From Natrinema pellirubrum DSM 15624 (GTDB taxonomy: Archaea > Halobacteriota > Halobacteria > Halobacteriales > Natrialbaceae), in assembly GCF_000230735.2 (NCBI RefSeq), contig NC_019962.1, positions 310,001-374,000 of the forward strand: a DNA stretch of 64,000 nucleotides, given 5' to 3'. This document shows, piece by piece, positions 1 to 64,000 of the stretch (within the stretch, counting starts at the first letter, position 1; each line of letters opens with the position of its first letter). A program made the position numbers and the translations under genes. The notes under the pieces were generated by a model. The model ran no database searches. It was not told the origin of the DNA and saw only the letters and a list, made by a program, of their open reading frames with translations.

Positions 1-161
1 ATTACTACTATATGGCGTAATTTTCGACATTAATTGTAATATAATGGTGTACACTAAATAATTTAACAATAAGGATTAAAAAACTCGAAGAATCAACTTT
101 CCTCCTTCCTTGATCAAATCTCTCCTCGTCTGATCCTCTAGAAGACGCTATTTGTTCTCGT
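1..161. other. AT-rich intergenic DNA at left edge
   Basis: This stretch is much richer in A and T than the rest of the window and has no supported gene. It lies downstream of the ABCE1 stop codon on the minus strand. It may contain the ABCE1 transcript end and regulatory DNA of a gene outside the window. No clear hairpin was seen. Confidence 0.5.
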
Positions 162-1976
162 TCAGGGCGCGTAGTAGTACTCGCCCTCGTCTTTCTGCTG
201 GCGGTCCAGCTGGGACTCGGGTTTGTTGATCCGCGGTCGGGAGGTGCGCTCGTCGCGGCGGAACGTGACCTCGAGGTTCGCGAGGAACTCGTTCATGCCG
301 TCGCGCATGGACTGGGGTTGGCCGGCACGGCCCTGAACGGCGGGCTCGCCGTCGAAGACCATCAGCCGGTCGGCGAGCAGGTCCATCATGTAGATGTCGT
401 GGTCGATGACCAGCACGGTGGCGTCCTGCTGTTCGGCGTAGCGCCGGATCGCCTTCGTGGCCTGGACCCGCTGTTCAACGTCGAGGTGGGCCGAGGGTTC
501 GTCGAGCAGGTAGAGATCGGCCGAATCGGAGAGACAGGCCGCGATGGCGACCCGCTGGCGCTCCCCGCCCGAGAGGTCCGAGAGGTTCTGCTCCATGATC
601 CGCTCTAACTGCAAGGGCTGGGCGATCTCCGTGTTCCAGTACGAGGAGCCGAACTGGTCGGTGATCGACGAGAGGAACGCATCGACCCGCATGTGCTGGT
701 CGATGGTGACGTACTGGGGCTTGTACGAGATGTCCAGATCGAGGTCGGCGTCGCCCACATCGGGCTCGAGGTTCCCTGTTAGCAGCTTCGCGAAGGTCGA
801 CTTCCCGATCCCGTTGGGACCGACGACGCCCAGGACTTCGTTCTCCCGGATCGTGCCGCCCTCGACCTCGAGGGTGAACTCACCGTCGCCGTAGCTCTTG
901 GTGAGGTCGGGATACTCGACGAGCGTATCGGCACGGCTCACGCTCCGGGGTGCGTGTTCCTCGAACTCGATCGGGTTCGGTCGGATCCGCATGTTCTCGT
1001 TGTCGAGATAGCCCGAGAGGTACTCGTTGATCCCGTTGCGGACGGACTTCGGCGAGGTGATGACCCCGTACGCGCCGGGTTCACCGTAGGCGACATGGAG
1101 CGTGTCGGCCAGCAGGTCCAAGATCGCGAGGTCGTGTTCGATGACCAGCATCGACTTGTCCTCCTCCTCGGCGAGTTCCCGGATCAGTCGCGCCGCGGTC
1201 ACGCGCTGGCCGATGTCGAGATACGGCGTGATCTCGTCGAGGAAGTAGAAGTCAGTGTCCCGGGCCAGCGTGGCCGCGATGGCTACCCGCTGGAGTTCCC
1301 CGCCCGAGAGGTCGTCGATCGACTGGTCCATGACCGGCCCGATCTCGAGGCGTTCGACCAGCGAGTCGAGGGCACCGCGCTCGTCGGTCCGCTCGAGCAG
1401 CTCGCGGGTGTTACCGTCGAAGCTCTCGGGGATCTGGTCGACGTACTGGGGTTTTCGGGAGATCGTCACGTCGCCGTCCCGGACGTCCGCGATGTAGTCC
1501 TGCAGTTCGGTCCCTCGGTAGGCTTCCAGCACTTCGTCCCAGCCCGGTTCCTCCTCGTGACGGCCGAGGTTGGGCTCGAGTTCGCCGGCCAGAATGCGGA
1601 CGGCGGTGGTCTTCCCGATCCCGTTCGGGCCGAGGATGCCGGTGACCTGTCCCTCCTGTGGAGCGGGCAGGCCGTACAGCGAGAAGGCGTTCTCGCCGTA
1701 GCGGTGAACGGGCTCGTCCTGCAGTTCCTGGGGCAGGTTGATGATCTCGATGGCGTCGAACGGACACTTCTCGACGCAGATCCCACAGCTCTCACCCAGG
1801 CAGATCTCCTCGGAGATGTGGATCTGCTCGGGCTGGCCCTCGGCGGCCTCCTCACCGCGGAGGGTAATACACTCCTTCCCGGTCCGGTTGGGCGGGCAGT
1901 AGTTCTTGCACTCGTAGCCACAGCGATCGGGCTGGCACCGATCGAGGTCTACGACGGCGATGCTGTCGTCGGCCAT
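162..1976 (-). CDS. abce1: ABCE1/Rli1 ribosome-recycling ATPase
   Basis: This is the archaeal ABCE1 (RNase L inhibitor homologue), a cytosolic iron-sulfur twin ABC ATPase that splits ribosomes into subunits after termination. The N-terminus has two Fe-S cysteine clusters: C14, C19, C23, C27, C36 and then C59, C64, C67, C71. The first nucleotide-binding domain has Walker A GPNGIGKTT near residue 117 and the signature LSGGELQR. The second repeats GPNGIGKST and LSGGERQR. The 604-residue length is normal for the family. There is no membrane segment, which separates it from transporter ATPases. A small membrane-protein gene ends 2 nt upstream on the same strand, so the two are probably co-transcribed. 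Confidence 0.97.
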   Translation of the reverse strand: MADDSIAVVDLDRCQPDRCGYECKNYCPPNRTGKECITLRGEEAAEGQPEQIHISEEICLGESCGICVEKCPFDAIEIINLPQELQDEPVHRYGENAFSLYGLPAPQEGQVTGILGPNGIGKTTAVRILAGELEPNLGRHEEEPGWDEVLEAYRGTELQDYIADVRDGDVTISRKPQYVDQIPESFDGNTRELLERTDERGALDSLVERLEIGPVMDQSIDDLSGGELQRVAIAATLARDTDFYFLDEITPYLDIGQRVTAARLIRELAEEEDKSMLVIEHDLAILDLLADTLHVAYGEPGAYGVITSPKSVRNGINEYLSGYLDNENMRIRPNPIEFEEHAPRSVSRADTLVEYPDLTKSYGDGEFTLEVEGGTIRENEVLGVVGPNGIGKSTFAKLLTGNLEPDVGDADLDLDISYKPQYVTIDQHMRVDAFLSSITDQFGSSYWNTEIAQPLQLERIMEQNLSDLSGGERQRVAIAACLSDSADLYLLDEPSAHLDVEQRVQATKAIRRYAEQQDATVLVIDHDIYMMDLLADRLMVFDGEPAVQGRAGQPQSMRDGMNEFLANLEVTFRRDERTSRPRINKPESQLDRQQKDEGEYYYAP

Positions 1977-1977
1977 G

Positions 1978-2295
1978 TTAGCCCGTGACCTCCGCCGTCA
2001 GCAGGATTCCCCACGTCACGAACCACAGCGAGAAGGTCATGAACGCGACGAAGAGGTAGTGTTTCGCCCCGAACTCGTCGTCGCCGTAGATCCCCGCAGC
2101 GTTGATGACGACGTACTGGAGCAAAATTGCGCCGAGGACGAACGCGAGCGCCTGCGTGTTCTGGGCGGCCTCGGTGGTGGTCCCGACCCAGGTAGTAGAC
2201 GCAAGCGCCGCGCCGACGCCCAGCAACGCCGACATCGCGGTGACGCTGACCGAGCGAATGTGTTCGCGTCGGTCGCTGATCGATTCGGTCGACAT
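1978..2295 (-). CDS. small membrane protein upstream of ABCE1 (EMC6-like)
   Basis: A protein of about 105 residues with three predicted membrane helices (near residues 15-38, 48-66 and 76-98). The size and helix layout resemble EMC6-like small archaeal membrane proteins, but this is an inference from topology and not a firm family match. The ATG at 2295 (MSTESISDRREH) was chosen because the reading frame upstream is arginine/proline-rich and looks non-coding. The stop lies one base before the ABCE1 start, which points to a shared transcript. Confidence 0.75.
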   Translation of the reverse strand: MSTESISDRREHIRSVSVTAMSALLGVGAALASTTWVGTTTEAAQNTQALAFVLGAILLQYVVINAAGIYGDDEFGAKHYLFVAFMTFSLWFVTWGILLTAEVTG

Positions 2296-2457
2296 AGAAG
2301 GATGTCCGCGGGCGGGGCTGAAAAGGCGTTCGGGTTGGGCTTCTCGAGGAGTCGCGATCGATCTACCAGGGCCGGTCACTGCAGGTCCAGCAAATGATTA
2401 CGTGGGGTCGAGGCAGGCTGTCCCGAAGACGAAGCTACGAAGAACTCAGAATACTGC

Positions 2458-3795
2458 TCAGCGATTGTCAACTATTGTACCGTCTGCCTCGATTTCGCCG
2501 CCGACTTTCGCCCCGGATTCAATCGTTACGTCTCCACCAGCACGGAGAACGACACCATCACCTAGGTCTTCATTACCATCAACCGCCGCCCCATCTCGGA
2601 TAGTTACGTCACCGTCGGCGTCGATATACTCGTCCACTTTCGCCTGATCGTTGATCGTGACCGAATCTCCGGCAGTTATCCTTCCTTTTGCCACGCTCTC
2701 CGGTTCCATCGTCACGCTCCCCGTTTCAGAGATAATATCTCCCTTTATCTGCCGCTCAGAGCCGACCGTTATCTCATCACCAGCAGTTATCGATTGCGAA
2801 ACCTCGGATTTTGCACCGAGATCGATCTCGCCATCGGCGTTAATTGATCCGTCAATCTTACTGCCATCATTCGCAGTCACATCACCTCCTGCATCGATAT
2901 CTCCTGCACCATCTTCAACGACCACGTCACCATTAGTCACAACGTCCTCACCACTAGCTGGGTATGCCGGAGCCGTGACAGTAACCTGCTCGATAAACTT
3001 CCCGTTGGAACCGTACAGTGAGAGGGAGACGTCTTTACCCTCAATGGAAACTGGAGTTCCGATAGTATCCTGAAACCCATATACTCCGACCGTTACCTTC
3101 TCGCCCGAATTCATTTGAACCTTCTTTCGCAACTCTGATATATCGCCGAGTGCCACGTTACTTGCTTCCGTTCCGTCGATTTCGACGTTCTCGATCTCGG
3201 CCGCATCTGCTGCCGTCGTTTCGATGCTGATATACTTTATTTGTGCCTTCTTCTGACCGATATTTTTGAGATCGAACTCGAGTTCGTCGAAATCATCGCC
3301 GAGAGTAGTGGGATTGGAAGTCTCGAAGTCTCCCTTCGTTCCACCAGCACAACTGTATTGGAACGTCATGCTGTGACTGACATCGCGAACTTCTAGCGTC
3401 GATCCGTAGGCATCAGCATCGACTACTACCGTCGCTTCCCCCCCGTTGTTGCCGTCACAAGTCAACTCTACACCTGTGGTCTCTCCTGGGGGAAGAGAAG
3501 AGTCGAATCCACTGCTGATCGCCAGCGATCCACCGCTGTCCTCAACGATGGTCGCTTGAGCCTCGAGTGGATCGTATGCCTCGTTTGCGTTGTTCGTGAT
3601 TTCGACGACGACGGCGTCAGTATCTTTATCGGGTACCTCACCGGTTACCTCAATCCCAACGAGTGCATCGCTGTCTGCCGTGGAGATGTCGGTGGTTCTA
3701 TCGGCTGCTATCGTAGTGAATCCGAAAACAGGACCGTACATCGTCATCACTCCTGTGACGACCAGCAGGAGACCGAGTTTTGCTATTCTGCTCAT
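2458..3795 (-). CDS. secreted polymer-forming (beta-helix) protein with TasA-like N-terminal region
   Basis: A 445-residue exported protein. It starts with a hydrophobic signal segment (MSRIAKLGLLLVVTG). Next comes a beta-rich region of about 270 residues opening with a motif (ADRTTDISTADSDALVGI) shared with the secreted protein at 4531-5064. The C-terminal part (from about residue 285) is a repetitive Asp/Gly/Val pattern of the type GDVxxxDGAxIxGxIxADG, as in polymer-forming (bactofilin-like) beta-helix domains. Bactofilins are normally cytosolic; this one has an export signal, so it would act at the cell surface. It sits 3 nt downstream of an HTH membrane protein gene in the same orientation, and the two probably form an operon. 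Its function is not known. Confidence 0.72.
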   Translation of the reverse strand: MSRIAKLGLLLVVTGVMTMYGPVFGFTTIAADRTTDISTADSDALVGIEVTGEVPDKDTDAVVVEITNNANEAYDPLEAQATIVEDSGGSLAISSGFDSSLPPGETTGVELTCDGNNGGEATVVVDADAYGSTLEVRDVSHSMTFQYSCAGGTKGDFETSNPTTLGDDFDELEFDLKNIGQKKAQIKYISIETTAADAAEIENVEIDGTEASNVALGDISELRKKVQMNSGEKVTVGVYGFQDTIGTPVSIEGKDVSLSLYGSNGKFIEQVTVTAPAYPASGEDVVTNGDVVVEDGAGDIDAGGDVTANDGSKIDGSINADGEIDLGAKSEVSQSITAGDEITVGSERQIKGDIISETGSVTMEPESVAKGRITAGDSVTINDQAKVDEYIDADGDVTIRDGAAVDGNEDLGDGVVLRAGGDVTIESGAKVGGEIEADGTIVDNR

Positions 3796-3798
3796 GGC

Positions 3799-4359
3799 TT
3801 ATGGTGGCCGCTCTAACTCACCGAGTCGCATTCGTCTGTTCTGCATCACATGTGCGATGGATGACACGGCAAACAGCGCAAAGACCAACGTCGCCCATCC
3901 CAGTTTCGGAATCGGCTCCGTCGGAACGACCTCGAGCCACAACCCAGCCATCACGACCGCACCGACCGCCGACAGCCCCAGATAGTAGACCCCCCACGGA
4001 ACCGAATCACCGGGGACGATATCCAGATAGACGTCCAACTCGGCGGCCTCGTCAGTGAGTTCGATCGTTCGATCGTCGAACTCGATGACGTCGGCCCGCT
4101 CGAGCGTGGGGAGGTGGGTCTGCTGTAAGGAGGTGTAGACCCGCTTTCGCTCGGCGGAGGTGATCTCCTCGACTTCTTTCTCGAGTTCCCAGGCGGCGAC
4201 GTGTTCGGCGAGGTCACCCAGCGTGACGGGGCCGTCCTCTCGTTTGCAGTAGTGAATCGCGTACCGGCGTCGCTGGTTGCTCAACAGGTCGAAAATTTCG
4301 CCCTCCCGCGACTGGTCGTCCTGACCTGTCGCTGGTTTGCTCTCGCTGGTTGTCGCCAT
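3799..4359 (-). CDS. winged-helix (DUF7344-type) putative regulator with two membrane helices
   Basis: A 186-residue protein typical of haloarchaeal DUF7344 proteins. Residues about 20-110 form a winged-helix-like domain (EIFDLLSNQRRRYAIHYC, then an alpha/beta wing ending ELTDEA). Two membrane helices follow near residues 125-145 and 150-170. The domain layout suggests a membrane-tethered transcription regulator. It is directly upstream of the secreted polymer-forming protein and presumably shares its transcript. A TATA-like element (TTATGTAT, rc of 4391-4398) lies about 32-39 nt upstream of the ATG, consistent with a very short leader. The target genes are unknown; the neighbouring surface genes are the obvious candidates. 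Confidence 0.82.
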   Translation of the reverse strand: MATTSESKPATGQDDQSREGEIFDLLSNQRRRYAIHYCKREDGPVTLGDLAEHVAAWELEKEVEEITSAERKRVYTSLQQTHLPTLERADVIEFDDRTIELTDEAAELDVYLDIVPGDSVPWGVYYLGLSAVGAVVMAGLWLEVVPTEPIPKLGWATLVFALFAVSSIAHVMQNRRMRLGELERPP

Positions 4360-4390
4360 CCCCCTCTATATGTGAATCTTGGTGTTGTTG

Positions 4391-4398
4391 ATACATAA
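4391..4398 (-). promoter_or_regulatory. TATA-like promoter for the DUF7344/polymer-forming operon
   Basis: Read on the minus strand the element is TTATGTAT. It ends about 32 nt before the ATG at 4359, a normal position for an archaeal TATA box feeding a transcript with a very short 5' leader. No other convincing box lies in the 4360-4530 gap. Confidence 0.5.
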
Positions 4399-4530
4399 CG
4401 CTTGTTGCTGACCAAGTTCCATTTGGACACTTTTCACAATGCTCAGCGTCCGATTCTGGTACGTGGCTGACTCGACTCCGGAACGACTACTCCAGTCCTC
4501 CGAAACGAGAATCAGGTCTCCACAGCAGAG

Positions 4531-5064
4531 TCACTCACATTGGACGGGAATCTCCCGCTCGAGTTCAACAGTAATTGTTCCATCGCTGGTCTCGAGGTCC
4601 ATCGTGAGATCCGTGCTACTACTTTCCTGGTAACGCCCATCCCAGAGATTAAATCCCGCGTCGCACCGAAGTGTAACCTTGACAATATATTTTCCATTGT
4701 TCATCTGGATATCATACTCTTCGAGTGATGGATAGCCGGCGGCCTCCGCCGAAATATCGAGTCCTGTATCCGTCACCTCGAGTTTCGAGGAGGGGGTGTT
4801 ATCTATTATTCTGATAAGTTCGACATCGGTATATTCATACACGCACTCCACGCTCCAATCATTCCAGATACATTTCCGACTCCCGTCTTCTTTAACTAAA
4901 CTAATCGGTTCTTTTTCAATCCCAACGAGCGCGTCTTCATCGGATGCGGTTTCAACGCCCACTCCTCGATCAGCACTTGTCAGATCGAACGCACCGCTCG
5001 GTGCGGCGAGTACGATGCCACCAATGAGTATCAATCCGAGGCTAAGGGCTGTAAGTGATCGCAT
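4531..5064 (-). CDS. small secreted TasA/camelysin-like protein
   Basis: A 177-residue protein with a clear signal peptide (MRSLTALSLGLILIGGIVLAAPSGAFDLTSA). The mature start ADRGVGVETASDEDALVGIE matches the opening motif of the polymer-forming protein at 2458-3795 and resembles DUF1102-type archaeal surface proteins. It has four cysteines (two close together in CIWNDWSVEC, one in LRCDAG, one near the C-terminus), so disulfides are possible. It lies 128 nt downstream of the C-terminal piece of the interrupted pilin-like gene in the same orientation. It may therefore have been co-transcribed with that gene before the IS insertion. No strong promoter of its own is visible. The role is presumed to be at the cell surface. 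Confidence 0.7.
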   Translation of the reverse strand: MRSLTALSLGLILIGGIVLAAPSGAFDLTSADRGVGVETASDEDALVGIEKEPISLVKEDGSRKCIWNDWSVECVYEYTDVELIRIIDNTPSSKLEVTDTGLDISAEAAGYPSLEEYDIQMNNGKYIVKVTLRCDAGFNLWDGRYQESSSTDLTMDLETSDGTITVELEREIPVQCE

Positions 5065-5192
5065 GGTGTGTCGTGTTTGGATTCGGGTTTGGTTTCATCG
5101 ACAGTGGACTTCGACAATCGAGTTCAGACCACAGAGAGTCACAGCGATAGGCCCGTCTCGATCGAAGATGAGGAGCGGTCACAACGTTGCCG

Positions 5193-6328
5193 TCAGCCGA
5201 TAACGATGTGGTCAGCGTCGACATCGACGCCGGTGTCACCCGTCATGCCGCCCGTCACGTCGTTGTCGGACGTCCCGGTTCCGATGTCGGGCCCTGCGCC
5301 TTCGTCGGCGTCTCCCTCGAGGCTCGGATCGACTTCGACGGGCCCGTCGCCTGTCTTGCTCCCGTCACCGGTATCGACATCGGTCGAGTCGCCGCCACCG
5401 GGCATGATCGTAATACTGGGCGTTCCGGGATCGACACCCGCGCGTTCGACCTGGACGTATACGATCAGATCGTTGAAGTCCGGATCATTGGGTTCGTCTT
5501 CAGGGGCCGAGATCGCTTGGTCCCAGAGTGCATCAATATCATTGTCGTCACAGCCATACCCACAGTTGGCAGTATTTTCGAAGAGAAACACGAACTCGCC
5601 AGGTCCGAGATCAAGCTCGTCTTCGTCTTTCATCAGCCCTCGCTCTTCGAGAGTCTCGGTCGCAGTCATCTGTTGGTCTGCAGCCGTAGGAAGCACCGGA
5701 ATCGTATTGTTTTCCGCGCTTCGAACACGAACGTTCTGTAGATTTTGACCTTGTGATGCGTTAATCGTCTTGAATGCCGGATGTGATGGAATATTATCAC
5801 ACCACACTAATGTTCGGTCTTCAGGATCAGAGTAGTGTGGCAGTTCGTCGGGATCAGTGCTTTGGCCACACGTATTGTATCTATATATGCGATTTCCTAA
5901 GGTGAGTTCCGTTTCGTTCTCAATCGTGAAATTATAGGTGTAACTACTATTAGTCTTGTCCTGCCACGTCGGCCCGGTATTGATGTTATCGTCGCCGCTC
6001 GGATTTTCGAAGGTGTGTTTTGTCTCACCATTTGCAACCACGTCTAAGCTCATTGGGTAAAGTTGATGAATAAAGAACGGTTCCTCGAGGATGACCTCGT
6101 TTGTCGAGACCTGTGATCCCATGACATCGACGCTCACGTTCGCGTCGTCGACCTCGCCCAGACCGACCCGGCCGGGATCGATTCCAGCATCAACGGTGAA
6201 GTTCCTCGTTTTAACTCCGTCCTCAGTTTGAATCGTTGCCTGGTACTCTCCATCGAGCAGCTTGGTCCCATTGAACCTCATCTCGATGGTGTCCGACTCG
6301 CCGAATGACCGGTTGACTGTACCTTCGA
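5193..6328 (-). pseudogene. C-terminal part of the IS-interrupted pilin-like surface protein
   Basis: The open frame continues upstream of the first ATG (6281) through residues VNRSFGESDTIE to the right-hand copy of the target duplication and then hits an in-frame stop inside the IS end at 6342-6344. Joined in frame to the N-terminal part at 7954-9911 across one copy of the 10-bp duplication, it restores a single protein of about 1027 residues. This piece gives the last 374 or so residues: a beta-rich region, a segment GEFVFLFENTANCGYGCDDN with paired cysteines, and an Asp/Gly/Thr-rich low-complexity tail. Alone it lacks a signal peptide and membrane anchor. If translated from 6281 it would stay in the cytosol, so it is most likely non-functional. 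Confidence 0.88.
6319..6328. repeat. target-site duplication, left copy
   Basis: GTACCTTCGA abuts the left end of the IS element and is repeated exactly at 7954-7963. A 10-bp duplication fits ISH8-type IS4 elements. Confidence 0.93.
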
Positions 6329-6458
6329 CATCTGTTCTAGTTTAGTGACGGAGTGAAGCAGGATCTCAGCGGAGACTATACCGAATTGAGGCGGATTAGC
6401 TCAGGAGACTGGGTTCGCTGGAGCAGGCAGTCGCTGATTTGTTGTGTGATACCTTCGA

Positions 6459-6490
6459 GGCGGCGCACTCACAGCCGTGAGTGCGTCGCC
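6459..6490. repeat. subterminal hairpin inside the IS
   Basis: A 14-bp stem (GGCGGCGCACTCAC pairing with GTGAGTGCGTCGCC, one mismatch) encloses the 4-nt loop AGCC. It lies downstream of the transposase gene, within the IS. It could be a terminator or block read-through from outside. Confidence 0.7.
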
Positions 6491-6531
6491 GTTCCAGCGC
6501 TGCCGCTATCGACACAGGTGCTTCCCCGGTC

Positions 6532-6564
6532 GTCAGGCGAGTTCGTTACCAGAACTCGCCTGAC
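6532..6564. terminator. perfect hairpin enclosing the transposase stop codon
   Basis: GTCAGGCGAGTTC (6532-6544) and GAACTCGCCTGAC (6552-6564) form a perfect 13-bp stem around the 7-nt loop GTTACCA. The transposase stop codon (TTA on the plus strand, 6546-6548) sits in that loop. It may end transcription or limit transposase expression by RNA structure. Confidence 0.6.
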
Positions 6565-7880
6565 TCAACCTGCTCACGTAACCGCGGTCGATGCGGATTT
6601 GGATCACGTGAAGCCCACAGCAACAACTCATCTAAATCCGGAAGTTCGTACCCTAAATCGAGCATCACGTACAACTGAATCAGGTGTGAATGGCGTTCGA
6701 CAGCGTGAGAACATCGTCGACGAGGAAGTTGCGGCGACGACGCTGTGGCGTCGTCGGCGCTTTCCCGTTGTTTCACGTCCAGTTTCCGGAGTTCATCGAC
6801 GATAACACGGCTCATCAGCAGTGAGATTGCGGCCATGATGACCAGAGCTTCGATGATGTACGGATCGGTCGTGTTGATTTCGTCAAGTCCGAAGCGTGAT
6901 TTCAGTTCTTTGAACAATAATTCTATTTCCCAGCGCGCCCGATAGAGCTGTGCGATATCGGGCGCACTATAGTCGTCTTTCGAGAGATTTGTCAAATAGA
7001 GATGGTACTCTTCAGTATCCTCGTTCCAAACACCGACCAGTCGGAACGTTCGGGTCGTGCTGGTGCACGACCCTCGCTTTCGCTCGAACGAGAGGGTGAT
7101 GCGAACATCGATTTCCTGTCGCTGCAGGTCGTCAAGGACGTCCTGCAGCGACTCTCCTTCGAGCGGGATACTGTTCCCCCGCCACGTCCGGAGCTCTTCG
7201 ACGATCTCGAAGTTTGCGTCGTCTTTCACACGGGAGACGAACCAGCCGTTATTCTGGTCGATGCGGTCGAACAACCAGAAGTCGTAGAAACCGAGATCGA
7301 GCAAGACAAGTGCGCCAGCTACCCACTCGCCGGTGGGTAGCTGGCTCCGTTCTTGGGTTTTAGCGTCAGTTGTTCGGTACCGTGTTGGAAGGCCAGTTGA
7401 GAGTGATTCTGTTAGGTGAAGTTTCAGACCGGCCTGATCGTCACCGGTCGCAGCGTACACATCCGCGGCGTCTTGATAGAGAGAAACAATGCTCCCATCG
7501 GCAATGAGGACGTCTCGAAAGCGTTCGAGACGTCCGCTAAGGTCGGCATTTCTGGTATCGAGATTCTCGATGGCATCATCGAGAATCTCTCGAAGGAGTG
7601 CAACGAACGGTGGAGAGAACCACCCGTGGAAGGTTGCATAGGAGAGTTCATCGCAGTCGGACATTTCGACGAATCGTTCGAGAAAAGCCTGTACAGATCG
7701 GTCTGACCCAGCAGCGAAGCCAAGTGAAAGCGTGTAGAACAGCGCAACAGCGTCGAATTTCCGTTCACGCTCGACGAGATTCGTTGCGCGAGCGCGCTCG
7801 CGCAACTCATCGGAGGGAAACGCTCTTTGAATCCGATCAACAATCACTGAATCCGGTGGGGAGTAAGTCACACTATCCAC
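6546..7880 (-). CDS. IS4-family (ISH8-type) transposase
   Basis: A 444-residue DDE transposase that catalyses cut-and-paste movement of the surrounding element. Candidate catalytic aspartates are in VLIADGSIVSLY and VLLDLGFYDFWLFD. The IS4 YREK signature is complete: YRARWEIELLFKELK has Y, then R after two residues, E after three and K after six. The length is normal for ISH8 transposases and there is no frameshift, so it is probably functional. The start appears to be GTG at 7880; the next in-frame ATG is far inside the protein. The reading frame ends inside a perfect hairpin (6532-6564). Confidence 0.93.
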   Translation of the reverse strand: MDSVTYSPPDSVIVDRIQRAFPSDELRERARATNLVERERKFDAVALFYTLSLGFAAGSDRSVQAFLERFVEMSDCDELSYATFHGWFSPPFVALLREILDDAIENLDTRNADLSGRLERFRDVLIADGSIVSLYQDAADVYAATGDDQAGLKLHLTESLSTGLPTRYRTTDAKTQERSQLPTGEWVAGALVLLDLGFYDFWLFDRIDQNNGWFVSRVKDDANFEIVEELRTWRGNSIPLEGESLQDVLDDLQRQEIDVRITLSFERKRGSCTSTTRTFRLVGVWNEDTEEYHLYLTNLSKDDYSAPDIAQLYRARWEIELLFKELKSRFGLDEINTTDPYIIEALVIMAAISLLMSRVIVDELRKLDVKQRESADDATASSPQLPRRRCSHAVERHSHLIQLYVMLDLGYELPDLDELLLWASRDPNPHRPRLREQVESGEFW

Positions 7881-7916
7881 CGGATTTCTCTGACTGGTAG
7901 TTACAACGATATCTAA

Positions 7917-9911
7917 TCAGACGACGGTACACTCTGCTAAACTAGAACGGATGGTACCTTCGAAGATCCGTCCGTACGGATTTTCGTCCTCGAGGTCGGC
8001 CGGCATCTCATCGAGATATTCGATATCGAGCGTTACGGTCTGTGAACCGGACTCGACGCCGGTGTTTTCCAGATCGGCCGTGACGGTGATGTTCTCCACA
8101 CCGGAGACGTTCGCGTTCGATAGTTCGAAGTTCGTTCCCGGCTTGCCGACGTAGAACGATCCAGGTTCGCTCAAGCCCTCGTCACCGGCCGTGACGTTGT
8201 ACTCGTAGACCGTCCCGGCCTCGAGATCGTGTTCGTCGGGATCGACGGTAAACGAGACCGTCTCTCGCTCGCCGCTCTCGAGCGTCGTTGGTTCGGGTAT
8301 GGTGATTTCAGCGTCCGGAACCGTCAACGTGACATCTCGCGACTGTTCGGTGGCATACGTATTCTCGACGACGGCTTCGACGGTGAACGACTCGTCATCG
8401 GTGACGATCTGATCGTCGCCGACGCCGTTGTCCTCGACGACCGTGAACGCATTTTCTACCTCTCCGGTGGCCCCTCCGACAATGGTCTCCGTTGCAGTGT
8501 CGTCACCGGTCCCAACTTCGAACTCGTTTGGCTCGTATGGCAGTGCAGTTTTGTTGACCGTCCAGGTGACCGTCCCGGTCGCTCCGTAGTCGAGGGTCAA
8601 CTCCTCGCTCGCAGTGACATCGAACTCATCGAAATCGATGGTCACGGTACGGTCGCCCTCCTCGACACCGATGTTCGTGATCTCGGCGCTAATAGTCGCG
8701 TTGTCGCCGTCAGCTGACGTCGTTTCGATGTTGTCGACGGTAAAGTACGACCCTGATTCTCCGAGGTAGAACTCCCCGGGGTCCTCGAGCGTATCGTCGA
8801 TGTCACCGTTCTCATCGAGTGTTTGGAGCGTATACTCGTACGTCTGGCCGGGCGAGAGGTGGTCCTCGTAGTTGTCCGAGTCGATTTTGACTGACCGATC
8901 TTTTTCCTGGTTACCGGGAACAGCCCCACTGCCGCCGCTAGCACCGTTGTTCGAGACGACTGACCCACCATCGATTGCGACGCGCATCGTCGGTGGGGTG
9001 ACTCTGTCGCTTCCGGTGTTGTTCAGCGTCGCCTGGAAGCGTAGATTGTCCCCGAATTCGACCGGTTCCGTGTTTCCGTTCGTGTCTTCAATTCCGTTGT
9101 CGGACTCGATCAGCAGCGATGCACTTTCGACTGGCGTCCTGACGTTCTCGATTTGGACGACGACGGCTTCGGTGGCCGGCTTGTGGGTTACGGACACCTC
9201 GCTGTATTCGTCTGCCCCAACTGCGTCCTCGAGATACGTCGCCCATCCCTCGTGGTACGTACTGTTTTCGATGCTGAACTCGATCGAGGCCGCGTCGCTA
9301 CAGGCCCTGGCGCGACTGTTGATCGTCTCGGTCAGTTCCGTCGATCGGCTGTGGTCCGCTCTCGCAACCGTGCCGCTCGATCCGAAGTCGTCCTCCTCGA
9401 GTTCCATGATCTGGAGCTGCAACGAATCATTGTCGTATCCGATATTGGGCTCCGAGACAGTGCTGACGCCGCGATCGGTTTTCTCCCAGATGCCGCCACC
9501 CTGGTGGGCGATCGTCCGATCATCGAGTTCGAACTCGAGTGCGCGGAGTTCTCCCTCGACGGGGGCACAAGTACGACTCCCGCTCGACGCATTATACCAC
9601 CTGACGGAGATATTCCCGTCATCGGTGATCGTCGGTTCGTTCCCCTGCATCTCATCGATCGGCAGTGGCTGGTCCGATCCCGTCGTCGCGACGGTCGTTA
9701 GCCTGTGATCGATTTCCATTGCGAACTGCTGGGTCTGTTCACTGTTCGCTTCCGATTTGATTGCATCGAGCATCGCCGAACCGGCGACGAAGACGAGCAT
9801 CGCACCCATTATCACGAGTGCGAACAGCAAGACGATTCCAACGAGCGGACTCGCGCCGCGGTCCTTTGAGTCCTCCCGTTGGGAACCGTCCCGGTTTCTT
9901 TCTCCCACCAT
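7917..9911 (-). pseudogene. N-terminal part of the IS-interrupted pilin-like surface protein
   Basis: The frame encodes 664 residues. Residues 1-653 are native and the last 11 (IRSSLAECTVV) come from the IS end. The N-terminus is a class III prepilin signal: basic residues, then DRGASPLVGIVLLFALVIMG, for cleavage by a PibD-type peptidase. About 180 residues of pilin-like sequence with several cysteines follow. After that come at least three beta-sandwich repeats of the CARDB type, each with a pattern like ExxNTGxxxxxxxVTxxxD. The original protein (about 1027 residues) would be a very large pilin-anchored surface protein. The truncated product still has its anchor and several repeats, so a shortened protein might be exported. 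Confidence 0.88.
7954..7963. repeat. target-site duplication, right copy
   Basis: GTACCTTCGA is an exact copy of 6319-6328 and abuts the right end of the IS. Confidence 0.93.
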
Positions 9912-9945
9912 TACTGAATCTCTTACTCAGTTACTACTTTCTCAC

Positions 9946-9955
9946 TATAAAAATA
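9946..9955 (-). promoter_or_regulatory. TATA box of the large pilin-like gene
   Basis: On the minus strand the sequence reads TATTTTTATA. It lies about 35-44 nt upstream of the ATG at 9911, so the transcript would have a leader of about ten nucleotides. It is one of the clearest AT-rich boxes in the window. Confidence 0.65.
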
Positions 9956-10259
9956 CGCATCGTCGTTGAAATATCGTAACCTGGGAGAGAGTTACAAGTA
10001 CATCTTGAGCGATGTCGAACGGCACCAACCGACTGTTGAAGTCCGATGTGAATCGGCTTGGGCGCTTCTCTCAGTAATCTCGAGCAAAGTAGACACTGCT
10101 TGGCGTAAATATACGGTCCCAATATCGATGACGAGCCACGTCACATTTAGGGCTGATTGCGATCGTTCAGGCGATACTTGTGGGCCTCGAGTGTCTGCGA
10201 ACTGCGTTCAGGGGCGTCTTGAACGATCGTATGGCCGGTCTTGTGCCCGCTCTGGATAC
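9956..10259. other. intergenic region between divergent surface genes
   Basis: No supported gene lies between the pilin-like gene on the minus strand and the first TasA-like gene on the plus strand. Short frames on both strands have atypical composition and no start signals. The region presumably carries divergent promoters. Confidence 0.5.
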
Positions 10260-10355
10260 TCAATACAAAGTGGATACGGTTCGTGGGCATGAGTAGGAAC
10301 TGCGTTCCGGCACCCCTCGCGGGGCGGTGCTGGGGCGCGGAACGGAGACCATACC
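10260..10355 (+). promoter_or_regulatory. conserved promoter/leader element of TasA-like gene 1
   Basis: TCAATACAAAGTGG, then ATAC, begins exactly 96 nt before the ATG at 10356. The same 14 bases begin exactly 96 nt before the third paralogue (11701 and 11797). Downstream the leader can form a nested hairpin: CGTTCCG (10303-10309) pairs with CGGAACG (10338-10344), and inside it GCACC (10310-10314) pairs with GGTGC (10326-10330). Equal spacing of the shared motif indicates a common control element. The 14-mer may be the promoter or a regulator site; the sequence does not decide this. Confidence 0.6.
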
Positions 10356-10943
10356 ATGAGAATGAATCGACGCAACGTGTTAGTCGGATTGGGTACGATT
10401 GTCGCTGGCGGTGGCGCTGCACTGGGAACGGGCGCTTTCAGTAGCGTTGAAGCCGAGCGAACAGTAAGTGTTGAGACTGCGGATGACTCGTCTGCGTTTC
10501 TCGCGCTCAGCTCTGCACGTAGCGATGCTGCTTTTGTTAATGAAAGTGATGGTACTGTCCAAATTAATCTTGATGGGACCAGTTCTGCGGATGGTGACGG
10601 TGTCAACCAGAACGCGAAAACCACGCTGGACGAACTCGTCCAAGTAACGAATCAAGGGACACAGACGGTTAACACGCTTACATTCGAATTTAGTGTTGAT
10701 GATACGGATATAAGTCAATCTGCTTCGGATGTCAAAAGTACACTTGGAATTGTCAGCGGTGACGCAACGATTAACGGGGAGGGCGATGATCTTCTGAGCC
10801 AAGGCAGTACGTCTAACAGCCTTGAATCATCTACCTCTATCATGTTCGGCCTTGAGATTGATCTACTTAATTCTAATATCAATAATATTGACGATGGTGC
10901 AGGTATTACTCTCACGATCAAAGCAGAAACAGCGGCGAACTGA
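10356..10943 (+). CDS. Tat-exported TasA/camelysin-like surface protein 1
   Basis: A 195-residue protein with a twin-arginine signal (MNRRNVLVGLGTIVAGGGAA) and a likely processing region at GTGAFSSVEAERTVSVE. The mature part is a beta-rich, Thr/Ser/Asp-rich single domain with no cysteines, of the DUF1102 type. The signal organisation (hydrophobic glycine-rich helix, then GAF-S, then acidic beta-strands) is like bacterial camelysin/TasA fibre subunits processed by SipW-type peptidases. A SipW-like peptidase gene lies 2.8 kb downstream. Translation may begin at 10356 or at the second ATG, 10362. The next paralogue starts 11 nt after its stop codon, so the two form an operon. Confidence 0.75.
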   Translation: MRMNRRNVLVGLGTIVAGGGAALGTGAFSSVEAERTVSVETADDSSAFLALSSARSDAAFVNESDGTVQINLDGTSSADGDGVNQNAKTTLDELVQVTNQGTQTVNTLTFEFSVDDTDISQSASDVKSTLGIVSGDATINGEGDDLLSQGSTSNSLESSTSIMFGLEIDLLNSNINNIDDGAGITLTIKAETAAN

Positions 10944-10954
10944 GGAACATACTA

Positions 10955-11518
10955 ATGAAAAGACGTAGTGTTTTGGTCAGCCTCGGGACGATCGTTGCAG
11001 GTGGGGGTGCCGCGCTCGGAACGGGCGCGTTCAGTAGCGTGGAAGCCGAGCGGACAGTTACCGTCGAAACTGCCGGCGATGCGAACGCATTTCTCGCACT
11101 CACTCCCGCGAGTGGTGCGAGCGATTACGTCGACGACACAGGAGACACCATCGTAATCGATATCAGCGGTAACTCGGAAGGTGCAACTGGTGTCAACCAG
11201 AATTCCCTCACGTCGTTTGACGCACTCGTCACGGTCACGAATCAGGGAACGAACGACGTCGATAGTGTCACGCTCACGATCCAGGGGGACAACGGCGAGG
11301 GCGAACTCCTGACGCCGAACCCGACGAGTTTCGGTGATGGTGATTTCCCCGATAACGGTGATGCGTCCGTGTTAGCGCCCGGTGAGACGGTCTCATTCGG
11401 CCTCGAAATCGAACTTCGCGCGGATCAAATCAACGACACCGTGGCTGCATACGATAACGGCGATATCGACAGCGCCAATTTCGAGCCGACGATTCTGATC
11501 GAAGCGACGACGGCGTGA
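10955..11518 (+). CDS. Tat-exported TasA/camelysin-like surface protein 2
   Basis: A 187-residue paralogue of the protein at 10356. The signal region (MKRRSVLVSLGTIVAGGGAA, then GTGAFSSVEAERTVTVET) is nearly the same, and the motif GVNQNS...VTNQGT is shared at the same place in the mature domain. The mature domain is an all-beta, acidic surface domain. The start is fixed by a GAGG ribosome-binding-like sequence just before the ATG, overlapping the end of gene 1. It presumably forms or caps the same surface structure as its neighbours. Confidence 0.75.
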   Translation: MKRRSVLVSLGTIVAGGGAALGTGAFSSVEAERTVTVETAGDANAFLALTPASGASDYVDDTGDTIVIDISGNSEGATGVNQNSLTSFDALVTVTNQGTNDVDSVTLTIQGDNGEGELLTPNPTSFGDGDFPDNGDASVLAPGETVSFGLEIELRADQINDTVAAYDNGDIDSANFEPTILIEATTA

Positions 11519-11796
11519 CGAACTCGGGAATCGAACGCGACCCTTGTATTCATCGAGCCGTTCGTCGCAGTTCTCTCGACGGTGACGAGAGATACGTTTC
11601 GCCGCCTTGGGGCGGGTATTTCTCACACGACCTCACGCGATATTCGGGTTCAATGACGGCCTGAAGGTGGTATCGCCGACTATTCGACCGTTCTGCTCGA
11701 TCAATACAAAGTGGGTACAGTAATGAGAGGTAGGTAGAAGGTCGGTCGGTACTCCATGCCTTCGGGTACCGGCAGAGACTACATGGTGATCATACA
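11519..11796 (+). promoter_or_regulatory. intergenic region with conserved leader of TasA-like gene 3
   Basis: No gene is seen here. The motif TCAATACAAAGTGG at 11701-11714 matches the one at 10260-10273 and lies at the same 96-nt distance from its start codon. A hairpin with CGGTAC pairing with GTACCG lies in the leader. The third gene therefore seems to have its own promoter under the same control as the first pair. Confidence 0.55.
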
Positions 11797-12396
11797 ATGT
11801 CAATGAACAGACGAAATGTGTTGCTCGGACTCGGAACGATCGTCGCCGGCGGTGGCGCTGCGCTCGGTTCGGGCGCGTTCAGTCAGGCAGAAGCACAGCG
11901 GTCGGTTAGCGTTTCCCTTGAGGGCGACTCGAGCGGGTTACTCCGGCCCACTGTTAACGACGGTGACTACGAAGGAGTCGACAGCAATACCACGACAGAA
12001 AGCGACAATGGGAGCGTCAGCATCACGCAGATCAATTTCGTCGGTATCAACGACGAATCCGTGTTCGCTTTCGATGACGTTCTAACGATTGGCCTCCAAG
12101 ATGAAAGTGGCAACGAAGTCAGTGGGACCTTCGATATCAGTATCTCCACTGATTCTGGTAGTGTCGCAGTCTACAGGGATAGCTTCCCCACTGATGGATC
12201 TCGTGGCGACGTGACGGATGCCGAACTCGGAACAATCTCCGCTAGTGACTCCGGCTCAGCTACAGACGGTTCAAGCGTTTCCGCTGGTATTGCTATCAAC
12301 ACGAATTCAACTAACAGTGATGATCGATTCGATGGTACACTGAATGAGGATAGTACCGCCGATATAACCATCACTGCTCAGCAGCAGGACTCCTGA
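11797..12396 (+). CDS. Tat-exported TasA/camelysin-like surface protein 3
   Basis: A 199-residue paralogue with the Tat signal MSMNRRNVLLGLGTIVAGGG, then GSGAFSQAEAQRSVSV. The mature domain diverges more from the other two. It contains a segment LTIGLQDESGNEVSGTFDIS and a Ser/Thr-rich C-terminus. Like its paralogues it has no cysteine and no C-terminal anchor, so it would be released or assembled outside the membrane. It has its own upstream element identical to that of the first gene. Confidence 0.73.
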   Translation: MSMNRRNVLLGLGTIVAGGGAALGSGAFSQAEAQRSVSVSLEGDSSGLLRPTVNDGDYEGVDSNTTTESDNGSVSITQINFVGINDESVFAFDDVLTIGLQDESGNEVSGTFDISISTDSGSVAVYRDSFPTDGSRGDVTDAELGTISASDSGSATDGSSVSAGIAINTNSTNSDDRFDGTLNEDSTADITITAQQQDS

Positions 12397-12503
12397 TCAA
12401 ACCCCGAATGTAGGCCTCCGAAACCCGACACCGTACCGGTATTCGACCATCGGATGATTCGGACGGGTTGTTCGCTCTACGTATACACTCATAACGGACC
12501 GCA

Positions 12504-13643
12504 ATGCTATCGTCACGAATGCTACTCGTCATGGCCGCCGTCTGCTTTCTGTTTACGCTCGCGATTCCGACGGCGGCACTGACGGTCGGGGAAGACGAGA
12601 CGTCGGACGAGGTCGTCCTCGAGCCGACGAGCAGTTACGCGGAACTCGACGAGTCGAACGAACTGTTCCTCGACTTCGACGGGTTCAACGGGAACACGGC
12701 GTTCGTGACTCGAGACGTGTTCACGATCGCGGTCGGTGAGGATGCCGACGATATCGAGTCAGTCTGGATCGAACACGATGTCGAGGGCGTGGCCTTCTAC
12801 GCGGACGGGAGCGAGATCACTCCGGAATCGCGACTCGAACTGTCCTCGGGCGACTCTCAGACCGTGGATGTTACCGTCGATACCCACGTCGCCAAATCGA
12901 CGACCGAGACGTTCACGGTCGTGGTCGAGTACGAGGGTGACGAAGTCGATGATGACCGTGGCAGCGACTCCTTCATTTACGGCTCGAGCCTATCCGTCTC
13001 GTCGACGACCGTCGAGGCGGGCGAGACGGTGACGGTCAACGCGACCTACCGCAACGACGGCGACGGGTGGGGGACCGAGACGGCCCGGCTGACGGTCGAT
13101 GGGACCGTCGTCGACCGGCGAACGGTCGCCCTCTCGTCGGGCGAGGAACGGACCGTCAGCTTCGAGCGCCGGATGGAGTGGCCCGGCACCTACGAGGTCG
13201 GGATCGAGGGAGTCGGGTACCAGTCCGTGACCGTCGCGGGCCCGCAGGTCGAGGTCTCGAGCGCTACTATCGACGACGCCACGATCACCGCCGGCGAGAC
13301 CGCGGATGTCCGGGCGACGGTCCGAAACCCGTCCGACAGGCGGATCGAGCGTACGCTCGAGCTATCGGTCGACGGGATCGTCGTCGATACCCGCACCGTT
13401 TCGATCCCGGCCAACGGCGAGCGGACGGTCACGTTTCAGCGAGCGTTCGACGAGCCGGGAACCTACGCGATCGCGGTCAGCGGCGTCGACGCGGGGACGG
13501 TGACGGTCGAGGAGCGGGCCGGGTTCGACATCCGGAACCGCGAACTGTCGCCGATGACGACGGCGGCGCTCGCGCCGCCGGCGACGGCCGGATTGCTGTT
13601 CCTGGCGATCGCTGCGAACCGGCGCTGGTCGTTCGTCCGGTAG
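12504..13643 (+). CDS. membrane-anchored surface protein with DUF1102-like and CARDB-like domains
   Basis: A 379-residue protein with a Sec-type signal peptide (MLLVMAAVCFLFTLAIPTAA). An N-terminal domain of about 120 residues resembles the neighbouring TasA-like proteins (FVTRDVFTIAVGEDADDIES). Two CARDB-like beta-sandwich repeats follow at about 160-250 and 250-335 (VSSTTVEAGETVTVNATYRN and VSSATIDDATITAGETADVR). A C-terminal membrane helix near 350-370 ends in basic residues. It would stay in the membrane facing outward. A role as cell-side anchor or chaperone for the fibre-like subunits is an inference from order in the cluster. Confidence 0.72.
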   Translation: MLSSRMLLVMAAVCFLFTLAIPTAALTVGEDETSDEVVLEPTSSYAELDESNELFLDFDGFNGNTAFVTRDVFTIAVGEDADDIESVWIEHDVEGVAFYADGSEITPESRLELSSGDSQTVDVTVDTHVAKSTTETFTVVVEYEGDEVDDDRGSDSFIYGSSLSVSSTTVEAGETVTVNATYRNDGDGWGTETARLTVDGTVVDRRTVALSSGEERTVSFERRMEWPGTYEVGIEGVGYQSVTVAGPQVEVSSATIDDATITAGETADVRATVRNPSDRRIERTLELSVDGIVVDTRTVSIPANGERTVTFQRAFDEPGTYAIAVSGVDAGTVTVEERAGFDIRNRELSPMTTAALAPPATAGLLFLAIAANRRWSFVR

Positions 13644-13754
13644 GTCGCGACCTCGAGCCGCCGCGAGCGCGACTCGACGACTCTCGCGAGTTTTATACTT
13701 CACCGGACATATACTTGGATCGAGGCGTCTGCTACCGATGACCGTCACTCACCG

Positions 13755-14933
13755 ATGACAAACTCGACGCTCGTCACGCGGGGGCTCGGTGCCCTCCTCG
13801 CGCTGGTCGTCATCCTCCTGATAGTCGGCCAGCTGCTGGGCCAGCCGATTCTGCTCGGCTACGTCGCGACCGGCAGTATGGAGCCGGAAATCGACGCTGG
13901 CGACGGCTTCGTCGCCGTGCCAAGCGTCGCCGCCGGCTCGGTCGAGGAGGGGGACGTGGTCGTGTTTCAGGCACGGGATCTCAACGGCGGCGGGCTGACG
14001 ACCCACCGCGTCGTCGACGAGACCGAAGAGGGGTACGTCACGAAAGGGGACGCCAACCCCTTTACCGATCAGGACGGCGGCGAACCCCACGTCACGGAGG
14101 GACAGATCGTCGCCGAAGCCTGGCAAGTCAACGGGAAGGTCGTGACGATCCCGCATTTGGGTACCGCGATCATGGGGTTCCAGAGCGCTGCCCAGGGTGG
14201 CGTCGAGACGGTCACGTCGGTGTTCGGCGTGACGACCGGCTCCTCGAACGGGCTCGGTGCCTTGCTGGTCGGCGTCGGGGTCGCGATGCTCGGGTTCGGA
14301 ACCCTCCTCGAGCGGCTCGGGCCGGGCCGCCGTGAGACGAGCAGGTCCCGCTCGCGGGAGAACGTGATCGCGTTCTGGACGGCGCTGGGCCTCGTCTTGC
14401 TCGTGTTCGTGACCTTCGCGACCGCGGCGATGGTCGTCCCGTCGGGCACTACCGAGTACGGTCTCATTAGTTCCGAGTCGCCCACCGACGATCCACAGAT
14501 CGTCGCGCCCGGCGAAACGTCGGAACTGACCCGGACGGTTGACAACGCCGGCTACCTGCCGATCGTAGTCGCTCACGAGGCCGAAAGCGGCGGAATCGGC
14601 GTCGAGCCGCGGTCGCAGACGATCGGGATCCGTGACAGCGGGGAGGCGACGGTAACGCTGTCGGCACCCGAGCAGACGGGCGAGTACACGCGTCATCTCG
14701 GCGAGTACCGGTATCTTGCCGTGTTGCCACCATCGGTACTGCTCTGGCTCCACGGCCTCCATCCGCTCGCCGCCATCGCGGCGGTCAACGTCGTCATCGT
14801 CGGGATCGCGGTCGCGATCGTACTGCTGCTGTTCGGCAGCGACGATATCCGCGTTCGGTCTGCGGGGAGTCACGTCCCGCTGTCGACCCGTCTCAAGCGT
14901 CGCGCTCGCCGCTGGTTCCGTGATTGGAAATAA
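13755..14933 (+). CDS. SipW-like S26 signal peptidase with extra C-terminal membrane domain
   Basis: A 392-residue membrane protease. The first 130 residues hold an archaeal/ER-type S26 catalytic core: a membrane helix (residues 8-30), the nucleophile S41 in GSMEPEIDAGD, the general-base H84 in TTHRVV replacing the bacterial Lys, and the box KGDANPFTDQD. Such SipW-type enzymes remove signals from exported fibre proteins such as TasA. The protein is about twice the usual length. After the core come two more helices, an outward beta-domain (about 240-315) and a final helix near 320-355 with a basic tail. Its place after the TasA-like genes suggests they are its substrates. Confidence 0.85.
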   Translation: MTNSTLVTRGLGALLALVVILLIVGQLLGQPILLGYVATGSMEPEIDAGDGFVAVPSVAAGSVEEGDVVVFQARDLNGGGLTTHRVVDETEEGYVTKGDANPFTDQDGGEPHVTEGQIVAEAWQVNGKVVTIPHLGTAIMGFQSAAQGGVETVTSVFGVTTGSSNGLGALLVGVGVAMLGFGTLLERLGPGRRETSRSRSRENVIAFWTALGLVLLVFVTFATAAMVVPSGTTEYGLISSESPTDDPQIVAPGETSELTRTVDNAGYLPIVVAHEAESGGIGVEPRSQTIGIRDSGEATVTLSAPEQTGEYTRHLGEYRYLAVLPPSVLLWLHGLHPLAAIAAVNVVIVGIAVAIVLLLFGSDDIRVRSAGSHVPLSTRLKRRARRWFRDWK

Positions 14934-15095
14934 CGTTTCGTTGTTGCAAATACCACGGAAAGGCCACTATCCTTATAGTGGTCTGTTTCTTTCACTTAGT
15001 CATGTATTGTCCCGAAGGCCGACCAGTTCGGCCCCGATCGGCTCGTACGGAGCCGAGTGGTCGACTGGCCGGCCGGGACACCGGGGGACACAGGG

Positions 15096-16280
15096 ATGAC
15101 CGATAACCCGCGTCTCGAGTTGCTGTTGGCCAAGCACGGTCGGACCATCGTGATCGCACTGATCGCGGTCGGCGTGCTGTCGATCGCCGCGACGGGGTGG
15201 GCCGTCGCCAATCCGGAAACGACGACCGCCCCACAGTACACCGAGGAACGCGTGACGACCGACGGGAGTACCAGCGCCGTCGTCACCGAGAGCGGGACGC
15301 TGTGGACGGAGGGGCAGCGACTCTCGGACAGCTCGGTCTACTTGCTGAACGCGACGCCGGAGCTGACGATCGAGGCCGAAACCCGACTACGAAACGAGAC
15401 CGGCGGGGCCCCCGTCGAGTCGGGGGACGTGACACACGAACTGGGACTGCGCTTCCAGGCGACCCGTGACGGCTCGCCGTTCTGGAACGAGACGACGACG
15501 GTGTTGCGCGAGTCGCCGTCGGTCGAGAACGGCGTCGCTACGTCGAACGCGACGATCGACGTCGAATCCTACCGCCGACAACAGCGCCAACTCGAGCGCG
15601 AACTCGGCGGGATCGGATCGGTCGAACTGGCCGTAGTGCTTCGCACCGAGTACGATACCGGAACCCATCAGGGGACGCTCACGACTACCGCCCCGATGAC
15701 GATCACCGACGAAGCCTACTGGCTCGAGGGCGAACTGTCGGAGTCGACGCCACATCGCTACCGCAGCGGGACCGAGCGGACGACCACGTCCCGCAGTCCG
15801 GCGATGATCGGCGGCCTGTCGCTGCTGGGGACCCTGTCGCTCGCCGGCGCGGCACTGGTCGTGCGCCGCTCGCCGGGCGACATCGAGGCCGCCCGCCGGG
15901 CGCTTCACGAACGGCGCTACGCCGAGTGGATCTCGCGGGGATCGATCCCGATGTGGATCGGCGACTACCACGTCTCGCTCGATACGCTCGAGGACGTCGT
16001 CGACGTCGCGATCGACACGAACGAGCGCGTCGTTCACGACACCCAGCGCGGACTGTTCGCGGTGGTCAACGACGGCGTGGTCTACTACTACAGCGACCGC
16101 GGGCTCTGGGAGGAGACCGCGTGGCCGGAGATGGACCTGGAGGCGAGTCCGGCCGTCATCGACGGCGACGGCGACCTTCCCACGCAGGATCTGTCGGAAC
16201 TCGACACGAGCAACGAGTTCGCCGCGCCCGACGACCCAGACGGGTTCGAGGACGACGAAGAGGTCTGGGAACAGCTCTGA
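15096..16280 (+). CDS. DUF5305-type membrane protein of the surface cluster
   Basis: A 394-residue protein with an N-terminal membrane helix (residues about 17-37) and an outward region of about 200 residues rich in beta-strand (YTEERVTTDGSTSAVVTESG). A second helix follows near 245-265, then a cytosolic tail of about 125 residues that ends very acidic. This matches the DUF5305 layout, a family often found beside S26 peptidases in haloarchaea; the family name is from recall. The ATG at 15096 (MTDNPRLELLLAKHG) was preferred over an upstream ATG at 15057 because the extra residues are Gly/Pro-rich. The function is unknown. Confidence 0.72.
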   Translation: MTDNPRLELLLAKHGRTIVIALIAVGVLSIAATGWAVANPETTTAPQYTEERVTTDGSTSAVVTESGTLWTEGQRLSDSSVYLLNATPELTIEAETRLRNETGGAPVESGDVTHELGLRFQATRDGSPFWNETTTVLRESPSVENGVATSNATIDVESYRRQQRQLERELGGIGSVELAVVLRTEYDTGTHQGTLTTTAPMTITDEAYWLEGELSESTPHRYRSGTERTTTSRSPAMIGGLSLLGTLSLAGAALVVRRSPGDIEAARRALHERRYAEWISRGSIPMWIGDYHVSLDTLEDVVDVAIDTNERVVHDTQRGLFAVVNDGVVYYYSDRGLWEETAWPEMDLEASPAVIDGDGDLPTQDLSELDTSNEFAAPDDPDGFEDDEEVWEQL

Positions 16281-16460
16281 GGATCCCGCGGTTTCGTCGT
16301 GACGGTGTCGCTGTTCTTATCGGGCCGTCACATCGAGCCGGCTACCGTTTGCATACGACCGAACGTTTCGGTCCGACACCGATTCTGTATCTGAACCGAA
16401 TCCCTCCCGATTGATCATAAACGAAATCCATATATGACCGTTCTGCAAAATTTGATCCGT

Positions 16461-18071
16461 ATGGAAACGCCACTCATTGTCACGGACTTTCTCGAGCAGG
16501 CCCGTTCCCATTACGGGGACGAGGAGGCGATCGTCGGGGCGGACGGCGAACGGTTTACCTACGCCGAGTTCGGCGACCGAGTCGATCGCTTCGCGGCGGC
16601 GCTGCAGGCACGGGGGATCGAGAAGGGCGATCGCGTGGCCGTGCTGGATCCGAATACCCACTACCACCTCGAGGCGGCCCACGGCGCGATGGGGATCGGA
16701 GCCGTGCATACGCCGCTGAACTACCGGCTCGAGCCCGACGACTACGAGTACATCCTCTCGGACGCGGGCGTCGACGCCATTTATGCCGACTACGAGTACG
16801 CCGAGAAGATCGAGGCGATCCGCGACGACGTGCCGACCGAGACGTTCATTACGAACGACGCCGATGCCGTCGAGGGCGACTGGGAGAGCTTCGATGCCGT
16901 CCTCGAGGATACGGATCCGGAGTATGACCGCCCCGAGATGGCCGAAGACGAGGTCATCACGATCAACTACACCTCGGGGACGACGGGGGATCCGAAGGGG
17001 GTCTGTCGCACCCATCGGACGGAGACGATCCACGCCTACCTGATGTCGATCTATCACGAGATCACCGACGACGATACCTACCTGTGGACGCTGCCGATGT
17101 TCCACGTCAACGGGTGGGGCCACATCTACGCGGTGACCGGAATGGGCGCGACCCACGTCTGTACGCGCGGGGTCAACGCCGACGACGTCGTGTCGTCGAT
17201 CCGTGATGAGGACGTCTCTCTGCTCTGTGCGGCTCCGGCGGTACTCAATCAGTTGATCGATTACTACGAGACCGAGGGCGAACCCGAGATGACGGGGGCG
17301 AATCCGGTCCGGGTCACGACCGCGGGGTCGGCGCCGCCGGAAGCGACGATCCGTGCCGTCGAGGACCGCTTCGGCTGGTATCTCAAGCACCTCTACGGGG
17401 CGACCGAGACGGGACCGCTGATCACTATCTCCGACGCGAAGCGGCTGATCGACGATGGGAACCGCTTCGAGATCAAGAAACGGCAGGGCATGGGCGTCCT
17501 CGGGACCGACGTCCGCGTCGTCGACGAGGACGGCAACGACGTCCCCCGCGACGATCAGACGCTGGGCGAAGTCGTCGTCCGGGGCAACCAGATCATGGAC
17601 CGCTACTGGAACAAGCCCGAGGCGACAGAGGAAGCCTTCAACGATCGCGTCGAGGGCTACTACCACACCGGCGACCTCGCGACGATCGACGAGAACGGCA
17701 TGATCGCGCTCCGCGATCGGAAGAAAGACATCATCATCTCGGGCGGGGAGAACATCTCGAGCATCGAACTCGAGGACACGCTGTTCGATCACGAGGCGGT
17801 CGCGGATGCGGCCGTCATTCCGGCGCCCAGCGACGAGTGGGGTGAGACGCCGAAGGCCTTCGTCGTGCCGTCGAACGGCGACCCGACCGATCCGCCCGTG
17901 TCGGCTGAAGAACTGACTGACTTCACCCGCGAGCAACTCGCGGGCTACAAGGTCGTTCGCCGGGTCGAGTACGTCAAGGAACTTCCCAAGACTGCGACCG
18001 GCAAGACCCAAAAGTACGAACTCCGCCAGCAGGAGTGGGCCGACGAAGACCGAATGATCGGCGAGGGGTAA
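16461..18071 (+). CDS. acyl-CoA synthetase (AMP-forming), copy 1
   Basis: A 536-residue ANL-superfamily enzyme that activates a fatty or other carboxylic acid to its CoA thioester through an acyl-AMP. The P-loop motif is NYTSGTTGDPKG, the adenine motif is YGATETG, the hinge aspartate motif is YHTGDLA, and the C-terminal lysine lies in PKTATGKTQK. The ATG at 16461 (METPLIV) matches the start of the paralogue at 53778 and lies about 27 nt after a TATA-like CCATATA; an ATG at 16434 is an alternative. It shares long, nearly identical DNA blocks with the paralogue at 52165-53778. The substrate cannot be told from sequence. Confidence 0.9.
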   Translation: METPLIVTDFLEQARSHYGDEEAIVGADGERFTYAEFGDRVDRFAAALQARGIEKGDRVAVLDPNTHYHLEAAHGAMGIGAVHTPLNYRLEPDDYEYILSDAGVDAIYADYEYAEKIEAIRDDVPTETFITNDADAVEGDWESFDAVLEDTDPEYDRPEMAEDEVITINYTSGTTGDPKGVCRTHRTETIHAYLMSIYHEITDDDTYLWTLPMFHVNGWGHIYAVTGMGATHVCTRGVNADDVVSSIRDEDVSLLCAAPAVLNQLIDYYETEGEPEMTGANPVRVTTAGSAPPEATIRAVEDRFGWYLKHLYGATETGPLITISDAKRLIDDGNRFEIKKRQGMGVLGTDVRVVDEDGNDVPRDDQTLGEVVVRGNQIMDRYWNKPEATEEAFNDRVEGYYHTGDLATIDENGMIALRDRKKDIIISGGENISSIELEDTLFDHEAVADAAVIPAPSDEWGETPKAFVVPSNGDPTDPPVSAEELTDFTREQLAGYKVVRRVEYVKELPKTATGKTQKYELRQQEWADEDRMIGEG

Positions 18072-18221
18072 CGTCTCGTCCCGTTGATTCCCGTCTTTTT
18101 TGACGCGTTTCGATCGATCGGTGACGACACGCATATCAGCCGCTGTAGCGACTCACGGGGCACTTTACTCGACGATATATATAGAATCCTATCGTAGTTC
18201 GATCCGGGGTAAGGCTCAACT

Positions 18222-18227
18222 TTTATA
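18222..18227 (+). promoter_or_regulatory. TATA box of the winged-helix regulator gene
   Basis: TTTATA in the context CAACTTTTATACTG lies 26-31 nt before the ATG at 18253. The transcript is therefore probably leaderless. Confidence 0.65.
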
Positions 18228-18252
18228 CTGCTGGGGCCTTTCGAATCGTAAT

Positions 18253-18546
18253 ATGGCAGAGACCGACGGGGAGGAAATCGAAGACTTGCCACCGAGCGCG
18301 AAACTCGTCTTCAAGGTTCTCGAGTACGACGGGCCGCTGACGCAGAAACAGATCGTCGAGGAATCGATGCTCTCGGCCCGGACGGTACGGTACGCGCTCG
18401 AGCGCCTCGAGGAGATCGGGATCGTCGACGAGGACATCTACTTCGCTGACGCCCGTCAGAGCCTCTATCGGCTCGAGGAACCGGTCGCCGCCGACGGTAA
18501 CGGCGTCGAGGAGTCCCCGAAAAAGGACGCCTGCTGCGCGGAGTAA
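18253..18546 (+). CDS. small MarR/TrmB-like winged-helix regulator
   Basis: A 97-residue cytosolic protein. Residues about 12-75 form a winged helix (SAKLVFKVLEYDGPLTQKQI, recognition helix SARTVRYALERLEEIG, wing ending YFADARQSLYRL). The C-terminal tail is acidic and ends KKDACCAE with a vicinal cysteine pair, which could sense metal or redox state. The ATG at 18253 is set by the TATA box at 18222. The gene is on its own between an acyl-CoA synthetase and a small membrane protein. Its target is unknown. Confidence 0.82.
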   Translation: MAETDGEEIEDLPPSAKLVFKVLEYDGPLTQKQIVEESMLSARTVRYALERLEEIGIVDEDIYFADARQSLYRLEEPVAADGNGVEESPKKDACCAE

Positions 18547-18591
18547 TCGGTCAAACGGCAGTCTTATTTTCCAGCCGTGACCGTCCCCGAT

Positions 18592-19005
18592 ATGGACAAA
18601 GAGCGGCTCCCACGCTGGGGCTGGCTGTTGATCGGCCTGTTTCTCGCGGCGCTGGTCGCCAACCTACTCAATCTCGTCGTGTTAGTGCCGACCGTCTTCC
18701 CCGAGGCGTACCGATCGATCACGGTCATCACGACCATGTCGCCGGTGTTGATCTACGTCGGCGTCTGGTACGACGAGGATCGGCAAGGCTACTGGCGACA
18801 CTCGCGGGCGCGGATCGTCGGCGATGTCCTCTACGTCGTCGCGGGGGCCGCGATCGGGTCGGCGATCGTCCTCGTGGCGCTGGTCGATCGGGGGCTGCCG
18901 CCGTTCCTGCTCGACGTCCTCGCGATGGGTGCCGGGTTCCTGCTCTCGTGGGGGCTGTTCTGGTGGCGGAATCCGGAACTGTACAGCAGCGACGACGAGC
19001 GCTGA
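18592..19005 (+). CDS. four-helix membrane protein, unknown function
   Basis: A 137-residue integral membrane protein with four predicted helices (near 10-32, 42-58, 78-100 and 104-124). A soluble loop YDEDRQGYWRHSRAR lies between helices two and three, and the C-terminus is acidic. The ATG at 18592 (MDKERLPRWG) is preferred to the GTG at 18577 because a T-rich box at 18563-18570 lies 22-29 nt upstream. No family was recognised. Its gene lies 45 nt after the regulator gene and may be functionally linked. Confidence 0.7.
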   Translation: MDKERLPRWGWLLIGLFLAALVANLLNLVVLVPTVFPEAYRSITVITTMSPVLIYVGVWYDEDRQGYWRHSRARIVGDVLYVVAGAAIGSAIVLVALVDRGLPPFLLDVLAMGAGFLLSWGLFWWRNPELYSSDDER

Positions 19006-19037
19006 GCCGCAGCGGACTGTGTCCTCGCCGAGCGCGA

Positions 19038-19928
19038 TCAGCCGGCCGAGCGGTCGTCACCGCGACCGGCGAGTCCCGGTGTCGGCGGCGTCGCCCGCTT
19101 GTGATCGGTGGCGACGTACAGCGACGCGATGTCGGCCGCGGTCTCACGGTCGATCCGTAATCCCTTCATTGCCTCCTCGAGCGGACGACCCTCGTCGACC
19201 AGCCGGACGAGCAGGGGATCGATGACGTCGTAGCCTGCTCCGAGTTCGCCGGCGTCGGTCTGGGTGGCCCAAAAGCCCGCCGTCGGCTCCTTGCTGACGA
19301 TCCGGCGGGGAAGGCCGAGGTGTTTCGCGAGCGCGCGAACCTCCGTCTTGTAGCAGTCGCCGAGCGGATAGCTGTCGGCGGCGCCGTCGCCGTACTTGGT
19401 GAAATAGCCCAGCAGCCGCTCCGAGCGGTTCGCGGTCCCGATTACGAGCCGCGACTGGCAGTTCGCGGCGTAGTAGGCGGTGACCATCCGCAGCCGCGCG
19501 ACGGCGTTGCCAATATCGTGGGGCCGATCGTCGTCCGCCTCGTTGGCGGTCCCGAGCCCGCCCGCGACCGTTTCCTCGAAGGCCTCGAGCAGCGGCCGTA
19601 ACTGGATCTCCTCGAACTCGATGCCCATCCCCTCCGCGAGGGTACGGGCATCGCTGACGTGTGTCGCCTCGGTCTTGTGACAGGGCAGTCCCAGCCCGAG
19701 AACGTTCTCGGCCCCGACGGCTTCGACCGCTAGTGCCGTCGTTACCGTCGAATCGATCCCGCCGCTCATCGCCACGACGACGCCGCTTGCATCCGCGTCG
19801 TCGACTCTCGTCTCGATGTCCGCGACGATCAGCTCGTGCATCGCCTCGAGGGACCGGTGATCCGTCAGAAACGGCCCGTTCGATCGCTCGATTCCCGAAT
19901 AGACGAACGTTGTCCTATCTGCACTCAT
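19038..19928 (-). CDS. nadE: NAD synthetase
   Basis: A 296-residue enzyme that converts nicotinate adenine dinucleotide to NAD+ using ATP and ammonia. The N-type ATP-pyrophosphatase loop SGGIDST is at residues 55-61. Further family motifs are LIGTANRSER-like VIGTANRSERLLGYFTKYGD and CYKTEVRALAKHLGLP. There is no glutaminase domain, so it is the ammonia-dependent form. The reading frame begins with about 25 residues before the family core; the ATG at 19928 is plausible, and an internal ATG near residue 30 is less likely. It is transcribed convergently with the membrane protein at 18592. Confidence 0.94.
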   Translation of the reverse strand: MSADRTTFVYSGIERSNGPFLTDHRSLEAMHELIVADIETRVDDADASGVVVAMSGGIDSTVTTALAVEAVGAENVLGLGLPCHKTEATHVSDARTLAEGMGIEFEEIQLRPLLEAFEETVAGGLGTANEADDDRPHDIGNAVARLRMVTAYYAANCQSRLVIGTANRSERLLGYFTKYGDGAADSYPLGDCYKTEVRALAKHLGLPRRIVSKEPTAGFWATQTDAGELGAGYDVIDPLLVRLVDEGRPLEEAMKGLRIDRETAADIASLYVATDHKRATPPTPGLAGRGDDRSAG

Positions 19929-20158
19929 CCGTTGGAATCACTCCGTTGTTCACACTGAATGCAGACGATTGTCCTCTATATGAATCTGATCCTTAAACAC
20001 CTAGTTATAATTCCTGTGTCGTCGATTCACATGGTCTGGTGTCTGGGGGATCGGCTGATCATGTGTCCACTTTCTCCACGCAGACATCTCCGTTTCGTCC
20101 GATCGTCGTCTCCCACTTGGCCGGACCGATGGTCACCGGTCGGGAGGGTCGTCGCTTC

Positions 20159-20758
20159 CTACGAGGAGAGATATCGACCGACGGCGTAGACGACACAGGA
20201 ACTGATCGCCGCCGCGGCACCGACGACGATCACGGGGACCGAGATGCCGGTCTGTTCGTAGGGGTTTCGCGGCGCGGATTCGACGACCGCGCTGACGGTC
20301 TCGACGCCGGCGTGGCCGAGCAGGAAGAACCCAACCGTGATCAGGATCGCGAAGCCGCCAGTTGCCAGTCCGAACATCGAGGCCACGTCCTCGACGTTTA
20401 GCAGCGCGTGTACCTGCGACTCCGAGAGTGAGGGTTCGTACCGCCGACGTGCGATCGCGACCGCGACGAGACAGGCTGCAGTCCCCAATTCGATGCCGCC
20501 GGCGTAGACACCGACCCAGAGGACCAGCGGCGACGACCATAATGGGTCGCCGCCCGGAAACGTCGCTTGCACTGACGACGGATAGGTGGCGACGATCGGA
20601 ACGACGAGTGCGATCGCAAACAGCAGGCCGCTCTGATAGACGAGCTTTTGCGGAATTCGGCGCTTGATCAGCGCGTATCGCTCGACTCTGAGTCGTTCGT
20701 ACGTTGATTCACCGAGGAGTGCGTCCGCGATCGGATCGTTCGGATCAGTCGAAGTCAT
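20159..20758 (-). CDS. five-helix membrane protein divergent from bacteriorhodopsin
   Basis: A 199-residue integral membrane protein with predicted helices near 40-60, 76-100, 130-152 and 170-192. It shares a 166-nt divergent promoter region with the bacteriorhodopsin gene. The frame upstream of the ATG at 20758 (MTSTDPNDPIADALLGE) overlaps that promoter and looks non-coding. No conserved catalytic motif was found. The position suggests a link to rhodopsin expression or function, but this is only context. Confidence 0.7.
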   Translation of the reverse strand: MTSTDPNDPIADALLGESTYERLRVERYALIKRRIPQKLVYQSGLLFAIALVVPIVATYPSSVQATFPGGDPLWSSPLVLWVGVYAGGIELGTAACLVAVAIARRRYEPSLSESQVHALLNVEDVASMFGLATGGFAILITVGFFLLGHAGVETVSAVVESAPRNPYEQTGISVPVIVVGAAAAISSCVVYAVGRYLSS

Positions 20759-20924
20759 CAGTTGTGGCGGGTGTTTCGGGATCGGGGTATTCGATCGGAC
20801 ACAGAACACCCCAAAATACGCTGCGGTTTCACTCCCCACGTCGAATTTCTTGACATACACGCTACGATGGGTGTTATTTTCGTTAGGCTCAAGCGGTATG
20901 TATTGTCCCTTCATAGCAACCACC
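20759..20924. promoter_or_regulatory. divergent promoter region of bop and its neighbour
   Basis: The gap between the two start codons holds a T-rich box GTTATTTT (around 20875-20882), placed so that transcription of bop would start near 20905. A possible box for the leftward gene is GTATTTTGG (rc of about 20811-20819). No copy of a known Bat-type activator site was recognised. Confidence 0.45.
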
Positions 20925-21650
20925 ATGGCCGCAACAGTTGGCCCAGAATCCATTTGGCTGTGGATCGGCACGATCGGAATGACCCTCGGAACCCTGTACT
21001 TCATCGGGCGCGGACGTGGCGTTCGCGACCGGAAGATGCAGGAGTTCTACATCATTACGACCTTCATTACGACCATCGCCGCTGCGATGTACTTCGCGAT
21101 GGCGACCGGCTTCGGCGTCACCGAAGTCATGGTCGGCGACGAGGCGCTCACGATCTATTGGGCGCGCTATGCCGACTGGCTGTTTACGACGCCGCTGTTG
21201 CTGCTTGACCTCTCGCTGCTCGCCGGAGCGAACCGAAACACGATCGCGACGCTGATCGGACTCGACGTCTTCATGATCGGAACCGGCATGATCGCGGCGT
21301 TCGCGTCCACCCCGGGCACCCGGATCGCCTGGTGGGCGATCAGCACCGGCGCCCTGCTCGCCCTGCTGTACGTCCTCGTCGGGACGCTCTCCGAGAACGC
21401 GCGCAGTCAGTCCCCCGAAGTCGCATCGCTCTTCGGGCGACTCCGTAACCTGGTCATCGTGCTGTGGTTCCTCTACCCGGTGGTCTGGATCCTCGGCACG
21501 GAGGGGACGTTCGGCATCCTCCCGCTGTACTGGGAAACCGCCGCGTTCATGGTACTCGACCTCTCGGCAAAGGTCGGATTCGGGGTGGTCCTGCTCCGGA
21601 GTCGCTCCGTTCTGGACCGGGTCACGACGCCGACGGCTGCACCGGCTTGA
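20925..21650 (+). CDS. bop: bacteriorhodopsin (light-driven proton pump)
   Basis: A 241-residue seven-helix retinal protein that pumps protons out of the cell in light. All pump residues are present, nearly at Halobacterium numbering. D84, T88 and D95 (in YADWLFTTPLLLLDL) form the DTD triad of outward proton pumps. The retinal Schiff-base lysine is K216 in LDLSAKVGFG. E193 and E204 match the proton-release pair. The start at 20925 (MAATVGPESIWLW) fits a short leader; an in-frame ATG at 20898 is possible. It lacks the chloride-pump TSA motif, so it is not a halorhodopsin. Retinal supply genes follow directly. Confidence 0.96.
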   Translation: MAATVGPESIWLWIGTIGMTLGTLYFIGRGRGVRDRKMQEFYIITTFITTIAAAMYFAMATGFGVTEVMVGDEALTIYWARYADWLFTTPLLLLDLSLLAGANRNTIATLIGLDVFMIGTGMIAAFASTPGTRIAWWAISTGALLALLYVLVGTLSENARSQSPEVASLFGRLRNLVIVLWFLYPVVWILGTEGTFGILPLYWETAAFMVLDLSAKVGFGVVLLRSRSVLDRVTTPTAAPA

Positions 21651-21932
21651 GGACGCAGCATCGACTTCCGACGGTCGGCTTCGTGACGCTCGTCTCGCAA
21701 CCGACCCGCGACCGGTTCCCTTGCCGGTTCGAACGCGGGTACTCGACCGATGGCACCCGGAACGATACGATAGCGCTACCTCGGCGTTCTTGATCGCTGC
21801 TCGTCAATCTCCGCATCGAGCCGATCTTTGCCGTCCCTAACCAGTATGGACACGGCACTATTGGGTTCCCCTTCGTACCCCCGCACGGCGGTTCCGGGCC
21901 CCGCCGTCGCGCCGACGATCATCGACTGACCC

Positions 21933-22715
21933 ATGGCTATCCAGTTCACGTACTTCGGAATCCACCTCGCGTTCCTGCTGCCCCCAATCCTGATTCTGGG
22001 GTGGCTCGCGATCCGGCGCGACCGTGCCTGGTGGGGGGTTCGACCCCTCTCGGGACTCGGCATCATGATCGCCCTCGCGGTCGTCTACACGACGCCCTTT
22101 ACCAACCGCCTCATCCCCGTCGGCGTCTGGTGGTACGGAGACGGTGCCGTCCTCGCGACCGTCTGGTACACGCCGATCGAGGAGTACATCTTCTTCGTCC
22201 TCCAGCCGATACTGACCGCGCTCTGGCTGTTTCAGGTGGGACCGACCGCCGATCGGTCGCTGGCGATTCCTCGCATACACCGGCTGCTCGGCGTTGCTGG
22301 CGGGCTGGCGATCGCCGTTATCGGCTGGGCACTTCTCGACACCACCGCGACGTACTACCTGGGCTGGCTGCTTCTCTGGGTCGGGCCGGTTCTCGCTCTT
22401 CAGTGGGGGTTCGGATCGACGTACCTGTGGACCGTCCGCCGGCCGCTGCTGGTCGCGATCGCCGTCCCGACGCTGTACCTCTGGCTCGTCGATCGGATCG
22501 CGATCGAACTCGGCGTCTGGGTCATCTCCGACGCGTACACCACCGGGTATGCGCTCTTCGGACTTCCCATCGAGGAGGCACTGTTCTTCCTCGTGACCAA
22601 CCTCTTCGTCGTCCAGGGGATCACCATGTACGTCTGGCTCCTCGATCGAATCGGCGCCGGTTCGGCGTGGCCGAGCGCATCACCGCGGCTTCCGACGGGT
22701 TCCGATGACCGGTGA
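21933..22715 (+). CDS. crtY: lycopene beta-cyclase (CrtYcd type)
   Basis: A 260-residue integral membrane enzyme that cyclises lycopene to beta-carotene, the precursor of retinal. It is the fused heterodimer type. The hallmark PxEExxFF motif occurs twice, as PIEEYIFFVLQP near residue 85 and PIEEALFFLVTN near 210, one in each half (CrtYc- and CrtYd-like). Seven or eight helices are predicted. It overlaps the following brp gene by 11 nt, so the two are translated from one transcript. It lies 282 nt after bop. Confidence 0.94.
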   Translation: MAIQFTYFGIHLAFLLPPILILGWLAIRRDRAWWGVRPLSGLGIMIALAVVYTTPFTNRLIPVGVWWYGDGAVLATVWYTPIEEYIFFVLQPILTALWLFQVGPTADRSLAIPRIHRLLGVAGGLAIAVIGWALLDTTATYYLGWLLLWVGPVLALQWGFGSTYLWTVRRPLLVAIAVPTLYLWLVDRIAIELGVWVISDAYTTGYALFGLPIEEALFFLVTNLFVVQGITMYVWLLDRIGAGSAWPSASPRLPTGSDDR

Positions 22716-23766
22716 CGCGACCGATCGGCGCACCGACCTGCGAGCGAGCGCCGAAAGCCGATCGCGAGCCGCTCGGCTGACCCTCGGTTTCGGTTCGTCG
22801 CTTGCCGTCGCTGCCGTCGCGACGGTCGCGTTCGGGCCGCCACCGCTCGTCTATCAGTACGTGCCGCTGGCACTCAGCGTCCTCGTTCTCGGACTCCCCC
22901 ACGGTGCCGTCGACCACCTCGTGTTACCGCGGGCTCGAGACAACCCGGTAACGCCGCGATCGCTCGCGTCCATCGGCGCCCTCTACCTGCTCTTCGGCTC
23001 CGCCTACGCCCTCGTCTGGGTTCTCGCGCCCGTCGCCGCGTTCGTCCTGTTTCTCCTCGTCACGCTCGTCCACTGGGGGCAGGGTGACGTCTATGTGCTT
23101 CTCGAGTTCCTCGGTGCCGACTACCTCGAGACGCGGGCCAGTCGACTGCTCGCTCTCCTCGTCAGGGGCGGTCTGCCGATGCTCGTCCCGCTGGTCGCCT
23201 TTCCGGCACAGTACGCGTTCGTCGCCGAGACGATCGTCGGGCTGTTCGACCCCGGCGCGGCGACCGCGCTCGAGCCCCTCTTCGAACCGCCGGTTCGGGC
23301 GGCCGTGGCGGTCGGGTTCGGATCTCTGATCGCACTCTCGCTCGCCCTCGGACTCGGCCGAACGAGCCCCGGCGGGCGGCGGCCGTGGCTCGTCGACGCC
23401 GCGGAGACGATCGGCCTCGTCGGCTTCTTCGCCACCGTCCCGCCGATCCTCGCTATCGGGCTCTATTTCTGTGTCTGGCACTCGCTCCGGCACGTCCTCA
23501 GAACGATGCTCGTCGATCCCGTCGCCAGCGCGGCCCTCGAGCGCGGAGCGACCCGGACCGCCTTCCGGCGCTTCGCCAGGGACGCGGCGCCGCTGACCGT
23601 CGCCGCGCTGGGCGTCCTCGTCGGTATCTGGTTCGCCGTCCCCCGGACGCCCGCGACCGTCCCCGACGTCCTCGCGGTCTATCTGGTCGCGATCGCCGTG
23701 CTGACGCTTCCCCACGTCGTCGTGGTCGCGCTGCTCGATCGGGAAGCGGGGATCTGGTCGCCCTGA
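22705..23766 (+). CDS. brp: Brp/Blh-type beta-carotene 15,15'-dioxygenase
   Basis: A 353-residue membrane enzyme that cleaves beta-carotene to two molecules of retinal. Family motifs with likely iron-binding histidines are GLPHGAVDHLV (near residue 65), LVHWGQGDVY (near 120) and FCVWHSLRHVLR (near 260). Eight or more helices are predicted. The start overlaps the end of crtY, which couples carotene cyclisation to retinal formation beside the opsin gene. The alternative start at a later ATG would remove the basic N-terminal tail only. Confidence 0.92.
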   Translation: MTGDATDRRTDLRASAESRSRAARLTLGFGSSLAVAAVATVAFGPPPLVYQYVPLALSVLVLGLPHGAVDHLVLPRARDNPVTPRSLASIGALYLLFGSAYALVWVLAPVAAFVLFLLVTLVHWGQGDVYVLLEFLGADYLETRASRLLALLVRGGLPMLVPLVAFPAQYAFVAETIVGLFDPGAATALEPLFEPPVRAAVAVGFGSLIALSLALGLGRTSPGGRRPWLVDAAETIGLVGFFATVPPILAIGLYFCVWHSLRHVLRTMLVDPVASAALERGATRTAFRRFARDAAPLTVAALGVLVGIWFAVPRTPATVPDVLAVYLVAIAVLTLPHVVVVALLDREAGIWSP

Positions 23767-24027
23767 GTCGAGACGCCGGTCGCTCGCGAAAACATCTGGA
23801 CCAAAACGCCGCTCACGGGCTGATGCCCGTTCGCGTTCTCGCGGTTCTCACTCACCGCGTTCGCTCCGAACCGCGCACTGCTCGCGGTACAGCTGCTTAC
23901 GAGGGAACGACCGTAATCGGATCCTTCACAATCCACCTTTTTCCACTCGGGTTCGCGTTGCTCACCCTCGAGGAAAAATCTGGACCAAAAAGCCGCTCAC
24001 TCGCTCCGCTCGTTCACGGTCGGTTCC
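23767..24027. repeat. partial duplication of the PIN-KH ATPase gene end
   Basis: Two blocks are repeated about 130-184 nt apart. ATCTGGACCAAAA, then GCCGCTCAC, occurs at 23794-23816 and 23978-24000. A 30-nt block with GACCGTAATCGGATCCTTC occurs at 23898-23927 and at 24029-24057, where it encodes the last residues of the ATPase. The outer copy is thus a remnant of the gene end. No gene is present in between. Confidence 0.65.
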
Positions 24028-25902
24028 CTACGACGGCACGACCGTAATCGGATCCTTCCGGTCGATCGCTCGCTCGAGTTCCTCGGCGATCCCGCTCCCT
24101 CTCGAGACCTGAATCTCGCCGCCGCGGCTCACCGTCGCCGTAAAGAGGTACTCGCCGCCGGCCTGAATCTCGACGGTCTCGCCGTGGTTGCCGTCGACCG
24201 GGATGACGATGTGCCGGGAGGTGATCTCGGGCTGGACCATCTGGCCGGCCTGGGAGCCGCCACCGCCGCCGTTGGCGCTGGCACCGCCGCTCCCGCCGCC
24301 CGCGCCGTAGTTGGGGTTCTCGTCGTGGGTCCGGACGTCGATGTCGATGCCCAGTCGGTTCTCGACGTCGGTGATCCGACCGCCGCCCTTGCCGATGACG
24401 CTCGAGATGTCGTCTTCCTCGACGTAGACGACGGCCTTGTCCTGGCTCTTGAGTTCGACGTCGACGTAGCCCCGCGCGATCGAGCGGATCTCCCGTTCGA
24501 TCTCCTGTTTGGCGATCCGGTCGACGCCGGACTCGGTGCCGGGGCCGCCGTCCTCGTCGTTCAGCGGGACGGTGACGACCTGCCGGTTGAACGTGTAGAT
24601 CTCGTACTCGGGCTCGCCCGTCTGGAAGTTCGTGACCTGAATCACGGGGCGAGCGAGGTCCTCTTCCGTGAGGCCGGCGGGGACCTTGACTTCAGTCTTC
24701 ACGTCGTAGACGGTGTTGACCTCGCCCGCTTCGATGTAGACGACGGTGTCGACGACCTGTGGAATCATCCCGAGTTCGACCCGGCCGACCAGGCGCTGGA
24801 GGGCGTCGATCGGTCGCGTCGCGTGGACGACGCCGAGCATGCCGACGCCGGCCAGGCGCATGTCCGCAAAGACCTCGAAGTCGTCGGTCTTGCGGACCTC
24901 GTCGTAGATCGTGTAATCGGGCCGGACCATCAGCAGGGCGTCGGCGGTCTTTGCCATCTCGCCGCCCAGTTCCGTGTACTGGGTGATGTCGGGGCCGACC
25001 TGCAGGTCGCGGGGTTTCTCCATCGTCTTGACGGAGTAGTCGTGATCCGCGATGTAGCGGGCGACCGCCTGCGCGAACGTCGATTTGCCCGCCCCGGGTG
25101 CCCCCGAGATCAGGACGCCGCGCTGGCGCTCGAGCAGTCGTTCTTTGAGTTCGTCGGCGTGTTCGTAGTCCTCGATGTCGGTCTGGGCGATCGGTCGGAC
25201 GGCGGTGATCTCGATGCCGTCCGAGAACGGCGGTCGGCCGATCGCGATCCGGTAGTCGCGGAACTGGACGATCTTCATGCCCGGTTCGGAGAGTTCGATG
25301 AAGCCGTCCGGGGACTCCTTGGCACCGTCGACGACCTCGCGGGCGTACTCGTCCATCGTCGCCTCGTCGGTGGGTTCGTCGGCGATCGGCTCGTAGACCA
25401 TCGCGCCGAGTTCGCCCCGCTTTGCTTTGGGGACGGTGTCGGTCTTGAGGTGGACGCTCATCGTCTGCTCGTCGAAGAACTCCTCGACGGCGAGCGTTCC
25501 GACCTCCCGTACCTCGGGGGAGACGTGTTCGACGTCGAGCCCTTTGGCCTGTGCGACCTCGGCCTGGACGACGTCGCTAGTGACGAAGGTCGCCTCCAGT
25601 TCCTCCGCGAGGTCCCGGATGAGGGCGTCGATCTCGCCCTCGGAGGCGTGGCCCCGCTCGATGGCGTTGGGCCGCTCGCCGACGTACTCGAGGTCGACGA
25701 CGCCGTCGTCGGCCAACTCGGCCAGCCGCTGGAGTTCCTCGAGACCGTCCCAGCCGCTGTCGATCCCGTCGTTTGCCTGCGCCTCGAGTTCCGCGACGAC
25801 TGCTTCGGGCACGCAGATCGTCGCTCCCTCGAACTGCCCGTCTTCGATTGTCGCCGAGACGCGGCCGTCGATGACCACGCTCGTATCCGGCACGACGTTC
25901 AT
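24028..25902 (-). CDS. PIN-domain and KH-domain ATPase (PINc/VapC-type)
   Basis: A 624-residue protein made of three parts. Residues 1-125 form a PIN nuclease domain with acidic residues D6, E39, D93 and D110. Residues about 210-450 are a PilT-like secretion-type ATPase with Walker A GAPGAGKST at 267-275. Residues about 505-545 form a KH RNA-binding domain (DDISSVIGKGGGRITDVENR). A Gly/Ser/Asn-rich linker and a small C-terminal beta-domain follow. The combination suggests an RNA-processing ATPase conserved in Euryarchaea; its exact substrate is not known. The TATA-like TTATAGG (rc of 25924-25930) sits 22-28 nt upstream, so the transcript is probably leaderless. Confidence 0.92.
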   Translation of the reverse strand: MNVVPDTSVVIDGRVSATIEDGQFEGATICVPEAVVAELEAQANDGIDSGWDGLEELQRLAELADDGVVDLEYVGERPNAIERGHASEGEIDALIRDLAEELEATFVTSDVVQAEVAQAKGLDVEHVSPEVREVGTLAVEEFFDEQTMSVHLKTDTVPKAKRGELGAMVYEPIADEPTDEATMDEYAREVVDGAKESPDGFIELSEPGMKIVQFRDYRIAIGRPPFSDGIEITAVRPIAQTDIEDYEHADELKERLLERQRGVLISGAPGAGKSTFAQAVARYIADHDYSVKTMEKPRDLQVGPDITQYTELGGEMAKTADALLMVRPDYTIYDEVRKTDDFEVFADMRLAGVGMLGVVHATRPIDALQRLVGRVELGMIPQVVDTVVYIEAGEVNTVYDVKTEVKVPAGLTEEDLARPVIQVTNFQTGEPEYEIYTFNRQVVTVPLNDEDGGPGTESGVDRIAKQEIEREIRSIARGYVDVELKSQDKAVVYVEEDDISSVIGKGGGRITDVENRLGIDIDVRTHDENPNYGAGGGSGGASANGGGGGSQAGQMVQPEITSRHIVIPVDGNHGETVEIQAGGEYLFTATVSRGGEIQVSRGSGIAEELERAIDRKDPITVVPS

Positions 25903-25923
25903 ACGTAAACTGGTCGACGTACG

Positions 25924-25930
25924 CCTATAA
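25924..25930 (-). promoter_or_regulatory. TATA-like box of the PIN-KH ATPase gene
   Basis: TTATAGG on the minus strand lies 22-28 nt upstream of the ATG at 25902. The remaining divergent gap up to 26054 must also hold the promoter of the HemAT gene, for which no clear box was identified. Confidence 0.5.
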
Positions 25931-26054
25931 GGGTGTTCACAGCGGCTCCGTGCCGTTCGGTCCCGTCCCCCATGCCGTCTTCGGAACTCGCGTCAATTCC
26001 TATTCCGCGGGAACACTCACGGAACTTAATGAGTCGACCGAACACGTTTCCCCC

Positions 26055-27701
26055 ATGCAACCGCAGGAGACGTTCGGCCAGGGTGGACTCAACGGCTTTC
26101 TCGACGTCGAGGACCTCATCGATCGGATCGGGCTCGACGAAGACGAAATCGCGTGGCGCAAGGAGTTTATCGGGTTCGACGAGGCCGACGAGCGCCGGCT
26201 GGCCGACCTCGAGCCGCTCTTGCGGGCCAATTCGGAGACGATCGCCGACGACTTCTACGACAACGTCCTCGAGTACGAGCAGACCCGGGCGATCGTCGAC
26301 CGCTCGCCGAAGGGGATCGACGCGCTCAAACGGACCCAGCAGGCGTATCTCGTCTCGCTGGCGACCGGCGACTACGATCAGTCGTACTTCGAGAACCGGA
26401 CCCGGATCGGCAAGCTCCACGAGATGCTCGATATGCCCCTGAAACAGTACGTGGGGCAGTACGGCGTCTACTACGATCTCCTCCTGTCGCGGATGAACGA
26501 GCGCGTCCAGGCACAGGTCGTCGACGCCATCGAGGAGTGGGCCGCCGAGCGCGAGGCCGAACAGGACGGGGGCGGCCTCGGCCGGTTCGTCGGCGCACTC
26601 GGACTGGGCGGCGAGGACGGGGACAATGACGACGGCCTCGAGGAGTCGTTCGAGCGGGCCGTCAGGGACGCCATCGACGAGGGCATGATGGACGTTCTCT
26701 CGCTGTTGCGGATCATCAACCTCGACATGCAGGTCGCGACCGACACGTACGTCGACTCCTACGCCCAGCGGCTCGAGGAGTCGATCGAGCGCCGGAAGCG
26801 CCTCGCCGAGGAGGTCGAAACGGACGTGCAGACGCCCCTCGGAGAGCTGTACGACGCCAGCGAAGCCGTTTCGAAACGTGCCGAAGCGATCAGCGACCAC
26901 ACGGAGTCCCAGGCCGCGGGCATCACGCAGGCCGCCCGCGAACTCGACGAGGTCAGCGCCGCCGTTGAGGAGGTCGCAAGCGTCGCCGACGAGGTCAGCG
27001 ACGAGAGCGACCGGACCGAGCGCCTCGCGGCCGAGGGTGTCGAGGCGGCCGACGACGCGTTGGACGAACTCGAGGCCATCGAGGACGCGACCGACCGCGT
27101 CGCCGAGGCGGTCGACGGGCTCGCGGCCCGGACCGACCAGATCGACGAGATCGTCGATCGGCTCGACGACCTCGCCGAGCGAACGACGGTGCTGGCGGCC
27201 AACGCCAAGATCGAGTCCTCCCGCTCGGGCGACCAGGCCAGCGAGACCATGGGCGTCATCGCGGGGGAAGTGCGGTCGTTCGCCGAGCAGACGAAAGACG
27301 ACCTCGCGGAGATCGAAGACGCCGTCGAAGCCGTCCGCGAGGACGCGGCGGCGACGGTCGCGACGACGGAGGAAACCGTCGCTCGCGTCGACACCGGGAC
27401 CGATCGCGTTCGGGAGACGATCGACTCGCTCGAGGAGATCCACGATGCGGCCGAATCGACGGCCACCGGCATGGAAGACGTCGCGAGCGCGGCCGACCAG
27501 CAGGCCCACGGGGTCGAGACGACGGCCGAGACGCTCGCGGATCTCTCGCAGTCGGCCGATAAGGTCGCCAGCGCCGCGGAATCGGTCGCGGCGGCGAGCC
27601 AGCAACAGACCGCCAGCCTGCGTGAGGTACAGCAGTCGGTCGCCCGGCTCACCGACGAGGAGGCCGAGCCGGAGCAACCGGTCTACGAGCGGATGGACTA
27701 A
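26055..27701 (+). CDS. hemAT: HemAT-type globin-coupled aerotaxis transducer
   Basis: A 548-residue soluble chemotaxis transducer that binds oxygen through heme and signals to CheA. The N-terminal 185 residues are a sensor globin, with the likely proximal histidine H122 in RTRIGKLHEMLDMPLKQY. The C-terminal half is a long coiled-coil methyl-accepting domain whose conserved hairpin tip reads ERTTVLAANAKIESSRSGDQ. Ala/Glu-rich methylation-type helices lie on either side. There is no membrane helix, as expected for HemAT. The ATG at 26055 (MQPQETFGQGG) was chosen because the upstream frame is non-coding in character. Confidence 0.95.
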   Translation: MQPQETFGQGGLNGFLDVEDLIDRIGLDEDEIAWRKEFIGFDEADERRLADLEPLLRANSETIADDFYDNVLEYEQTRAIVDRSPKGIDALKRTQQAYLVSLATGDYDQSYFENRTRIGKLHEMLDMPLKQYVGQYGVYYDLLLSRMNERVQAQVVDAIEEWAAEREAEQDGGGLGRFVGALGLGGEDGDNDDGLEESFERAVRDAIDEGMMDVLSLLRIINLDMQVATDTYVDSYAQRLEESIERRKRLAEEVETDVQTPLGELYDASEAVSKRAEAISDHTESQAAGITQAARELDEVSAAVEEVASVADEVSDESDRTERLAAEGVEAADDALDELEAIEDATDRVAEAVDGLAARTDQIDEIVDRLDDLAERTTVLAANAKIESSRSGDQASETMGVIAGEVRSFAEQTKDDLAEIEDAVEAVREDAAATVATTEETVARVDTGTDRVRETIDSLEEIHDAAESTATGMEDVASAADQQAHGVETTAETLADLSQSADKVASAAESVAAASQQQTASLREVQQSVARLTDEEAEPEQPVYERMD

Positions 27702-27764
27702 CGCCCGACTGACTCGCCCGCCGGTTCCGATGCACTGAACAGCGACGCCGTCGACGGATCGGCC

Positions 27765-28877
27765 ATGACGCTCGTCGAACTGACCCGCGACCTCGCCGCG
27801 ATCCCGAGCCACGAGGACGCGACCGCCGCCGGCGACTTCCTTGAGGACTGGCTCCGTACGGAAACCGACGCGGCCGTGACTCGAGACGAGGCCGGGAACG
27901 TCATCGCCCGAACGGGAACGGGTGCGGAGACGCTGGCGCTGGTGGGCCACCACGACGTCGTGGAGCCGGCGGCGTCGCAGGTCGCGAATCCGGACGCGGG
28001 CGCTGCCGGAGCCGGCCACGACGCGGGCGAGTACGTCGTCGAGGAGCGCGACGGCCGGCTCTACGGCCGCGGCACGGCGGACATGAAGGGGGCACTCGCG
28101 GCCGCCCTGCTGGCGTTCCGCGAGGCCGACCCGGCCGAGGAACTCGTCTTCGCGAGTTTCGTCGGCGAGGAGGTCGGCGGCGTCGGTGCCCGACACGCGA
28201 TCGACGACGGGTTCGCCCCCGACTACGCCGTGGTCGGCGAGGGCTCGACGAACTACTCCGGCCGCGACGTCACCGACGTCGCCGTCGCCCACAAGGGCCG
28301 CCGCGGGAGTACGATCACCGCCCGCGGCACCGCCGCCCACGCCAGCGAGGCCGACGCCGGCGAGAACGCCATCTATCGGGCCACTGCCGCCGTCGATCGG
28401 GTCCGCGACCTCGAGGTCCCTGCCGTCGACGTCGCGGGCGAGACCCTCGAGGGCCGGCTCACCGTCACCGAGATCGAGGGCGGGTCGGCGATGAACGTCG
28501 TTCCGGCCCGCTGTACGGTCACCGTCGACGAGCGGACGGTCCCCGGCGAGCGTGCCGCCCTCGAGCGGGTCGCCGACCTCGAGGGAATCGAGTGGACCGT
28601 CGACCAGGACCTGCCGCCGATGCGCTGCGAGGACCGGGCCTTCGCCGACGCGGTGCGTGCGGCCGCCGACGCCGCGCAGGCCGGCGAGCCAGAACTCGTG
28701 ACGAAGCCCCACGCGACGGACGCGGGCTGGCTCGCCGAGGCCGGGACCGAGTGTGTGATCTACGGCCCCTCCGAACCCGGCGAGGCCCACACCGACGACG
28801 AGAGCGTCTCGATCGACGTCCTCGAGCGGTGTCGGGAGACCTACCGGCGGGTGGCGGAGCAGTGGCCGGTGGAGTGA
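27765..28877 (+). CDS. M20-family peptidase/deacylase
   Basis: A 370-residue zinc-dependent hydrolase of the ArgE/DapE/ACY1/CPG2 group. The metal ligands are visible in order: GHHDVVEP, GRGTADMKG, GEEVGG, GEGSTN and GEAHTDDE. A dimerisation domain lies between (KGRRGSTITARGTAAHASE). It could be a succinyl-diaminopimelate desuccinylase or a LysK/ArgE-like deacylase; sequence alone does not choose, and no lysine or arginine genes are adjacent. It follows hemAT by 63 nt in the same direction. Confidence 0.9.
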   Translation: MTLVELTRDLAAIPSHEDATAAGDFLEDWLRTETDAAVTRDEAGNVIARTGTGAETLALVGHHDVVEPAASQVANPDAGAAGAGHDAGEYVVEERDGRLYGRGTADMKGALAAALLAFREADPAEELVFASFVGEEVGGVGARHAIDDGFAPDYAVVGEGSTNYSGRDVTDVAVAHKGRRGSTITARGTAAHASEADAGENAIYRATAAVDRVRDLEVPAVDVAGETLEGRLTVTEIEGGSAMNVVPARCTVTVDERTVPGERAALERVADLEGIEWTVDQDLPPMRCEDRAFADAVRAAADAAQAGEPELVTKPHATDAGWLAEAGTECVIYGPSEPGEAHTDDESVSIDVLERCRETYRRVAEQWPVE

Positions 28878-28903
28878 CCAATGGTTTGCAGTGCGCCCGC
28901 GAC

Positions 28904-29272
28904 TCAGAGCCCCGGGACCCCGACCGCTTCGAAGCCGGTGACCCCGAGCGCGGCGAGGGCATAGAGGACGAGCAGGACGGTGACCCAGGCGACGAGGCCG
29001 ATCATCGCCGCGGCGGTCCAGTCGCCGGGATACCGCCAGTTGATGACGCCGACGTAGGCGACCAGCGCCAGCAGCGGGCCGAGAAGGGGGATCCAGCCGA
29101 CGACGAAGCCGACGATCGCCCAGACGATCGCGCCGATCAACGCGGTGACGATGGCGTGGTCGTAATCGCCCCGGCCGACGATGACGCGTGCCCCGGCGTA
29201 GATACCGAGGGCACCGATCAGCAGACTCACGACGAACACGACGGCTGCCGCGATTGGCGAAGCGAGGGCCAT
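28904..29272 (-). CDS. four-helix membrane protein, unknown function
   Basis: A 122-residue protein with four predicted helices (near 6-28, 38-60, 62-78 and 88-112). The helices are rich in Ala, Val and Ile and the loops are short, so almost all of it is in the membrane. The ATG at 29272 was chosen because the longer upstream frame is Arg/Pro-rich and non-coding in character. It is transcribed convergently with the M20 gene. No family was recognised. Confidence 0.68.
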   Translation of the reverse strand: MALASPIAAAVVFVVSLLIGALGIYAGARVIVGRGDYDHAIVTALIGAIVWAIVGFVVGWIPLLGPLLALVAYVGVINWRYPGDWTAAAMIGLVAWVTVLLVLYALAALGVTGFEAVGVPGL

Positions 29273-29508
29273 GGTGGCTCGACGTACGTCAGGTCGGCGG
29301 AACAGTTCGCTGCTTGCACGTTCCGCATCGTTCGCATCCGTTCTCCGATGTGGGCCCGTGAGCCACTGACGGCGGCATCGGTACCGAGTACGTACCGTCT
29401 CGAGACCCGACACCTCGGGTTGTCCCACACCCTGACGGGTGGTTCGTGGGTGGGTTGCGCTGTCCGGAACCCCGACGTTGATACCGATTCCGGTCGAACG
29501 GTACGCCC

Positions 29509-31035
29509 ATGGCGACCGATCAGGCCGACGCGAGCGAGGCCGACACCTACGAGCAGTTCGAAACGCGAGTGCAGCGGATTTCGAACGTCGGGAACGCGGC
29601 CGGCGTCCTCCGGTGGGACCAGGAAGTCGTAATGCCCGACGAGGGCACCCCGGCCCGGGCACAGCAACTCTCGACGCTGTCCTCGCTCAGTCACGAACTC
29701 CTGACCGCCGACGAGACCGGTGACTTGCTCGCGGAGTTAGAGGAGACGTCCCTGGCGGACGAGCAGTCCGCCGTCGTCCGCGAGATCCGCCGCCGGTACG
29801 ACCGCGAGACCAGCGTCCCACAGGACCTCGTCGAGGAGATCTCTGCGACGGCGTCGAACGCCCATCCCACGTGGAAACAGGCCAAGGAGGAAGACGACTT
29901 CGAGCAGTTCGCGCCCACCCTCGAGCAACTGGTCGATCTCAAACGCGAGTACGCGAATCACATCGATCCCGATGCCGATCCCTACGCCGTTCTTTTCGCG
30001 GACTACGAGCCCTACATCGATCTCGAGACCGCCGAGCGCGTCCTCGAGCGCCTACGTGAGACCCTCGTGCCGCTGATCGACGCCGTTCAGGACAGCGATG
30101 TCGAGCTGACAACGGACGCCTTCGCCGGGCAGTTCGACGACGCGGATCAGGAGGCGCTGGCGCGGGACGTACTGGACTCGCTGGGCTACGACTGGGACCG
30201 CGGGCGGCTCGACACCGCGCCCCATCCGTTCTCCTCCGGCACACAGTTCGACGCCCGCGTGACGACCCGGTTCGAGGAAGACGACCTGCTGGGCTCGATC
30301 ACCTCGACCATCCACGAATTCGGCCACGCGAACTACACGCAGGGGCTGCCCGACGACGGCTACGGCACGCCGCTTGGCGAGGCCCGCGACCTCTCGGTCC
30401 ACGAATCCCAGTCGCGGCTCTGGGAGAACCATGTCGGCCGCTCGCGGCCGTTCTGGGAACACTTCCTGCCGATCGCCCGCGAGCGATTCCCCGAACTCGC
30501 GGACGTGACCCCCGAGGAGGCCTACGAGTCCGCGAATCAGGTCCACGACGACAACCTCATCCGGGTCGAGGCGGACGAACTCACCTATCACCTCCACATC
30601 GTGATCCGTTTCGAGATCGAACGCGACCTGATCCGGGGCGACCTCGAGGTTGCGGAGGTCCCGCAGGTCTGGAACGACAAGTACGAGGAGTACCTCGGCG
30701 TCCGGCCGGAGACGGACGCGGAGGGCTGTCTGCAGGACATCCACTGGTCTCACGGTGACTTCGGCTACTTCTCGACGTACTCGCTGGGCTCGGTGCTTGC
30801 GGCTCAGCTATACGCCGCCGCCGAGGCCGACCGCGGTCCCTTCGACGACGAGATCCGCGAGGGCGAGTTCGACGACCTCAACGGCTGGCTCCGCGAGAAC
30901 GTCCACCAGCACGGGAAACGGTACGTCACTCCCGACCTGATCGAGCGGGCCACCGGCGAGGGGCTGACCGCCGACTACTTCCTCGAGTACGTCGAGTCGA
31001 AGTACGGTGATCTATACGATCTCGAGGAGTACTGA
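29509..31035 (+). CDS. M32-family carboxypeptidase
   Basis: A 508-residue cytosolic metallocarboxypeptidase of the Taq/Pfu type, which removes C-terminal residues from peptides. The zinc motif HEFGH is at residues 269-273 with the family context TIHEFGHANYTQGLP. Other M32 segments are VLRWDQEVVMP near the N-terminus and HESQSRLWENHVGRS. The N-terminal helices, full catalytic domain and length are normal. It stands alone between a membrane protein and an SDR gene. Confidence 0.95.
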   Translation: MATDQADASEADTYEQFETRVQRISNVGNAAGVLRWDQEVVMPDEGTPARAQQLSTLSSLSHELLTADETGDLLAELEETSLADEQSAVVREIRRRYDRETSVPQDLVEEISATASNAHPTWKQAKEEDDFEQFAPTLEQLVDLKREYANHIDPDADPYAVLFADYEPYIDLETAERVLERLRETLVPLIDAVQDSDVELTTDAFAGQFDDADQEALARDVLDSLGYDWDRGRLDTAPHPFSSGTQFDARVTTRFEEDDLLGSITSTIHEFGHANYTQGLPDDGYGTPLGEARDLSVHESQSRLWENHVGRSRPFWEHFLPIARERFPELADVTPEEAYESANQVHDDNLIRVEADELTYHLHIVIRFEIERDLIRGDLEVAEVPQVWNDKYEEYLGVRPETDAEGCLQDIHWSHGDFGYFSTYSLGSVLAAQLYAAAEADRGPFDDEIREGEFDDLNGWLRENVHQHGKRYVTPDLIERATGEGLTADYFLEYVESKYGDLYDLEEY

Positions 31036-31116
31036 CGCGTTTCGAACCGGGTACCGTCGGCTCACCGATCCGGACGACCCTCGTTTTTACGACCGCTGCG
31101 CCCCTATTCACCGGCG

Positions 31117-31860
31117 ATGGCAGCAACACTCGAGTCGAAGACGGCAATCGTCACCGGGGCGAGTTCCGGTATCGGCGCGGCGACCTGTCACGAACTCGCC
31201 GACGGCGGTGCGAACGTCGTCCTCGCGGCCCGCAGCGAGGACCGCCTGTCCGACCTCGCGGCGGATCTCGAGGCCGACCACGGCGTCGAGGCCCTGGCCG
31301 TACCGACGGATGTCCGCGAGGAGAGCGATGTCGACGCGCTCCTCGAGGCCGCCGTCGACCGATTCGGCGGGATCGACGTGCTGGTGAACAACGCAGGGCT
31401 GGCCCGGGGCAGCGACGTCGAATCGATGACGACCGAGGCATACGAGACGATGCAGGAGACCAACGTCGACGGCGTCTTCTACGCGTCTCGAGCGGCGTTG
31501 CCGCACCTCCGTGAGCGCGAGGGCCACCTCGTTTTCGTCGCCAGCTTCGCTGGCCGACATCCGCGGCCGGCCAACCCGGTCTACGCGGCCACGAAGTGGT
31601 GGGTTCGGGGCTTCGCCAAGAGCCTCGCGGCCCAGGTCGGCGACGACGATATCGGCATTACGATCGTCAACCCCGCCGAGGTCCGCTCGGAGTTCGGGGC
31701 GGCCGACGGCGAAAGCTTCGCCGAGCGGTTCGAGGAAGGCGAGGTCAGCGAACCCGAGGAGGTCGCGCAAGCGATCCGCTTCGCCGCGAGCCGTGAGGGC
31801 TCGAGCATCAGCGAACTCGACATCAACCGTCGGGACAAGTTCGCCGACACCTTCCACTGA
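31117..31860 (+). CDS. short-chain dehydrogenase/reductase
   Basis: A 247-residue classical SDR oxidoreductase. The dinucleotide-binding loop TGASSGIG is at residues 13-20, the NNAG motif is at LVNNAGLARG, and the catalytic Ser-Tyr-Lys set is seen in FVASFAGR and VYAATKWW (Tyr near residue 155). An Arg after the second strand (AARSEDRL) suggests NADP(H) use. It is similar to YdfG/serine-dehydrogenase-like SDRs, but the substrate is unknown. A T-rich box at about 31083-31090 supports a leaderless start. Confidence 0.92.
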   Translation: MAATLESKTAIVTGASSGIGAATCHELADGGANVVLAARSEDRLSDLAADLEADHGVEALAVPTDVREESDVDALLEAAVDRFGGIDVLVNNAGLARGSDVESMTTEAYETMQETNVDGVFYASRAALPHLREREGHLVFVASFAGRHPRPANPVYAATKWWVRGFAKSLAAQVGDDDIGITIVNPAEVRSEFGAADGESFAERFEEGEVSEPEEVAQAIRFAASREGSSISELDINRRDKFADTFH

Positions 31861-32042
31861 TACGGTTTGCTGTCCCGATTTCCCGGTGGGACCGCAGGGC
31901 AGTCGCGGTCCCACCGGCAATGACGGACAGGAGACCGTATGACGCGACGGACGCTGGCGACCGGCGCCGCCCGCGACCCGTATAAAACCGGGCTGTGAGT
32001 GCCGGGTGGGGACTCACCCGTCCCCGGCCCCCTCCCTCGAGT

Positions 32043-32531
32043 ATGCGACTCTCCATCCCCGGCGCTCCGGGCGTCTACTTCGACACCGATGCGGAACCGC
32101 TGGCGATCAACGTCGCCCTGACCGCCGCCGGCCGCCGCGCGCCGAAACCCCAGGGGTACGCCCTGCAGGCCCTGCCGTACCTCTGGTCGTTCGACGTCGA
32201 CTTACGGGAGGTGCCGACCGACCACCCGATCCAGTATCTCCACCCCGAAGGCGCGCGGAGTCTGGGCGATCTTTCCCGTCGCCGCGGCGTCGGCGAGGCC
32301 GGCACCGAACTCGAGTCGGTGCTGCGGTTCGTCTGGTCGGTCAATCGGGAAGTGGAGTCGGCGACCGGGCAACTGCTCGGCATGGGCGACGGCGATGACG
32401 GCGTCACCATCGAGATTCAGGACGGAGCCGTCAGTGCCGCGGGCGCTCCCCTCGAGACCGACGCGTTCGACCTCGCCGACGACGATCTCGGCGAGTCGGG
32501 AACCGACGAGTTCGACGACAACGAGCCCTGA
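32043..32531 (+). CDS. conserved haloarchaeal protein, unknown function
   Basis: A 162-residue protein with no signal peptide or membrane helix. The first 105 residues look like a compact folded domain (MRLSIPGAPGVYFDTDAEPL; IQYLHPEGARSLGDL). The last 45 residues are an acidic, probably disordered tail. The ATG at 32043 lies after a TATA-like TATAAAA at 31981-31987 with a leader of about 30 nt. No family was recognised with certainty. It precedes an M48 peptidase by 76 nt on the same strand. Confidence 0.7.
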   Translation: MRLSIPGAPGVYFDTDAEPLAINVALTAAGRRAPKPQGYALQALPYLWSFDVDLREVPTDHPIQYLHPEGARSLGDLSRRRGVGEAGTELESVLRFVWSVNREVESATGQLLGMGDGDDGVTIEIQDGAVSAAGAPLETDAFDLADDDLGESGTDEFDDNEP

Positions 32532-32607
32532 CGACGGCGGGTCGTGCTGCCGCCCTCCCGCCCGTAGATTCGGTACCAATTTCGGGAGCCGATTCGAAGC
32601 GACGGCC

Positions 32608-33582
32608 ATGCCTTCCGGGCTGACTGCCCTCCGGATACGAATGGTCGCTGCAATCGTCGCCCTCGGCGTCGTGACGGTCGCCTTTCTCGCCGGCGTGTGG
32701 GCCGTCTTTTACGGCGTACTCCAGTTGCTCGACGTCGGGATTGCCGCACGGTTGGCGTTCGGCACGACGGTCGCGACGGTCGTCACGATCGGCTACCTCG
32801 AGTACAGACAGCTCGAGACGATCGAGTACCTCGCCGACGCCCATCCGGTGGACCGCGAGACGGCACCGGACCTCTACGAGACGGCGACCCGGGTCGCCGC
32901 CCAGCTCGGCGTCCCCGCGCCGACCATCGCTGTCTCGGATCGCGACGCACCCGAGGCGCTGGCCGTGGGCCTCCGACCGGACGCCGTCCATCTGGTACTC
33001 TCGCTGGGAACGATCGACGCGCTCGACGGTGACCAACTCGAGGCGGTGATCGCACACGAACTCGCCCACGTCGGCAATCGCGACGCGATGGTGATGACGG
33101 CCGCGTCGCTTCCCGTGGTACTCGCCGACGGACTGGGCTCTCGACTCGACCGGATAGAGAACCCCGGCTGGGCGGCCGTCGTCACCGTCCCACTGGGGTT
33201 CCTGTCGACAGCCGTTTGGGTCGTCGGCAGAACGATTACGGCGCGGTTTTCCAGGGCACGGGAACGAGCGGCCGACCGGGCTGCCGCGGAAGCGACCGGT
33301 TCGCCCGCTGCCCTCGCGAGCGCGCTCCGGCGGCTCGACCGGGAGATCGACGAGACGCCGGATCGAGACCTGCGGGAGGCCTCGAGCGTCTCTTCGCTGT
33401 CCGTCCTCTCACTCGAACCAGACGAGCCCGAGAAGATTATGCTTGGGCCCGAGGGTGAGACCGAACCATCGTACTGGCAGCTCCGCAAACGGCTCTACCG
33501 CCTCGAGCGCTACCTCTTCGATACCCACCCAGCGACGGACGATCGAATCGCCGCGCTCGCCGCCCTCGAGCGACGACAGTGA
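32608..33582 (+). CDS. M48-family membrane metallopeptidase (HtpX-like)
   Basis: A 324-residue integral membrane zinc protease likely involved in membrane-protein quality control. Two helices lie at about 12-38 and 45-62. The zinc motif HELAH is at residues 150-154, followed by VGNRDAMVM, and the third ligand region is ERAADRAA. A further helix follows near 185-210. The length matches HtpX-like enzymes. The ATG at 32608 (MPSGLTALRIR) was chosen over the long upstream frame, which overlaps the preceding gene. TruA follows 37 nt later. Confidence 0.9.
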   Translation: MPSGLTALRIRMVAAIVALGVVTVAFLAGVWAVFYGVLQLLDVGIAARLAFGTTVATVVTIGYLEYRQLETIEYLADAHPVDRETAPDLYETATRVAAQLGVPAPTIAVSDRDAPEALAVGLRPDAVHLVLSLGTIDALDGDQLEAVIAHELAHVGNRDAMVMTAASLPVVLADGLGSRLDRIENPGWAAVVTVPLGFLSTAVWVVGRTITARFSRARERAADRAAAEATGSPAALASALRRLDREIDETPDRDLREASSVSSLSVLSLEPDEPEKIMLGPEGETEPSYWQLRKRLYRLERYLFDTHPATDDRIAALAALERRQ

Positions 33583-33586
33583 GACG

Positions 33587-33593
33587 GTTATAA
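33587..33593 (+). promoter_or_regulatory. TATA-like box of truA
   Basis: GTTATAA lies 27-33 nt before the ATG at 33620, overlapping the region just after the M48 stop codon. It gives truA its own leaderless transcript. Confidence 0.55.
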
Positions 33594-33619
33594 CACCCTG
33601 GCCGCGCTGGGTCGACCTG

Positions 33620-34459
33620 ATGGCTCGCCGCGCGTTCCGGATCGCTTACGACGGGACCGACTATCACGGGTTTCAGCGCCAGCCCCAACCCGACGTGCCG
33701 ACCGTCGAGGACGCCATCTTCGACGCCCTCCGCGACCTCTCGGTCCTCGAGCCCGACGCCGACAAACCGGCGGGCTACGCCGCGGCCGGCCGCACCGACG
33801 CGGGCGTCTCCGCGCTCGCCCAGACGATCGCGCTCGAGGCCCCCGACTGGCTCGCGCCGCGGGCGTTGAACGGCCGTCTCCCGGCCGACGTCCGGGCGTG
33901 GGCGGCGGCCGACGCGCCCTCGGACTTTCACGCGACCCACCACGCGACCCGACGGGCCTACACCTACCATCTGTACGCACCGGCCACCGAAACGGACGGC
34001 GCGCCCGCCGTCGACGACGACCGGTTCCACGCAGCCTGCGAGGCGCTGTCCGGAACACACGACGTTCGCAATCTGACGCCGGACGATCACAACACCGAGC
34101 GCTCGCTGACTCTCGCAGCCGAGCGGGACGGCGACTACATCGTCCTCACGGTCGCCGCGGGCGGGTTCTCCCGCGAACTCGTCCGTCGGCTCGTCTCGCT
34201 CGCCCGCGCGGTCGGGACCGGCGACGCCCCCCGCGAGAAGATCGACCGCGTCCTCGAGCCCGAGCCGCTGCCCGGCCACGAGGGGATCGCACCCGCCCCG
34301 CCGGAGCCACTCGTCCTGACCGACGTTCGATATCCCGACCTCGAGTTCGAGATCGACGATGAGGCGGCCCAGAGCGCTCGTTCGGTGTTCGATCGCCGCC
34401 GGATCGACCGGCGAACGGGTGCGCGGGTCGCCGGACAGCTCACCGACGGAATGCGCTGA
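33620..34459 (+). CDS. truA: tRNA pseudouridine synthase A
   Basis: A 279-residue enzyme that makes pseudouridine at positions 38-40 in the anticodon arm of tRNAs. The catalytic aspartate is in the family motif AAGRTDAGVSALAQ. The N-terminal core YDGTDYHGFQRQPQPDVPTV and the C-terminal GGFSRELVRRLVSLARAVG are typical. The length is normal for an archaeal TruA. The start is supported by the TATA-like box at 33587. Confidence 0.94.
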   Translation: MARRAFRIAYDGTDYHGFQRQPQPDVPTVEDAIFDALRDLSVLEPDADKPAGYAAAGRTDAGVSALAQTIALEAPDWLAPRALNGRLPADVRAWAAADAPSDFHATHHATRRAYTYHLYAPATETDGAPAVDDDRFHAACEALSGTHDVRNLTPDDHNTERSLTLAAERDGDYIVLTVAAGGFSRELVRRLVSLARAVGTGDAPREKIDRVLEPEPLPGHEGIAPAPPEPLVLTDVRYPDLEFEIDDEAAQSARSVFDRRRIDRRTGARVAGQLTDGMR

Positions 34460-34541
34460 CTGCCCGGCCGCACCCCCGTCTCCCTGCTCGCCTCGCGCCT
34501 GCGTACCAGCGCTTTTGGCCCCTGAACGCACACGTCGGCGC

Positions 34542-34778
34542 ATGGAACTCTCTCCTGAAGAGTACGGTGCCTACTGGCGGGCGTCGATCCGTGTCGCCGC
34601 GGGCGCGCTCGTGATCTTCTTCGGAACGCGGCTGACCGCGCCGCTGCGGACCCATCCGGAGATCGGCGCGTCCGCGCTCGGCGTCGTCCTGTTCGTCTTG
34701 CTGGTCCTCGTCGGTACCTATCTCGCCACGCTCGGGCTCGCCCGCGTCGTCCGGACCGCCGTCGACGCGGAGACCTAG
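34542..34778 (+). CDS. small two-helix membrane protein
   Basis: A 78-residue protein with two predicted helices (about 14-32 and 44-68). The family is not recognised. The ATG at 34542 (MELSPEEYGAYWRAS) was chosen because the upstream frame overlaps truA. Its last four bases overlap the stop of the convergent beta-propeller gene. Confidence 0.65.
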   Translation: MELSPEEYGAYWRASIRVAAGALVIFFGTRLTAPLRTHPEIGASALGVVLFVLLVLVGTYLATLGLARVVRTAVDAET

Positions 34779-36088
34779 GTCTCGAGCGCCCGGACCGTCC
34801 CGTTCCCGTCACCGACGACGATCGCGCCGTCCGTGACCGCCGGCGACGCGACCACGCGAGTGTCGGTCGGGAGCCGCCACAGCCCCGCCCCGTCGGCCAG
34901 CGAGACGGCGACGACGCCCGCCGTGGTTCCGACGACGACCGCATTGCCCGCGATGACCGGTGACGACCAGCTCGGCGCGTACTGGGCCGTCCCGGCGCTG
35001 CCGCCCGATCGCGAGAGCGACTCGATTCCCTCGAGCGGGGCTCCCCATCGCTCGCTCCCATCGCTCCGATCCAGCGCGACCAGTCGTTCGTCGGAGTCAT
35101 GACGCACGACCCGTTCGTCGCCGACAGCCACTGAGGGGGCCATCGGTGGGAGTTCCTGTCGGCGACCGCTCGCTCGAGTCCCCTGCAGGGACAGCGACGC
35201 AGCCCCCTTGCCGCCCCACTGGATCTCGCCGCTTTCGGCCGCCAGCGCGACCGGCGTCGCTCCCCCGACGTAGACGGCTCCGTCGACCACCGCCGGCGCG
35301 GACCGGACCGCACGCTCTGTATCGTGGGTCCACTCGCTCGAGCCGTCGGCGGCGTCGAACGCGGCGATCCCGGTTTCCGTTCCGACGACGACGCGGCCGT
35401 CGGCGACGGCCGGGGAAGTGACCCCGCCGGCCGTCTGGCGCTGCCGTGCTAGCGACGCCCAGCCGTCGGTCGCCGGCGAGCGCCACGTCACCGCGCCGTC
35501 CGCGAGCCCGATCGCGACGAGGTCGCCGGCCGGCGTCCCAACGTACGCCGTGCCGTCGACGACGGTCGGCGAGGACGGTACTGACGGGCCGGCCTGTTGC
35601 TGTGCGGTCAGCCGAGCAGTCGTCGTACCGTCGTACGGGACGTGACGCCGGTCGTTCCCCTCGTGGTCGACGACGAGTAGCCCCTCGGCGTCGGGACAGA
35701 CCACGGCGTCAGCCGCGACGGCCGGCGATCCGGTTCGGGTCCCCTCGAGGGCGACCGTCCAGCGCTCGTCGCCGTTCGCGAGATCGATCGCGGACAGCCT
35801 CGAGCCCGCCGCGAGGTAGGCCGTGCCGTCGGCGATCGCGGCCGTTCCCGGGGAAGTCGGCAGGTCGACCGTCCAGCGTTCCGTCGGCTCCTCGTCGAAC
35901 CCATCCACGTCGGCGACCGCCGCGTTGGACGGGCCGCCGCGAAACGACGGCCACGTCCCGCTTTCGGCCGCCGATCCGTCGCCGTCCCCGTTCGCTTCGT
36001 CGTCCGTTCCGTCCCCGAGACAGCCGGCCCCGAACGCGAGGGCCACCCCGCACGTTCCGAGTACCCCGCGGCGTGAGATCGGTCGCAT
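34775..36088 (-). CDS. PQQ-like beta-propeller lipoprotein
   Basis: A 437-residue exported lipoprotein. The signal MRPISRRGVLGTCGVALAFG has a twin arginine, and the lipobox FGAGC puts the lipidated cysteine at residue 23. An acidic linker follows. The rest is a beta-propeller of PQQ/BamB-type blades with repeated units such as AIADGTAYLAAGSRLSAIDL and VVVGTETGIAAFDAADGS. Such proteins act as surface scaffolds; PQQ binding need not be implied. It is monocistronic and convergent with the small membrane protein. Confidence 0.88.
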   Translation of the reverse strand: MRPISRRGVLGTCGVALAFGAGCLGDGTDDEANGDGDGSAAESGTWPSFRGGPSNAAVADVDGFDEEPTERWTVDLPTSPGTAAIADGTAYLAAGSRLSAIDLANGDERWTVALEGTRTGSPAVAADAVVCPDAEGLLVVDHEGNDRRHVPYDGTTTARLTAQQQAGPSVPSSPTVVDGTAYVGTPAGDLVAIGLADGAVTWRSPATDGWASLARQRQTAGGVTSPAVADGRVVVGTETGIAAFDAADGSSEWTHDTERAVRSAPAVVDGAVYVGGATPVALAAESGEIQWGGKGAASLSLQGTRASGRRQELPPMAPSVAVGDERVVRHDSDERLVALDRSDGSERWGAPLEGIESLSRSGGSAGTAQYAPSWSSPVIAGNAVVVGTTAGVVAVSLADGAGLWRLPTDTRVVASPAVTDGAIVVGDGNGTVRALET

Positions 36089-36240
36089 CGTCCCCGTTTC
36101 GGGACCGATCCGTCAAAAGTAGTTCGCAGACCTGACAGTCACGCGATCGAATCAGTTCTGATGTCGGTCGGGTTCGTCGCCCGCCCCCATTCGATCCGTC
36201 CCCGATCGCCGCAAGCACGCCGTCGAGACCGGCGCGTGGC

Positions 36241-37650
36241 TCAGTCGTCCACGGAGCTGGCGGGTTCGGCGTCGACGGCGTCCGCAGCCGGCTCCGCGTC
36301 GGTCGGCGGGGCGTCGAACAGCGGGCTCTCCGTACCGGGGACGAACGTGTTGAGGACCAGTGCCGATAGCGCGGTCACGATGACCGACTGTCCGAAGAAC
36401 AGTTCCGCGCCGCTCGGGAGTCCCGCGAGGGCTTCGGGCGTCGTCGCGACGCCGAGTCCAAGGCCGAGCGAGACGGCGACGATGACCGTGTTCCGCCGAT
36501 CGAGGTCGACGTGCGTGACGACCAGTCGGAACCCACTGGCGGCGACCATCCCGGCCATCAGCAGGACGGCACCGCCAAAGACCGCGCTGGGGATCGTCGT
36601 GACGGCAGCGCCGACTTTGGGACTCAGTCCGAGGACGGCGAGGAAGACGCCGCCGATGCCGACGACGTGACGGCTCATCACGCCGGTGAAGTTGACGATG
36701 CCGACGTTCTGGGAGAACGACGTGATCGGGAACGCACTGAAGACGGCGCCGATCGAACTCAACAGTCCGTCGTTGAACAGCCCGCCGCGGAACTCCTCGT
36801 TCGTCGGATTGCGCCCCTCGGCGGCCGTGACGCCGGACATGTCGCCGACGGTCTCCATCGAGGAGACGAGAAAGAGGACGGCGAAGGTGGCGATCGCGAT
36901 CGGTTCGAACTCGAAGCCGAAGCGCGTCGGCGACGGGAGCGCGATCCACGCGGCGCTCCCGACGCTCGAGAAGTCGACGAGTTCGAGCCCGGTCGCGAAC
37001 GTGAGAGCGATGGCGGTCGCGTAGCCGACGAAGATCGCAAACAGCACGGACAACAGTCGCGTGACGCCGCGCGTGAACATGTTGAGACCGACGGCGATCG
37101 CCAGCACGAGCGCCGCGAGTCCGATGTGGTGCAAAGCACCGAAGTCCGACGCGCCGACCCCGCCGGCGGCGTAGTCCATCGCGACCGGCACGAGATAGAG
37201 GCCGATGATGACGACGACGAGACCGGTCACCAGCGGCGGGAAGAACGGCTTGATACGTTTGAACTGCCAGCCGATCAGGCCCTCGACGACGAAGCCGGTC
37301 ACGAGGATCGCACCGAAGACGGCGGCCAGCCCGAAGCTAGCGCCGATATCGATCGTCGCGCCGACGAAGGTAAAACTCGAGCCCATGACGATCGGCAGCC
37401 GCGCACCGACCGGGCCGACGGTGTACGCCTGGACCATCGTTGCCAGTCCGGAAAACAGCAGGACCATCTGAACGAGGTAGGCCGCGTCGGCCTCGGCACC
37501 GACCCCGTTTGCGACGACGTACGCCACTGCCGTCGCCGGCACGATCATGACCGCGACGTGTTGCAAGCCCAGCAGGATGGACTTCGGTAACGGCGGTTTT
37601 TCGTCGACGCCGTATTCGATCCGAATGCCCCCGTCAGTTCCGTTCGACAT
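36241..37650 (-). CDS. NCS2 nucleobase permease (xanthine/uracil type)
   Basis: A 469-residue transporter with about 12-14 helices that moves purine or pyrimidine bases with protons or sodium. The family motifs are seen: SMETVGDMSGVTAAEGRNP (transmembrane 8 region) and SFSQNVGIVNFTGVMSRHV (the QNVG motif). The ATG at 37650 (MSNGTDGGIRIEYG) is preferred to an upstream start at 37683. A hypoxanthine phosphoribosyltransferase gene lies 173 nt upstream on the same strand, so a purine base is the likely substrate. The C-terminal tail is Ala/Glu/Asp-rich. Confidence 0.92.
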   Translation of the reverse strand: MSNGTDGGIRIEYGVDEKPPLPKSILLGLQHVAVMIVPATAVAYVVANGVGAEADAAYLVQMVLLFSGLATMVQAYTVGPVGARLPIVMGSSFTFVGATIDIGASFGLAAVFGAILVTGFVVEGLIGWQFKRIKPFFPPLVTGLVVVIIGLYLVPVAMDYAAGGVGASDFGALHHIGLAALVLAIAVGLNMFTRGVTRLLSVLFAIFVGYATAIALTFATGLELVDFSSVGSAAWIALPSPTRFGFEFEPIAIATFAVLFLVSSMETVGDMSGVTAAEGRNPTNEEFRGGLFNDGLLSSIGAVFSAFPITSFSQNVGIVNFTGVMSRHVVGIGGVFLAVLGLSPKVGAAVTTIPSAVFGGAVLLMAGMVAASGFRLVVTHVDLDRRNTVIVAVSLGLGLGVATTPEALAGLPSGAELFFGQSVIVTALSALVLNTFVPGTESPLFDAPPTDAEPAADAVDAEPASSVDD

Positions 37651-37756
37651 ACTATACCCACCCCGTAGCGAATCGATGTACAAAAAATCTCGTATATGCG
37701 CTCATCGAGCGGTCGATTGGGGCCGACTATATCCACAACCGTGCATATGTTTCGGG

Positions 37757-37776
37757 GGCGGCGACGGGGAGCCGCC
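37757..37776 (-). terminator. possible terminator hairpin after hpt
   Basis: GGCGGC (37757-37762) and GCCGCC (37771-37776) pair around an 8-nt loop, about 48 nt past the hpt stop codon. No T-run follows on the minus strand, so this is weak. Confidence 0.3.
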
Positions 37777-37823
37777 GCTACCTACTACTCTTGCGGGACA
37801 ACGACGGAAACCAACGGGGTCGA

Positions 37824-38369
37824 TCAGTGAACCGTTACCTCTCCGTCCTCGACGGTGATGTCGAGGAGGCTCGTCGCATCGAACTTCGTGTCGTCGAGCG
37901 CGGAGTCGCCGATCTTTCGAAGGACGACCACGATGTCGACGATGTCGGCACCGATATCGTCCAGCGCGGTGCAGATGGCCGCCAGCGTGCCGCCGGTCGA
38001 GAGCATGTCGTCGACGATCAGGACGCGGTCGCCCGCCTCGACGTCGTTGATGTACATCTCCGACTCCGAGTAGCCCGTCTCCTGATGGAGGGAGACCTCA
38101 CCATCGAGCCCGTAGGCCCGCTTTCGGATGACGACCAACGGCACGTCGGCCTGCAGGGAGAGCGCGGTCGCGAGGTGGATGCCCATCGCCTCCGGTGCGA
38201 CGATCTTGTCCACGTCGAGGTCCGCGGTTCGCATCACTTCGACGACGACCTCCCGCAACAGGGCGGGATCGAGCTGTGGGACCCCGTTGCTGATCGGATG
38301 GACGAGGTACTCGTACCCGTCCTTGTCGATAATCGGCGCGTCGTCTAACGACTCGAGGAGCCGGTTCAT
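37824..38369 (-). CDS. hpt: hypoxanthine/guanine phosphoribosyltransferase
   Basis: A 181-residue purine salvage enzyme that joins hypoxanthine or guanine to PRPP. The PRPP-binding loop [13 protein letters not shown] is near residues 117-129. The archaeal HGPRTase sequence type is also seen in [18 protein letters not shown] and [19 protein letters not shown]. It is cytosolic. With the permease downstream it forms an uptake-and-salvage pair for purine bases. Confidence 0.93.
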
Positions 38370-38524
38370 ACTGGCGATTCGGGAAATGAGAGTGAAAAGC
38401 CGTTCGTTCTTCCGGTCGGGGCACCCGCTGCGAACGCTCGGCGGACGGGATCGGGTTGCTCCCGGCTTCCCGTCCCCTGAAGGGGTCCGACACGCTTTAC
38501 CGCCACCGCTTCGAACGCGTGGCT

Positions 38525-40318
38525 ATGAGTTCCGTACCCGAACGCTCGGAGGTCGACGAGCAGTATACGTGGGACCTCGAGAGCATCTACGCGACCGACG
38601 ACGACTGGGAGGCGGCCTACGAGGCCGTCGCCGAGCGCGTCGACGACCTCGAGGCTTACGAGGGACAGGTCACCGACGACGCCGAGACCCTCCTCGAGAC
38701 CCTCGAGTTACGCGACGAGATCATGCGCGAGGTGTCGACGGTCTCGGCCTACGCCCGGATGCGCCGCGACGAGGACACGACGAACCAGCAGTACCAGGCC
38801 CTGACCGCCCGCGCCCAGTCGCTGGCGGCCGACGCCCAGTCCGCCGCCTCCTTTATCGAACCCGAACTCCAGGACCTGACCCGCGAGGCCTTCGACGAGT
38901 TGGTCGACGAGGAACCGGCCCTCGAGACCTACGACCACTACGTCGACGACGTTCTCCGGATGAAACCCCACACGCGCTCGGCCGAGGTCGAGGCGCTGCT
39001 GGCCGACCTGAGCGAGGTGACCGGGGCGACCGGCGAGGTCTACAACATGCTCTCGAACGCGGACATGGCGTTCCCCACCGTCGAGGATCCCGAGGGCGAG
39101 GCCGTCGAGATCACCCAGAGCAACTTCACGAACCTACTCAAGCGTCCCGATCGGGACTTTCGCAAACGGGTCTACGAGGGCTACTTCGACGAGTGGGAGT
39201 CGGTTCGCAACACCGTTGCGGCCAGCTACAAGAACAGCGTCAAGGCCGACGTCAAGACCGCTCGAGCGCGCAACTACGACACCGCCCGCGAGGCCGCCCT
39301 CGACGGGCCGAACGTCCCCGTCGAGGTCTACGATACGCTCGTCGATACTGTCCATGATAACCTCGACAAGCTCCACCACCACGCCGAACTCAAAGAGCGG
39401 GCGCTCGGCGTCGACGACCTGCAGATGTGGGACCTCTACATGCCACTGACCGGCGACGAGGGCCCCGACCTCGAGTACGACCTGGCCACCGAGTACGTCG
39501 TCGACGCGCTCGCGCCGCTCGGTGAGGAGTACCAATCCCGCGTCGCGGACGGCCTCGACTCCCAGTGGATCGACGTCTACGAGAACGAGGGCAAACAGTC
39601 GGGAGCCTACTCCGGCGGCACCTACGACACCCAGCCGTTCATCCTGCTGAACTACCAGCAGGACATCGCCTCGATGTACACGCTGGCCCACGAACTCGGC
39701 CACTCGATGCACTCGGAACTCACGAAGGACGAACAGCCCTACATCTACTCGAACTACGAGATCTTCGTGGCCGAGGTCGCCAGTACGGTCAACGAGGCCC
39801 TGTTGACCAACCACCTGCTGGAAACCGTCGACGACCCCGAGTTCCGCAAGCACGTCCTGAACGAGTTCTTAGAGCGGGTCCGCTCGACCCTCTATCGCCA
39901 GACCCTCTTCGCCGAGTTCGAACACGAAACCCACCGCCTCGAGGAGGACGGCGAGCCGCTGACCGCGGACCGGCTGGACGACCTCTACAGCGGACTCAAG
40001 GCGGACTACTACGAACCCGCCGAGATAGACGACCGAATCGCCCGCGAGTGGATGCGAATCCCCCACTTCTACCGGGCGTTCTACGTCTACCAGTACGCCA
40101 CTGGTATCTCGGCGGCGCTGGCGATCGTCGACGACGTTCTCGAGAACGGCCAACCCGCCGCCGAGGATTACCTCGAGTTCCTCCGGCACGGCTCCCGGGA
40201 GTATCCCCTCGACCTCCTGCGGATCGCCGGCGTCGATATGAGTTCCTCGGCCCCGATCGATCGCGCCCTCGAGACCTACGGCCAGCGCCTCGAGGAGTTC
40301 GAATCACTGCTCGACTGA
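38525..40318 (+). CDS. pepF: oligoendopeptidase F (M3 family)
   Basis: A 597-residue cytosolic zinc endopeptidase that degrades peptides of limited length. The zinc motif HELGH is at residues 389-393 in YTLAHELGHSMHS, with the downstream ligand region EVASTVNEALL. The N-terminal helical domain (WDLESIYATDDDWEAAYEAV) is typical of PepF. The ATG at 38525 is supported by a TATA-like GCTTTACC about 27-34 nt upstream. PAN follows 217 nt later. Confidence 0.95.
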   Translation: MSSVPERSEVDEQYTWDLESIYATDDDWEAAYEAVAERVDDLEAYEGQVTDDAETLLETLELRDEIMREVSTVSAYARMRRDEDTTNQQYQALTARAQSLAADAQSAASFIEPELQDLTREAFDELVDEEPALETYDHYVDDVLRMKPHTRSAEVEALLADLSEVTGATGEVYNMLSNADMAFPTVEDPEGEAVEITQSNFTNLLKRPDRDFRKRVYEGYFDEWESVRNTVAASYKNSVKADVKTARARNYDTAREAALDGPNVPVEVYDTLVDTVHDNLDKLHHHAELKERALGVDDLQMWDLYMPLTGDEGPDLEYDLATEYVVDALAPLGEEYQSRVADGLDSQWIDVYENEGKQSGAYSGGTYDTQPFILLNYQQDIASMYTLAHELGHSMHSELTKDEQPYIYSNYEIFVAEVASTVNEALLTNHLLETVDDPEFRKHVLNEFLERVRSTLYRQTLFAEFEHETHRLEEDGEPLTADRLDDLYSGLKADYYEPAEIDDRIAREWMRIPHFYRAFYVYQYATGISAALAIVDDVLENGQPAAEDYLEFLRHGSREYPLDLLRIAGVDMSSSAPIDRALETYGQRLEEFESLLD

Positions 40319-40535
40319 GACGATCCCCTCTACCGACTTCTCGGCGGCTCGCGGGACGGTCGCGGTTGCTCCGAAATAACTTCCAGCGGTCCATGCGCGA
40401 TCACCGCTTCTCACGCCGGACGGACCGCTCGCGCCGAAACCGTCAAACTGCGGGTTCTGTTTCCCAATCGCGTCAGAAAACCCTCCGGGACCCAAAGGCA
40501 CATTTACCGTCGAAATCCTATCGGCGTACATCAGG

Positions 40536-41768
40536 ATGTCTCGAAGCCCGTCTATTCCCGACCGACCTCACCGCGATATCGACTCGGATCTCCCTGACGA
40601 CGAACGGCTCGAGGCGCTTCGGGGACACTACGAGGACCTCGTCGACGTCAACGAGCAACTGTCCGACCAGCTCGACGACGCCGAGGACCGCCGCGAGCGC
40701 CTGCGGGAGAAAGTCGACCGCGTCGAACGCGAAAACGAGACGCTGAAAAGCTCCTCGCTGTACATCGCCACCGTCGAGGATGTCCTCGACGACGAGGAAG
40801 TCATCGTCAAGCAACACGGCAACAACCAGGAGGTGCTGACCGAGGTCTCTTCCCGACTCGTCGACGACCTCGAGCCCGGCGACCGCGTCGCGGTCAACGA
40901 TTCCTTCGCGATCCAGACCATCCTCAACGCCGAGACCGACGCCCGCGCCCAGTCGATGGAGATCACCGAGAAGCCGGCGGTCGCATACACGGACATCGGC
41001 GGCATCGACGAACAGGTCCGTGAGGTCCGGGAAGCCGTCGAGCAGCCGCTCGCCGAGCCCGAACTCTTCGACGAGGTCGGGATCGATCCGCCAAGCGGCG
41101 TGCTACTGTACGGGCCGCCGGGGACGGGCAAGACGATGCTCGCGAAGGCCGTCGCCAACGAGACCGACGCCACATTCATCAAGATGGCCGGCTCGGAACT
41201 CGTCCGGAAGTTCATCGGCGAGGGCTCGCGGCTCGTCCGTGACCTCTTCGAGATGGCCCGTGAACGCCAGCCCGCCATCATCTTCATCGACGAGATCGAC
41301 GCCATCGCCACGCGTCGCACGGAGTCGAAGACCTCCGGCGACGCCGAGGTCCAGCGGACGATGATGCAACTACTCAGCGAGATGGACGGCTTCGAGGCCC
41401 GCGGTGAGGTCCGCATCATCGCCGCGACCAACCGCTTCGACATGCTCGATCGCGCCATCCTTCGGCCCGGCCGGTTCGACCGCCTGATCGAGGTCCCCGA
41501 GCCCGACGCCGAGGGCCGCGAACAGATCCTCGAGATCCACACGCGGACCATGAACGTCTCCGACGACGTCGACTTCGCCGCGCTGGCGGCCGACACCGAC
41601 GGCTACTCCGGAGCCGACATCGAGAGTCTCGCCACCGAGGCCGGCATGTTCGCCATCCGCAACGACCGCGACGAGGTCTCCCATCAGGACTTCACCGAGG
41701 CCTTAGAGAAGATCGAGGAAGACGACTCGAGCGACGTGGTCTCCTCGGCTGGTTACTTCTACCAATAA
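40536..41768 (+). CDS. pan: proteasome-activating nucleotidase (PAN)
   Basis: A 410-residue AAA+ ATPase that unfolds proteins and feeds them to the 20S proteasome. The N-terminal coiled coil (residues about 25-75) and OB domain precede the AAA core, with Walker A GPPGTGKT near residue 194, Walker B IIFIDEIDAIA, and a second region of homology RAILRPGRFDR. The protein ends SAGYFYQ; the last three residues FYQ are a HbYX motif that docks on the proteasome. A CATTTACC box lies about 28-35 nt upstream. No proteasome subunit gene is in the window. Confidence 0.96.
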   Translation: MSRSPSIPDRPHRDIDSDLPDDERLEALRGHYEDLVDVNEQLSDQLDDAEDRRERLREKVDRVERENETLKSSSLYIATVEDVLDDEEVIVKQHGNNQEVLTEVSSRLVDDLEPGDRVAVNDSFAIQTILNAETDARAQSMEITEKPAVAYTDIGGIDEQVREVREAVEQPLAEPELFDEVGIDPPSGVLLYGPPGTGKTMLAKAVANETDATFIKMAGSELVRKFIGEGSRLVRDLFEMARERQPAIIFIDEIDAIATRRTESKTSGDAEVQRTMMQLLSEMDGFEARGEVRIIAATNRFDMLDRAILRPGRFDRLIEVPEPDAEGREQILEIHTRTMNVSDDVDFAALAADTDGYSGADIESLATEAGMFAIRNDRDEVSHQDFTEALEKIEEDDSSDVVSSAGYFYQ

Positions 41769-41788
41769 CCACCGACCTTTTGCTCTAC

Positions 41789-41811
41789 GTGGGGTCGCGA
41801 AGCGACCCCAC
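41789..41811 (+). terminator. strong hairpin after pan
   Basis: GTGGGGTCGC and GCGACCCCAC form a perfect 10-bp stem with loop GAA, 20 nt after the pan stop. The outer bases TTTTGC and GCAAAA can extend the stem past short bulges. It is a likely transcript end. Confidence 0.6.
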
Positions 41812-42053
41812 TCGGCAAAACGTCGATGAAAAGCACTCCTCCCTCCGTTCCGAACGCAAAGCGTTCTCCACATCGGTCGTCGGCCCGCTCGCTTCGCTCG
41901 CGGTGACTGTCGGTGAGTGTCGCCTGCCTTTCCCCGGTTCGCGCGACTCTCGCCGCTGCTCGAGCCGCGCTCCCGGCCGCTGTACTCGCTACCAAGACGA
42001 TGTGTTCGATCCCGGATCGCAAGCCCTTACGCTGCCCGTCTCCGAGTTCAGGT
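41812..42053. other. intergenic DNA with short palindromes
   Basis: Several small palindromes such as GAACGC-AAA-GCGTTC and CGCTCGC-TTC-GCTCGCG occur here and no gene is supported. Similar haloarchaeal spacer palindromes occur at 23820-24020. The pdaD promoter must lie at the right end. Confidence 0.45.
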
Positions 42054-42533
42054 ATGAGTACGATCCGAGTCGTCTGGGGGGCCGCGTCGGCGCCCACGGC
42101 GATGGCTTCCTACGACGCGGCGCTGGCCGAGGCCGGCATCGAGAACTACAACCTCGTCTCGGTCTCCTCGGTGATCCCGGCCGATACCGAGGTCGAGGCC
42201 GTCGGCACCGCACCCGATCTCGGCCCCGCCGGCGAGCGCCTGACCGTCGTCGAAGCACGCGCGACGACCGCTGGCCCCGGCCGCGTGAGTGCGGCGCTCG
42301 CGTGGGCCCAGTCCGCCGACGACGGCCCGGGACTGTTCTACGAGACCGCCGGCGAGATGGATCGCGAAGACGTCGAGCGGGGGGTCCGGGAAGGACTGGC
42401 CGCAGGGCAAGAGCTTCGCGACTGGTCGTTTGCCGACCCGCGGGTGACCGTCGAGAGTCGGCAGGCCGACTCGGGCCAGCACACGACGGCGGTCGTCCTC
42501 GCCGTGTACGGTGACAGCGAGCCGATCATCTAG
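42054..42533 (+). CDS. pdaD: pyruvoyl-dependent arginine decarboxylase
   Basis: A 159-residue proenzyme that decarboxylates arginine to agmatine, needed for polyamines and for agmatidine in archaeal tRNA-Ile. The self-cleavage site is seen as S38-S39 in NLVSVSSVIPADTEV; cleavage would leave a pyruvoyl group on the second serine. The opening IRVVWGAASAPTAMASYDAA is typical of the family. The ATG at 42054 was chosen because the longer upstream frame has a different composition. Confidence 0.9.
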   Translation: MSTIRVVWGAASAPTAMASYDAALAEAGIENYNLVSVSSVIPADTEVEAVGTAPDLGPAGERLTVVEARATTAGPGRVSAALAWAQSADDGPGLFYETAGEMDREDVERGVREGLAAGQELRDWSFADPRVTVESRQADSGQHTTAVVLAVYGDSEPII

Positions 42534-42660
42534 TCCGGACTGTCAGTCGGTGCCGGCACACTCCCGTAGGTAGCCGGGAACCGCGACACCAGCCCCACGG
42601 GATTGTCCCAAAGCGAACCCTTTTGACCGGTCGGCTCGTTGCTACTGGCACACACTTCTC

Positions 42661-43059
42661 ATGAACGGAAACACGCCGTACGCAGGGCTACCGGGCGAGA
42701 CTGGGGCTGGGCAGCGAGCCGCGGCGGACGTTCCGGACCTCTCGAACGCGCAAAAGCGGCTCCTCCACCGCGACGTCTCGCGGATCGCCGCCCGCACGCG
42801 GGAGTTTCTTCCCAACGAATACATCGTCGATTCGGATATCTCGAGCGGGATGAGCGGCCCGCAGGTCACCGTCGCCGTCCGCCCGCCGGTCGGCCACGCC
42901 GTCTCCGCCGGCTTCACGCCCGATCTAGAGGACGCGGCCGCCGCCGAAGAGGCCATCACTGCGGACGAACGCGACGAGGTTGCCCGCGGACTAGCCGCAA
43001 GCGCCGCCTTGCAGGTCAAACAGGCGGTCAGCAACAACGTCACGCCGACTGGAAAGTAG
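42661..43059 (+). CDS. conserved haloarchaeal protein (DUF5811-like)
   Basis: A 132-residue cytosolic protein. The sequence opens MNGNTPYAGLPGETGAGQRA and contains LLHRDVSRIAARTREFLPNE and TVAVRPPVGHAVSAGFTPDL. It resembles a small family found throughout haloarchaea that I recall as DUF5811; the family label is from recall. It has no visible catalytic motif, signal or membrane helix. Its place near the ATP synthase D gene is not informative. Confidence 0.72.
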   Translation: MNGNTPYAGLPGETGAGQRAAADVPDLSNAQKRLLHRDVSRIAARTREFLPNEYIVDSDISSGMSGPQVTVAVRPPVGHAVSAGFTPDLEDAAAAEEAITADERDEVARGLAASAALQVKQAVSNNVTPTGK

Positions 43060-43089
43060 TCCATCGCTCCAGATCCGTTTTCGCCGCCG

Positions 43090-43497
43090 TCAGTACAGTA
43101 GATCCTCGAGTTGGTGGCGTCGCCGCTCGAGATCGATCGCGGGTTCGACCGACGGGTCCGCGACGAGGCGATCGAGGACGAGCAGCGGGTCCGTCCCGGC
43201 CCGTTCGACCGACTCGAGGAGCCCCTCGATCGCGGGACGGTTCGTCGCGAGCGAGGAACACAGCCCGATCGCAAGCGCCAGCGGGACGGCGCTCTCCGGA
43301 TCGGTCGGGAACGCGTCGCTGATCCGCGAGACGTCGGTGTCGTTGCCCGCGGCCGCCGCGGCTCCGTCGTCGATCGGCTCGAGCGTCAGACAGCGTGGAC
43401 AAACGGCAACGGTTGCGGCCGTCACGGGAACATCGTCGCGGTACTCGGCGGGGACGGACATCGAAAGCGTCGGCGTGTCACACTCGGGACAGTCCAT
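43090..43497 (-). CDS. zinc-ribbon conserved haloarchaeal protein (DUF6276-like)
   Basis: A 135-residue protein with two CxxC knuckles: MDCPECDTP at the start and VAVCPRCLTLEP near residue 33. Together they can bind one zinc. The rest is helical and acidic (SAVPLALAIGLCSSLATNRP). It resembles a haloarchaeal family I recall as DUF6276. No enzyme motif is seen. It lies 43 nt after the atpD stop on the same strand and may be co-transcribed with it. Confidence 0.75.
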   Translation of the reverse strand: MDCPECDTPTLSMSVPAEYRDDVPVTAATVAVCPRCLTLEPIDDGAAAAAGNDTDVSRISDAFPTDPESAVPLALAIGLCSSLATNRPAIEGLLESVERAGTDPLLVLDRLVADPSVEPAIDLERRRHQLEDLLY

Positions 43498-43540
43498 CGA
43501 TCAGTGAAGAGAGGGCTGCAAACGTGACGGCCCGGCGGAG

Positions 43541-44254
43541 TCAGTCGTCCGCGGTGGCCTGCTCGAGTTCGTCGTCCGCTTCGACCTCGGCTTCGGCGGC
43601 CGCTTCGGCCTCCCGCTCGGCGGCTTCCTCGGCTTCTTTCTTCTCCTTGATCTTCTTCAGGCGGAACGTCTCCTCGCGTTCCTGTTCCTCGAGTTTCTGC
43701 TCGATGTACTCCTGGTTCTCGTAGAGTTCGGGCAGGAGCTTGAACTCGAGGGCGTTGACGCGACGCTTGGTGGTCTCGATCTCGCGGAGCATCTTCTTCA
43801 TCGCCGTCTCGACCTCGGCGGCGAGGATGATGCTCTCAAGGAGGTCCTCGTAGGCCTCGGCGGCCTCGTCGATGCGTGCGGAGGTGCCCATGATCCCGTA
43901 GCCGCGCTGATCGAGGCTCTTGGTGACCTTCGAGGACTCGATCTGGGGGACGACGACGCCCATGATGTTCTTCGATTCGGTAGTGATCTCGGGGTGTTCC
44001 TGCAGCGCCGCCGCGGCACCGCGGACCGCGACGTCGCCTTCCATCGCCCGGGCCATGTTGATCTTCTTCTGGGCGTCCTCGTAGTCCTGTGCGAGGTCGC
44101 CGCGGACGTCCTGGGCCTTGTCCAGAATGTCCATGAACTCCATGATCAGCCCGTCGCGTTTCTTCTCGAGCGTGCCGTGACCCCGCTCGGAGAGCTCGAT
44201 GCGATCCTCGATCGCCATCAAGTTCTTGCGGGTGGGCTTGACGTCGTTGGCCAT
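43541..44254 (-). CDS. atpD: A-type ATP synthase subunit D
   Basis: A 237-residue central-stalk subunit that forms the rotating shaft with F and C. The sequence begins [25 protein letters not shown] with long coiled-coil helices at both ends and ends in a Glu/Ala-rich tail. The C-terminal helix motif [17 protein letters not shown] is typical of the family. In this window it is separated from atpB by about 9.8 kb of other genes. A GTTATCC box (rc of 44281-44287) 27-33 nt upstream of the ATG gives it its own leaderless transcript. Confidence 0.95.
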
Positions 44255-44280
44255 CTTGTCGAGGGGTAACGCCCCCAGTC

Positions 44281-44287
44281 GGATAAC
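44281..44287 (-). promoter_or_regulatory. TATA-like box of atpD
   Basis: GTTATCC on the minus strand, 27-33 nt upstream of the ATG at 44254. It suggests that atpD is transcribed independently of the rest of the ATP synthase genes here. Confidence 0.5.
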
Positions 44288-44393
44288 TGTTTGCAGTTTT
44301 CCGTGAGCGACGGCGTCGCACTGACTCGAGGCGACGATCGATCGGCGCCCAACTCGAGTTTACGAACGGATTTTCATTCCGTAATCAACAGCA

Positions 44394-45215
44394 TTAATCA
44401 AATATATAACTACAAAGTGCGGATCCACCAGCAGAGCAGCCATGTCGCTGAATTACCTCTACGGCAGCAGCACAGAACGCTAGGCAAGCGGTATACCCGA
44501 CAGGACCGCTAGGTCCAACTGAGGTACAGACGCCCGCACACTGGCTTCGTTGAATGTTATCTCCGAACTTTTCGCAAGCCGTCACAATTATCGCAATACA
44601 TGTTTCTTGACCAATTGTGTCATGGAAGCTCTGCGTGGACAAGTTATCGGACGAAGGCTCCACCTCGTACGTACCATTGCTTTTTGCTCCGTTTTCGCCA
44701 TCTGGAGCATAGTCCATTACTTCAGACACCCCTGAATCCATGGCCTGTTCGGTACTAACCATACCTCGAGCAATGGCCGTGTTACGACCACCCGATTCGC
44801 CATCGACAGTAACGGCATAGATTATCCCCGCCTTATGAGTCTCTTCTTTAGGTTTGAGACCAAAAATTATGACGACCGGATTTTTCTCGTTAATTGATTC
44901 GTTACTAGTGATTACTTGCGTTGCGAACGCTCCTGCCTCTTCTAGGCCGTGTTTGTCCTTAACATCATCAACAAACGGATTCCCGATTTCGGAGCGTTTC
45001 ACCACTTCTAATGCATCTTCGGTTTCGCTTTCGGAAAGTTTGTTCGTATCAATAACGTTGAGATCATCAATATCTCCACTATTCAATTCTCCGTCACCAG
45101 TGGCGCTCCCAACTCCGCTAACTCCGATTAATCCGACTGACGCAATACCGGTTATCGCGCCTGTTTTGAGTATGTCTCTCCGATTGAACTCGCTATCTTG
45201 ACTCTCGTCAGACAT
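44394..45215 (-). CDS. halocin C8-like precursor (Tat-exported, cysteine-rich C-terminus)
   Basis: A 273-residue protein with a Tat signal (FNRRDILKTGAITG, then a hydrophobic stretch ending GSATG). Residues about 45-200 form a cysteine-free acidic domain. The last 71 residues (from QETCIAIIVTACEKFGD) contain all eight cysteines, mixed with Gly/Ala-rich hydrophobic runs (GYTACLAFCAAAVEV). Halocin C8 is made from a precursor of about this size: its N-terminal part serves as the immunity protein and a cysteine-rich C-terminal peptide of about 76 residues is the antimicrobial. The match is in layout and cysteine density, not proven identity. The gene is AT-richer than its neighbours, suggesting transfer. 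PH-domain membrane proteins are encoded divergently. Confidence 0.75.
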   Translation of the reverse strand: MSDESQDSEFNRRDILKTGAITGIASVGLIGVSGVGSATGDGELNSGDIDDLNVIDTNKLSESETEDALEVVKRSEIGNPFVDDVKDKHGLEEAGAFATQVITSNESINEKNPVVIIFGLKPKEETHKAGIIYAVTVDGESGGRNTAIARGMVSTEQAMDSGVSEVMDYAPDGENGAKSNGTYEVEPSSDNLSTQSFHDTIGQETCIAIIVTACEKFGDNIQRSQCAGVCTSVGPSGPVGYTACLAFCAAAVEVIQRHGCSAGGSALCSYIFD

Positions 45216-45373
45216 TGCAGTCTAAAATCATCCTCGGTGGACAATATTATTTTCTCGCGATAACAGTCTCGTACAATAGTGGAAATTAATATGTTGTGTT
45301 ATAAGCCAAATACATAAATCTTTTTACTGTATAATGGGAAATCTCTTGGTAAAAGAGTGCTAAAGTAAGGCTG
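45216..45373. promoter_or_regulatory. AT-rich divergent promoter region
   Basis: This 158-bp gap separates the halocin-like gene from the PH-domain gene pair and is very AT-rich. It holds AATAATATT-like and ACTGTATAAT-like boxes, so both units could be controlled from here. No operator repeat was recognised. Confidence 0.5.
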
Positions 45374-45868
45374 ATGGATGTACTGGCTGGTCCAAGTGCC
45401 TCTCCGTCCAATACAAGAGTCGAGACGACGATGAACCGATTGCATCCTAGTGTTCGAGTTGTCTGGGGAGTAAAATGGATCCTATTCGGCGTTGGTGTTG
45501 GAATAGTCACCTCGTTCGTCACCGGCTTTGACACGCACGTCATTTCAATCGTGACTGTGACCTCTATCATCGGTATCGCGGTCGCTAGCCTTCGTTATCG
45601 AGCGTTCCGATACGAACTCCGCGACGACGGTATATACCTTCGACGCGGTATACTCACCCAGAAAGAGACGGTCATCCCAGTCGGTAGTGTTCAGCAGATC
45701 GATGTCGACAAACCACTTCTAGACAGACCCTTTGGGCTCGTTCACGTACAGATCTACACTGCAGGGACGTTTGGGGGTCGAAGTACGATCCCCGGGATCA
45801 AATTGGACACTGCGATCGATCTCGCGAATCGACTCGACCGACTCGCAAGGGGAAATTCTGACATATGA
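45374..45868 (+). CDS. PH-domain membrane protein, YdbS-like
   Basis: A protein of up to 164 residues; the ATG at 45431 (MNRLHPSVRVVWG) is the likelier start and gives 145 residues. Two membrane helices (WGVKWILFGVGVGIVTSFV and the next hydrophobic stretch) precede a bacterial-type PH domain (bPH2): YELRDDGIYLRRGILTQKET, then VGSVQQIDVDKPLLDRPFGL. This is the layout of Bacillus YdbS. It overlaps the next gene by four bases (ATGA), so the pair is translated together. In Bacillus the YdbS/YdbT pair protects against certain antimicrobial peptides, which fits the neighbouring halocin-like gene. Confidence 0.85.
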   Translation: MDVLAGPSASPSNTRVETTMNRLHPSVRVVWGVKWILFGVGVGIVTSFVTGFDTHVISIVTVTSIIGIAVASLRYRAFRYELRDDGIYLRRGILTQKETVIPVGSVQQIDVDKPLLDRPFGLVHVQIYTAGTFGGRSTIPGIKLDTAIDLANRLDRLARGNSDI

Positions 45869-47343
45869 AACTGAGTCAGCGCGCTATTCTAGCCAGAGTA
45901 CTCGAGCAGTATGACCTCGGATTGTTTGCGATGCTATCCGTGTTGCTGACGGTCCTCAGTGACAAGTCGGGTACCGAAGCAATTATTTCTGGCCTTCAGT
46001 CTCTGGTTCTGGTCGCCCTGTTTTATGGACTCTTCCAGCTTATTCTCCAGATCGGTCAGTGGTGGAACTACGAACTTCACTTAGAGGACGAGTCGATCGT
46101 CGTTCGTTCGGGGATCGTTCGCCCGAAGCGTCGGAGGATCCCATTCGACCGAATTCAGCACTCGGCGGTTTCGACGACCACAGTGAGCCGCTTGTTCGGA
46201 CTTGCCGCGTTAAAGTGCGAAACCGCAGGAAACCCCGACGAAGCCGATGTTTCGGTTCGCTACCTTGAGCCCGAAGACGCCGAAGCACTTCAACAGCGGA
46301 TACGCTCCGGTGCCGATGCAGCGTCATCACAGACACCGAACCGTGGTCGCATCTTCTCGTTCGGGACACGAACACTTGTCCTATACAGTGTGGCACGTCT
46401 CCACCTCCGGACGGTTCTCCCGGCCGTGTTAACGGGAGCAGCAGTGCTTTACTTCGAGCTAGAATCGGCAGCCAGCCTCCGATCGATTGTGGTCGCGCTC
46501 TTCTCGGATCTGCTACCGCTGTCCTCGGCAGTCACGCTGGGACTGGTTGCCACCGGCGGGTGGCTCGTCGGTGTCGTCCTCGCAATCGAACGGATGGCTA
46601 TGTTTCGGCTCTCAGCGGGTGACGACTCGTTCCGACGACGCCACGGTATACTCAGAACAATCGATGCAGATGTCTCGACTGATCGGATTCAGGTCGCCCG
46701 CATCAGATCAAATCCGCTGCACCGAATTTTCGGGGTAGTACAGGTAGATGTCGGTACCGCTGGTCTCTCTGGAGTCCTTCCGTTCGGCTTACAGTGGCCG
46801 TTGGCACCACTCGCCCGGCGCGATGTCGCTTGGGACCTCGTTGAACGGGCCGCCGGGACTTCACAACCGACGTTTCAGTCCCTTCCCGCTCACGCGCGCC
46901 GACGATACGTTGTCAGGTACTGTCTCATGATCATCATACTGACCGTCGTAACGGCAGTTGCACAGCAATTCGTTGCGACGATCCGAGTAATTCCGCTCTG
47001 GTCGTGTAGTGTCCTCTTCGTGTTCGCTCCGCTCGCCGGCCATATCGCATGGACACATCGCGGGTACGCACTGCTCGACGACGCTATTGTCGTCCGGTAC
47101 GGCTTCTGGACGCAACGGATCTATGTCGTTCCGACCGACAACATCCAGAATCTGACCATCTCACAGTCACCATTTCAGAAACGCGTTGACCTCGTCTCGG
47201 TACGCCTAGACATTGCGTCGCTGCCGTTCCTGCCTGGAGTTCCGCTCCCCGACATCAGCGAGTCAGTCGGAGGGCACCTCAAGCGACGATTTCTCGAGAC
47301 CGAGCCATCAAGCGAACGGTCGTCGGAACCAACGGCCACTTAG
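45865..47343 (+). CDS. PH-domain membrane protein, YdbT-like
   Basis: A 492-residue membrane protein with three bPH2 domains alternating with membrane helix pairs. The domains open at about residues 70 (NYELHLEDESIVVRSGIVRP), 250 (RLSAGDDSFRRRHGILRTID) and 395 (GYALLDDAIVVRYGFWTQRI). Each is followed by a QxxxxxxSxxxRxFG-like segment, for example DRIQHSAVSTTTVSRLFGLA. Helix pairs lie near 20-58, 170-235 and 350-385. This matches Bacillus YdbT. It is coupled to the YdbS-like gene by a 4-nt overlap. An immunity or envelope-protection role is inferred from the family and from the halocin-like neighbour. Confidence 0.85.
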   Translation: MKLSQRAILARVLEQYDLGLFAMLSVLLTVLSDKSGTEAIISGLQSLVLVALFYGLFQLILQIGQWWNYELHLEDESIVVRSGIVRPKRRRIPFDRIQHSAVSTTTVSRLFGLAALKCETAGNPDEADVSVRYLEPEDAEALQQRIRSGADAASSQTPNRGRIFSFGTRTLVLYSVARLHLRTVLPAVLTGAAVLYFELESAASLRSIVVALFSDLLPLSSAVTLGLVATGGWLVGVVLAIERMAMFRLSAGDDSFRRRHGILRTIDADVSTDRIQVARIRSNPLHRIFGVVQVDVGTAGLSGVLPFGLQWPLAPLARRDVAWDLVERAAGTSQPTFQSLPAHARRRYVVRYCLMIIILTVVTAVAQQFVATIRVIPLWSCSVLFVFAPLAGHIAWTHRGYALLDDAIVVRYGFWTQRIYVVPTDNIQNLTISQSPFQKRVDLVSVRLDIASLPFLPGVPLPDISESVGGHLKRRFLETEPSSERSSEPTAT

Positions 47344-47919
47344 GACTCGGTCTGCCCGAATCGTCAGTACTCGGGGCCAAACGACACGCTAATTTGAAAC
47401 ACAGGTGCCTCGTCTTCGATTCAGACTTAGACAGTAAAATGATTACTGACGTGTCTAATGTCGGTTTTCGTCGCATCGGTGCTGGTGATCTGCTTGCGAA
47501 GATTGCCAGCGTTCTCGAGCGTGTCCAATAGCCACCGACCGATGACTGGCCGCTATTCTTAATTCCTCATGCGGATCAAAGTATAGCACTGTCGAAGCCG
47601 CTACGGGCGAGCGTCCGAAGTTCGGGGATAAGTTTGATTTCTTCTCGTTGGTAGCCTCTCGTACGGAATCGCACAGGCGGTTTCAGGATGGACGACATAG
47701 CTTTGCCAAAACGGGACTGTGAATTACACGCTCTCTTGTATGAGTGAATCACTGTCTCGCCAATAGGTGCCACTGAAACGATTCATGTTGCTCGAAATCT
47801 GATGTGCAATAGCTTTCAGTGGCTACATTTCTCCTCGTATATCGATCGTATCAGGTACTGTTGAAATCGGGCCAAGCGATACCCTCTGAATATGGATCGC
47901 TGACGAACGTGATCCCTTT
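47344..47919. other. 576-bp gap, possible decayed DNA
   Basis: No convincing gene is present. Short frames exist on both strands (for example 47576-47773 minus, 65 residues; 47439-47531 plus, 30 residues), but none has a recognised family. A 10-bp inverted repeat, GCCACTGAAA (47769-47778) and TTTCAGTGGC (47814-47823), is present. Base composition is AT-richer than the flanking ABC genes. It could be the boundary of the inserted halocin/PH module. Confidence 0.45.
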
Positions 47920-48933
47920 TCACTCGAGGACGTGGACCCGCTGCTCGTCGATCGAGAGCCCGACGGAGTCGCCGACCCGGTAGCCGTCGATCCCGTGGGC
48001 GTGCAGCGTCACCGTCGTGTCGTCGGGCAGCGTCGCCGTGAGCCGGGTCCGGTCCCCGAGATACGTCACGTCGGTCAGGTCTGCCTCGAGCGACCCCTCG
48101 CCGAGTTCGAACGCGGCGGGCCGGGCCGCGACCCGCACCGAGCCGTTCGTCTCGGCCGCCACGGGCAGTTCGGTAAAGCCCAGATCGACGTGGCCGTTCT
48201 CGGCGACGCCCTCGAGCAGGGTCGAACTCCCGACGAAGTTCGCGACGAAGGGATTTTCGGGTCGGCGGTAGATCTCCGCAGGCGGGCCGACCTGCTCGAG
48301 CGTGCCGTCGGCCAGCACCGCGATCCGATCGCACATCGCCATCGCCTCCTCCTGGTCGTGGGTGACGTAGAGAGCGGTCACCTCGAGATCGGCCAGCAGG
48401 TCGCCGATCTCGTCGCGCAGCCGGGTCTTGAGTTCGGCGTCCAACCCCGTCATCGGCTCGTCGAGCAGGAGGACGTGAGGTTCGATCGCGAGCGCACGCG
48501 CGAGGCCGACCCGCTGTTGTTGGCCGCCCGACAGCGTCGTCGGCCGGCGGTCGGCCAGTTCGGCGATATCGAGCATGGCGAGCAGTTCGTCGGCACGCTC
48601 GCGGCGCTCGGCTTTCGGGACCCCCTGCATCTTCGGCCCGAACGCGACGTTCTCGCGGACGGTCATGGTGTCGAACAGGGCGTAGGACTGGAAGACCAGA
48701 CCGACGTTGCGCTCTTCGGGTGGGACGTGTGTCACGTCGACCCCGTCGAACAGCACCCGGCCCTGCGTCGGCGTCTCGAAGCCGGCGATGGTCCGCAACG
48801 TCGTCGTCTTTCCACAGCCCGAGGGGCCAACGACCCCGAGGATTTCGCCGTCCCGGATCGTCAGATCGATCCCGTCGACGGCCACCTCGTCGCCGTAGGC
48901 CTTCGTCAGTGACTCGAGGGTGACGTCACTCAC
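47920..48933 (-). CDS. ABC importer ATP-binding protein
   Basis: A 337-residue ATPase of the spermidine/putrescine, ferric iron, thiamine and 2-aminoethylphosphonate importer group. Walker A GPSGCGKTT is at 36-44, the signature LSGGQQQRVGLARAL near 135, Walker B LLLDEPMTGLD near 156, and the switch histidine in YVTHDQEEAMAM. Residues about 240-337 form a TOBE domain typical of this importer group. It is the last gene of a four-gene transport operon with two permeases and a binding protein. Confidence 0.92.
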   Translation of the reverse strand: MSDVTLESLTKAYGDEVAVDGIDLTIRDGEILGVVGPSGCGKTTTLRTIAGFETPTQGRVLFDGVDVTHVPPEERNVGLVFQSYALFDTMTVRENVAFGPKMQGVPKAERRERADELLAMLDIAELADRRPTTLSGGQQQRVGLARALAIEPHVLLLDEPMTGLDAELKTRLRDEIGDLLADLEVTALYVTHDQEEAMAMCDRIAVLADGTLEQVGPPAEIYRRPENPFVANFVGSSTLLEGVAENGHVDLGFTELPVAAETNGSVRVAARPAAFELGEGSLEADLTDVTYLGDRTRLTATLPDDTTVTLHAHGIDGYRVGDSVGLSIDEQRVHVLE

Positions 48934-49012
48934 GGGTGGTCACCCCCCTCGAGTACGCTCCGTTCTGTCGGTGTGTGAGCGATCCGATTCCGTACTCCGT
49001 TCGTAGCGTGTC

Positions 49013-49972
49013 TCATTGGTGTGCGGTCGAGAAGCCTCGCTTGCCGAGCAGTTGCAGGACGACGATCGCGGCCACGACGATCAGGAAGTACACCGAGACC
49101 GCCGCGGCCGACTGCAGGTACAAAGCGTTGTTCGCGATGTTACGATAGAGAAACATCGCGAACGGATCGGGGCTACCGCTGGCGACCTTGTGCGTGAAGT
49201 TGAACTCCGCAGCCGCGAGCGTCCAGGTGATGATCGCGCCGGCGACGATCCCCCGCTTGGCGTGCGGAACGATGACCGTCAGGAAGGTCCGCGGCCACGA
49301 GGCTCCCAGCGATCGGGCGCTCTCCTCGAGGCGGACCAGATCCATCGACTGGAAGGAACTTTGGACGGTCAACACCATGTAGGGCGATTTGAGCAGACAG
49401 TAGCCGGCGAGCAGTCCCAGTGACGACCGGCCGTGTTCGGGGTACGTCTGGATGAAGGCGATCCCGAGGATCAGCCCCGGCACGAGCGGCAGGATCGCGA
49501 ACGTGTTGATCCAGTCACGGGCGTAGAAGTCGTACCGCGCGAGCGCGTACGCGATCGGGACGCCGATCAGGACGTTCAGGACCATCCCGCCGGTCGCGAT
49601 CAGGAGGCTGTAGGTCAGCCCGGGGACCGCGTTCTGTCGGACGCCGTACTCGCCGAACCCGAGGACCTTCCGCCAGTGATCGAACGTGACGAACCCCGTG
49701 GGCAGGACGCCGCTGCCGCTCTCCGCGAACGAAGAGACGAACGCGACGAGTACCGGCACCGTCAGGAACGCGGTCACGACGGCGACGACGACGGCGACGA
49801 TCGGCCGACCGAACAGCGTCGAGAGGGCCCTGCCGGACCGTGACCAGCGGCGGTTCCGGGCCCCCGTCGCCGAGCCGCCATCGAGACGAGTCGTCGACGC
49901 GGCGGCCGTGGAGTCCGCGTTCTCGGCCGCGCTCGAGCCGTCGTCCGCTCGCGGTGGCGTGTCCCCGGTCAT
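49013..49972 (-). CDS. ABC importer permease 2
   Basis: A 319-residue membrane permease with about six helices after a long, Ala/Asp/Ser-rich N-terminal tail of about 55 residues. The binding-protein-dependent loop (EAA-type) is seen as RLEESARSLGASWPRTFLTVIVPHAKRG. It pairs with the permease encoded upstream; its start codon lies 1 nt before the stop of that gene. Which solute it carries is unknown. Confidence 0.9.
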   Translation of the reverse strand: MTGDTPPRADDGSSAAENADSTAAASTTRLDGGSATGARNRRWSRSGRALSTLFGRPIVAVVVAVVTAFLTVPVLVAFVSSFAESGSGVLPTGFVTFDHWRKVLGFGEYGVRQNAVPGLTYSLLIATGGMVLNVLIGVPIAYALARYDFYARDWINTFAILPLVPGLILGIAFIQTYPEHGRSSLGLLAGYCLLKSPYMVLTVQSSFQSMDLVRLEESARSLGASWPRTFLTVIVPHAKRGIVAGAIITWTLAAAEFNFTHKVASGSPDPFAMFLYRNIANNALYLQSAAAVSVYFLIVVAAIVVLQLLGKRGFSTAHQ

Positions 49973-49973
49973 C

Positions 49974-50894
49974 TCAGACCTCCACCGCGTCGTCGACGAA
50001 CCGCAGCCCGACGAACGTGAACGCGACGATGAAGACCACGTAGACGAGCCCGATCGCGGCCGCCACGTCGGGGGCGTACGAGCCGACGCTGACCTCGTTG
50101 TGTATCTGCAGCGTTACGACCTGGTGGCTCTGCAGGATGAGTACCGTCCCGAAGATGGCGAGCCCCGAGCGGAAGGTGAGGATCGCGGCGGCGGCGATAC
50201 CCGGCTTGATCTCGGGGAGGGTCACGTGATAGAACGTCTCCCAGCGGCTGGCACCGAGTGCGCGGGCCGCCTCCTCGGCCTGTGCGTTGACTTCCGCGTA
50301 GGTCCCCCGAAGCACCATCGTCGCCCGCGGCAACAGCGAGTAGACGTAGCCCAGAAAGAGGCCGGTGATCGCCGTCGCGCTCGCGAGATCGAACGCGCTC
50401 GCACCGGTCACGGTCGCGATCGCGTTGGTGACCACTCCCTGGTTGCCGAGCAGGACCGTGATGAGGTAGGCGACGACGATCCCCGGCAGCGCGATGGGAA
50501 ACGACACCGCCGCGACGACGACCCGCTCCGCCGGCAAGTCGTACTTCTCGAGGGCGTGTGCGACGGCGACCCCGAGCGCGACGCTGACTGCCGTCGCCAG
50601 CCCGACGAACCACAGCGTGTTCCAGGCGACCCGTCGGTACGTCGGGGTCGTCACGAGCGTCTCCCAGGCCCCGAGCGACCAGCCCTCCATCCAGATCGTG
50701 TCCTCCGCGAGGCTGATCCGGACGAGCATCGCCAGCGGGACAAAGCCCGCGACGATCGCGAGTACGAAGAAGGGGAGACAGAGGACCGCGATCCGCCGGC
50801 GCTCGCGCTCGCGTTCGGTCGTCGGACGGGCGGTCGTCGACGCGAGCGTCGCGATGCGCCGGACCGACGTTGTCGCCGATTTCCGGACCGACAT
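49974..50894 (-). CDS. ABC importer permease 1
   Basis: A 306-residue membrane permease with about six helices. The EAA loop is AQAEEAARALGASRWETFYH, then VTLPEIKPG. The N-terminus is basic with a repeated Glu/Arg stretch before the first helix. It lies between the binding-protein gene (6-nt gap) and permease 2 (1-nt gap), so the operon is tight. It belongs to the same importer class as the ATPase at 47920. Confidence 0.9.
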   Translation of the reverse strand: MSVRKSATTSVRRIATLASTTARPTTERERERRRIAVLCLPFFVLAIVAGFVPLAMLVRISLAEDTIWMEGWSLGAWETLVTTPTYRRVAWNTLWFVGLATAVSVALGVAVAHALEKYDLPAERVVVAAVSFPIALPGIVVAYLITVLLGNQGVVTNAIATVTGASAFDLASATAITGLFLGYVYSLLPRATMVLRGTYAEVNAQAEEAARALGASRWETFYHVTLPEIKPGIAAAAILTFRSGLAIFGTVLILQSHQVVTLQIHNEVSVGSYAPDVAAAIGLVYVVFIVAFTFVGLRFVDDAVEV

Positions 50895-50900
50895 CCTCGA

Positions 50901-52046
50901 TCACTGGGCTCCCTGCAGCGGGGTTCGCTCGACGAGTTCCTCCTGAATGTCGGTCTGGTTCTCGACGAGGGTCTCCTGATCGACGGTAAAGCCCGCCGCC
51001 TCGTAGGACGACTGGTCGGGGAACTCGTCGGGCTGGTCGAGTTCGTTCGCTCGGATCGGGCGGACGTAGGCGTCGAAAAACAGCTCCTGACAGTCCTCGG
51101 TTAGGACGTAGTCCATGAACAGTTTCGCCGCCTCGGGGTTGGGCGCGTTCCGCAGGAGGGCGTAGCCGTAGGGGACGCTCATCGCGCCCGGCTCGCCCTC
51201 GGGCCCCTCGAGGATCGCGACCTCGATCTGGTTCTCGTCGAACTCGTCGTTGTTGTACTTGAGGTTCAGCCCGGTGTAGTCGTACTCGATGACGGTCGAG
51301 ATCTCGCCGCTGGTCATCGGCCCCTCGACGTTACGCCGGAAGTCCGCGCCGTGGTCGGCGATCTCCTCGTGGTACTCGATGACCGGATCGAGATTGTCGA
51401 GGTCGCCGCCGTAGGCCCGGTTGACCGACAGCGCCGACGCCTGTCCGTTGGCGGTGTGTGGCGGCGTGAACGCCAGGTCCTGTGCGATGTCGGGGTGTTT
51501 CAGGTCCTCCCACGTTTCGGGGGCGTCTAGTCCCCGCTCCTCGTAGACGTCGGCCCGGTAGGTCACCGCGGTCGTCATCTGCCGGGTCGCGGTCACGTGT
51601 CCGTTGTCGGTCTTCAGATCGTCGGGGACGACATCCCAGTTGGCCGGCTTGTAGTCGGTCGTCAGTTCGTCGTTCATCGCCTCGAGGCCGAACGAGTAGC
51701 CGCCGTTGTACGCCGAGTGGGTTGGGTTCCGAGCGTTGGCCCGCATGTCCTCGAGGGCCTCGCCGGAGGAACCCTGCGCGTCGTACAGCGGGAGGTCGTA
51801 CTCGTCTTCGAACGCCTCCATGACGGCACCCCAGTTCGACCAGCCGGTCTGGACGCAGTAGATCTGCAGTTCGTCGGGGAACGCCGCGGAGTCGACCTCG
51901 GTCTCGTACTCGCCGTGGCCGACCGTGAACGTCTGCCCGCTCCCACCGCCGGTCAGGTCGCTCAGACAGCCCGCCATCGCGGCGGTCCCGGCGGCGGCCC
52001 CACTCGAAAGCACTGCGCGTCGTGTCGTCCCTGTCGGGTCGGACAT
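50901..52046 (-). CDS. ABC importer solute-binding lipoprotein
   Basis: A 381-residue extracellular binding protein, the first gene of the transport operon. The signal has a twin arginine (TTRRAVLSSG) and a lipobox AMAGC with C27 lipidated. The mature part is a type II periplasmic-binding-protein fold (family 1) with YRADVYEERGLDAPETWEDL and GAMSVPYGYALLRNAPNPEA. It resembles binding proteins for ferric iron, thiamine, polyamines or aminoethylphosphonate; the ligand is not decided by sequence. The ATG at 52046 (MSDPTGTTRR) was preferred to a TTG at 52052. Confidence 0.9.
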   Translation of the reverse strand: MSDPTGTTRRAVLSSGAAAGTAAMAGCLSDLTGGGSGQTFTVGHGEYETEVDSAAFPDELQIYCVQTGWSNWGAVMEAFEDEYDLPLYDAQGSSGEALEDMRANARNPTHSAYNGGYSFGLEAMNDELTTDYKPANWDVVPDDLKTDNGHVTATRQMTTAVTYRADVYEERGLDAPETWEDLKHPDIAQDLAFTPPHTANGQASALSVNRAYGGDLDNLDPVIEYHEEIADHGADFRRNVEGPMTSGEISTVIEYDYTGLNLKYNNDEFDENQIEVAILEGPEGEPGAMSVPYGYALLRNAPNPEAAKLFMDYVLTEDCQELFFDAYVRPIRANELDQPDEFPDQSSYEAAGFTVDQETLVENQTDIQEELVERTPLQGAQ

Positions 52047-52164
52047 ACCCAAGAATCCGTCAAAACCTACTAATCTGTTGCTATGTTCGGAATTCTTACC
52101 TATATAGGAGGCCGTAGTGACACGGAGCGGTGGGGACCGATCCCCACCCGACCCTGGGCTCGAG

Positions 52165-53778
52165 TCAGCCCTGTCCGACCATCCGCTCTTCGTCGTCCCA
52201 CTCCTCCTGGCGAAGTTCGTACTTCTGGACCTTGCCGGTCGCGGTCGTCGGCAACTCGTTGACGTACTCGATCCGCCGGACGGCCTTGTACCCCGCGAGC
52301 TGCTCGCGGGTGAACTCGGTCAGTTCCTCGGCCGAGACCGGCGGGTCGTTTGGATCACCGTTCGACGGCACGACGAAGGCCTTCGGCGTCTCGCCCCACT
52401 CGTCGCTCGGTGCCGGGATCACGGCCGCGTCCGCGACCGCCTCGTGATCGAACAGCGTGTCCTCGAGTTCGATGCTCGAGATGTTCTCCCCGCCCGAGAT
52501 GATGATGTCTTTCTTGCGGTCCTGAATCGCGATCATGCCGTTCTCGTCGACTGTCGCGAGGTCGCCGGTGTGGTAGTAGCCCTCGACGCGGTCGGTGAAG
52601 GCCTCCTCGGTCGCCTCGGGCTTGTTCCAGTACTTCTCCATGATCTGGTTGCCCCGGACGACGACTTCGCCGAGCGTCTCGTCGTCCCGGGGAACGTCCG
52701 CGCCGTCCTCGTCGACGACGCGGATCTCGGTGCCCAGATAGGCCAGCCCCTGCCGTTTCTTGATCCGGAACCGGTCGTCGCTGTCCGCCTGGAAGTGCCG
52801 GCGCGCGTCGGAGGTGGTGATCAGCGGCCCCGTCTCGGTCGCGCCGTAGACGTGTTTCAGGTACCAGCCGAACTCGTCCTCGACGGTCCGGATGGTCGCC
52901 TCCGGCGGGGCCGAGCCCGCGGTCGCGAGCCGAACGTCGGCCTCGCCGGTCGTCTCCGGTTCGTGGTCCCGATAGTAGTCGATCAGCATGTTCAGCACCG
53001 TCGGTGCGCCACACATGTACGAGACGTCCTCGGCCCGGACCGTCTCGAAGATCTCCGCGGCGTCGACCCCGCGCGTACAGACGTGGGTCGCGCCGATGCC
53101 CGTCACCGCGAAGATGTGTCCCCAGCCGTTCGCGTGGAACATCGGCAGCGTCCACAGGTAGGTGTCGTCGTCGGTGATTTCCTGATGGCCGACCAGCAAG
53201 TAGGCGTGGATGGTCTCGCAACGATGCGTGCGACAGACCCCCTTCGGATCCCCCGTCGTCCCCGAGGTGTAGTTGATCGTGATGATCTCGTCCTCGCTCA
53301 TCTCGGGGCGGTCGTACTCGGGACCCGCGTCCTCGAGGACGGCGTCGAAGCTCTCCCAGTCGCCCTCGACGGCATCAGCGTCGTTCGTAATGAACGTCTC
53401 GGTCGGCACGTCGTCGCGGATCGCCTCGATCCTGTCGGCGTACTCGTAGTCGGCGTAGATCGCATCCACGCCCGCGTCCGAGAGGATGTACTTGAAGTCA
53501 TCGGGCGTGAGCCGATAGTTCAGCGGCGTGTGGACCGCCCCGGTCTGCATGCTTCCGTACGCCGCCTCGAGGTGGTAGTGGGTGTTCGGATCCAGCACGG
53601 CCACGCGGTCGCCCTTCTCGATCCCCCGTGCTTGCAGCGCCGCCGCGAACCGATCGGCGCGCTCGCCGAGGTCGTCGTAGGTGAACCGTTCGCCCGTCGT
53701 CGCCACGACGGCCTCGTCGTCGCTGTAATGGGTCCGCGCCCGGTCGAGGAACTCCGGAACGAGCAATGGTTTGTGCAT
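52165..53778 (-). CDS. acyl-CoA synthetase (AMP-forming), copy 2
   Basis: A 537-residue ANL enzyme, paralogue of the protein at 16461-18071 and in the opposite orientation. It has the P-loop NYTSGTTGDPKG, the motif YGATETG, the hinge region YHTGDLATVDENG and the catalytic lysine in TATGKVQK. The first halves vary, but several DNA blocks are nearly identical between the two copies; 86 bases match exactly (52430-52515 and 17721-17806). The ATG at 53778 (MHKPLLVPEFL) was chosen over a GTG at 53787. The acid it activates is unknown. Confidence 0.9.
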   Translation of the reverse strand: MHKPLLVPEFLDRARTHYSDDEAVVATTGERFTYDDLGERADRFAAALQARGIEKGDRVAVLDPNTHYHLEAAYGSMQTGAVHTPLNYRLTPDDFKYILSDAGVDAIYADYEYADRIEAIRDDVPTETFITNDADAVEGDWESFDAVLEDAGPEYDRPEMSEDEIITINYTSGTTGDPKGVCRTHRCETIHAYLLVGHQEITDDDTYLWTLPMFHANGWGHIFAVTGIGATHVCTRGVDAAEIFETVRAEDVSYMCGAPTVLNMLIDYYRDHEPETTGEADVRLATAGSAPPEATIRTVEDEFGWYLKHVYGATETGPLITTSDARRHFQADSDDRFRIKKRQGLAYLGTEIRVVDEDGADVPRDDETLGEVVVRGNQIMEKYWNKPEATEEAFTDRVEGYYHTGDLATVDENGMIAIQDRKKDIIISGGENISSIELEDTLFDHEAVADAAVIPAPSDEWGETPKAFVVPSNGDPNDPPVSAEELTEFTREQLAGYKAVRRIEYVNELPTTATGKVQKYELRQEEWDDEERMVGQG

Positions 53779-54094
53779 ACATAACACGCTTTACCGACGA
53801 TCCATACGATCCTTTCCCCCTGTTGCACGCAGTGATAGTCACGATATTTGATCGATAGAAGCCGGTCTCGCCCGCTCGAGGTCGACCGTCGAATCGGCCC
53901 CGCCGTTGGGGCTGACCGGTGCAATTCCCGGCCCCTGTGGCGGCCACGGCTGCGGGGGCGCGACGCGCCGACGACGGCGTTGCCTGTTCTGAGCGTGTCG
54001 CCCGCGTGCGCGGAAACTGGTGTATTGCTCGAGTACCAGCGACTCCCCGGCTCGAGTCGAAGAAACGGAGGCGGCGGTGAAACGCAGGTGGTCG
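53779..54094. other. intergenic DNA before atpB end
   Basis: This gap separates the acyl-CoA synthetase start from the atpB stop codon. It is GC-rich on the right side. No gene is supported; small frames here are in non-coding composition. It should hold the synthetase promoter and the end of the ATP synthase transcript. Confidence 0.5.
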
Positions 54095-55504
54095 TCAGTC
54101 GGCCTGCACGGCTTCGGCCGATTCGTCTTCGCGGTAGTGTTCCGCGATGAGGTCCTCGTCGATCCGGTTGAGTTCCTCCTTCGGGAGGTCCGAGAGGAGG
54201 TCCCAGCCGAGTTCGAGGGTGTCGTCGATCGAGCGGTTGGTGTCGTACCCCTGCTGGACGAACTCCGCCTCGAAGCGGTCGGCGAAGTCGAGGAACTTGT
54301 TGTCACGCTCGGACAGCGCCTCGCGACCGACGATGTTCACGAGGTCGCGCAGGTCCTCACCCTCCGCGTAGGCGGCGTACATCTGGTCGGAGACGTCGCC
54401 GTGGTCTTCGCGGGTCAGGCCCTCGCCGATCCCGTCGTCCATCAGCCGCGAGAGGCTGGGCAGGACGTTGACCGGCGGTTCGATGCCCTGACTGTTTAAG
54501 TCCCGGTCCATCATGATCTGGCCCTCGGTAATGTAGCCAGTCAGGTCCGGAATCGGGTGCGTGTCGTCGTCGCCGGGCATCGTCAGGATCGGGATCTGCG
54601 TGACCGAGCCCTCTTTGCCCTCGATTCGACCGGCGCGCTCGTAGAGCTGTGCCAGGTCGGTGTACATGTAGCCGGGGTAGCCACGGCGGCCCGGGACCTC
54701 CTCACGTGCGGCACCGATCTCGCGCAGTGCCTCACAGTAGTTGGTCATGTCCGTCAGGATGACCAGCACGTGGTAATCCTTCTCGAAGGCCAGGTACTCG
54801 GCCGTGGTCAAGGCGAGTCGCGGGGTGACCTGGCGCTCGACTGCCGGGTCGTCCGCGAGGTTCATGAAGACGACCGACCGCTCAAGCGCGCCCGTGCGCT
54901 CGAAGTCGTCCATGAACTCGTTTGCCTCTTCCTGGGTGATCCCCATCGCGCCGAAGATGACGGCGAACTCCGAGCCCTCGCCTTCTTCGTCTTCCTCGGG
55001 CACCGTCGCCTGACGGGCGATCTGCAGGGCGAGTTCGTTGTGGGGCAGGCCGGATCCGGAGAAGATCGGCAGCTTCTGACCCCGGACCAGCGTGTTCATG
55101 CCGTCGATGGCGGAGACGCCGGTCTGGATGAACTCCTCGGGGTACTCCCGGGAGTATGGGTTGATCGCCTTGCCGACGATGTCCTGTCGCTTGTCGGGGA
55201 CGATCTCCGGGCCGCCGTCGATCGGGTTCCCGGAACCGTCCAGCACCCGCCCGAGGAGGTCCTCGGTGACGGGCATCTTCATCGTCTCGCCCAGGAAGCG
55301 AACGGAGGCGTTGCGGTCGATCCCGCCCGTCCCTTCGAACACCTGGATCGAGACGATACCCTCGCTCGATTCCAGTACCTGGCCGCGCAGCGTCCGTCCG
55401 TCCTCGGTCTCGATCTCGACGATCTCGTCGTACCCGACGGGCTCGTCGACCTCGGCGAACACCAGCGGACCGCTGATTTCCGTGATAGTCTGGTACTCTT
55501 TCAT
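54095..55504 (-). CDS. atpB: A-type ATP synthase subunit B
   Basis: A 469-residue non-catalytic nucleotide-binding subunit of the A1 head. It begins [20 protein letters not shown]. The P-loop position is degenerate ([19 protein letters not shown]), as expected for B. The ATG at 55504 was chosen because the longer upstream frame lies inside atpA in another frame. Its start is 2 nt from the atpA stop, so translation is coupled. It is the last gene of the main ATP synthase block in this window. Confidence 0.96.
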
Positions 55505-55506
55505 CG

Positions 55507-57270
55507 TTAGTACAGTGTTCGTAGTTGTTCTTTGAGGTCGTTCTCGATCTCGTCGATGAACTCCTCCCACTCCTCGGCCGTGCCCATCCGGTTGAGCTTC
55601 GGCGCGGCGTCGACGTCCGTGATCTCTTCCGGCGGCACGCCAGCGTCGAGCGCCTCGAAGGCCTCGTCGTTGAACGTCTGGATCGCGCCGAGCATCCGGT
55701 AGGTCTTCTCGGGTTCGCAGTAGGTGTCCACGTCGTGCAGGGCGTTCTGCTGGAGCCACGCCTCACGCAGGTAGCGGGCGACCTCGAGGGTCAGCTGCTG
55801 GTCCTCCGGCAGCGCGTCCTTGCCGACGAGCTGGACGATCTCTTGGAGTTCGTCTTCCTCGTCGAGGACGTCGACGGCCCACTGGCGGGTTTCCGCCCAG
55901 TCACCGGCGACGTTGTCCGTCCACCACGGGTCGAGCTGGTCCTTGTACAGCGAGTAGGACTCGTTCCAGTTGATCGAGGGGAAGTGCCGACGTTCCGCGA
56001 GGTCGGCGTCCAGTGCCCAGAACGTCTTGACGATACGCAGCGTGTTCTGGGTGACCGGTTCGGAGAAGTCACCGCCCGGCGGCGAGACCGCCCCGACGAC
56101 CGAGATCGATCCCTCGCCGCCGTTCATCAGCTGGAACTTGCCGGCGCGCTCGTAGAACTCCGAGAGCGCAGCGGCCAGATACGCGGGATAGCCCTCTTCG
56201 CCGGGCATCTCCTCGAGTCGGCTCGAGATCTCCCGCATGGCCTCGGCCCACCGCGAGGTGGAGTCGGCCATCAGCGCGACGTCGTAGCCCATGTCGCGGT
56301 AATACTCCGCGATCGTGATCCCCGTGTAAATGCAGGATTCCCGGGCTGCGACGGGCATGTTCGACGTGTTGGCGATGAGGCAGGTCCGGGCCATCAGCGG
56401 GTTCCCGGTCTGTGGGTCCGGCAGTTCCGGGAAGTCCTCGATGACCTCGGTCATCTCGTTGCCCCGTTCGCCACAGCCGATGTAGACGACGATGTCCGCG
56501 TCGGACCACTTGGCGAGTTGCTGCTGGGTGACGGTCTTCCCGGAGCCGAATGGGCCCGGAATCGCCGCCGTCCCGCCTTTCGCGAGCGGGAACAGGCCGT
56601 CCTGGACGCGCTGGCCGGTCACCAGCGGCTCGGTCGGCGTCTCCTTCTCACCGGCGGGCCGGGCTTCACGAACCGGCCACTCCTGGTGCATCTGGATCTC
56701 TTCGCCGTTGTCGAGTTCGACGACGGTCTCCTCGACCGTGAACTCGCCGCTCTCGACAGACGTGACTTCGCCGCCCTCGTAGTCCGGCGGCACCATGACC
56801 TTGTGGTCGATGGTGACCGTTTCCTCGACGACCCCGACGACGTCGCCGGGCTCGACCGCGTCGCCCGCTTCGACGGTGGGTTCGAACTCCCACTCCTTCT
56901 CGAGGTCGATACCGGGGGCGTCGACCCCACGGTCGAGGAACGCGGTCCCCATCTTGTCCTCGAGGACGTCCAGCGGACGCTGGACGCCGTCGTAGATGGA
57001 GTCCATCATACCGGGTCCGAGGTCGACGCTCAGGGGTTCGCCCGTGTTCTCGACGGGTTCGCCCGGGCCGACGCCGGAGGTTTCCTCGTAGACCTGAATC
57101 GTGGTCAGGTTCCCTTCGATCTCGATGACCTCGCCCATCAGTCCTTCGTCGCCGACGTAGACGACGTCGTTCATCCGGGCGTCGAGGTCCGTGGCGGTCA
57201 CGACGGGACCGCTCACGCTTTCGATTACACCGTCTTCGTCGACGGTCTCGGTTTGTTCTGCCTGGCTCAT
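55507..57270 (-). CDS. atpA: A-type ATP synthase catalytic subunit A
   Basis: A 587-residue catalytic subunit that makes or hydrolyses ATP. The P-loop GPFGSGKT lies near residue 235, and the catalytic glutamate region is [19 protein letters not shown]. The non-homologous insertion typical of A/V-type A subunits lies before the P-loop. No intein is present, unlike in some archaea. It is flanked tightly by atpF and atpB. Confidence 0.97.
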
Positions 57271-57273
57271 AGT

Positions 57274-57606
57274 TTAGCTGTCTTCGTCCTCGTCCATCAG
57301 GTCGATACCGATCGCACGCTTGATCTGGTCGCGCAGCCCGCCGCCACCGGTGCCGCTGCCGATGGTGACGACGACCGGCTCGACGCTCGTCTCGACTTCC
57401 TGGCGTACGTTGCGCGACAGGTACTCGAGGTCGTCGTCGTGCATGACGACGATGCCGACGCCCTCGTCCTCGAGGGCTGCCGTTGCAGCGTCGTCGAGTC
57501 GCTCGTCTTTCTCGTCGTCCGGGACGTTCTCGAACCGGCGGACGCCCGCGAGGCGGAAGCCGGTCGTGAACTCCGGGCTGCCGACGACTGCGATCTCCTG
57601 GCTCAT
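57274..57606 (-). CDS. atpF: A-type ATP synthase subunit F
   Basis: A 110-residue small subunit of the rotor stalk, which links D to the head. It starts MSQEIAVVGSPEFTTGFRLAGVRRF and has the conserved GIVVMHDDDLEYL. It overlaps the end of atpC by 4 nt and lies 3 nt before the atpA start. The C-terminal tail is acidic. Confidence 0.94.
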   Translation of the reverse strand: MSQEIAVVGSPEFTTGFRLAGVRRFENVPDDEKDERLDDAATAALEDEGVGIVVMHDDDLEYLSRNVRQEVETSVEPVVVTIGSGTGGGGLRDQIKRAIGIDLMDEDEDS

Positions 57607-58670
57607 AGGATCACCAGCTCCTCTTCGATCTCGCTCTCGTCGAGTCCGACCTCGCGACCACGCGCGATCGCGCGGATGTTCTCGACCTCCCGTTCCTTCG
57701 CGAGGATGTACGACAACACGGCCGACACCGAGGCCGGATAGATGCTCGAGAGCGTATCGGCGTACTCGAGCAACGCAGCGTCTAGTGCGTGTTCGAACTG
57801 GATAAGGCTGTCAGCCTCGCGGAGCCGACCGAGCGCCTCGGAAAGTCGGTCCCCGTACCGACGGTTCTCGGCGATGTGATCGACCAGCGCATCGTAATCG
57901 CCGACCAGTCGGCTCAGTTCCGACTCGTCGAACAGGACGCCGCCGTCGATGTAGTAGGTCGCGGGATCGAGATCGGCCCCACTGCGGGCGAGCCGCAGCG
58001 CGTTCCGGGCGTTCCGGAAGTCGATCTCGGCCTGCAGGAACTCGATGTATTTCGCTTCCGGGCCCTCCTGTGGCTCGTTGCCCGGGCCGCCCGAGACGTC
58101 TGCCAGCAGGTTCTCGTAGAACTCCCGGTCGAGGGCGTTCTCGAGGGGGACGAGCGCGCCGGTCTCCTCGAACTCCTCGTAGGCGACGGTCAGCGGCTCG
58201 TAGTAGATCGTCCCGTACAGCACTTCGATCGCGTCCTCGATGTCGTCGGTCTCGAGGAGCCGATCGATCGTCCGCTCCTCGAGTTCGCCGGCCCGGATGA
58301 GGTCGGTCCGGATGTCATCGGGGGCGGTATCGGTGTAGATCCCGCGGATGATCGTCTTCAGGTTCCAGACGTCGAACTTCCGCAGGTAGCGGGCGATGAG
58401 GTCGTAGAGGCGACCGTCGGCCCAGTCGATCAGGTCTTCGAAGTGCTTCGCGAGGTTGCGGTTCAGCGCGTACTCGATCAGGTCGACGCCCGAGAACCGC
58501 GCGCCGAGTTCGTTGATCTCGCGTTCGTACTCGGTCTCCTCCATGAACCGCGCGATCTCGCTCGGCCCCATCCGGATCAGCTTGCGGTAGTCTTCGTCCG
58601 AGAACAGCGAGGCTCGGCGCGACCGAACGCGAGCGTTCACGTATTCCGGATTCGAGGCACCTGCGCTCAT
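57603..58670 (-). CDS. atpC: A-type ATP synthase subunit C
   Basis: A 355-residue subunit connecting the central stalk to the membrane proteolipid ring (d-subunit homologue of V-ATPases). It opens NPEYVNARVRSRRASLFSDE and is helical throughout. It overlaps atpE by 4 nt upstream and atpF by 4 nt downstream. Confidence 0.94.
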   Translation of the reverse strand: MSAGASNPEYVNARVRSRRASLFSDEDYRKLIRMGPSEIARFMEETEYEREINELGARFSGVDLIEYALNRNLAKHFEDLIDWADGRLYDLIARYLRKFDVWNLKTIIRGIYTDTAPDDIRTDLIRAGELEERTIDRLLETDDIEDAIEVLYGTIYYEPLTVAYEEFEETGALVPLENALDREFYENLLADVSGGPGNEPQEGPEAKYIEFLQAEIDFRNARNALRLARSGADLDPATYYIDGGVLFDESELSRLVGDYDALVDHIAENRRYGDRLSEALGRLREADSLIQFEHALDAALLEYADTLSSIYPASVSAVLSYILAKEREVENIRAIARGREVGLDESEIEEELVIL

Positions 58671-59248
58671 TGCTCGAAGAGTCGGTTGCTGATCCCCTGG
58701 AGGTTGTCTTCCCAGACGTCTTCCAGGACCGAGTCGAACGTGTTGTTGACTCGGACCCGGGACTGGTCGCTCTCGACGACGACGCCGCCGAGACAGTCGA
58801 CTTCGCCGGCGTACTCGTAGCCGTCGTAGTCCGTGACGATCGACTCGAGCAGCTCCGCGTCGTCGCTTCGACCGTAGACGTTGACGTCGTTGCCCTCGTC
58901 GAACTCCTCGCTCGCGGCCTCGAGCAGGTCACGAGTGAGGTCCTCGCGGGTGTCCCCCTCGAGGGTGGCGAGTTCGTCCTCGACGGCCTCGCGGACCTCC
59001 CCGAGGACGTCGCGGCGGGCCTCCAGACGCTTCTGTTTCGCCTCCAGCTTCGCACTGGAGAGGCGCTGTTCGCGGAGCTGGTCGATCTCGCGGTCGACCT
59101 CGGCCTCCGCATCGGCGCGGATCTCCTCGGCGTCGGCCTCGGCCGCCGATTCGATCTCCTCGGCGCGCGTCTCGCCCTCACTGCGGATGTCCTCCGCACG
59201 CGCGTTGGCCTCTTCTCGAATGTCTTTGACGACTGTGTCCAAACTCAT
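58667..59248 (-). CDS. atpE: A-type ATP synthase subunit E
   Basis: A 193-residue peripheral-stalk subunit. The N-terminal 100 residues form an Ala/Glu/Arg-rich coiled coil (DIREEANARAEDIRSEGETR), and the C-terminal domain contains CLGGVVVESDQSRVRVNNTF. It pairs with subunit H. It lies 20 nt after atpK. Confidence 0.93.
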   Translation of the reverse strand: MSLDTVVKDIREEANARAEDIRSEGETRAEEIESAAEADAEEIRADAEAEVDREIDQLREQRLSSAKLEAKQKRLEARRDVLGEVREAVEDELATLEGDTREDLTRDLLEAASEEFDEGNDVNVYGRSDDAELLESIVTDYDGYEYAGEVDCLGGVVVESDQSRVRVNNTFDSVLEDVWEDNLQGISNRLFEQ

Positions 59249-59268
59249 TGTGAGAGAAGGGGGTGTGG

Positions 59269-59529
59269 TTATCCGACGATGAAGACGACGACCAGCGCCA
59301 GGATCACGAGCGTCTCCGGAAGGACGGTCATGATCAGGCCCGGGACGAACATGTCGTCGTCTTCGGCGATGGCACCGACCGCGGCCGCGCCGATACCGCG
59401 CTCGGCGTATCCTGCTGCGAGCGCGGCGAGACCGACGGCGATCGCCGCGGCACCGGCGTCGTTGAGCGTGGGCGCTGCTTCGACTGCTGCGTCTCCGTTC
59501 TGAAGTGCGACGTCTGCGAGTTCAATCAT
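59269..59529 (-). CDS. atpK: A-type ATP synthase proteolipid subunit K
   Basis: An 86-residue membrane proteolipid that forms the rotating c-ring. Two helices are predicted (about 25-45 and 62-85). The ion-carrying glutamate is in the second helix (TVLPETLVILALV). No sodium-binding Gln/Thr pattern was evident, consistent with proton use, but this is not decisive. It has one hairpin, unlike the duplicated forms of some archaea. Confidence 0.93.
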   Translation of the reverse strand: MIELADVALQNGDAAVEAAPTLNDAGAAAIAVGLAALAAGYAERGIGAAAVGAIAEDDDMFVPGLIMTVLPETLVILALVVVFIVG

Positions 59530-59532
59530 TGT

Positions 59533-61785
59533 TTATGGGTCCTCTGTGTGATTTCGATCGGTTCCGAACGGTTCGTAGTTCTCCCCACCGCCTTCATAAA
59601 ACTTGTTAAAGAATTCGACGTACTCGAGGCGCACAGCCTGTAAGCCGGCGCTTGTCACGCCAAGCACTAACACAACGATGTGTCCGAGTACGAGAATAAC
59701 AAGTCCACCGAGCAGGGCCGCGGTCCCCGAGTGCATGAGCCCGTTGAAGATGACGTCTGCACCCTCGCCGTAGTGTTCGGCGACGTAGCTCGGTTCGTGA
59801 TTCCGAAGGAAGTGGAACTCGCCGTCGGGGTCCTCGTAGGCCCCGAAGAACAGCAGGTTGACCACGAAGGCCATGCCGGCCTTCGCGAGCAACACTGCGC
59901 CCATCCGGGTGTAGGAGAACACGTTGACGACGACGTCAAGCGATTCGACTGCCTCGACGGGTTCGCTCACGACGAGCATGACGAACCCGATCAGGAAGAC
60001 AAGCAGCGGCGCCGTCAGGGGGAATCCACCGAGTAGCGGAATCGCTTCGGGGAACGCGAATAGCTCCCACATCGGGAATCCGGTAAAGCCGATCGGGAAC
60101 GGCCCGTCGCTGGCAAACGTCTTGAACAGGAACCCGGGCTTCGATCCCTTGCCCTGTGCCGAGAAGATCCAGATCCAGATCCCGTTGATCATCAGGATCC
60201 AGGAGCCGCTGTGGAACAGCGCGTCCTTGAATCCGTGGCTGAGATTCTCGTAGAAGTCCAGGATGTACCCGATGTTCAGGTGGACGATCCCGGCCAGCAC
60301 GCTCACGACCATCCAGCCGAGCGCGAAGTCACTCGCGGCCGGCTCGAGGCCCTTGTTCAGTGGCAACAGCTCGGAGTGGAACAGGTCGTGCCAGATGACC
60401 TCTCCGAGGATGTGCAGGCCGAATATCTCGCCGTAGATGATCCCGAAGAGGATCGTGAACAGCCCCGCCCAGATGGCGACGCCGCCGAGGCTGGAGATTC
60501 CCTTGCTGTCGAACTGCGTGGCCATGTACGCACCGATGGCGACGTACATGATCCCGTAGCCGACGTCCCCGATCATGAACCCGAAGAACGCCGGGAACGT
60601 CAGGAACAGGAAGATCGTCGGATCCAGCTCGCTGTATTTCGGTCGGTTGACTGCCTGTACGAGCAGTTCGAACGGCTTGGCCACGCCCGGATTGTTCTGG
60701 ACCGTCGGCGGCTCGTCGCCCATCGTGACCGTCGAGCCACCGTCGGTGACCGCCTTCTGCTGTTGGTCGTCCGCGTCGGCGGCTGCGTCGTCTTCGTCCG
60801 CTGCTGACGGCGCACCCTCCTGTACGTCCTCCGTATGGGAGTGTGCCCCGTGGCGGTCGTAGTCCGCCCGCTCGAGTTCTTCGATCTCGACGCTGTCGCC
60901 GACGGCGTCGTCCAGCGCGGCGACGAGTCGGTCGTACTCGTCGGTCGGGATCCAGCCCTCCGCGATGAAGGCACGATCGGTCGTCGCGAACTGCAGCGGC
61001 GCTTCCGCTTGCTGGACCTCGACGGTCAGTTCCTCCTCGACCCGCAGGAGGAAGCCGGCTTCCTCCCGCTTGATCTCTTCGAGTTCCGCGTCGATCTCCT
61101 CGCGTCTGCTCTCGAGGTCTGCCCTCTCGTCCTCGAGGTCGGCGACGTACGCCTCGGGACTCTGTTCGGTCTCGGGCACCGAATGGCGCGTGACGTCGAC
61201 GCCGACCAGGGCGTCGTCGATCGGCGCGTCGTCGGCGTCCGCGGTCGGTGCGGCGACGATCGCCACGACGTCACCGCCGGTGAACGTTTCGAACGCCCGG
61301 ATGTCGTCGGACGCCGCGACGGCGTCCTCGATCGCACCGACGGGACCTTCGACGACGGCCACGTCGACCGACTCGTACCCCGACAGCAGGTCGAGGTCGA
61401 TCCCGAGTTCCGCGAAGGGCGCGACGCGGTCGATCTTCTCGTTGACCTGTCGCAGCTCGTCGGTGACCTCACCGCGTTGGTCGTCGAGTTCGTTGACTCG
61501 CGTGCGGATCTCCTCGAGTCGATCCTCCCAGCCTGTCTCGAGTCGCCCCGGCTCGGCCTCGTCGGCCGACAGCTCGAGGGTGTTTTCGAGGGCTCGGACG
61601 GTCACGAGCTTTTCCGACGCCTGATCGGCACCTTCGATGGGGTTGCCGTTATCGAACCCCTCCCACGAGCCGTCGTAGTCCGAGAGATGGACCAGGTTCA
61701 GCTCGTGGATCGTCTCGATGACCGGAGCCATGACGGCTCTGGATCCGGTCACCGAGACCTTGCTCATCTGCTCAGGTCTGAGCAT
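59533..61785 (-). CDS. atpI: A-type ATP synthase subunit I
   Basis: A 750-residue stator subunit (V-type a-subunit homologue) that carries the proton path. The N-terminal half (about 370 residues) is cytosolic, with coiled-coil arms. The C-terminal half has seven or eight helices; the conserved essential arginine is likely in NVFSYTRMGAVLLAKAGMAF. An Asp/Ala/Gln-rich linker near residues 318-345 is specific to salt-adapted forms. It overlaps atpH by 14 nt. Confidence 0.94.
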   Translation of the reverse strand: MLRPEQMSKVSVTGSRAVMAPVIETIHELNLVHLSDYDGSWEGFDNGNPIEGADQASEKLVTVRALENTLELSADEAEPGRLETGWEDRLEEIRTRVNELDDQRGEVTDELRQVNEKIDRVAPFAELGIDLDLLSGYESVDVAVVEGPVGAIEDAVAASDDIRAFETFTGGDVVAIVAAPTADADDAPIDDALVGVDVTRHSVPETEQSPEAYVADLEDERADLESRREEIDAELEEIKREEAGFLLRVEEELTVEVQQAEAPLQFATTDRAFIAEGWIPTDEYDRLVAALDDAVGDSVEIEELERADYDRHGAHSHTEDVQEGAPSAADEDDAAADADDQQQKAVTDGGSTVTMGDEPPTVQNNPGVAKPFELLVQAVNRPKYSELDPTIFLFLTFPAFFGFMIGDVGYGIMYVAIGAYMATQFDSKGISSLGGVAIWAGLFTILFGIIYGEIFGLHILGEVIWHDLFHSELLPLNKGLEPAASDFALGWMVVSVLAGIVHLNIGYILDFYENLSHGFKDALFHSGSWILMINGIWIWIFSAQGKGSKPGFLFKTFASDGPFPIGFTGFPMWELFAFPEAIPLLGGFPLTAPLLVFLIGFVMLVVSEPVEAVESLDVVVNVFSYTRMGAVLLAKAGMAFVVNLLFFGAYEDPDGEFHFLRNHEPSYVAEHYGEGADVIFNGLMHSGTAALLGGLVILVLGHIVVLVLGVTSAGLQAVRLEYVEFFNKFYEGGGENYEPFGTDRNHTEDP

Positions 61786-62104
61786 GGACGTCCTCCTGGA
61801 ACAGTTCGACGACGTGGTCGGTCACTTCGTCGACCCGCTCCCGGGCGCGCTCGGCGAGTTCCTCGCGCTCCTGTTCGCCTTCTTCGAGGACCTGCTCACA
61901 TTCCGCATCGATCTCCTCGCGAGCTTCCTCCAGGCGGCGCTCCCGCAACTCCTGGGCCTCCTGTTCCGCTTCCGTGCGAATCTCCTCGGCACGTTCCCGG
62001 GCCTCGGCTATTCGCTCGTCGCGGTCGTTCTCTGCCAATGCGACGATCTCGTCGGCCTCCTCTTCCGCCGACTTAATTCGTTCGAGAACCTCTGGCCTCG
62101 GCAT
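61772..62104 (-). CDS. atpH: A-type ATP synthase subunit H
   Basis: A 110-residue peripheral-stalk coiled-coil protein (MPRPEVLERIKSAEEEADEI, then a run of Glu/Arg/Ala heptads). It pairs with subunit E. It is the first gene of the operon. A CCATATAC box lies 32-39 nt upstream, leaving a leader of a few nucleotides. Confidence 0.92.
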   Translation of the reverse strand: MPRPEVLERIKSAEEEADEIVALAENDRDERIAEARERAEEIRTEAEQEAQELRERRLEEAREEIDAECEQVLEEGEQEREELAERARERVDEVTDHVVELFQEDVHAQT

Positions 62105-62135
62105 ACTCTAAGCAACCGGACGTTTGCCAGAGCGC

Positions 62136-62143
62136 GTATATGG
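62136..62143 (-). promoter_or_regulatory. TATA box of the ATP synthase operon
   Basis: CCATATAC read on the minus strand, 32-39 nt upstream of the atpH ATG. The divergent methyltransferase gene starts 158 nt away, so the gap also holds its promoter. Confidence 0.6.
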
Positions 62144-62261
62144 TAGTTGCGAAAGTGCCTCAGCGGGAACCGGACCGATCGCGGATAATAGCGGCTTACG
62201 TTCCAGCCGCGAGCCCCCGGGAACGGCAGACATATGCCGATCCGACCGAAACTCGATCCTA

Positions 62262-62885
62262 ATGGGACTTCTCGAGAACAAGGCCCGCGCTCGACTGTTC
62301 TATAAGTACCTCTCGCGGGTCTACGACCAGGTCAATCCGTTCGTCTGGACCGAAGAGATGCGCACCGAGGCCCTGTCCCTGCTCGAGTTAGAAGCGGACA
62401 TGACGGTACTCGACGTCGGCTGTGGCACCGGGTTCGCCACCGAGGGACTGCTCGAACACGTCGACGAGGTCTACGCGCTCGACCAGAGCGAACACCAGCT
62501 CGAACAGGCCTACGAGAAGTTCGGCAAGCGCGGGCCGCCGGTTCACTTCCACCGCGGCGATGCCGAACGACTGCCCTTCGCGACGGACACGTTCGACGTC
62601 GTCTGGTCGTCGGGCTCGATCGAATACTGGCCGAACCCGATCCTCGCGCTCCGGGAGTTCCGCCGCGTCCTCAAACCCGGCGGGCAGGTGCTGGTCGTCG
62701 GCCCGAACTACCCCGACAACGTCGTCAGCCAACTGCTTGCCGACTCGATCATGCTCTTTTACGACGAGTATGAAGCCGACCGGATGTTCAAGGCCGCTGG
62801 CTTCGAGGACGTGAAACACGCCTTCATGGGGCCGTCCTACGAGCCCGACGTCGCGATCACGACGATCGGTCGCGCGCCCGAGTAG
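62262..62885 (+). CDS. class I SAM-dependent methyltransferase
   Basis: A 207-residue cytosolic or membrane-associated methyltransferase. The SAM-binding motif I is VLDVGCGTGFATEG near residue 50; an acidic residue ends the second strand (YALDQSEHQLEQA); GDAERLPFATDTFDVVWSSG is motif II/III. The sequence type resembles UbiE/MPBQ-like methyltransferases that modify quinones or other isoprenoids, but the substrate is inferred only from similarity. The ATG at 62262 was chosen because the upstream frame overlaps the atp promoter. Confidence 0.87.
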   Translation: MGLLENKARARLFYKYLSRVYDQVNPFVWTEEMRTEALSLLELEADMTVLDVGCGTGFATEGLLEHVDEVYALDQSEHQLEQAYEKFGKRGPPVHFHRGDAERLPFATDTFDVVWSSGSIEYWPNPILALREFRRVLKPGGQVLVVGPNYPDNVVSQLLADSIMLFYDEYEADRMFKAAGFEDVKHAFMGPSYEPDVAITTIGRAPE

Positions 62886-62897
62886 TCCGATCCCGAT

Positions 62898-63392
62898 TCA
62901 GGTCGCCGTCGTCTCGAGAGTAGCTATCTGCCGTCCGTCGACAGCGAGCGTGACGGTGACGGAATCACCTGTCGCAAACGTTGGACTGTTCGTCGCAGCG
63001 ACCGAAACACCGGCGCGCTCTCCTGCTGTCCACTCGGAATCGCTTCTGGCGTTGAACGGACCATCGGGCGCGCCGTCGAATCCACTTGCACCGACGAACG
63101 GAATCGGCGGTTGTTCGGCAATCGCTGTCCCGTTTACGGCAATCCTTACTGATAGCGTCTCGACGTCGATGACATCCCCCGTGACGTGGGTGATCACGAT
63201 CGTGGAGCGATCGCCGTCAGCCGAAAGTTCGAACGTCGCGGTCGGGCTAGATGACTCGAGCGACCACGTTCCGACACCGACTGCGACGACGGCTGCCAGA
63301 CAGACGGTGAGTACGATCAGCGCGAGTACGCCGATAATCGGGCTCACGGCCCGTGTATCTGCAGTCGCGGCTCGGTTCGTCCTCTCGGTCAC
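62898..63392 (-). CDS. small pilin-like protein (type IV pilin N-terminal domain)
   Basis: A 164-residue protein with a class III signal: TADTRAVSPIIGVLALIVLT, the usual haloarchaeal pilin start for cleavage by PibD. A single hydrophobic helix is followed by a beta-rich domain of about 120 residues (ATFELSADGDRSTIVITHVT). There are no cysteines. It belongs with haloarchaeal adhesive pilins or pilin-like envelope proteins; the partner genes are outside the window. Confidence 0.87.
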   Translation of the reverse strand: MTERTNRAATADTRAVSPIIGVLALIVLTVCLAAVVAVGVGTWSLESSSPTATFELSADGDRSTIVITHVTGDVIDVETLSVRIAVNGTAIAEQPPIPFVGASGFDGAPDGPFNARSDSEWTAGERAGVSVAATNSPTFATGDSVTVTLAVDGRQIATLETTAT

Positions 63393-63505
63393 ACCACCTC
63401 TTGGCCACGCCTTGTGGTATAAAAGATCGGTCTCACAGTGGTACTCGTTCGATCAAACGGCAAGCGAGAGCGGGAAGTTTCGAGCCCCGAATTCGAACTT
63501 CGTGG

Positions 63506-64000
63506 TTAGGAACTCGAGAGTGTGACGGGGACGCTCGTTCCGTCCGCTGTTTTTACTTGCAGTTCGTACTCACCCTTGGGTGGTACGTACCAGAGACTGC
63601 CGTCGTCACCGGTCGTTCCAACTGCGAATCCGTCGACGGTGATCGGTACAGAGATGGGATCGCCCGTTTCCGAATCGTTCACTGATACGGTCGCTGGCCC
63701 GTCCGCTTTCGTTTCCATGACGGATATTTCTACCCCTTCCTTAACTGAAGTTTTTCTATTTTCGAATGGCAACGAAGTCCGGTCTATAACCTGGACTTCT
63801 CGGTAAATCTCACCCGTTCCTCCGTCGAGATACGCCTCGAGATGTCCGTGTTCGTGGTTATTGTCGATCTTGTACAACTGTACCGTAGTATATTCGTTGA
63901 ACGACGGAGACTGGACCGTTTCGTACGCCCAAGGGTACAGTTCGCGGGCATGGTCGTATGCATCCAGGATGTCCTCGAACTGAGTCGACTGTGACGCGTT
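63506..64000 (-). CDS. 5'-truncated gene at right edge, exported or surface protein
   Basis: The frame is open from the right edge of the window to the stop at 63506, with no start inside except weak codons, so the 5' end is outside. The visible part (about 164 residues) ends with a carboxypeptidase-regulatory/Ig-like beta domain (PATVSVNDSETGDPISVPIT, then GTTGDDGSLWYVPPKGEYEL). The upstream part has a helix-rich stretch (FEDILDAYDHARELYPWAYE). It lies 113 nt upstream of the pilin-like gene on the same strand and may be co-transcribed with it. The function is not recognised. Confidence 0.65.
   Translation of the reverse strand, partial: NASQSTQFEDILDAYDHARELYPWAYETVQSPSFNEYTTVQLYKIDNNHEHGHLEAYLDGGTGEIYREVQVIDRTSLPFENRKTSVKEGVEISVMETKADGPATVSVNDSETGDPISVPITVDGFAVGTTGDDGSLWYVPPKGEYELQVKTADGTSVPVTLSSS

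Follow-up and report, generated by a model that had tools for sequence, protein, structure and literature searches.

Membrane-bound control of a surface filament has been described for Sulfolobus acidocaldarius, in which ArnR and ArnR1 are one-component regulators at an archaellum promoter that carries ArnR boxes (PMC6396743). As that paper portrays them, they resemble DUF7344, the candidate regulator considered here, in that an N-terminal helix-turn-helix is combined with two C-terminal membrane helices (predicted ones in DUF7344) and in that the filament promoter has conserved upstream boxes; however, ArnR carries a HAMP and a sensory domain, whereas DUF7344 has only its own Pfam domain, and the filament is of another type (PMC6396743). 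TFB-RF1 of Pyrococcus is alike in its site which, in the account of PMC5937170, is a palindrome with an N5 spacer at a conserved distance 5' of a weak core promoter, is kept in relatives and belongs to a target lying beside the regulator. It differs in that TCTG-N5-CAGA is placed just 5' of the BRE, whereas in the pilus promoter a gap of 37-58 bp separates the strong repeat from the box, TTCTGG being the one element nearby (PMC5937170). Likewise, GvpE is a haloarchaeal activator dedicated to the gas vesicle operon, with a 20-nt site 5' of BRE/TATA and leaders that affect expression, but the position of its site is different, and the likeness to DUF7344 drawn here is one of description (going by PMC8241225). 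The sptA promoter of Natrinema sp. J7-2, from the same genus, has semi-palindromes 5' of its TATA box; their sequences are different, and as reported in PMC6085418 they have both positive and negative effects, so that control at the pilus promoter might run in either direction. With respect to these published descriptions, the position of the palindrome fits activation of the TFB-RF1 or GvpE type, and the pilus promoter system would, by analogy, work like ArnR, TFB-RF1 and GvpE, a resemblance that need not mean membership of any of these groups. The genes behind the promoter encode relatives of the Tafi pilus of Natrinema sp. J7-2 (PDB 9p0a), a structure entry that is silent on regulation; our literature search turned up no publication on DUF7344, on Tafi pili or on archaeal Taf proteins.

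The stretch analysed here, referred to as the window, comprises 64,000 nt of the Natrinema pellirubrum DSM 15624 genome. On balance, we lean towards a reading in which a 14-mer present twice in it, TCAATACAAAGTGG, is the core box of a pilus operon promoter, and in which DUF7344 is a dedicated activator that binds upstream sites. That a family-wide promoter dedicated to Tafi-type pilus genes exists is real, and the membrane-anchored DUF7344 protein is a plausible predicted regulator of it. The features concerned are as follows.

3799..4359, minus strand: gene for the DUF7344 winged-helix protein (PF24035, 105 bits) with two predicted membrane helices, candidate regulator
10207..10223, no strand: distal inverted repeat TTCAGGGGCGTCTTGAA of promoter 1, predicted operator, 38 bp from AATACAAAG
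10250..10255, plus strand: CTCTGG, half-site-like block (consensus TTCTGG) just 5' of box 1
10260..10273, plus strand: 14-mer copy 1, with AATACAAAG at 10262-10270, read as core promoter 1
10291..10297, plus strand: conserved block GAGTAGG, putative transcription start region
10300..10340, plus strand: leader hairpin of pilin gene 1, z -4.3 against shuffles
10344..10348, plus strand: GGAGA, possible ribosome-binding site, unpaired in the predicted fold
10356..10943, plus strand: pilin-type gene 1
10955..11518, plus strand: pilin-type gene 2, 11 nt after gene 1, without a box or repeat of its own
11649..11665, no strand: distal inverted repeat TTCAATGACGGCCTGAA of promoter 2, predicted operator, 37 bp from AATACAAAG
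11691..11696, plus strand: TTCTGC, half-site-like block 5' of box 2
11701..11714, plus strand: 14-mer copy 2, with AATACAAAG at 11703-11711, read as core promoter 2
11734..11782, plus strand: leader hairpin of pilin gene 3, z -1.2 when folded alone
11785..11791, plus strand: GGTGATC, possible ribosome-binding site
11797..12396, plus strand: pilin-type gene 3
12504..13643, plus strand: CARDB protein gene of the operon
13755..14933, plus strand: archaeal signal peptidase I gene (TIGR02228)
15057..16280, plus strand: DUF5305 gene
18121-18546: second winged-helix gene

The first-pass annotation had pointed to an identical element beginning at 10260 and at 11701, each time 96 nt before an ATG (10356 and 11797), and this was borne out: TCAATACAAAGTGG occupies 10260-10273 and 11701-11714, and a search of the whole genome (4,354,100 bases) returned these two exact copies only, both in the window, against about 0.03 expected by a uniform-base estimate. 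With up to two mismatches the 14-mer is matched at 6 places in the genome and the reversed control pattern at 6 as well; only the exact copies stand out above this control. Across the genus, matches with at most one mismatch occur in 27 of 29 Natrinema genomes, at 35 places altogether, 32 of which (in 26 of the 29 genomes) precede a pilin-type gene, while one more (G007:C5:48676) precedes a CARDB gene; 33 of the 35 are thus at the locus, and the two outside it both belong to one genome (G003). The motif is accordingly not common at random positions, an outcome that the annotation had named as adverse to its proposal. In contrast, the notion of a fixed 96-nt spacing did not survive, since the distance from 14-mer to ATG, which is 96 nt for both copies in the window, ranges from 89 to 103 nt among the 32 pilin-type leaders (in L015 it was counted to the second ATG, the first, at 79, reading through the leader), and the exact agreement is therefore partly coincidence.

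Alignment of these 32 leaders brings out the conserved blocks TTCARG-N5-CTTGAA, GTATnGC, TTCTGG, CTCAATACAAAGTGGGT and GAGTARGAAC, the last at offset 31; because the leaders were selected by the 14-mer, its own conservation in the alignment is partly circular, which is not so for the other blocks. The unit thus reads, in order, TTCAAG-N5-CTTGAA, the TTCTGG block, the AATACAAAG box, GAGTA, usually a hairpin leader, and the ATG, with GAGTA about 29 nt 3' of AATACAAAG, i.e. at offset 31 from the start of the 14-mer. Haloarchaeal core promoters have been assigned the motifs TTWT (TATA) and CGAAA (BRE) in PMC4983044, and both motifs, as given there, are absent from the conserved block TACTCAATACAAAGTGG. 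The AATACAAAG box is therefore core-promoter-like by position only, and the departure of AATACAAA from TTWT/CGAAA would suit an activator-dependent promoter, as described for TFB-RF1 in PMC5937170. A scan for sigma-70-type promoters is uninformative for archaea. The annotation had offered a promoter, a regulator site or a structured leader as what selection maintains; all three exist here, but the 14-mer itself would be the core promoter and not the regulator site, which is a separate inverted repeat farther upstream that the annotation had not noticed.

To follow the unit beyond the genus we scanned for TTCA-N8-YTGA-N33..62-AATACAAA. Within the order, the composite pattern was present in 64 of 392 genomes and the reversed control in 4; 56 of the 64 fall in the family of the window, which accounts for 96 of the 392. 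Two of the eight matches outside the family look genuine, namely G413 (L086, L244) and G348 (whose sequence is also in L241), each with a pilin-type gene downstream or near. In a set of 125 family genomes the pattern was found in 68, and the control matched in 2. The inverted repeat taken alone is about as frequent genome-wide as its reversed control (29 genus genomes), so that its position is meaningful and not its number; of the 27 distinct sites of strict TTCARG-N5-CTTGAA in these 29 genomes, 25 are at the pilus promoter.

This position is tightly constrained. Among 84 promoters chosen by a downstream pilin ORF and by 8-9 of 9 matches to AATACAAAG, with the best upstream repeat taken wherever it lay, 65 have the repeat 37/38 bp from the box and 17 have it at 57/58 bp, which makes 82 of the 84; the remaining two, both starts of L089, have weak repeats and another spacing. 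A repeat score of at least 9 is reached in 5.9% of shuffled upstream sequences. When loci were fetched by protein similarity only, box and repeat were found at 27 of 30 and 22 of 23 starts, all of them 37/38 or 57/58 bp apart, and the four starts lacking them are second genes of operons. Similarly, a species-genome scan with the strict composite yielded only the gaps 37, 38, 47 and 58 (6, 15, 1 and 11 cases) in the 30 loci grouped as archaeal, while the gaps of bacterial matches were spread from 42 to 59. In one locus (L067) a single repeat lies between divergent promoters, at 38 bp from the box of a pilin gene and at 47 bp from that of a CARDB gene. With spacing steps of about 10 and about 20 bp, repeat and box retain their relative orientation around the helix, and the two helical turns that separate 37/38 from 57/58 are what one would expect of a protein that contacts a single face of the DNA.

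Further half-sites were sought in the interval that separates the repeat from the box, with 22 and 13 non-redundant promoters for the two main spacings and 11 promoters in the 58-bp class. For both main spacings, TTCTGG at -12 from AATACAAAG was the best match to the half-site matrix in this interval, and a CTTGAA-like site at -22 was the best in the 58-bp class (n=11). Column-permuted matrices equalled the former at that position in 0 of 719 and 3 of 719 cases for the two main spacings and the latter in 1 of 719; anywhere in the interval, these scores were equalled by 10, 3 and 11 of 719, in the same order of classes. The distal half-site is 42-43 bp from TTCTGG, or about four helical turns. 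In the 38-bp class, a further operator site in the middle is unsupported, as 681 of 719 permuted matrices reach its score somewhere.

The genes under this promoter belong to a pilus locus. The pilins of the window are homologous to PDB 9p0a, entitled 'Structure of Natrinema sp. J7-2 Tafi pilus' (E 1.3e-49 with a profile, E 1.4e-22 for pilin 1 alone); in NCBIfam, the pilin-type proteins score 83.4, 75.4 and 62.1 bits, below the TafE cut-off of 155, and about 50 bits, below the TafA cut-off of 190. The predicted structure of pilin 1 (pLDDT 66) compares best with archaeal bundling pili (Z 9.4), the Tafi pilus (8.7) and the Sulfolobus thread (8.3), then with TasA (6.4), unrelated folds being near 7. 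The label 'TasA-like' given to these genes earlier is hence fair as the name of a fold, but membership of that family is unproven. The order of pilin, CARDB, signal peptidase and DUF5305 genes is largely kept in the regions of 20 relatives (12 of the genus and 8 of other genera), with genes for ABCE1, EMC6 and DUF7344 on the other side of the locus.

The DUF7344 protein of the window has this one Pfam domain above cut-off, its model is a winged helix (pLDDT 79) with winged-helix regulators as best Foldseek matches (E 0.03 and above), and two C-terminal membrane helices are predicted at residues 122-141 and 152-176 from an alignment of 35 sequences; a search of PDB sequences returned nothing up to E 0.1. 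Orthologs were called at 265 bits or more, the next best scores being 210 bits or less. By this threshold, 85 of 125 family genomes have an ortholog, and 83 of these 85 have the promoter as well (67 were matched with the strict pattern, 15 are variants from the locus region, and G027 comes from the genus leader set). The two others, G003 and G049, have DUF7344 without an adjacent pilin gene, and no box is found there; near these genes lies one repeat-like word in L281 and none in L283. The 40 family genomes without an ortholog, scanned with the strict pattern only, contain a single match (G046), at a site without a pilin ORF. This co-occurrence is weaker than it looks, because both elements are in one island and joint loss is to be expected. 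DUF7344 genes that ORF calling had missed in L160, L165 and L178 were recovered by blastp. A further hint comes from DUF7344 paralogs of 40-53%: of 8 regions inspected, 6 have the paralog next to the pilin and signal peptidase genes of another locus. Four of these (L305-L308) share a different promoter, CGTATTACAATA or CTGTATTACAATACCCC plus a palindromic leader, as one would anticipate were each regulator to act at a site of its own.

The leader that follows the box is structured as RNA. From GAGTA to the ATG, 63 unique leaders have a mean folding z of -2.25, with 34 of them below -2, compared to -0.12 for upstream stretches of equal length and +0.73 for coding starts. In the leader of gene 1 the predicted stem of lowest energy pairs CUGCGUUCCGGCACC with GGUGCUGGGGCGCGG, so that of the two hairpins claimed previously, CGGTAC/GTACCG (gene 3) forms as described, whereas CGTTCCG/CGGAACG (gene 1) is not the lowest-energy pairing; the gene-3 leader, taken alone, folds no better than its shuffles (z -1.2). 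GGAGA at 10344..10348 may be read as a Shine-Dalgarno sequence, and GGTGATC at 11785..11791, if it is a ribosome-binding site, would act through complementarity to 16S rRNA.

Since the stems are too diverged for sequence alignment (RNAalifold on a MAFFT alignment of the leaders gave no pairs), leader halves were swapped between relatives and refolded. Over 23 representatives (identity below 75%), the folding energy is -23.3 kcal/mol for native leaders and -18.1 for swapped halves (Wilcoxon p 4.8e-7), and 112 of 692 chimeras fold as well as native leaders. When split at the midpoint, native minus swapped is -4.6 for leaders (p 7e-7) as opposed to -0.2 for upstream stretches (p 0.64); the coding-start control gave the opposite result, native being worse by +1.0 (p 0.04). 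The compensatory change in relatives' leaders that the annotation had looked to is thus seen as a loss of about 5 kcal/mol upon swapping, i.e. the two arms of the leader change together. In the representatives, the sense strand has no significant folding advantage over the antisense strand (13 of 23, p 0.12; 47 of 63 in all leaders), and Rfam 15 gave 0 matches up to E 1 in positions 10150-11900. The leader stem-loop probably protects the 5' end and stabilises the mRNA, or tunes translation.

Put together, the mechanism that we lean towards would run as follows. At the pilus operon, AATACAAAG would sit at the TATA position, the window holding two such promoters. A dimeric protein would have its sites at the strong TTCAAG-N5-CTTGAA, 37/38 or 57/58 bp away, and at TTCTGG, just 5' of the box; the membrane-anchored winged helix of DUF7344 may occupy these predicted sites from one side of the helix and, once bound, would recruit basal factors to the non-consensus box, thereby activating the Tafi-type pilus genes. 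We infer that RNA starts about 29 nt 3' of AATACAAAG, at GAGTA, and that the leader usually opens with a stem-loop that would leave the ribosome site free. Two short leaders agree with a core promoter from which transcription would begin near GAGTA: L300 has its box 38 nt ahead of the ATG and no hairpin, and in the CARDB gene of L067 the ATG follows the first base of the 14-mer by 47 nt, with GAGTA at offset 31 and likewise no hairpin. As the hairpin is missing where the leader is short, it is the promoter that constitutes the basic unit.

The same cases bear on the alternative in which transcription starts farther upstream, so that the 14-mer would be transcribed into the mRNA leader and act there as a regulatory RNA element. 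Structure and compensatory changes 3' of the 14-mer would agree with it; nevertheless, the L300 box so close to its ATG and the L067 CARDB start at 47 nt speak against it, as do upstream sequence that folds like shuffles (mean z -0.12) and the absence of any Rfam match, and we regard it as very improbable. As the primary unit the RNA element was rejected, the promoter being kept where the leader is short and the hairpin absent. It is next to inconceivable that the identity of the two copies merely reflects a recent duplication of gene plus leader: the downstream genes are indeed tandem paralogs, but box, repeat and spacing are kept family-wide while the sequence in between has changed, and recent duplication as the only cause is refuted by this conservation across genera.

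The identity of the protein at the operator is a closer matter. Another regulator, for example the winged-helix protein of 18121-18546 or an unlinked factor, might bind it, DUF7344 having a different role. The 18121 gene is also near the locus in many relatives, and two of the 20 promoter regions (L163 and L171) have no DUF7344 detectable by blastp within the 20 kb fetched, so that a copy elsewhere would need to act in trans. However, DUF7344 accompanies the promoter in 83 of 85 family genomes and is divergent from and adjacent to it in several genera, a 46% relative stands beside the same inverted repeat outside the family (L244), and relatives of the 18121 protein are absent from some of the 20 regions, which makes a different binder possible but doubtful. 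DUF7344 could instead be a repressor that releases the pilus operon upon a membrane signal. The TATA-upstream semi-palindromes of sptA in the same genus include a negative element, going by PMC6085418, and TTCTGG adjoining the box would suit a repressor too; yet archaeal repressor sites, according to the same paper, usually overlap BRE/TATA or lie downstream, whereas the strong repeat here is 37-58 bp upstream, and we consider repression rather unlikely.

The analysis provides DUF7344 with a first predicted DNA target and function, and it proposes for the Tafi pili of haloarchaea, whose structure was solved recently, a control circuit concrete enough to be tested. With an operator almost confined to its locus (25 of 27 strict sites) and whole-turn spacings, the promoter also offers a clean system for studying archaeal activators at non-consensus promoters, in a genus for which genetic-tool papers exist. 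It is conceivable, though we put this forward with little confidence, that the DUF7344 family at large consists of membrane-anchored one-component switches, one per pilus locus, each placed in the membrane close to the export machinery, with half-sites in two-turn steps that end at a non-consensus TATA box, that the assembly state of the pilus is thereby fed back to pilin transcription, and that paralogous loci have regulator-operator pairs of their own.

At one locus of a relative (L067, G035:C7:72754-72871), two divergent promoters share a single inverted repeat; one of these promoters belongs to a pilin gene whose leader has a hairpin, the other to a CARDB gene whose leader is short. Additional copies of the promoter lie immediately 5' of CARDB genes in two further genomes (G007:C5:48676 and G109:C1:2187745), where these copies have a CARDB gene instead of a pilin gene behind them. 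At L241 and L244, two loci from outside the Natrialbaceae, more TTCAAG words, spaced about 21-22 bp, occupy the interval that separates the box from the distal repeat, and those of L244 include a second complete inverted repeat. The arrangement is like that of an operator array.

A second type of pilin locus was also encountered (L305-L308, in the relatives G018, G001, G007 and G026), each example of which is adjoined by its own paralog of DUF7344, the candidate regulator, with 40-48% identity. The core common to these promoters, TATTACAATACCC or TATTACAATATCC, differs from the main one; upstream of it stand words resembling GGTTGACC or GTTGACC, and the leaders carry a near-perfect palindrome around GATCCCCGCGGCGGGGATC.

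Genome G021 contains a partial DUF7344 match in two copies (query residues 58-185, 69% identity), and a search of this genome for the 14-mer, the composite of repeat and box, and a pilin match found none of the three. The picture is as if the candidate regulator were decaying once the locus had been lost.

The window holds the following further genes:

2458-3795, minus strand: protein with a weak NCBIfam TafC/TafE match and also a weak bactofilin match, adjoining DUF7344
4531-5064, minus strand: protein with a weak NCBIfam TafC/TafE match, adjoining DUF7344
6546-7880, minus strand: DDE transposase gene within the conserved island, separating the part with DUF7344 from the part with the pilin genes

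In the pilins at 10356 and 11797, residues 1-30 (RRNVLxGLGTIVAGGGAALGxGAFS) are much better conserved than the remainder. Their N-terminal start is twin-arginine-like, and one pilin weakly matches the TAT_signal_seq model.

Follow-up and report, generated by a model that had tools for sequence, protein, structure and literature searches.

This locus raises the question of why a haloarchaeal gene for a Cys-rich precursor should lie beside a pair of genes for YdbS/YdbT-type PH-domain (bPH) membrane proteins. The genes lie in a window of 64,000 nucleotides from Natrinema pellirubrum DSM 15624, the whole stretch of DNA analyzed here, and an earlier note had read them as a peptide antimicrobial together with its immunity system. 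Divergent neighbors alone make no module, and the real evidence comes from recurrence at other loci.

The precursor ORF (44394-45215, minus strand) encodes a protein of 273 aa. A predicted Tat-type signal peptide spans approximately residues 1-38 (45102..45215, minus strand) and contains the motif NRRDILK with the arginine pair at residues 12-13; this RR motif is invariant across a ten-member alignment, and the Pfam TAT_signal profile gives a sub-threshold score of 14.2 bits. The propeptide domain that follows (approximately residues 39-195; 44631..45101, minus strand) is a candidate HalI-like domain on the basis of an iterative profile and a low-confidence AF2 model, in which a helix-loop-helix precedes four strands. 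A fold claim from the AF2 model of the full-length precursor, with a pLDDT of 39, was dropped. The Cys-rich core, residues 196-273 (44397..44630, minus strand), was identified from TIGR04449, the Cys positions, and AF2, and would have a mass of ~8.0 kDa assuming a cut at residue 196. Just ahead of the core, LSTQS at residues 192-196 (44628..44642, minus strand) is a candidate processing motif; among 66 precursors, 26 have the pattern [STV][TVIAS]Q in the 22 aa that precede the first core Cys, compared with 26 of 394 background windows. The protein has eight cysteines, at positions 206, 214, 226, 230, 244, 248, 260, and 268, and none outside this stretch, as the earlier note had stated in describing a Tat-exported 273-residue protein with Cys only in its last 71 residues. 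Because all eight are kept in ten related precursors of the window branch that are just 19-75% identical to that of the window, they are no chance cluster.

Searching solved structures with the precursor gave no meaningful match, and no precursor relative was found among the viral contigs searched. The plasmid collection held one relative, from Haloterrigena turkmenica, that was already in our set. The collection scan was run with a three-member precursor alignment, the ten-member alignment being too divergent for scanning, and its sole match was Natrialba aegyptia contig_48.

Halocin C8 is released from a Tat-exported precursor of ~280 aa whose C-terminal ~76 aa form a Cys-rich core (PMC11509114). 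The window precursor resembles this system (ProC8, HalC8/HalI) in its layout, with a Tat-type signal and a Cys-rich C-terminus, and shares its NCBIfam domain family with the 283-aa precursors of our set. Residues 204-270 score 25.0 bits against NCBIfam TIGR04449 (halocin C8-like domain), narrowly above the curated cut-off of 24, so the halocin C8-like label of the earlier note is upheld by a direct profile match of the C-terminal domain, though for a border-line branch. The precursors of four of the five relatives that have an accessory bPH pair also pass this cut-off. The closest orthologue, 75% identical, is that of L072, whose DNA is that of Natrialba aegyptia contig_48; it scores just 19.6, under the cut-off, which counts against the module reading and places the window branch at the edge of the TIGR04449 model. 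L072 begins at a contig edge, with the bPH side outside the available sequence.

We assigned seven loci (L021, L086-L089, L091, and L114) tentatively to a HalC8-type set by precursor length, high TIGR04449 scores, and core sequence. The 283-aa length of the L087-L089 precursors equals that published for ProC8 (PMC11509114). Direct hhalign comparison of the two branches was weak for the cores (P 0.003, probability 11%) and not significant for the N-domains (probability 0.2%), and iterative profiles were therefore used. An iterative profile built from four HalC8-type cores recruited the window core in round 1 at 9.7e-5 and finally gathered all 66 cores. With the N-domains, a profile from the window branch reached nearly all other precursors, including those of HalC8 type (L087 at 2.4e-9 in round 2), whereas the reverse search with a HalC8-type profile did not reach the window (E 2.2). 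The precursor N-domain may share ancestry with the immunity domain of halocin C8, a relation that only one search direction recovers. A two-part defence of the kind proposed in the earlier note, with this domain as one part, is a possibility. HalC8 and its own immunity domain are reported to be encoded in a single gene (PMC11509114; Sun et al. 2005, cited in PMC12893001). Collectively, the profile comparisons support placing the window precursor in a border-line halocin C8-like branch with a Cys framework unlike that of halocin C8 itself.

This difference lies in the number and spacing of the cysteines. Halocin C8 has ten Cys in a 2-7-3-7-13-7-8-8-5 framework, whereas the eight of the window core follow the palindromic spacing 7-11-3-13-3-11-7. 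In the spacing table, cysteines are missing in matching pairs: the first and tenth in the window type, the fifth and sixth in L078, L108, and L119b, and the third and eighth in L103, L131, and L135. The exceptions are L098 and L129 with nine Cys and L134 with six. Paired loss and palindromic spacing agree with nested disulfides, predicted for the window core as 206-268, 214-260, 226-248, and 230-244. The AF2 model of the core, built from two sequences, has four helices at a pLDDT of 85.3. Its structural comparison gave saposin A at Z 6.5, a value at which chance matches between helical bundles occur, and seven chains with Z >5 that comprise saposins A and D, granulysin, and NK-lysin; the first Foldseek match was NK-lysin at E 3.3. 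Weak by itself, this resemblance agrees with the palindromic spacing and the mostly paired Cys loss, and together they suggest a membrane-active, possibly saposin-like peptide.

On the other side of the intergenic region lie two plus-strand genes that are both of the bPH_2, YdbS/YdbT kind, confirming the coupled divergent PH-domain pair that the earlier note had described. The smaller, YdbS-like protein (ORF 45374-45868, PF03703 8.5e-17) has two hydrophobic segments by hydropathy. Its closest homologue, in L073, reads MNRLH at the matching point, so the true start is probably 45431, giving a protein of 145 aa. The larger, YdbT-like protein (45865-47343, 492 aa, PF03703 2.8e-41) has three bPH_2 stretches and several hydrophobic segments, and the two genes overlap by 4 nt (ATGA). 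The divergent intergenic or promoter region (45216..45430) measures 158 bp up to the annotated ORF, as first noted, and probably 215 bp if the small gene begins at 45431; its A+T content is 61-66%, with 66% for the 158 bp. The cassette has a G+C content of 52.6% compared with 65-67% in its flanks, which suggests recent acquisition.

Such an arrangement of precursor and bPH genes is otherwise known from bacterial bacteriocins. In Bacillus subtilis, YdbST gives protection against amylocyclicin, a circular bacteriocin (PMC8144471), and YdbS/YdbT-like pairs serve in transport of, or immunity to, leaderless bacteriocins (PMC8657885, PMC11580447), so that a part in immunity or in export is plausible here as well. 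Like the window pair, YdbST consists of adjacent small and large three-bPH_2 membrane proteins (PMC8657885); unlike it, YdbST belongs to the sigma-W stress regulon, and the antimicrobial is made by another species. The loci of the leaderless bacteriocins enterocin DD14, lacticin Q, and aureocin A53 likewise encode a bPH_2 pair with a small helical peptide (PMC8657885, PMC7559574). The enterocin DD14 pair measures ~140 and 460 aa (PMC8657885), and a saposin-like character has been described for lacticin Q, aureocin A53, and enterocin 7 (PMC7559574). These loci differ from that of the window in being bacterial and in lacking a leader peptide or Tat-type precursor, and for DD14 a transport role is proposed.

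We searched 125 genomes of the taxonomic family and 391 of the class Halobacteria with TIGR04449, finding matches in 24 and 43, respectively, and surveyed the neighborhoods of 65 precursor loci up to 10 kb on either side with a bPH_2 profile built from the organism's own genome. Nine of these loci (the window, L073, L075, L077, L079, L080, L092, L096, and L098) have bPH genes no farther than 2.5 kb from the precursor. All nine belong to the window's family, and no surveyed locus outside that family has a bPH gene beside its precursor. The inner 323 kb thus hold nine bPH-linked loci and the outer 882 kb none (p ~7e-6, or 0.0014 counting five lineages, the loci being non-independent and including near-duplicates among those without bPH). 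The precursor/bPH association proposed in the earlier note therefore recurs, and the pairing is not chance. A named example of the L077 arrangement is HTUR_RS26060 with HTUR_RS22475 on Haloterrigena turkmenica pHTUR02. L098 looks decayed, with a 150-aa precursor lacking the Tat signal and a bPH gene in pieces. The remaining 56 loci are without bPH, including the other three in the window's own genome, which counts against the module reading; that genome encodes four precursors above the TIGR04449 cut-off and three bPH pairs, and only the window precursor has a bPH neighbor.

The other three precursors of this genome are a HalC8-type precursor (L021:9565-10506; C1:3771564-3772505) and two further halocin C8-like precursors, L022 and L023. 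A block around atpD, which encodes subunit D of the A-type ATPase, and around the DUF6276 and PAN genes (window 43541-53787; also L076 and L098) carries differing halocin C8-like precursors. Their placement at different points of this block in three genomes (that of the window, G040, and G053) suggests an insertion hotspot. Genes for an ABC importer and for an acyl-CoA synthetase-like protein are also part of the block in the window.

The bPH pair could instead be a general envelope-stress set that adjoins the precursor by accident, in a functionally meaningless neighborhood. The earlier note had held that bPH pairs occurring in haloarchaea without such precursors would speak against a module, and this is half the case: YdbT-like proteins that match the large bPH protein of the window are found in 123 of the 125 family genomes, nearly all without an adjoining precursor, but these form a separate housekeeping clade. 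When the family genomes were searched with the large bPH protein, 12 relatives scored 190-659 bits, followed by a drop to 147 bits or less. In the tree, an accessory bPH clade of 13 members (support 100/100), including the window protein (row L136), stands apart from the housekeeping pairs present in nearly every genome. Six of the 13 are precursor-linked (the window, L073, L075, L077, L079, and L080) and one is that of G055, described below; elsewhere in the tree, precursor linkage is confined to two sister genes among the housekeeping ones, L092 and L096. Fisher's test on linkage of 6/13 in the accessory clade against 2/25 in the rest of the tree, treating related rows as separate cases, gives p=0.011. 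Clustering of bPH labels on the precursor tree is not claimed, as the four changes observed were matched or undercut in 114 of 500 shuffles.

Six accessory bPH pairs, in two genera and at two other conserved places, have no adjoining precursor, and a profile search found none beside them. This counts against the module reading and favors a general stress function. Beside one of these pairs, the 262-aa RR protein L168:5874-6662 was considered as a halocin and rejected; its six Cys lie mid-protein and our halocin profile does not match it. Upstream of the accessory bPH pair, this protein is accompanied by a membrane protein of 108 aa. In L167, L168, and L171, from three of the four genomes of genus g10, the unlinked pair is preceded by a 332-aa protein that by eye resembles an M48-type metalloprotease (HELAH).

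For the six linked pairs, the precursor and bPH distance matrices correlate at r=0.93 (permutation p=0.0097). Precursors and bPH proteins also group alike, the window with L073, L075 with L079, and L077 with L080, and gene order varies among these groups between divergent, tandem, and convergent. From this correlation and shared grouping under differing gene order, precursor and bPH pair appear to travel together. The co-divergence, the several arrangements, and the absence of bPH-linked loci from the outer flanks make an accidental stress set improbable, more so than a role in export.

That export role, in which the bPH pair would aid export or release of the peptide as proposed for DdE and DdF of enterocin DD14, is itself unlikely. 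Both DdE and DdF are required for transport of this leaderless bacteriocin (PMC8657885). Unlike leaderless bacteriocins, the window precursor carries a Tat-type signal itself, and immunity is favored for that reason; most related precursors are also without a bPH pair. A further argument comes from genome G055, where the site that in G056 holds a precursor carries the bPH pair and a gene of 111 aa but lacks the precursor stretch. Both flanks of this stretch, and the bPH genes themselves, align between the two genomes at 82-86% identity. A bPH pair kept without its precursor is as expected of orphan immunity genes, and both loss there and gain in G056 are possible.

Loci without bPH genes tend to carry another membrane protein. 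A small multi-span membrane protein (50-260 aa, at least two hydrophobic spans, no more than 450 bp from the precursor) lies beside the precursor at 40 of 56 loci without bPH, compared with 65 of 351 for the other genes of these loci (18.5%; p=4e-17, with genes picked by a simple routine of our own, spans counted by hydropathy, and each near-duplicate locus entered as a separate case). These genes are mostly just downstream of the precursor on the same strand, and 9 of 10 of the proteins examined match no Pfam family. The enrichment points to an immunity slot, and the small multi-span proteins are probably also immunity proteins. L075 and L079 carry both a 113-115-aa membrane gene and a bPH pair. 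The HalC8-type loci are without an adjoining small multi-span membrane gene. In the 204-aa membrane protein L076:8236-8850, also beside a precursor, a C-terminal stretch is weakly like winged-helix regulators, below cut-offs.

The Cys-rich protein might also be exported without being antimicrobial, for example as a secreted saposin-like protein that signals or binds lipids, the bPH pair then being its partner in the membrane. Saposin folds can bind lipids without killing, and we know of no tested activity for most TIGR04449 members. The sporadic distribution of precursors, the low G+C content of the cassette, the family link to halocin C8, the membrane-protein slot, and the partner that stands without a precursor in G055 are against such a function, which we consider the least likely of the alternatives.

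The best explanation, to which we give a probability of about 60%, is a halocin-type peptide-antimicrobial module in which the bPH pair protects the producer; antimicrobial activity and immunity are what we infer for its two parts. The precursor would be exported, most likely via Tat, and a cut near LSTQS would free an 8-kDa, four-disulfide, saposin-like helical peptide that attacks the membranes of competing haloarchaea. The YdbS/YdbT-type pair in the producer membrane would guard against this peptide, occupying the slot held by a small multi-span membrane protein in most related loci.

Producer immunity has been described for halocin C8 (PMC11509114). In the open-licence papers searched, no immunity gene was proposed for other halocin C8-like precursors, and there was no earlier report of a halocin-like precursor paired with bPH genes; such a report may exist elsewhere. 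These loci offer concrete immunity candidates, namely the bPH pair or the small membrane protein adjoining the precursor. From them also come predictions of disulfide pairing and fold that apply to the family, as well as a starting point in the search for more archaeal antimicrobial peptides. A more general proposal, which we hold tentatively and as somewhat doubtful, is that halocin C8-like peptides are saposin-like, membrane-active, and built on nested disulfides, and that haloarchaea are protected from them by an exchangeable membrane-protein slot for which the YdbS/YdbT pair, known to date from bacterial bacteriocin loci and defence, is one option, so that bacteria and archaea would share one protective device against one kind of peptide. 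If the bPH pair does protect its producer, bacterial and archaeal bacteriocin immunity would be joined.
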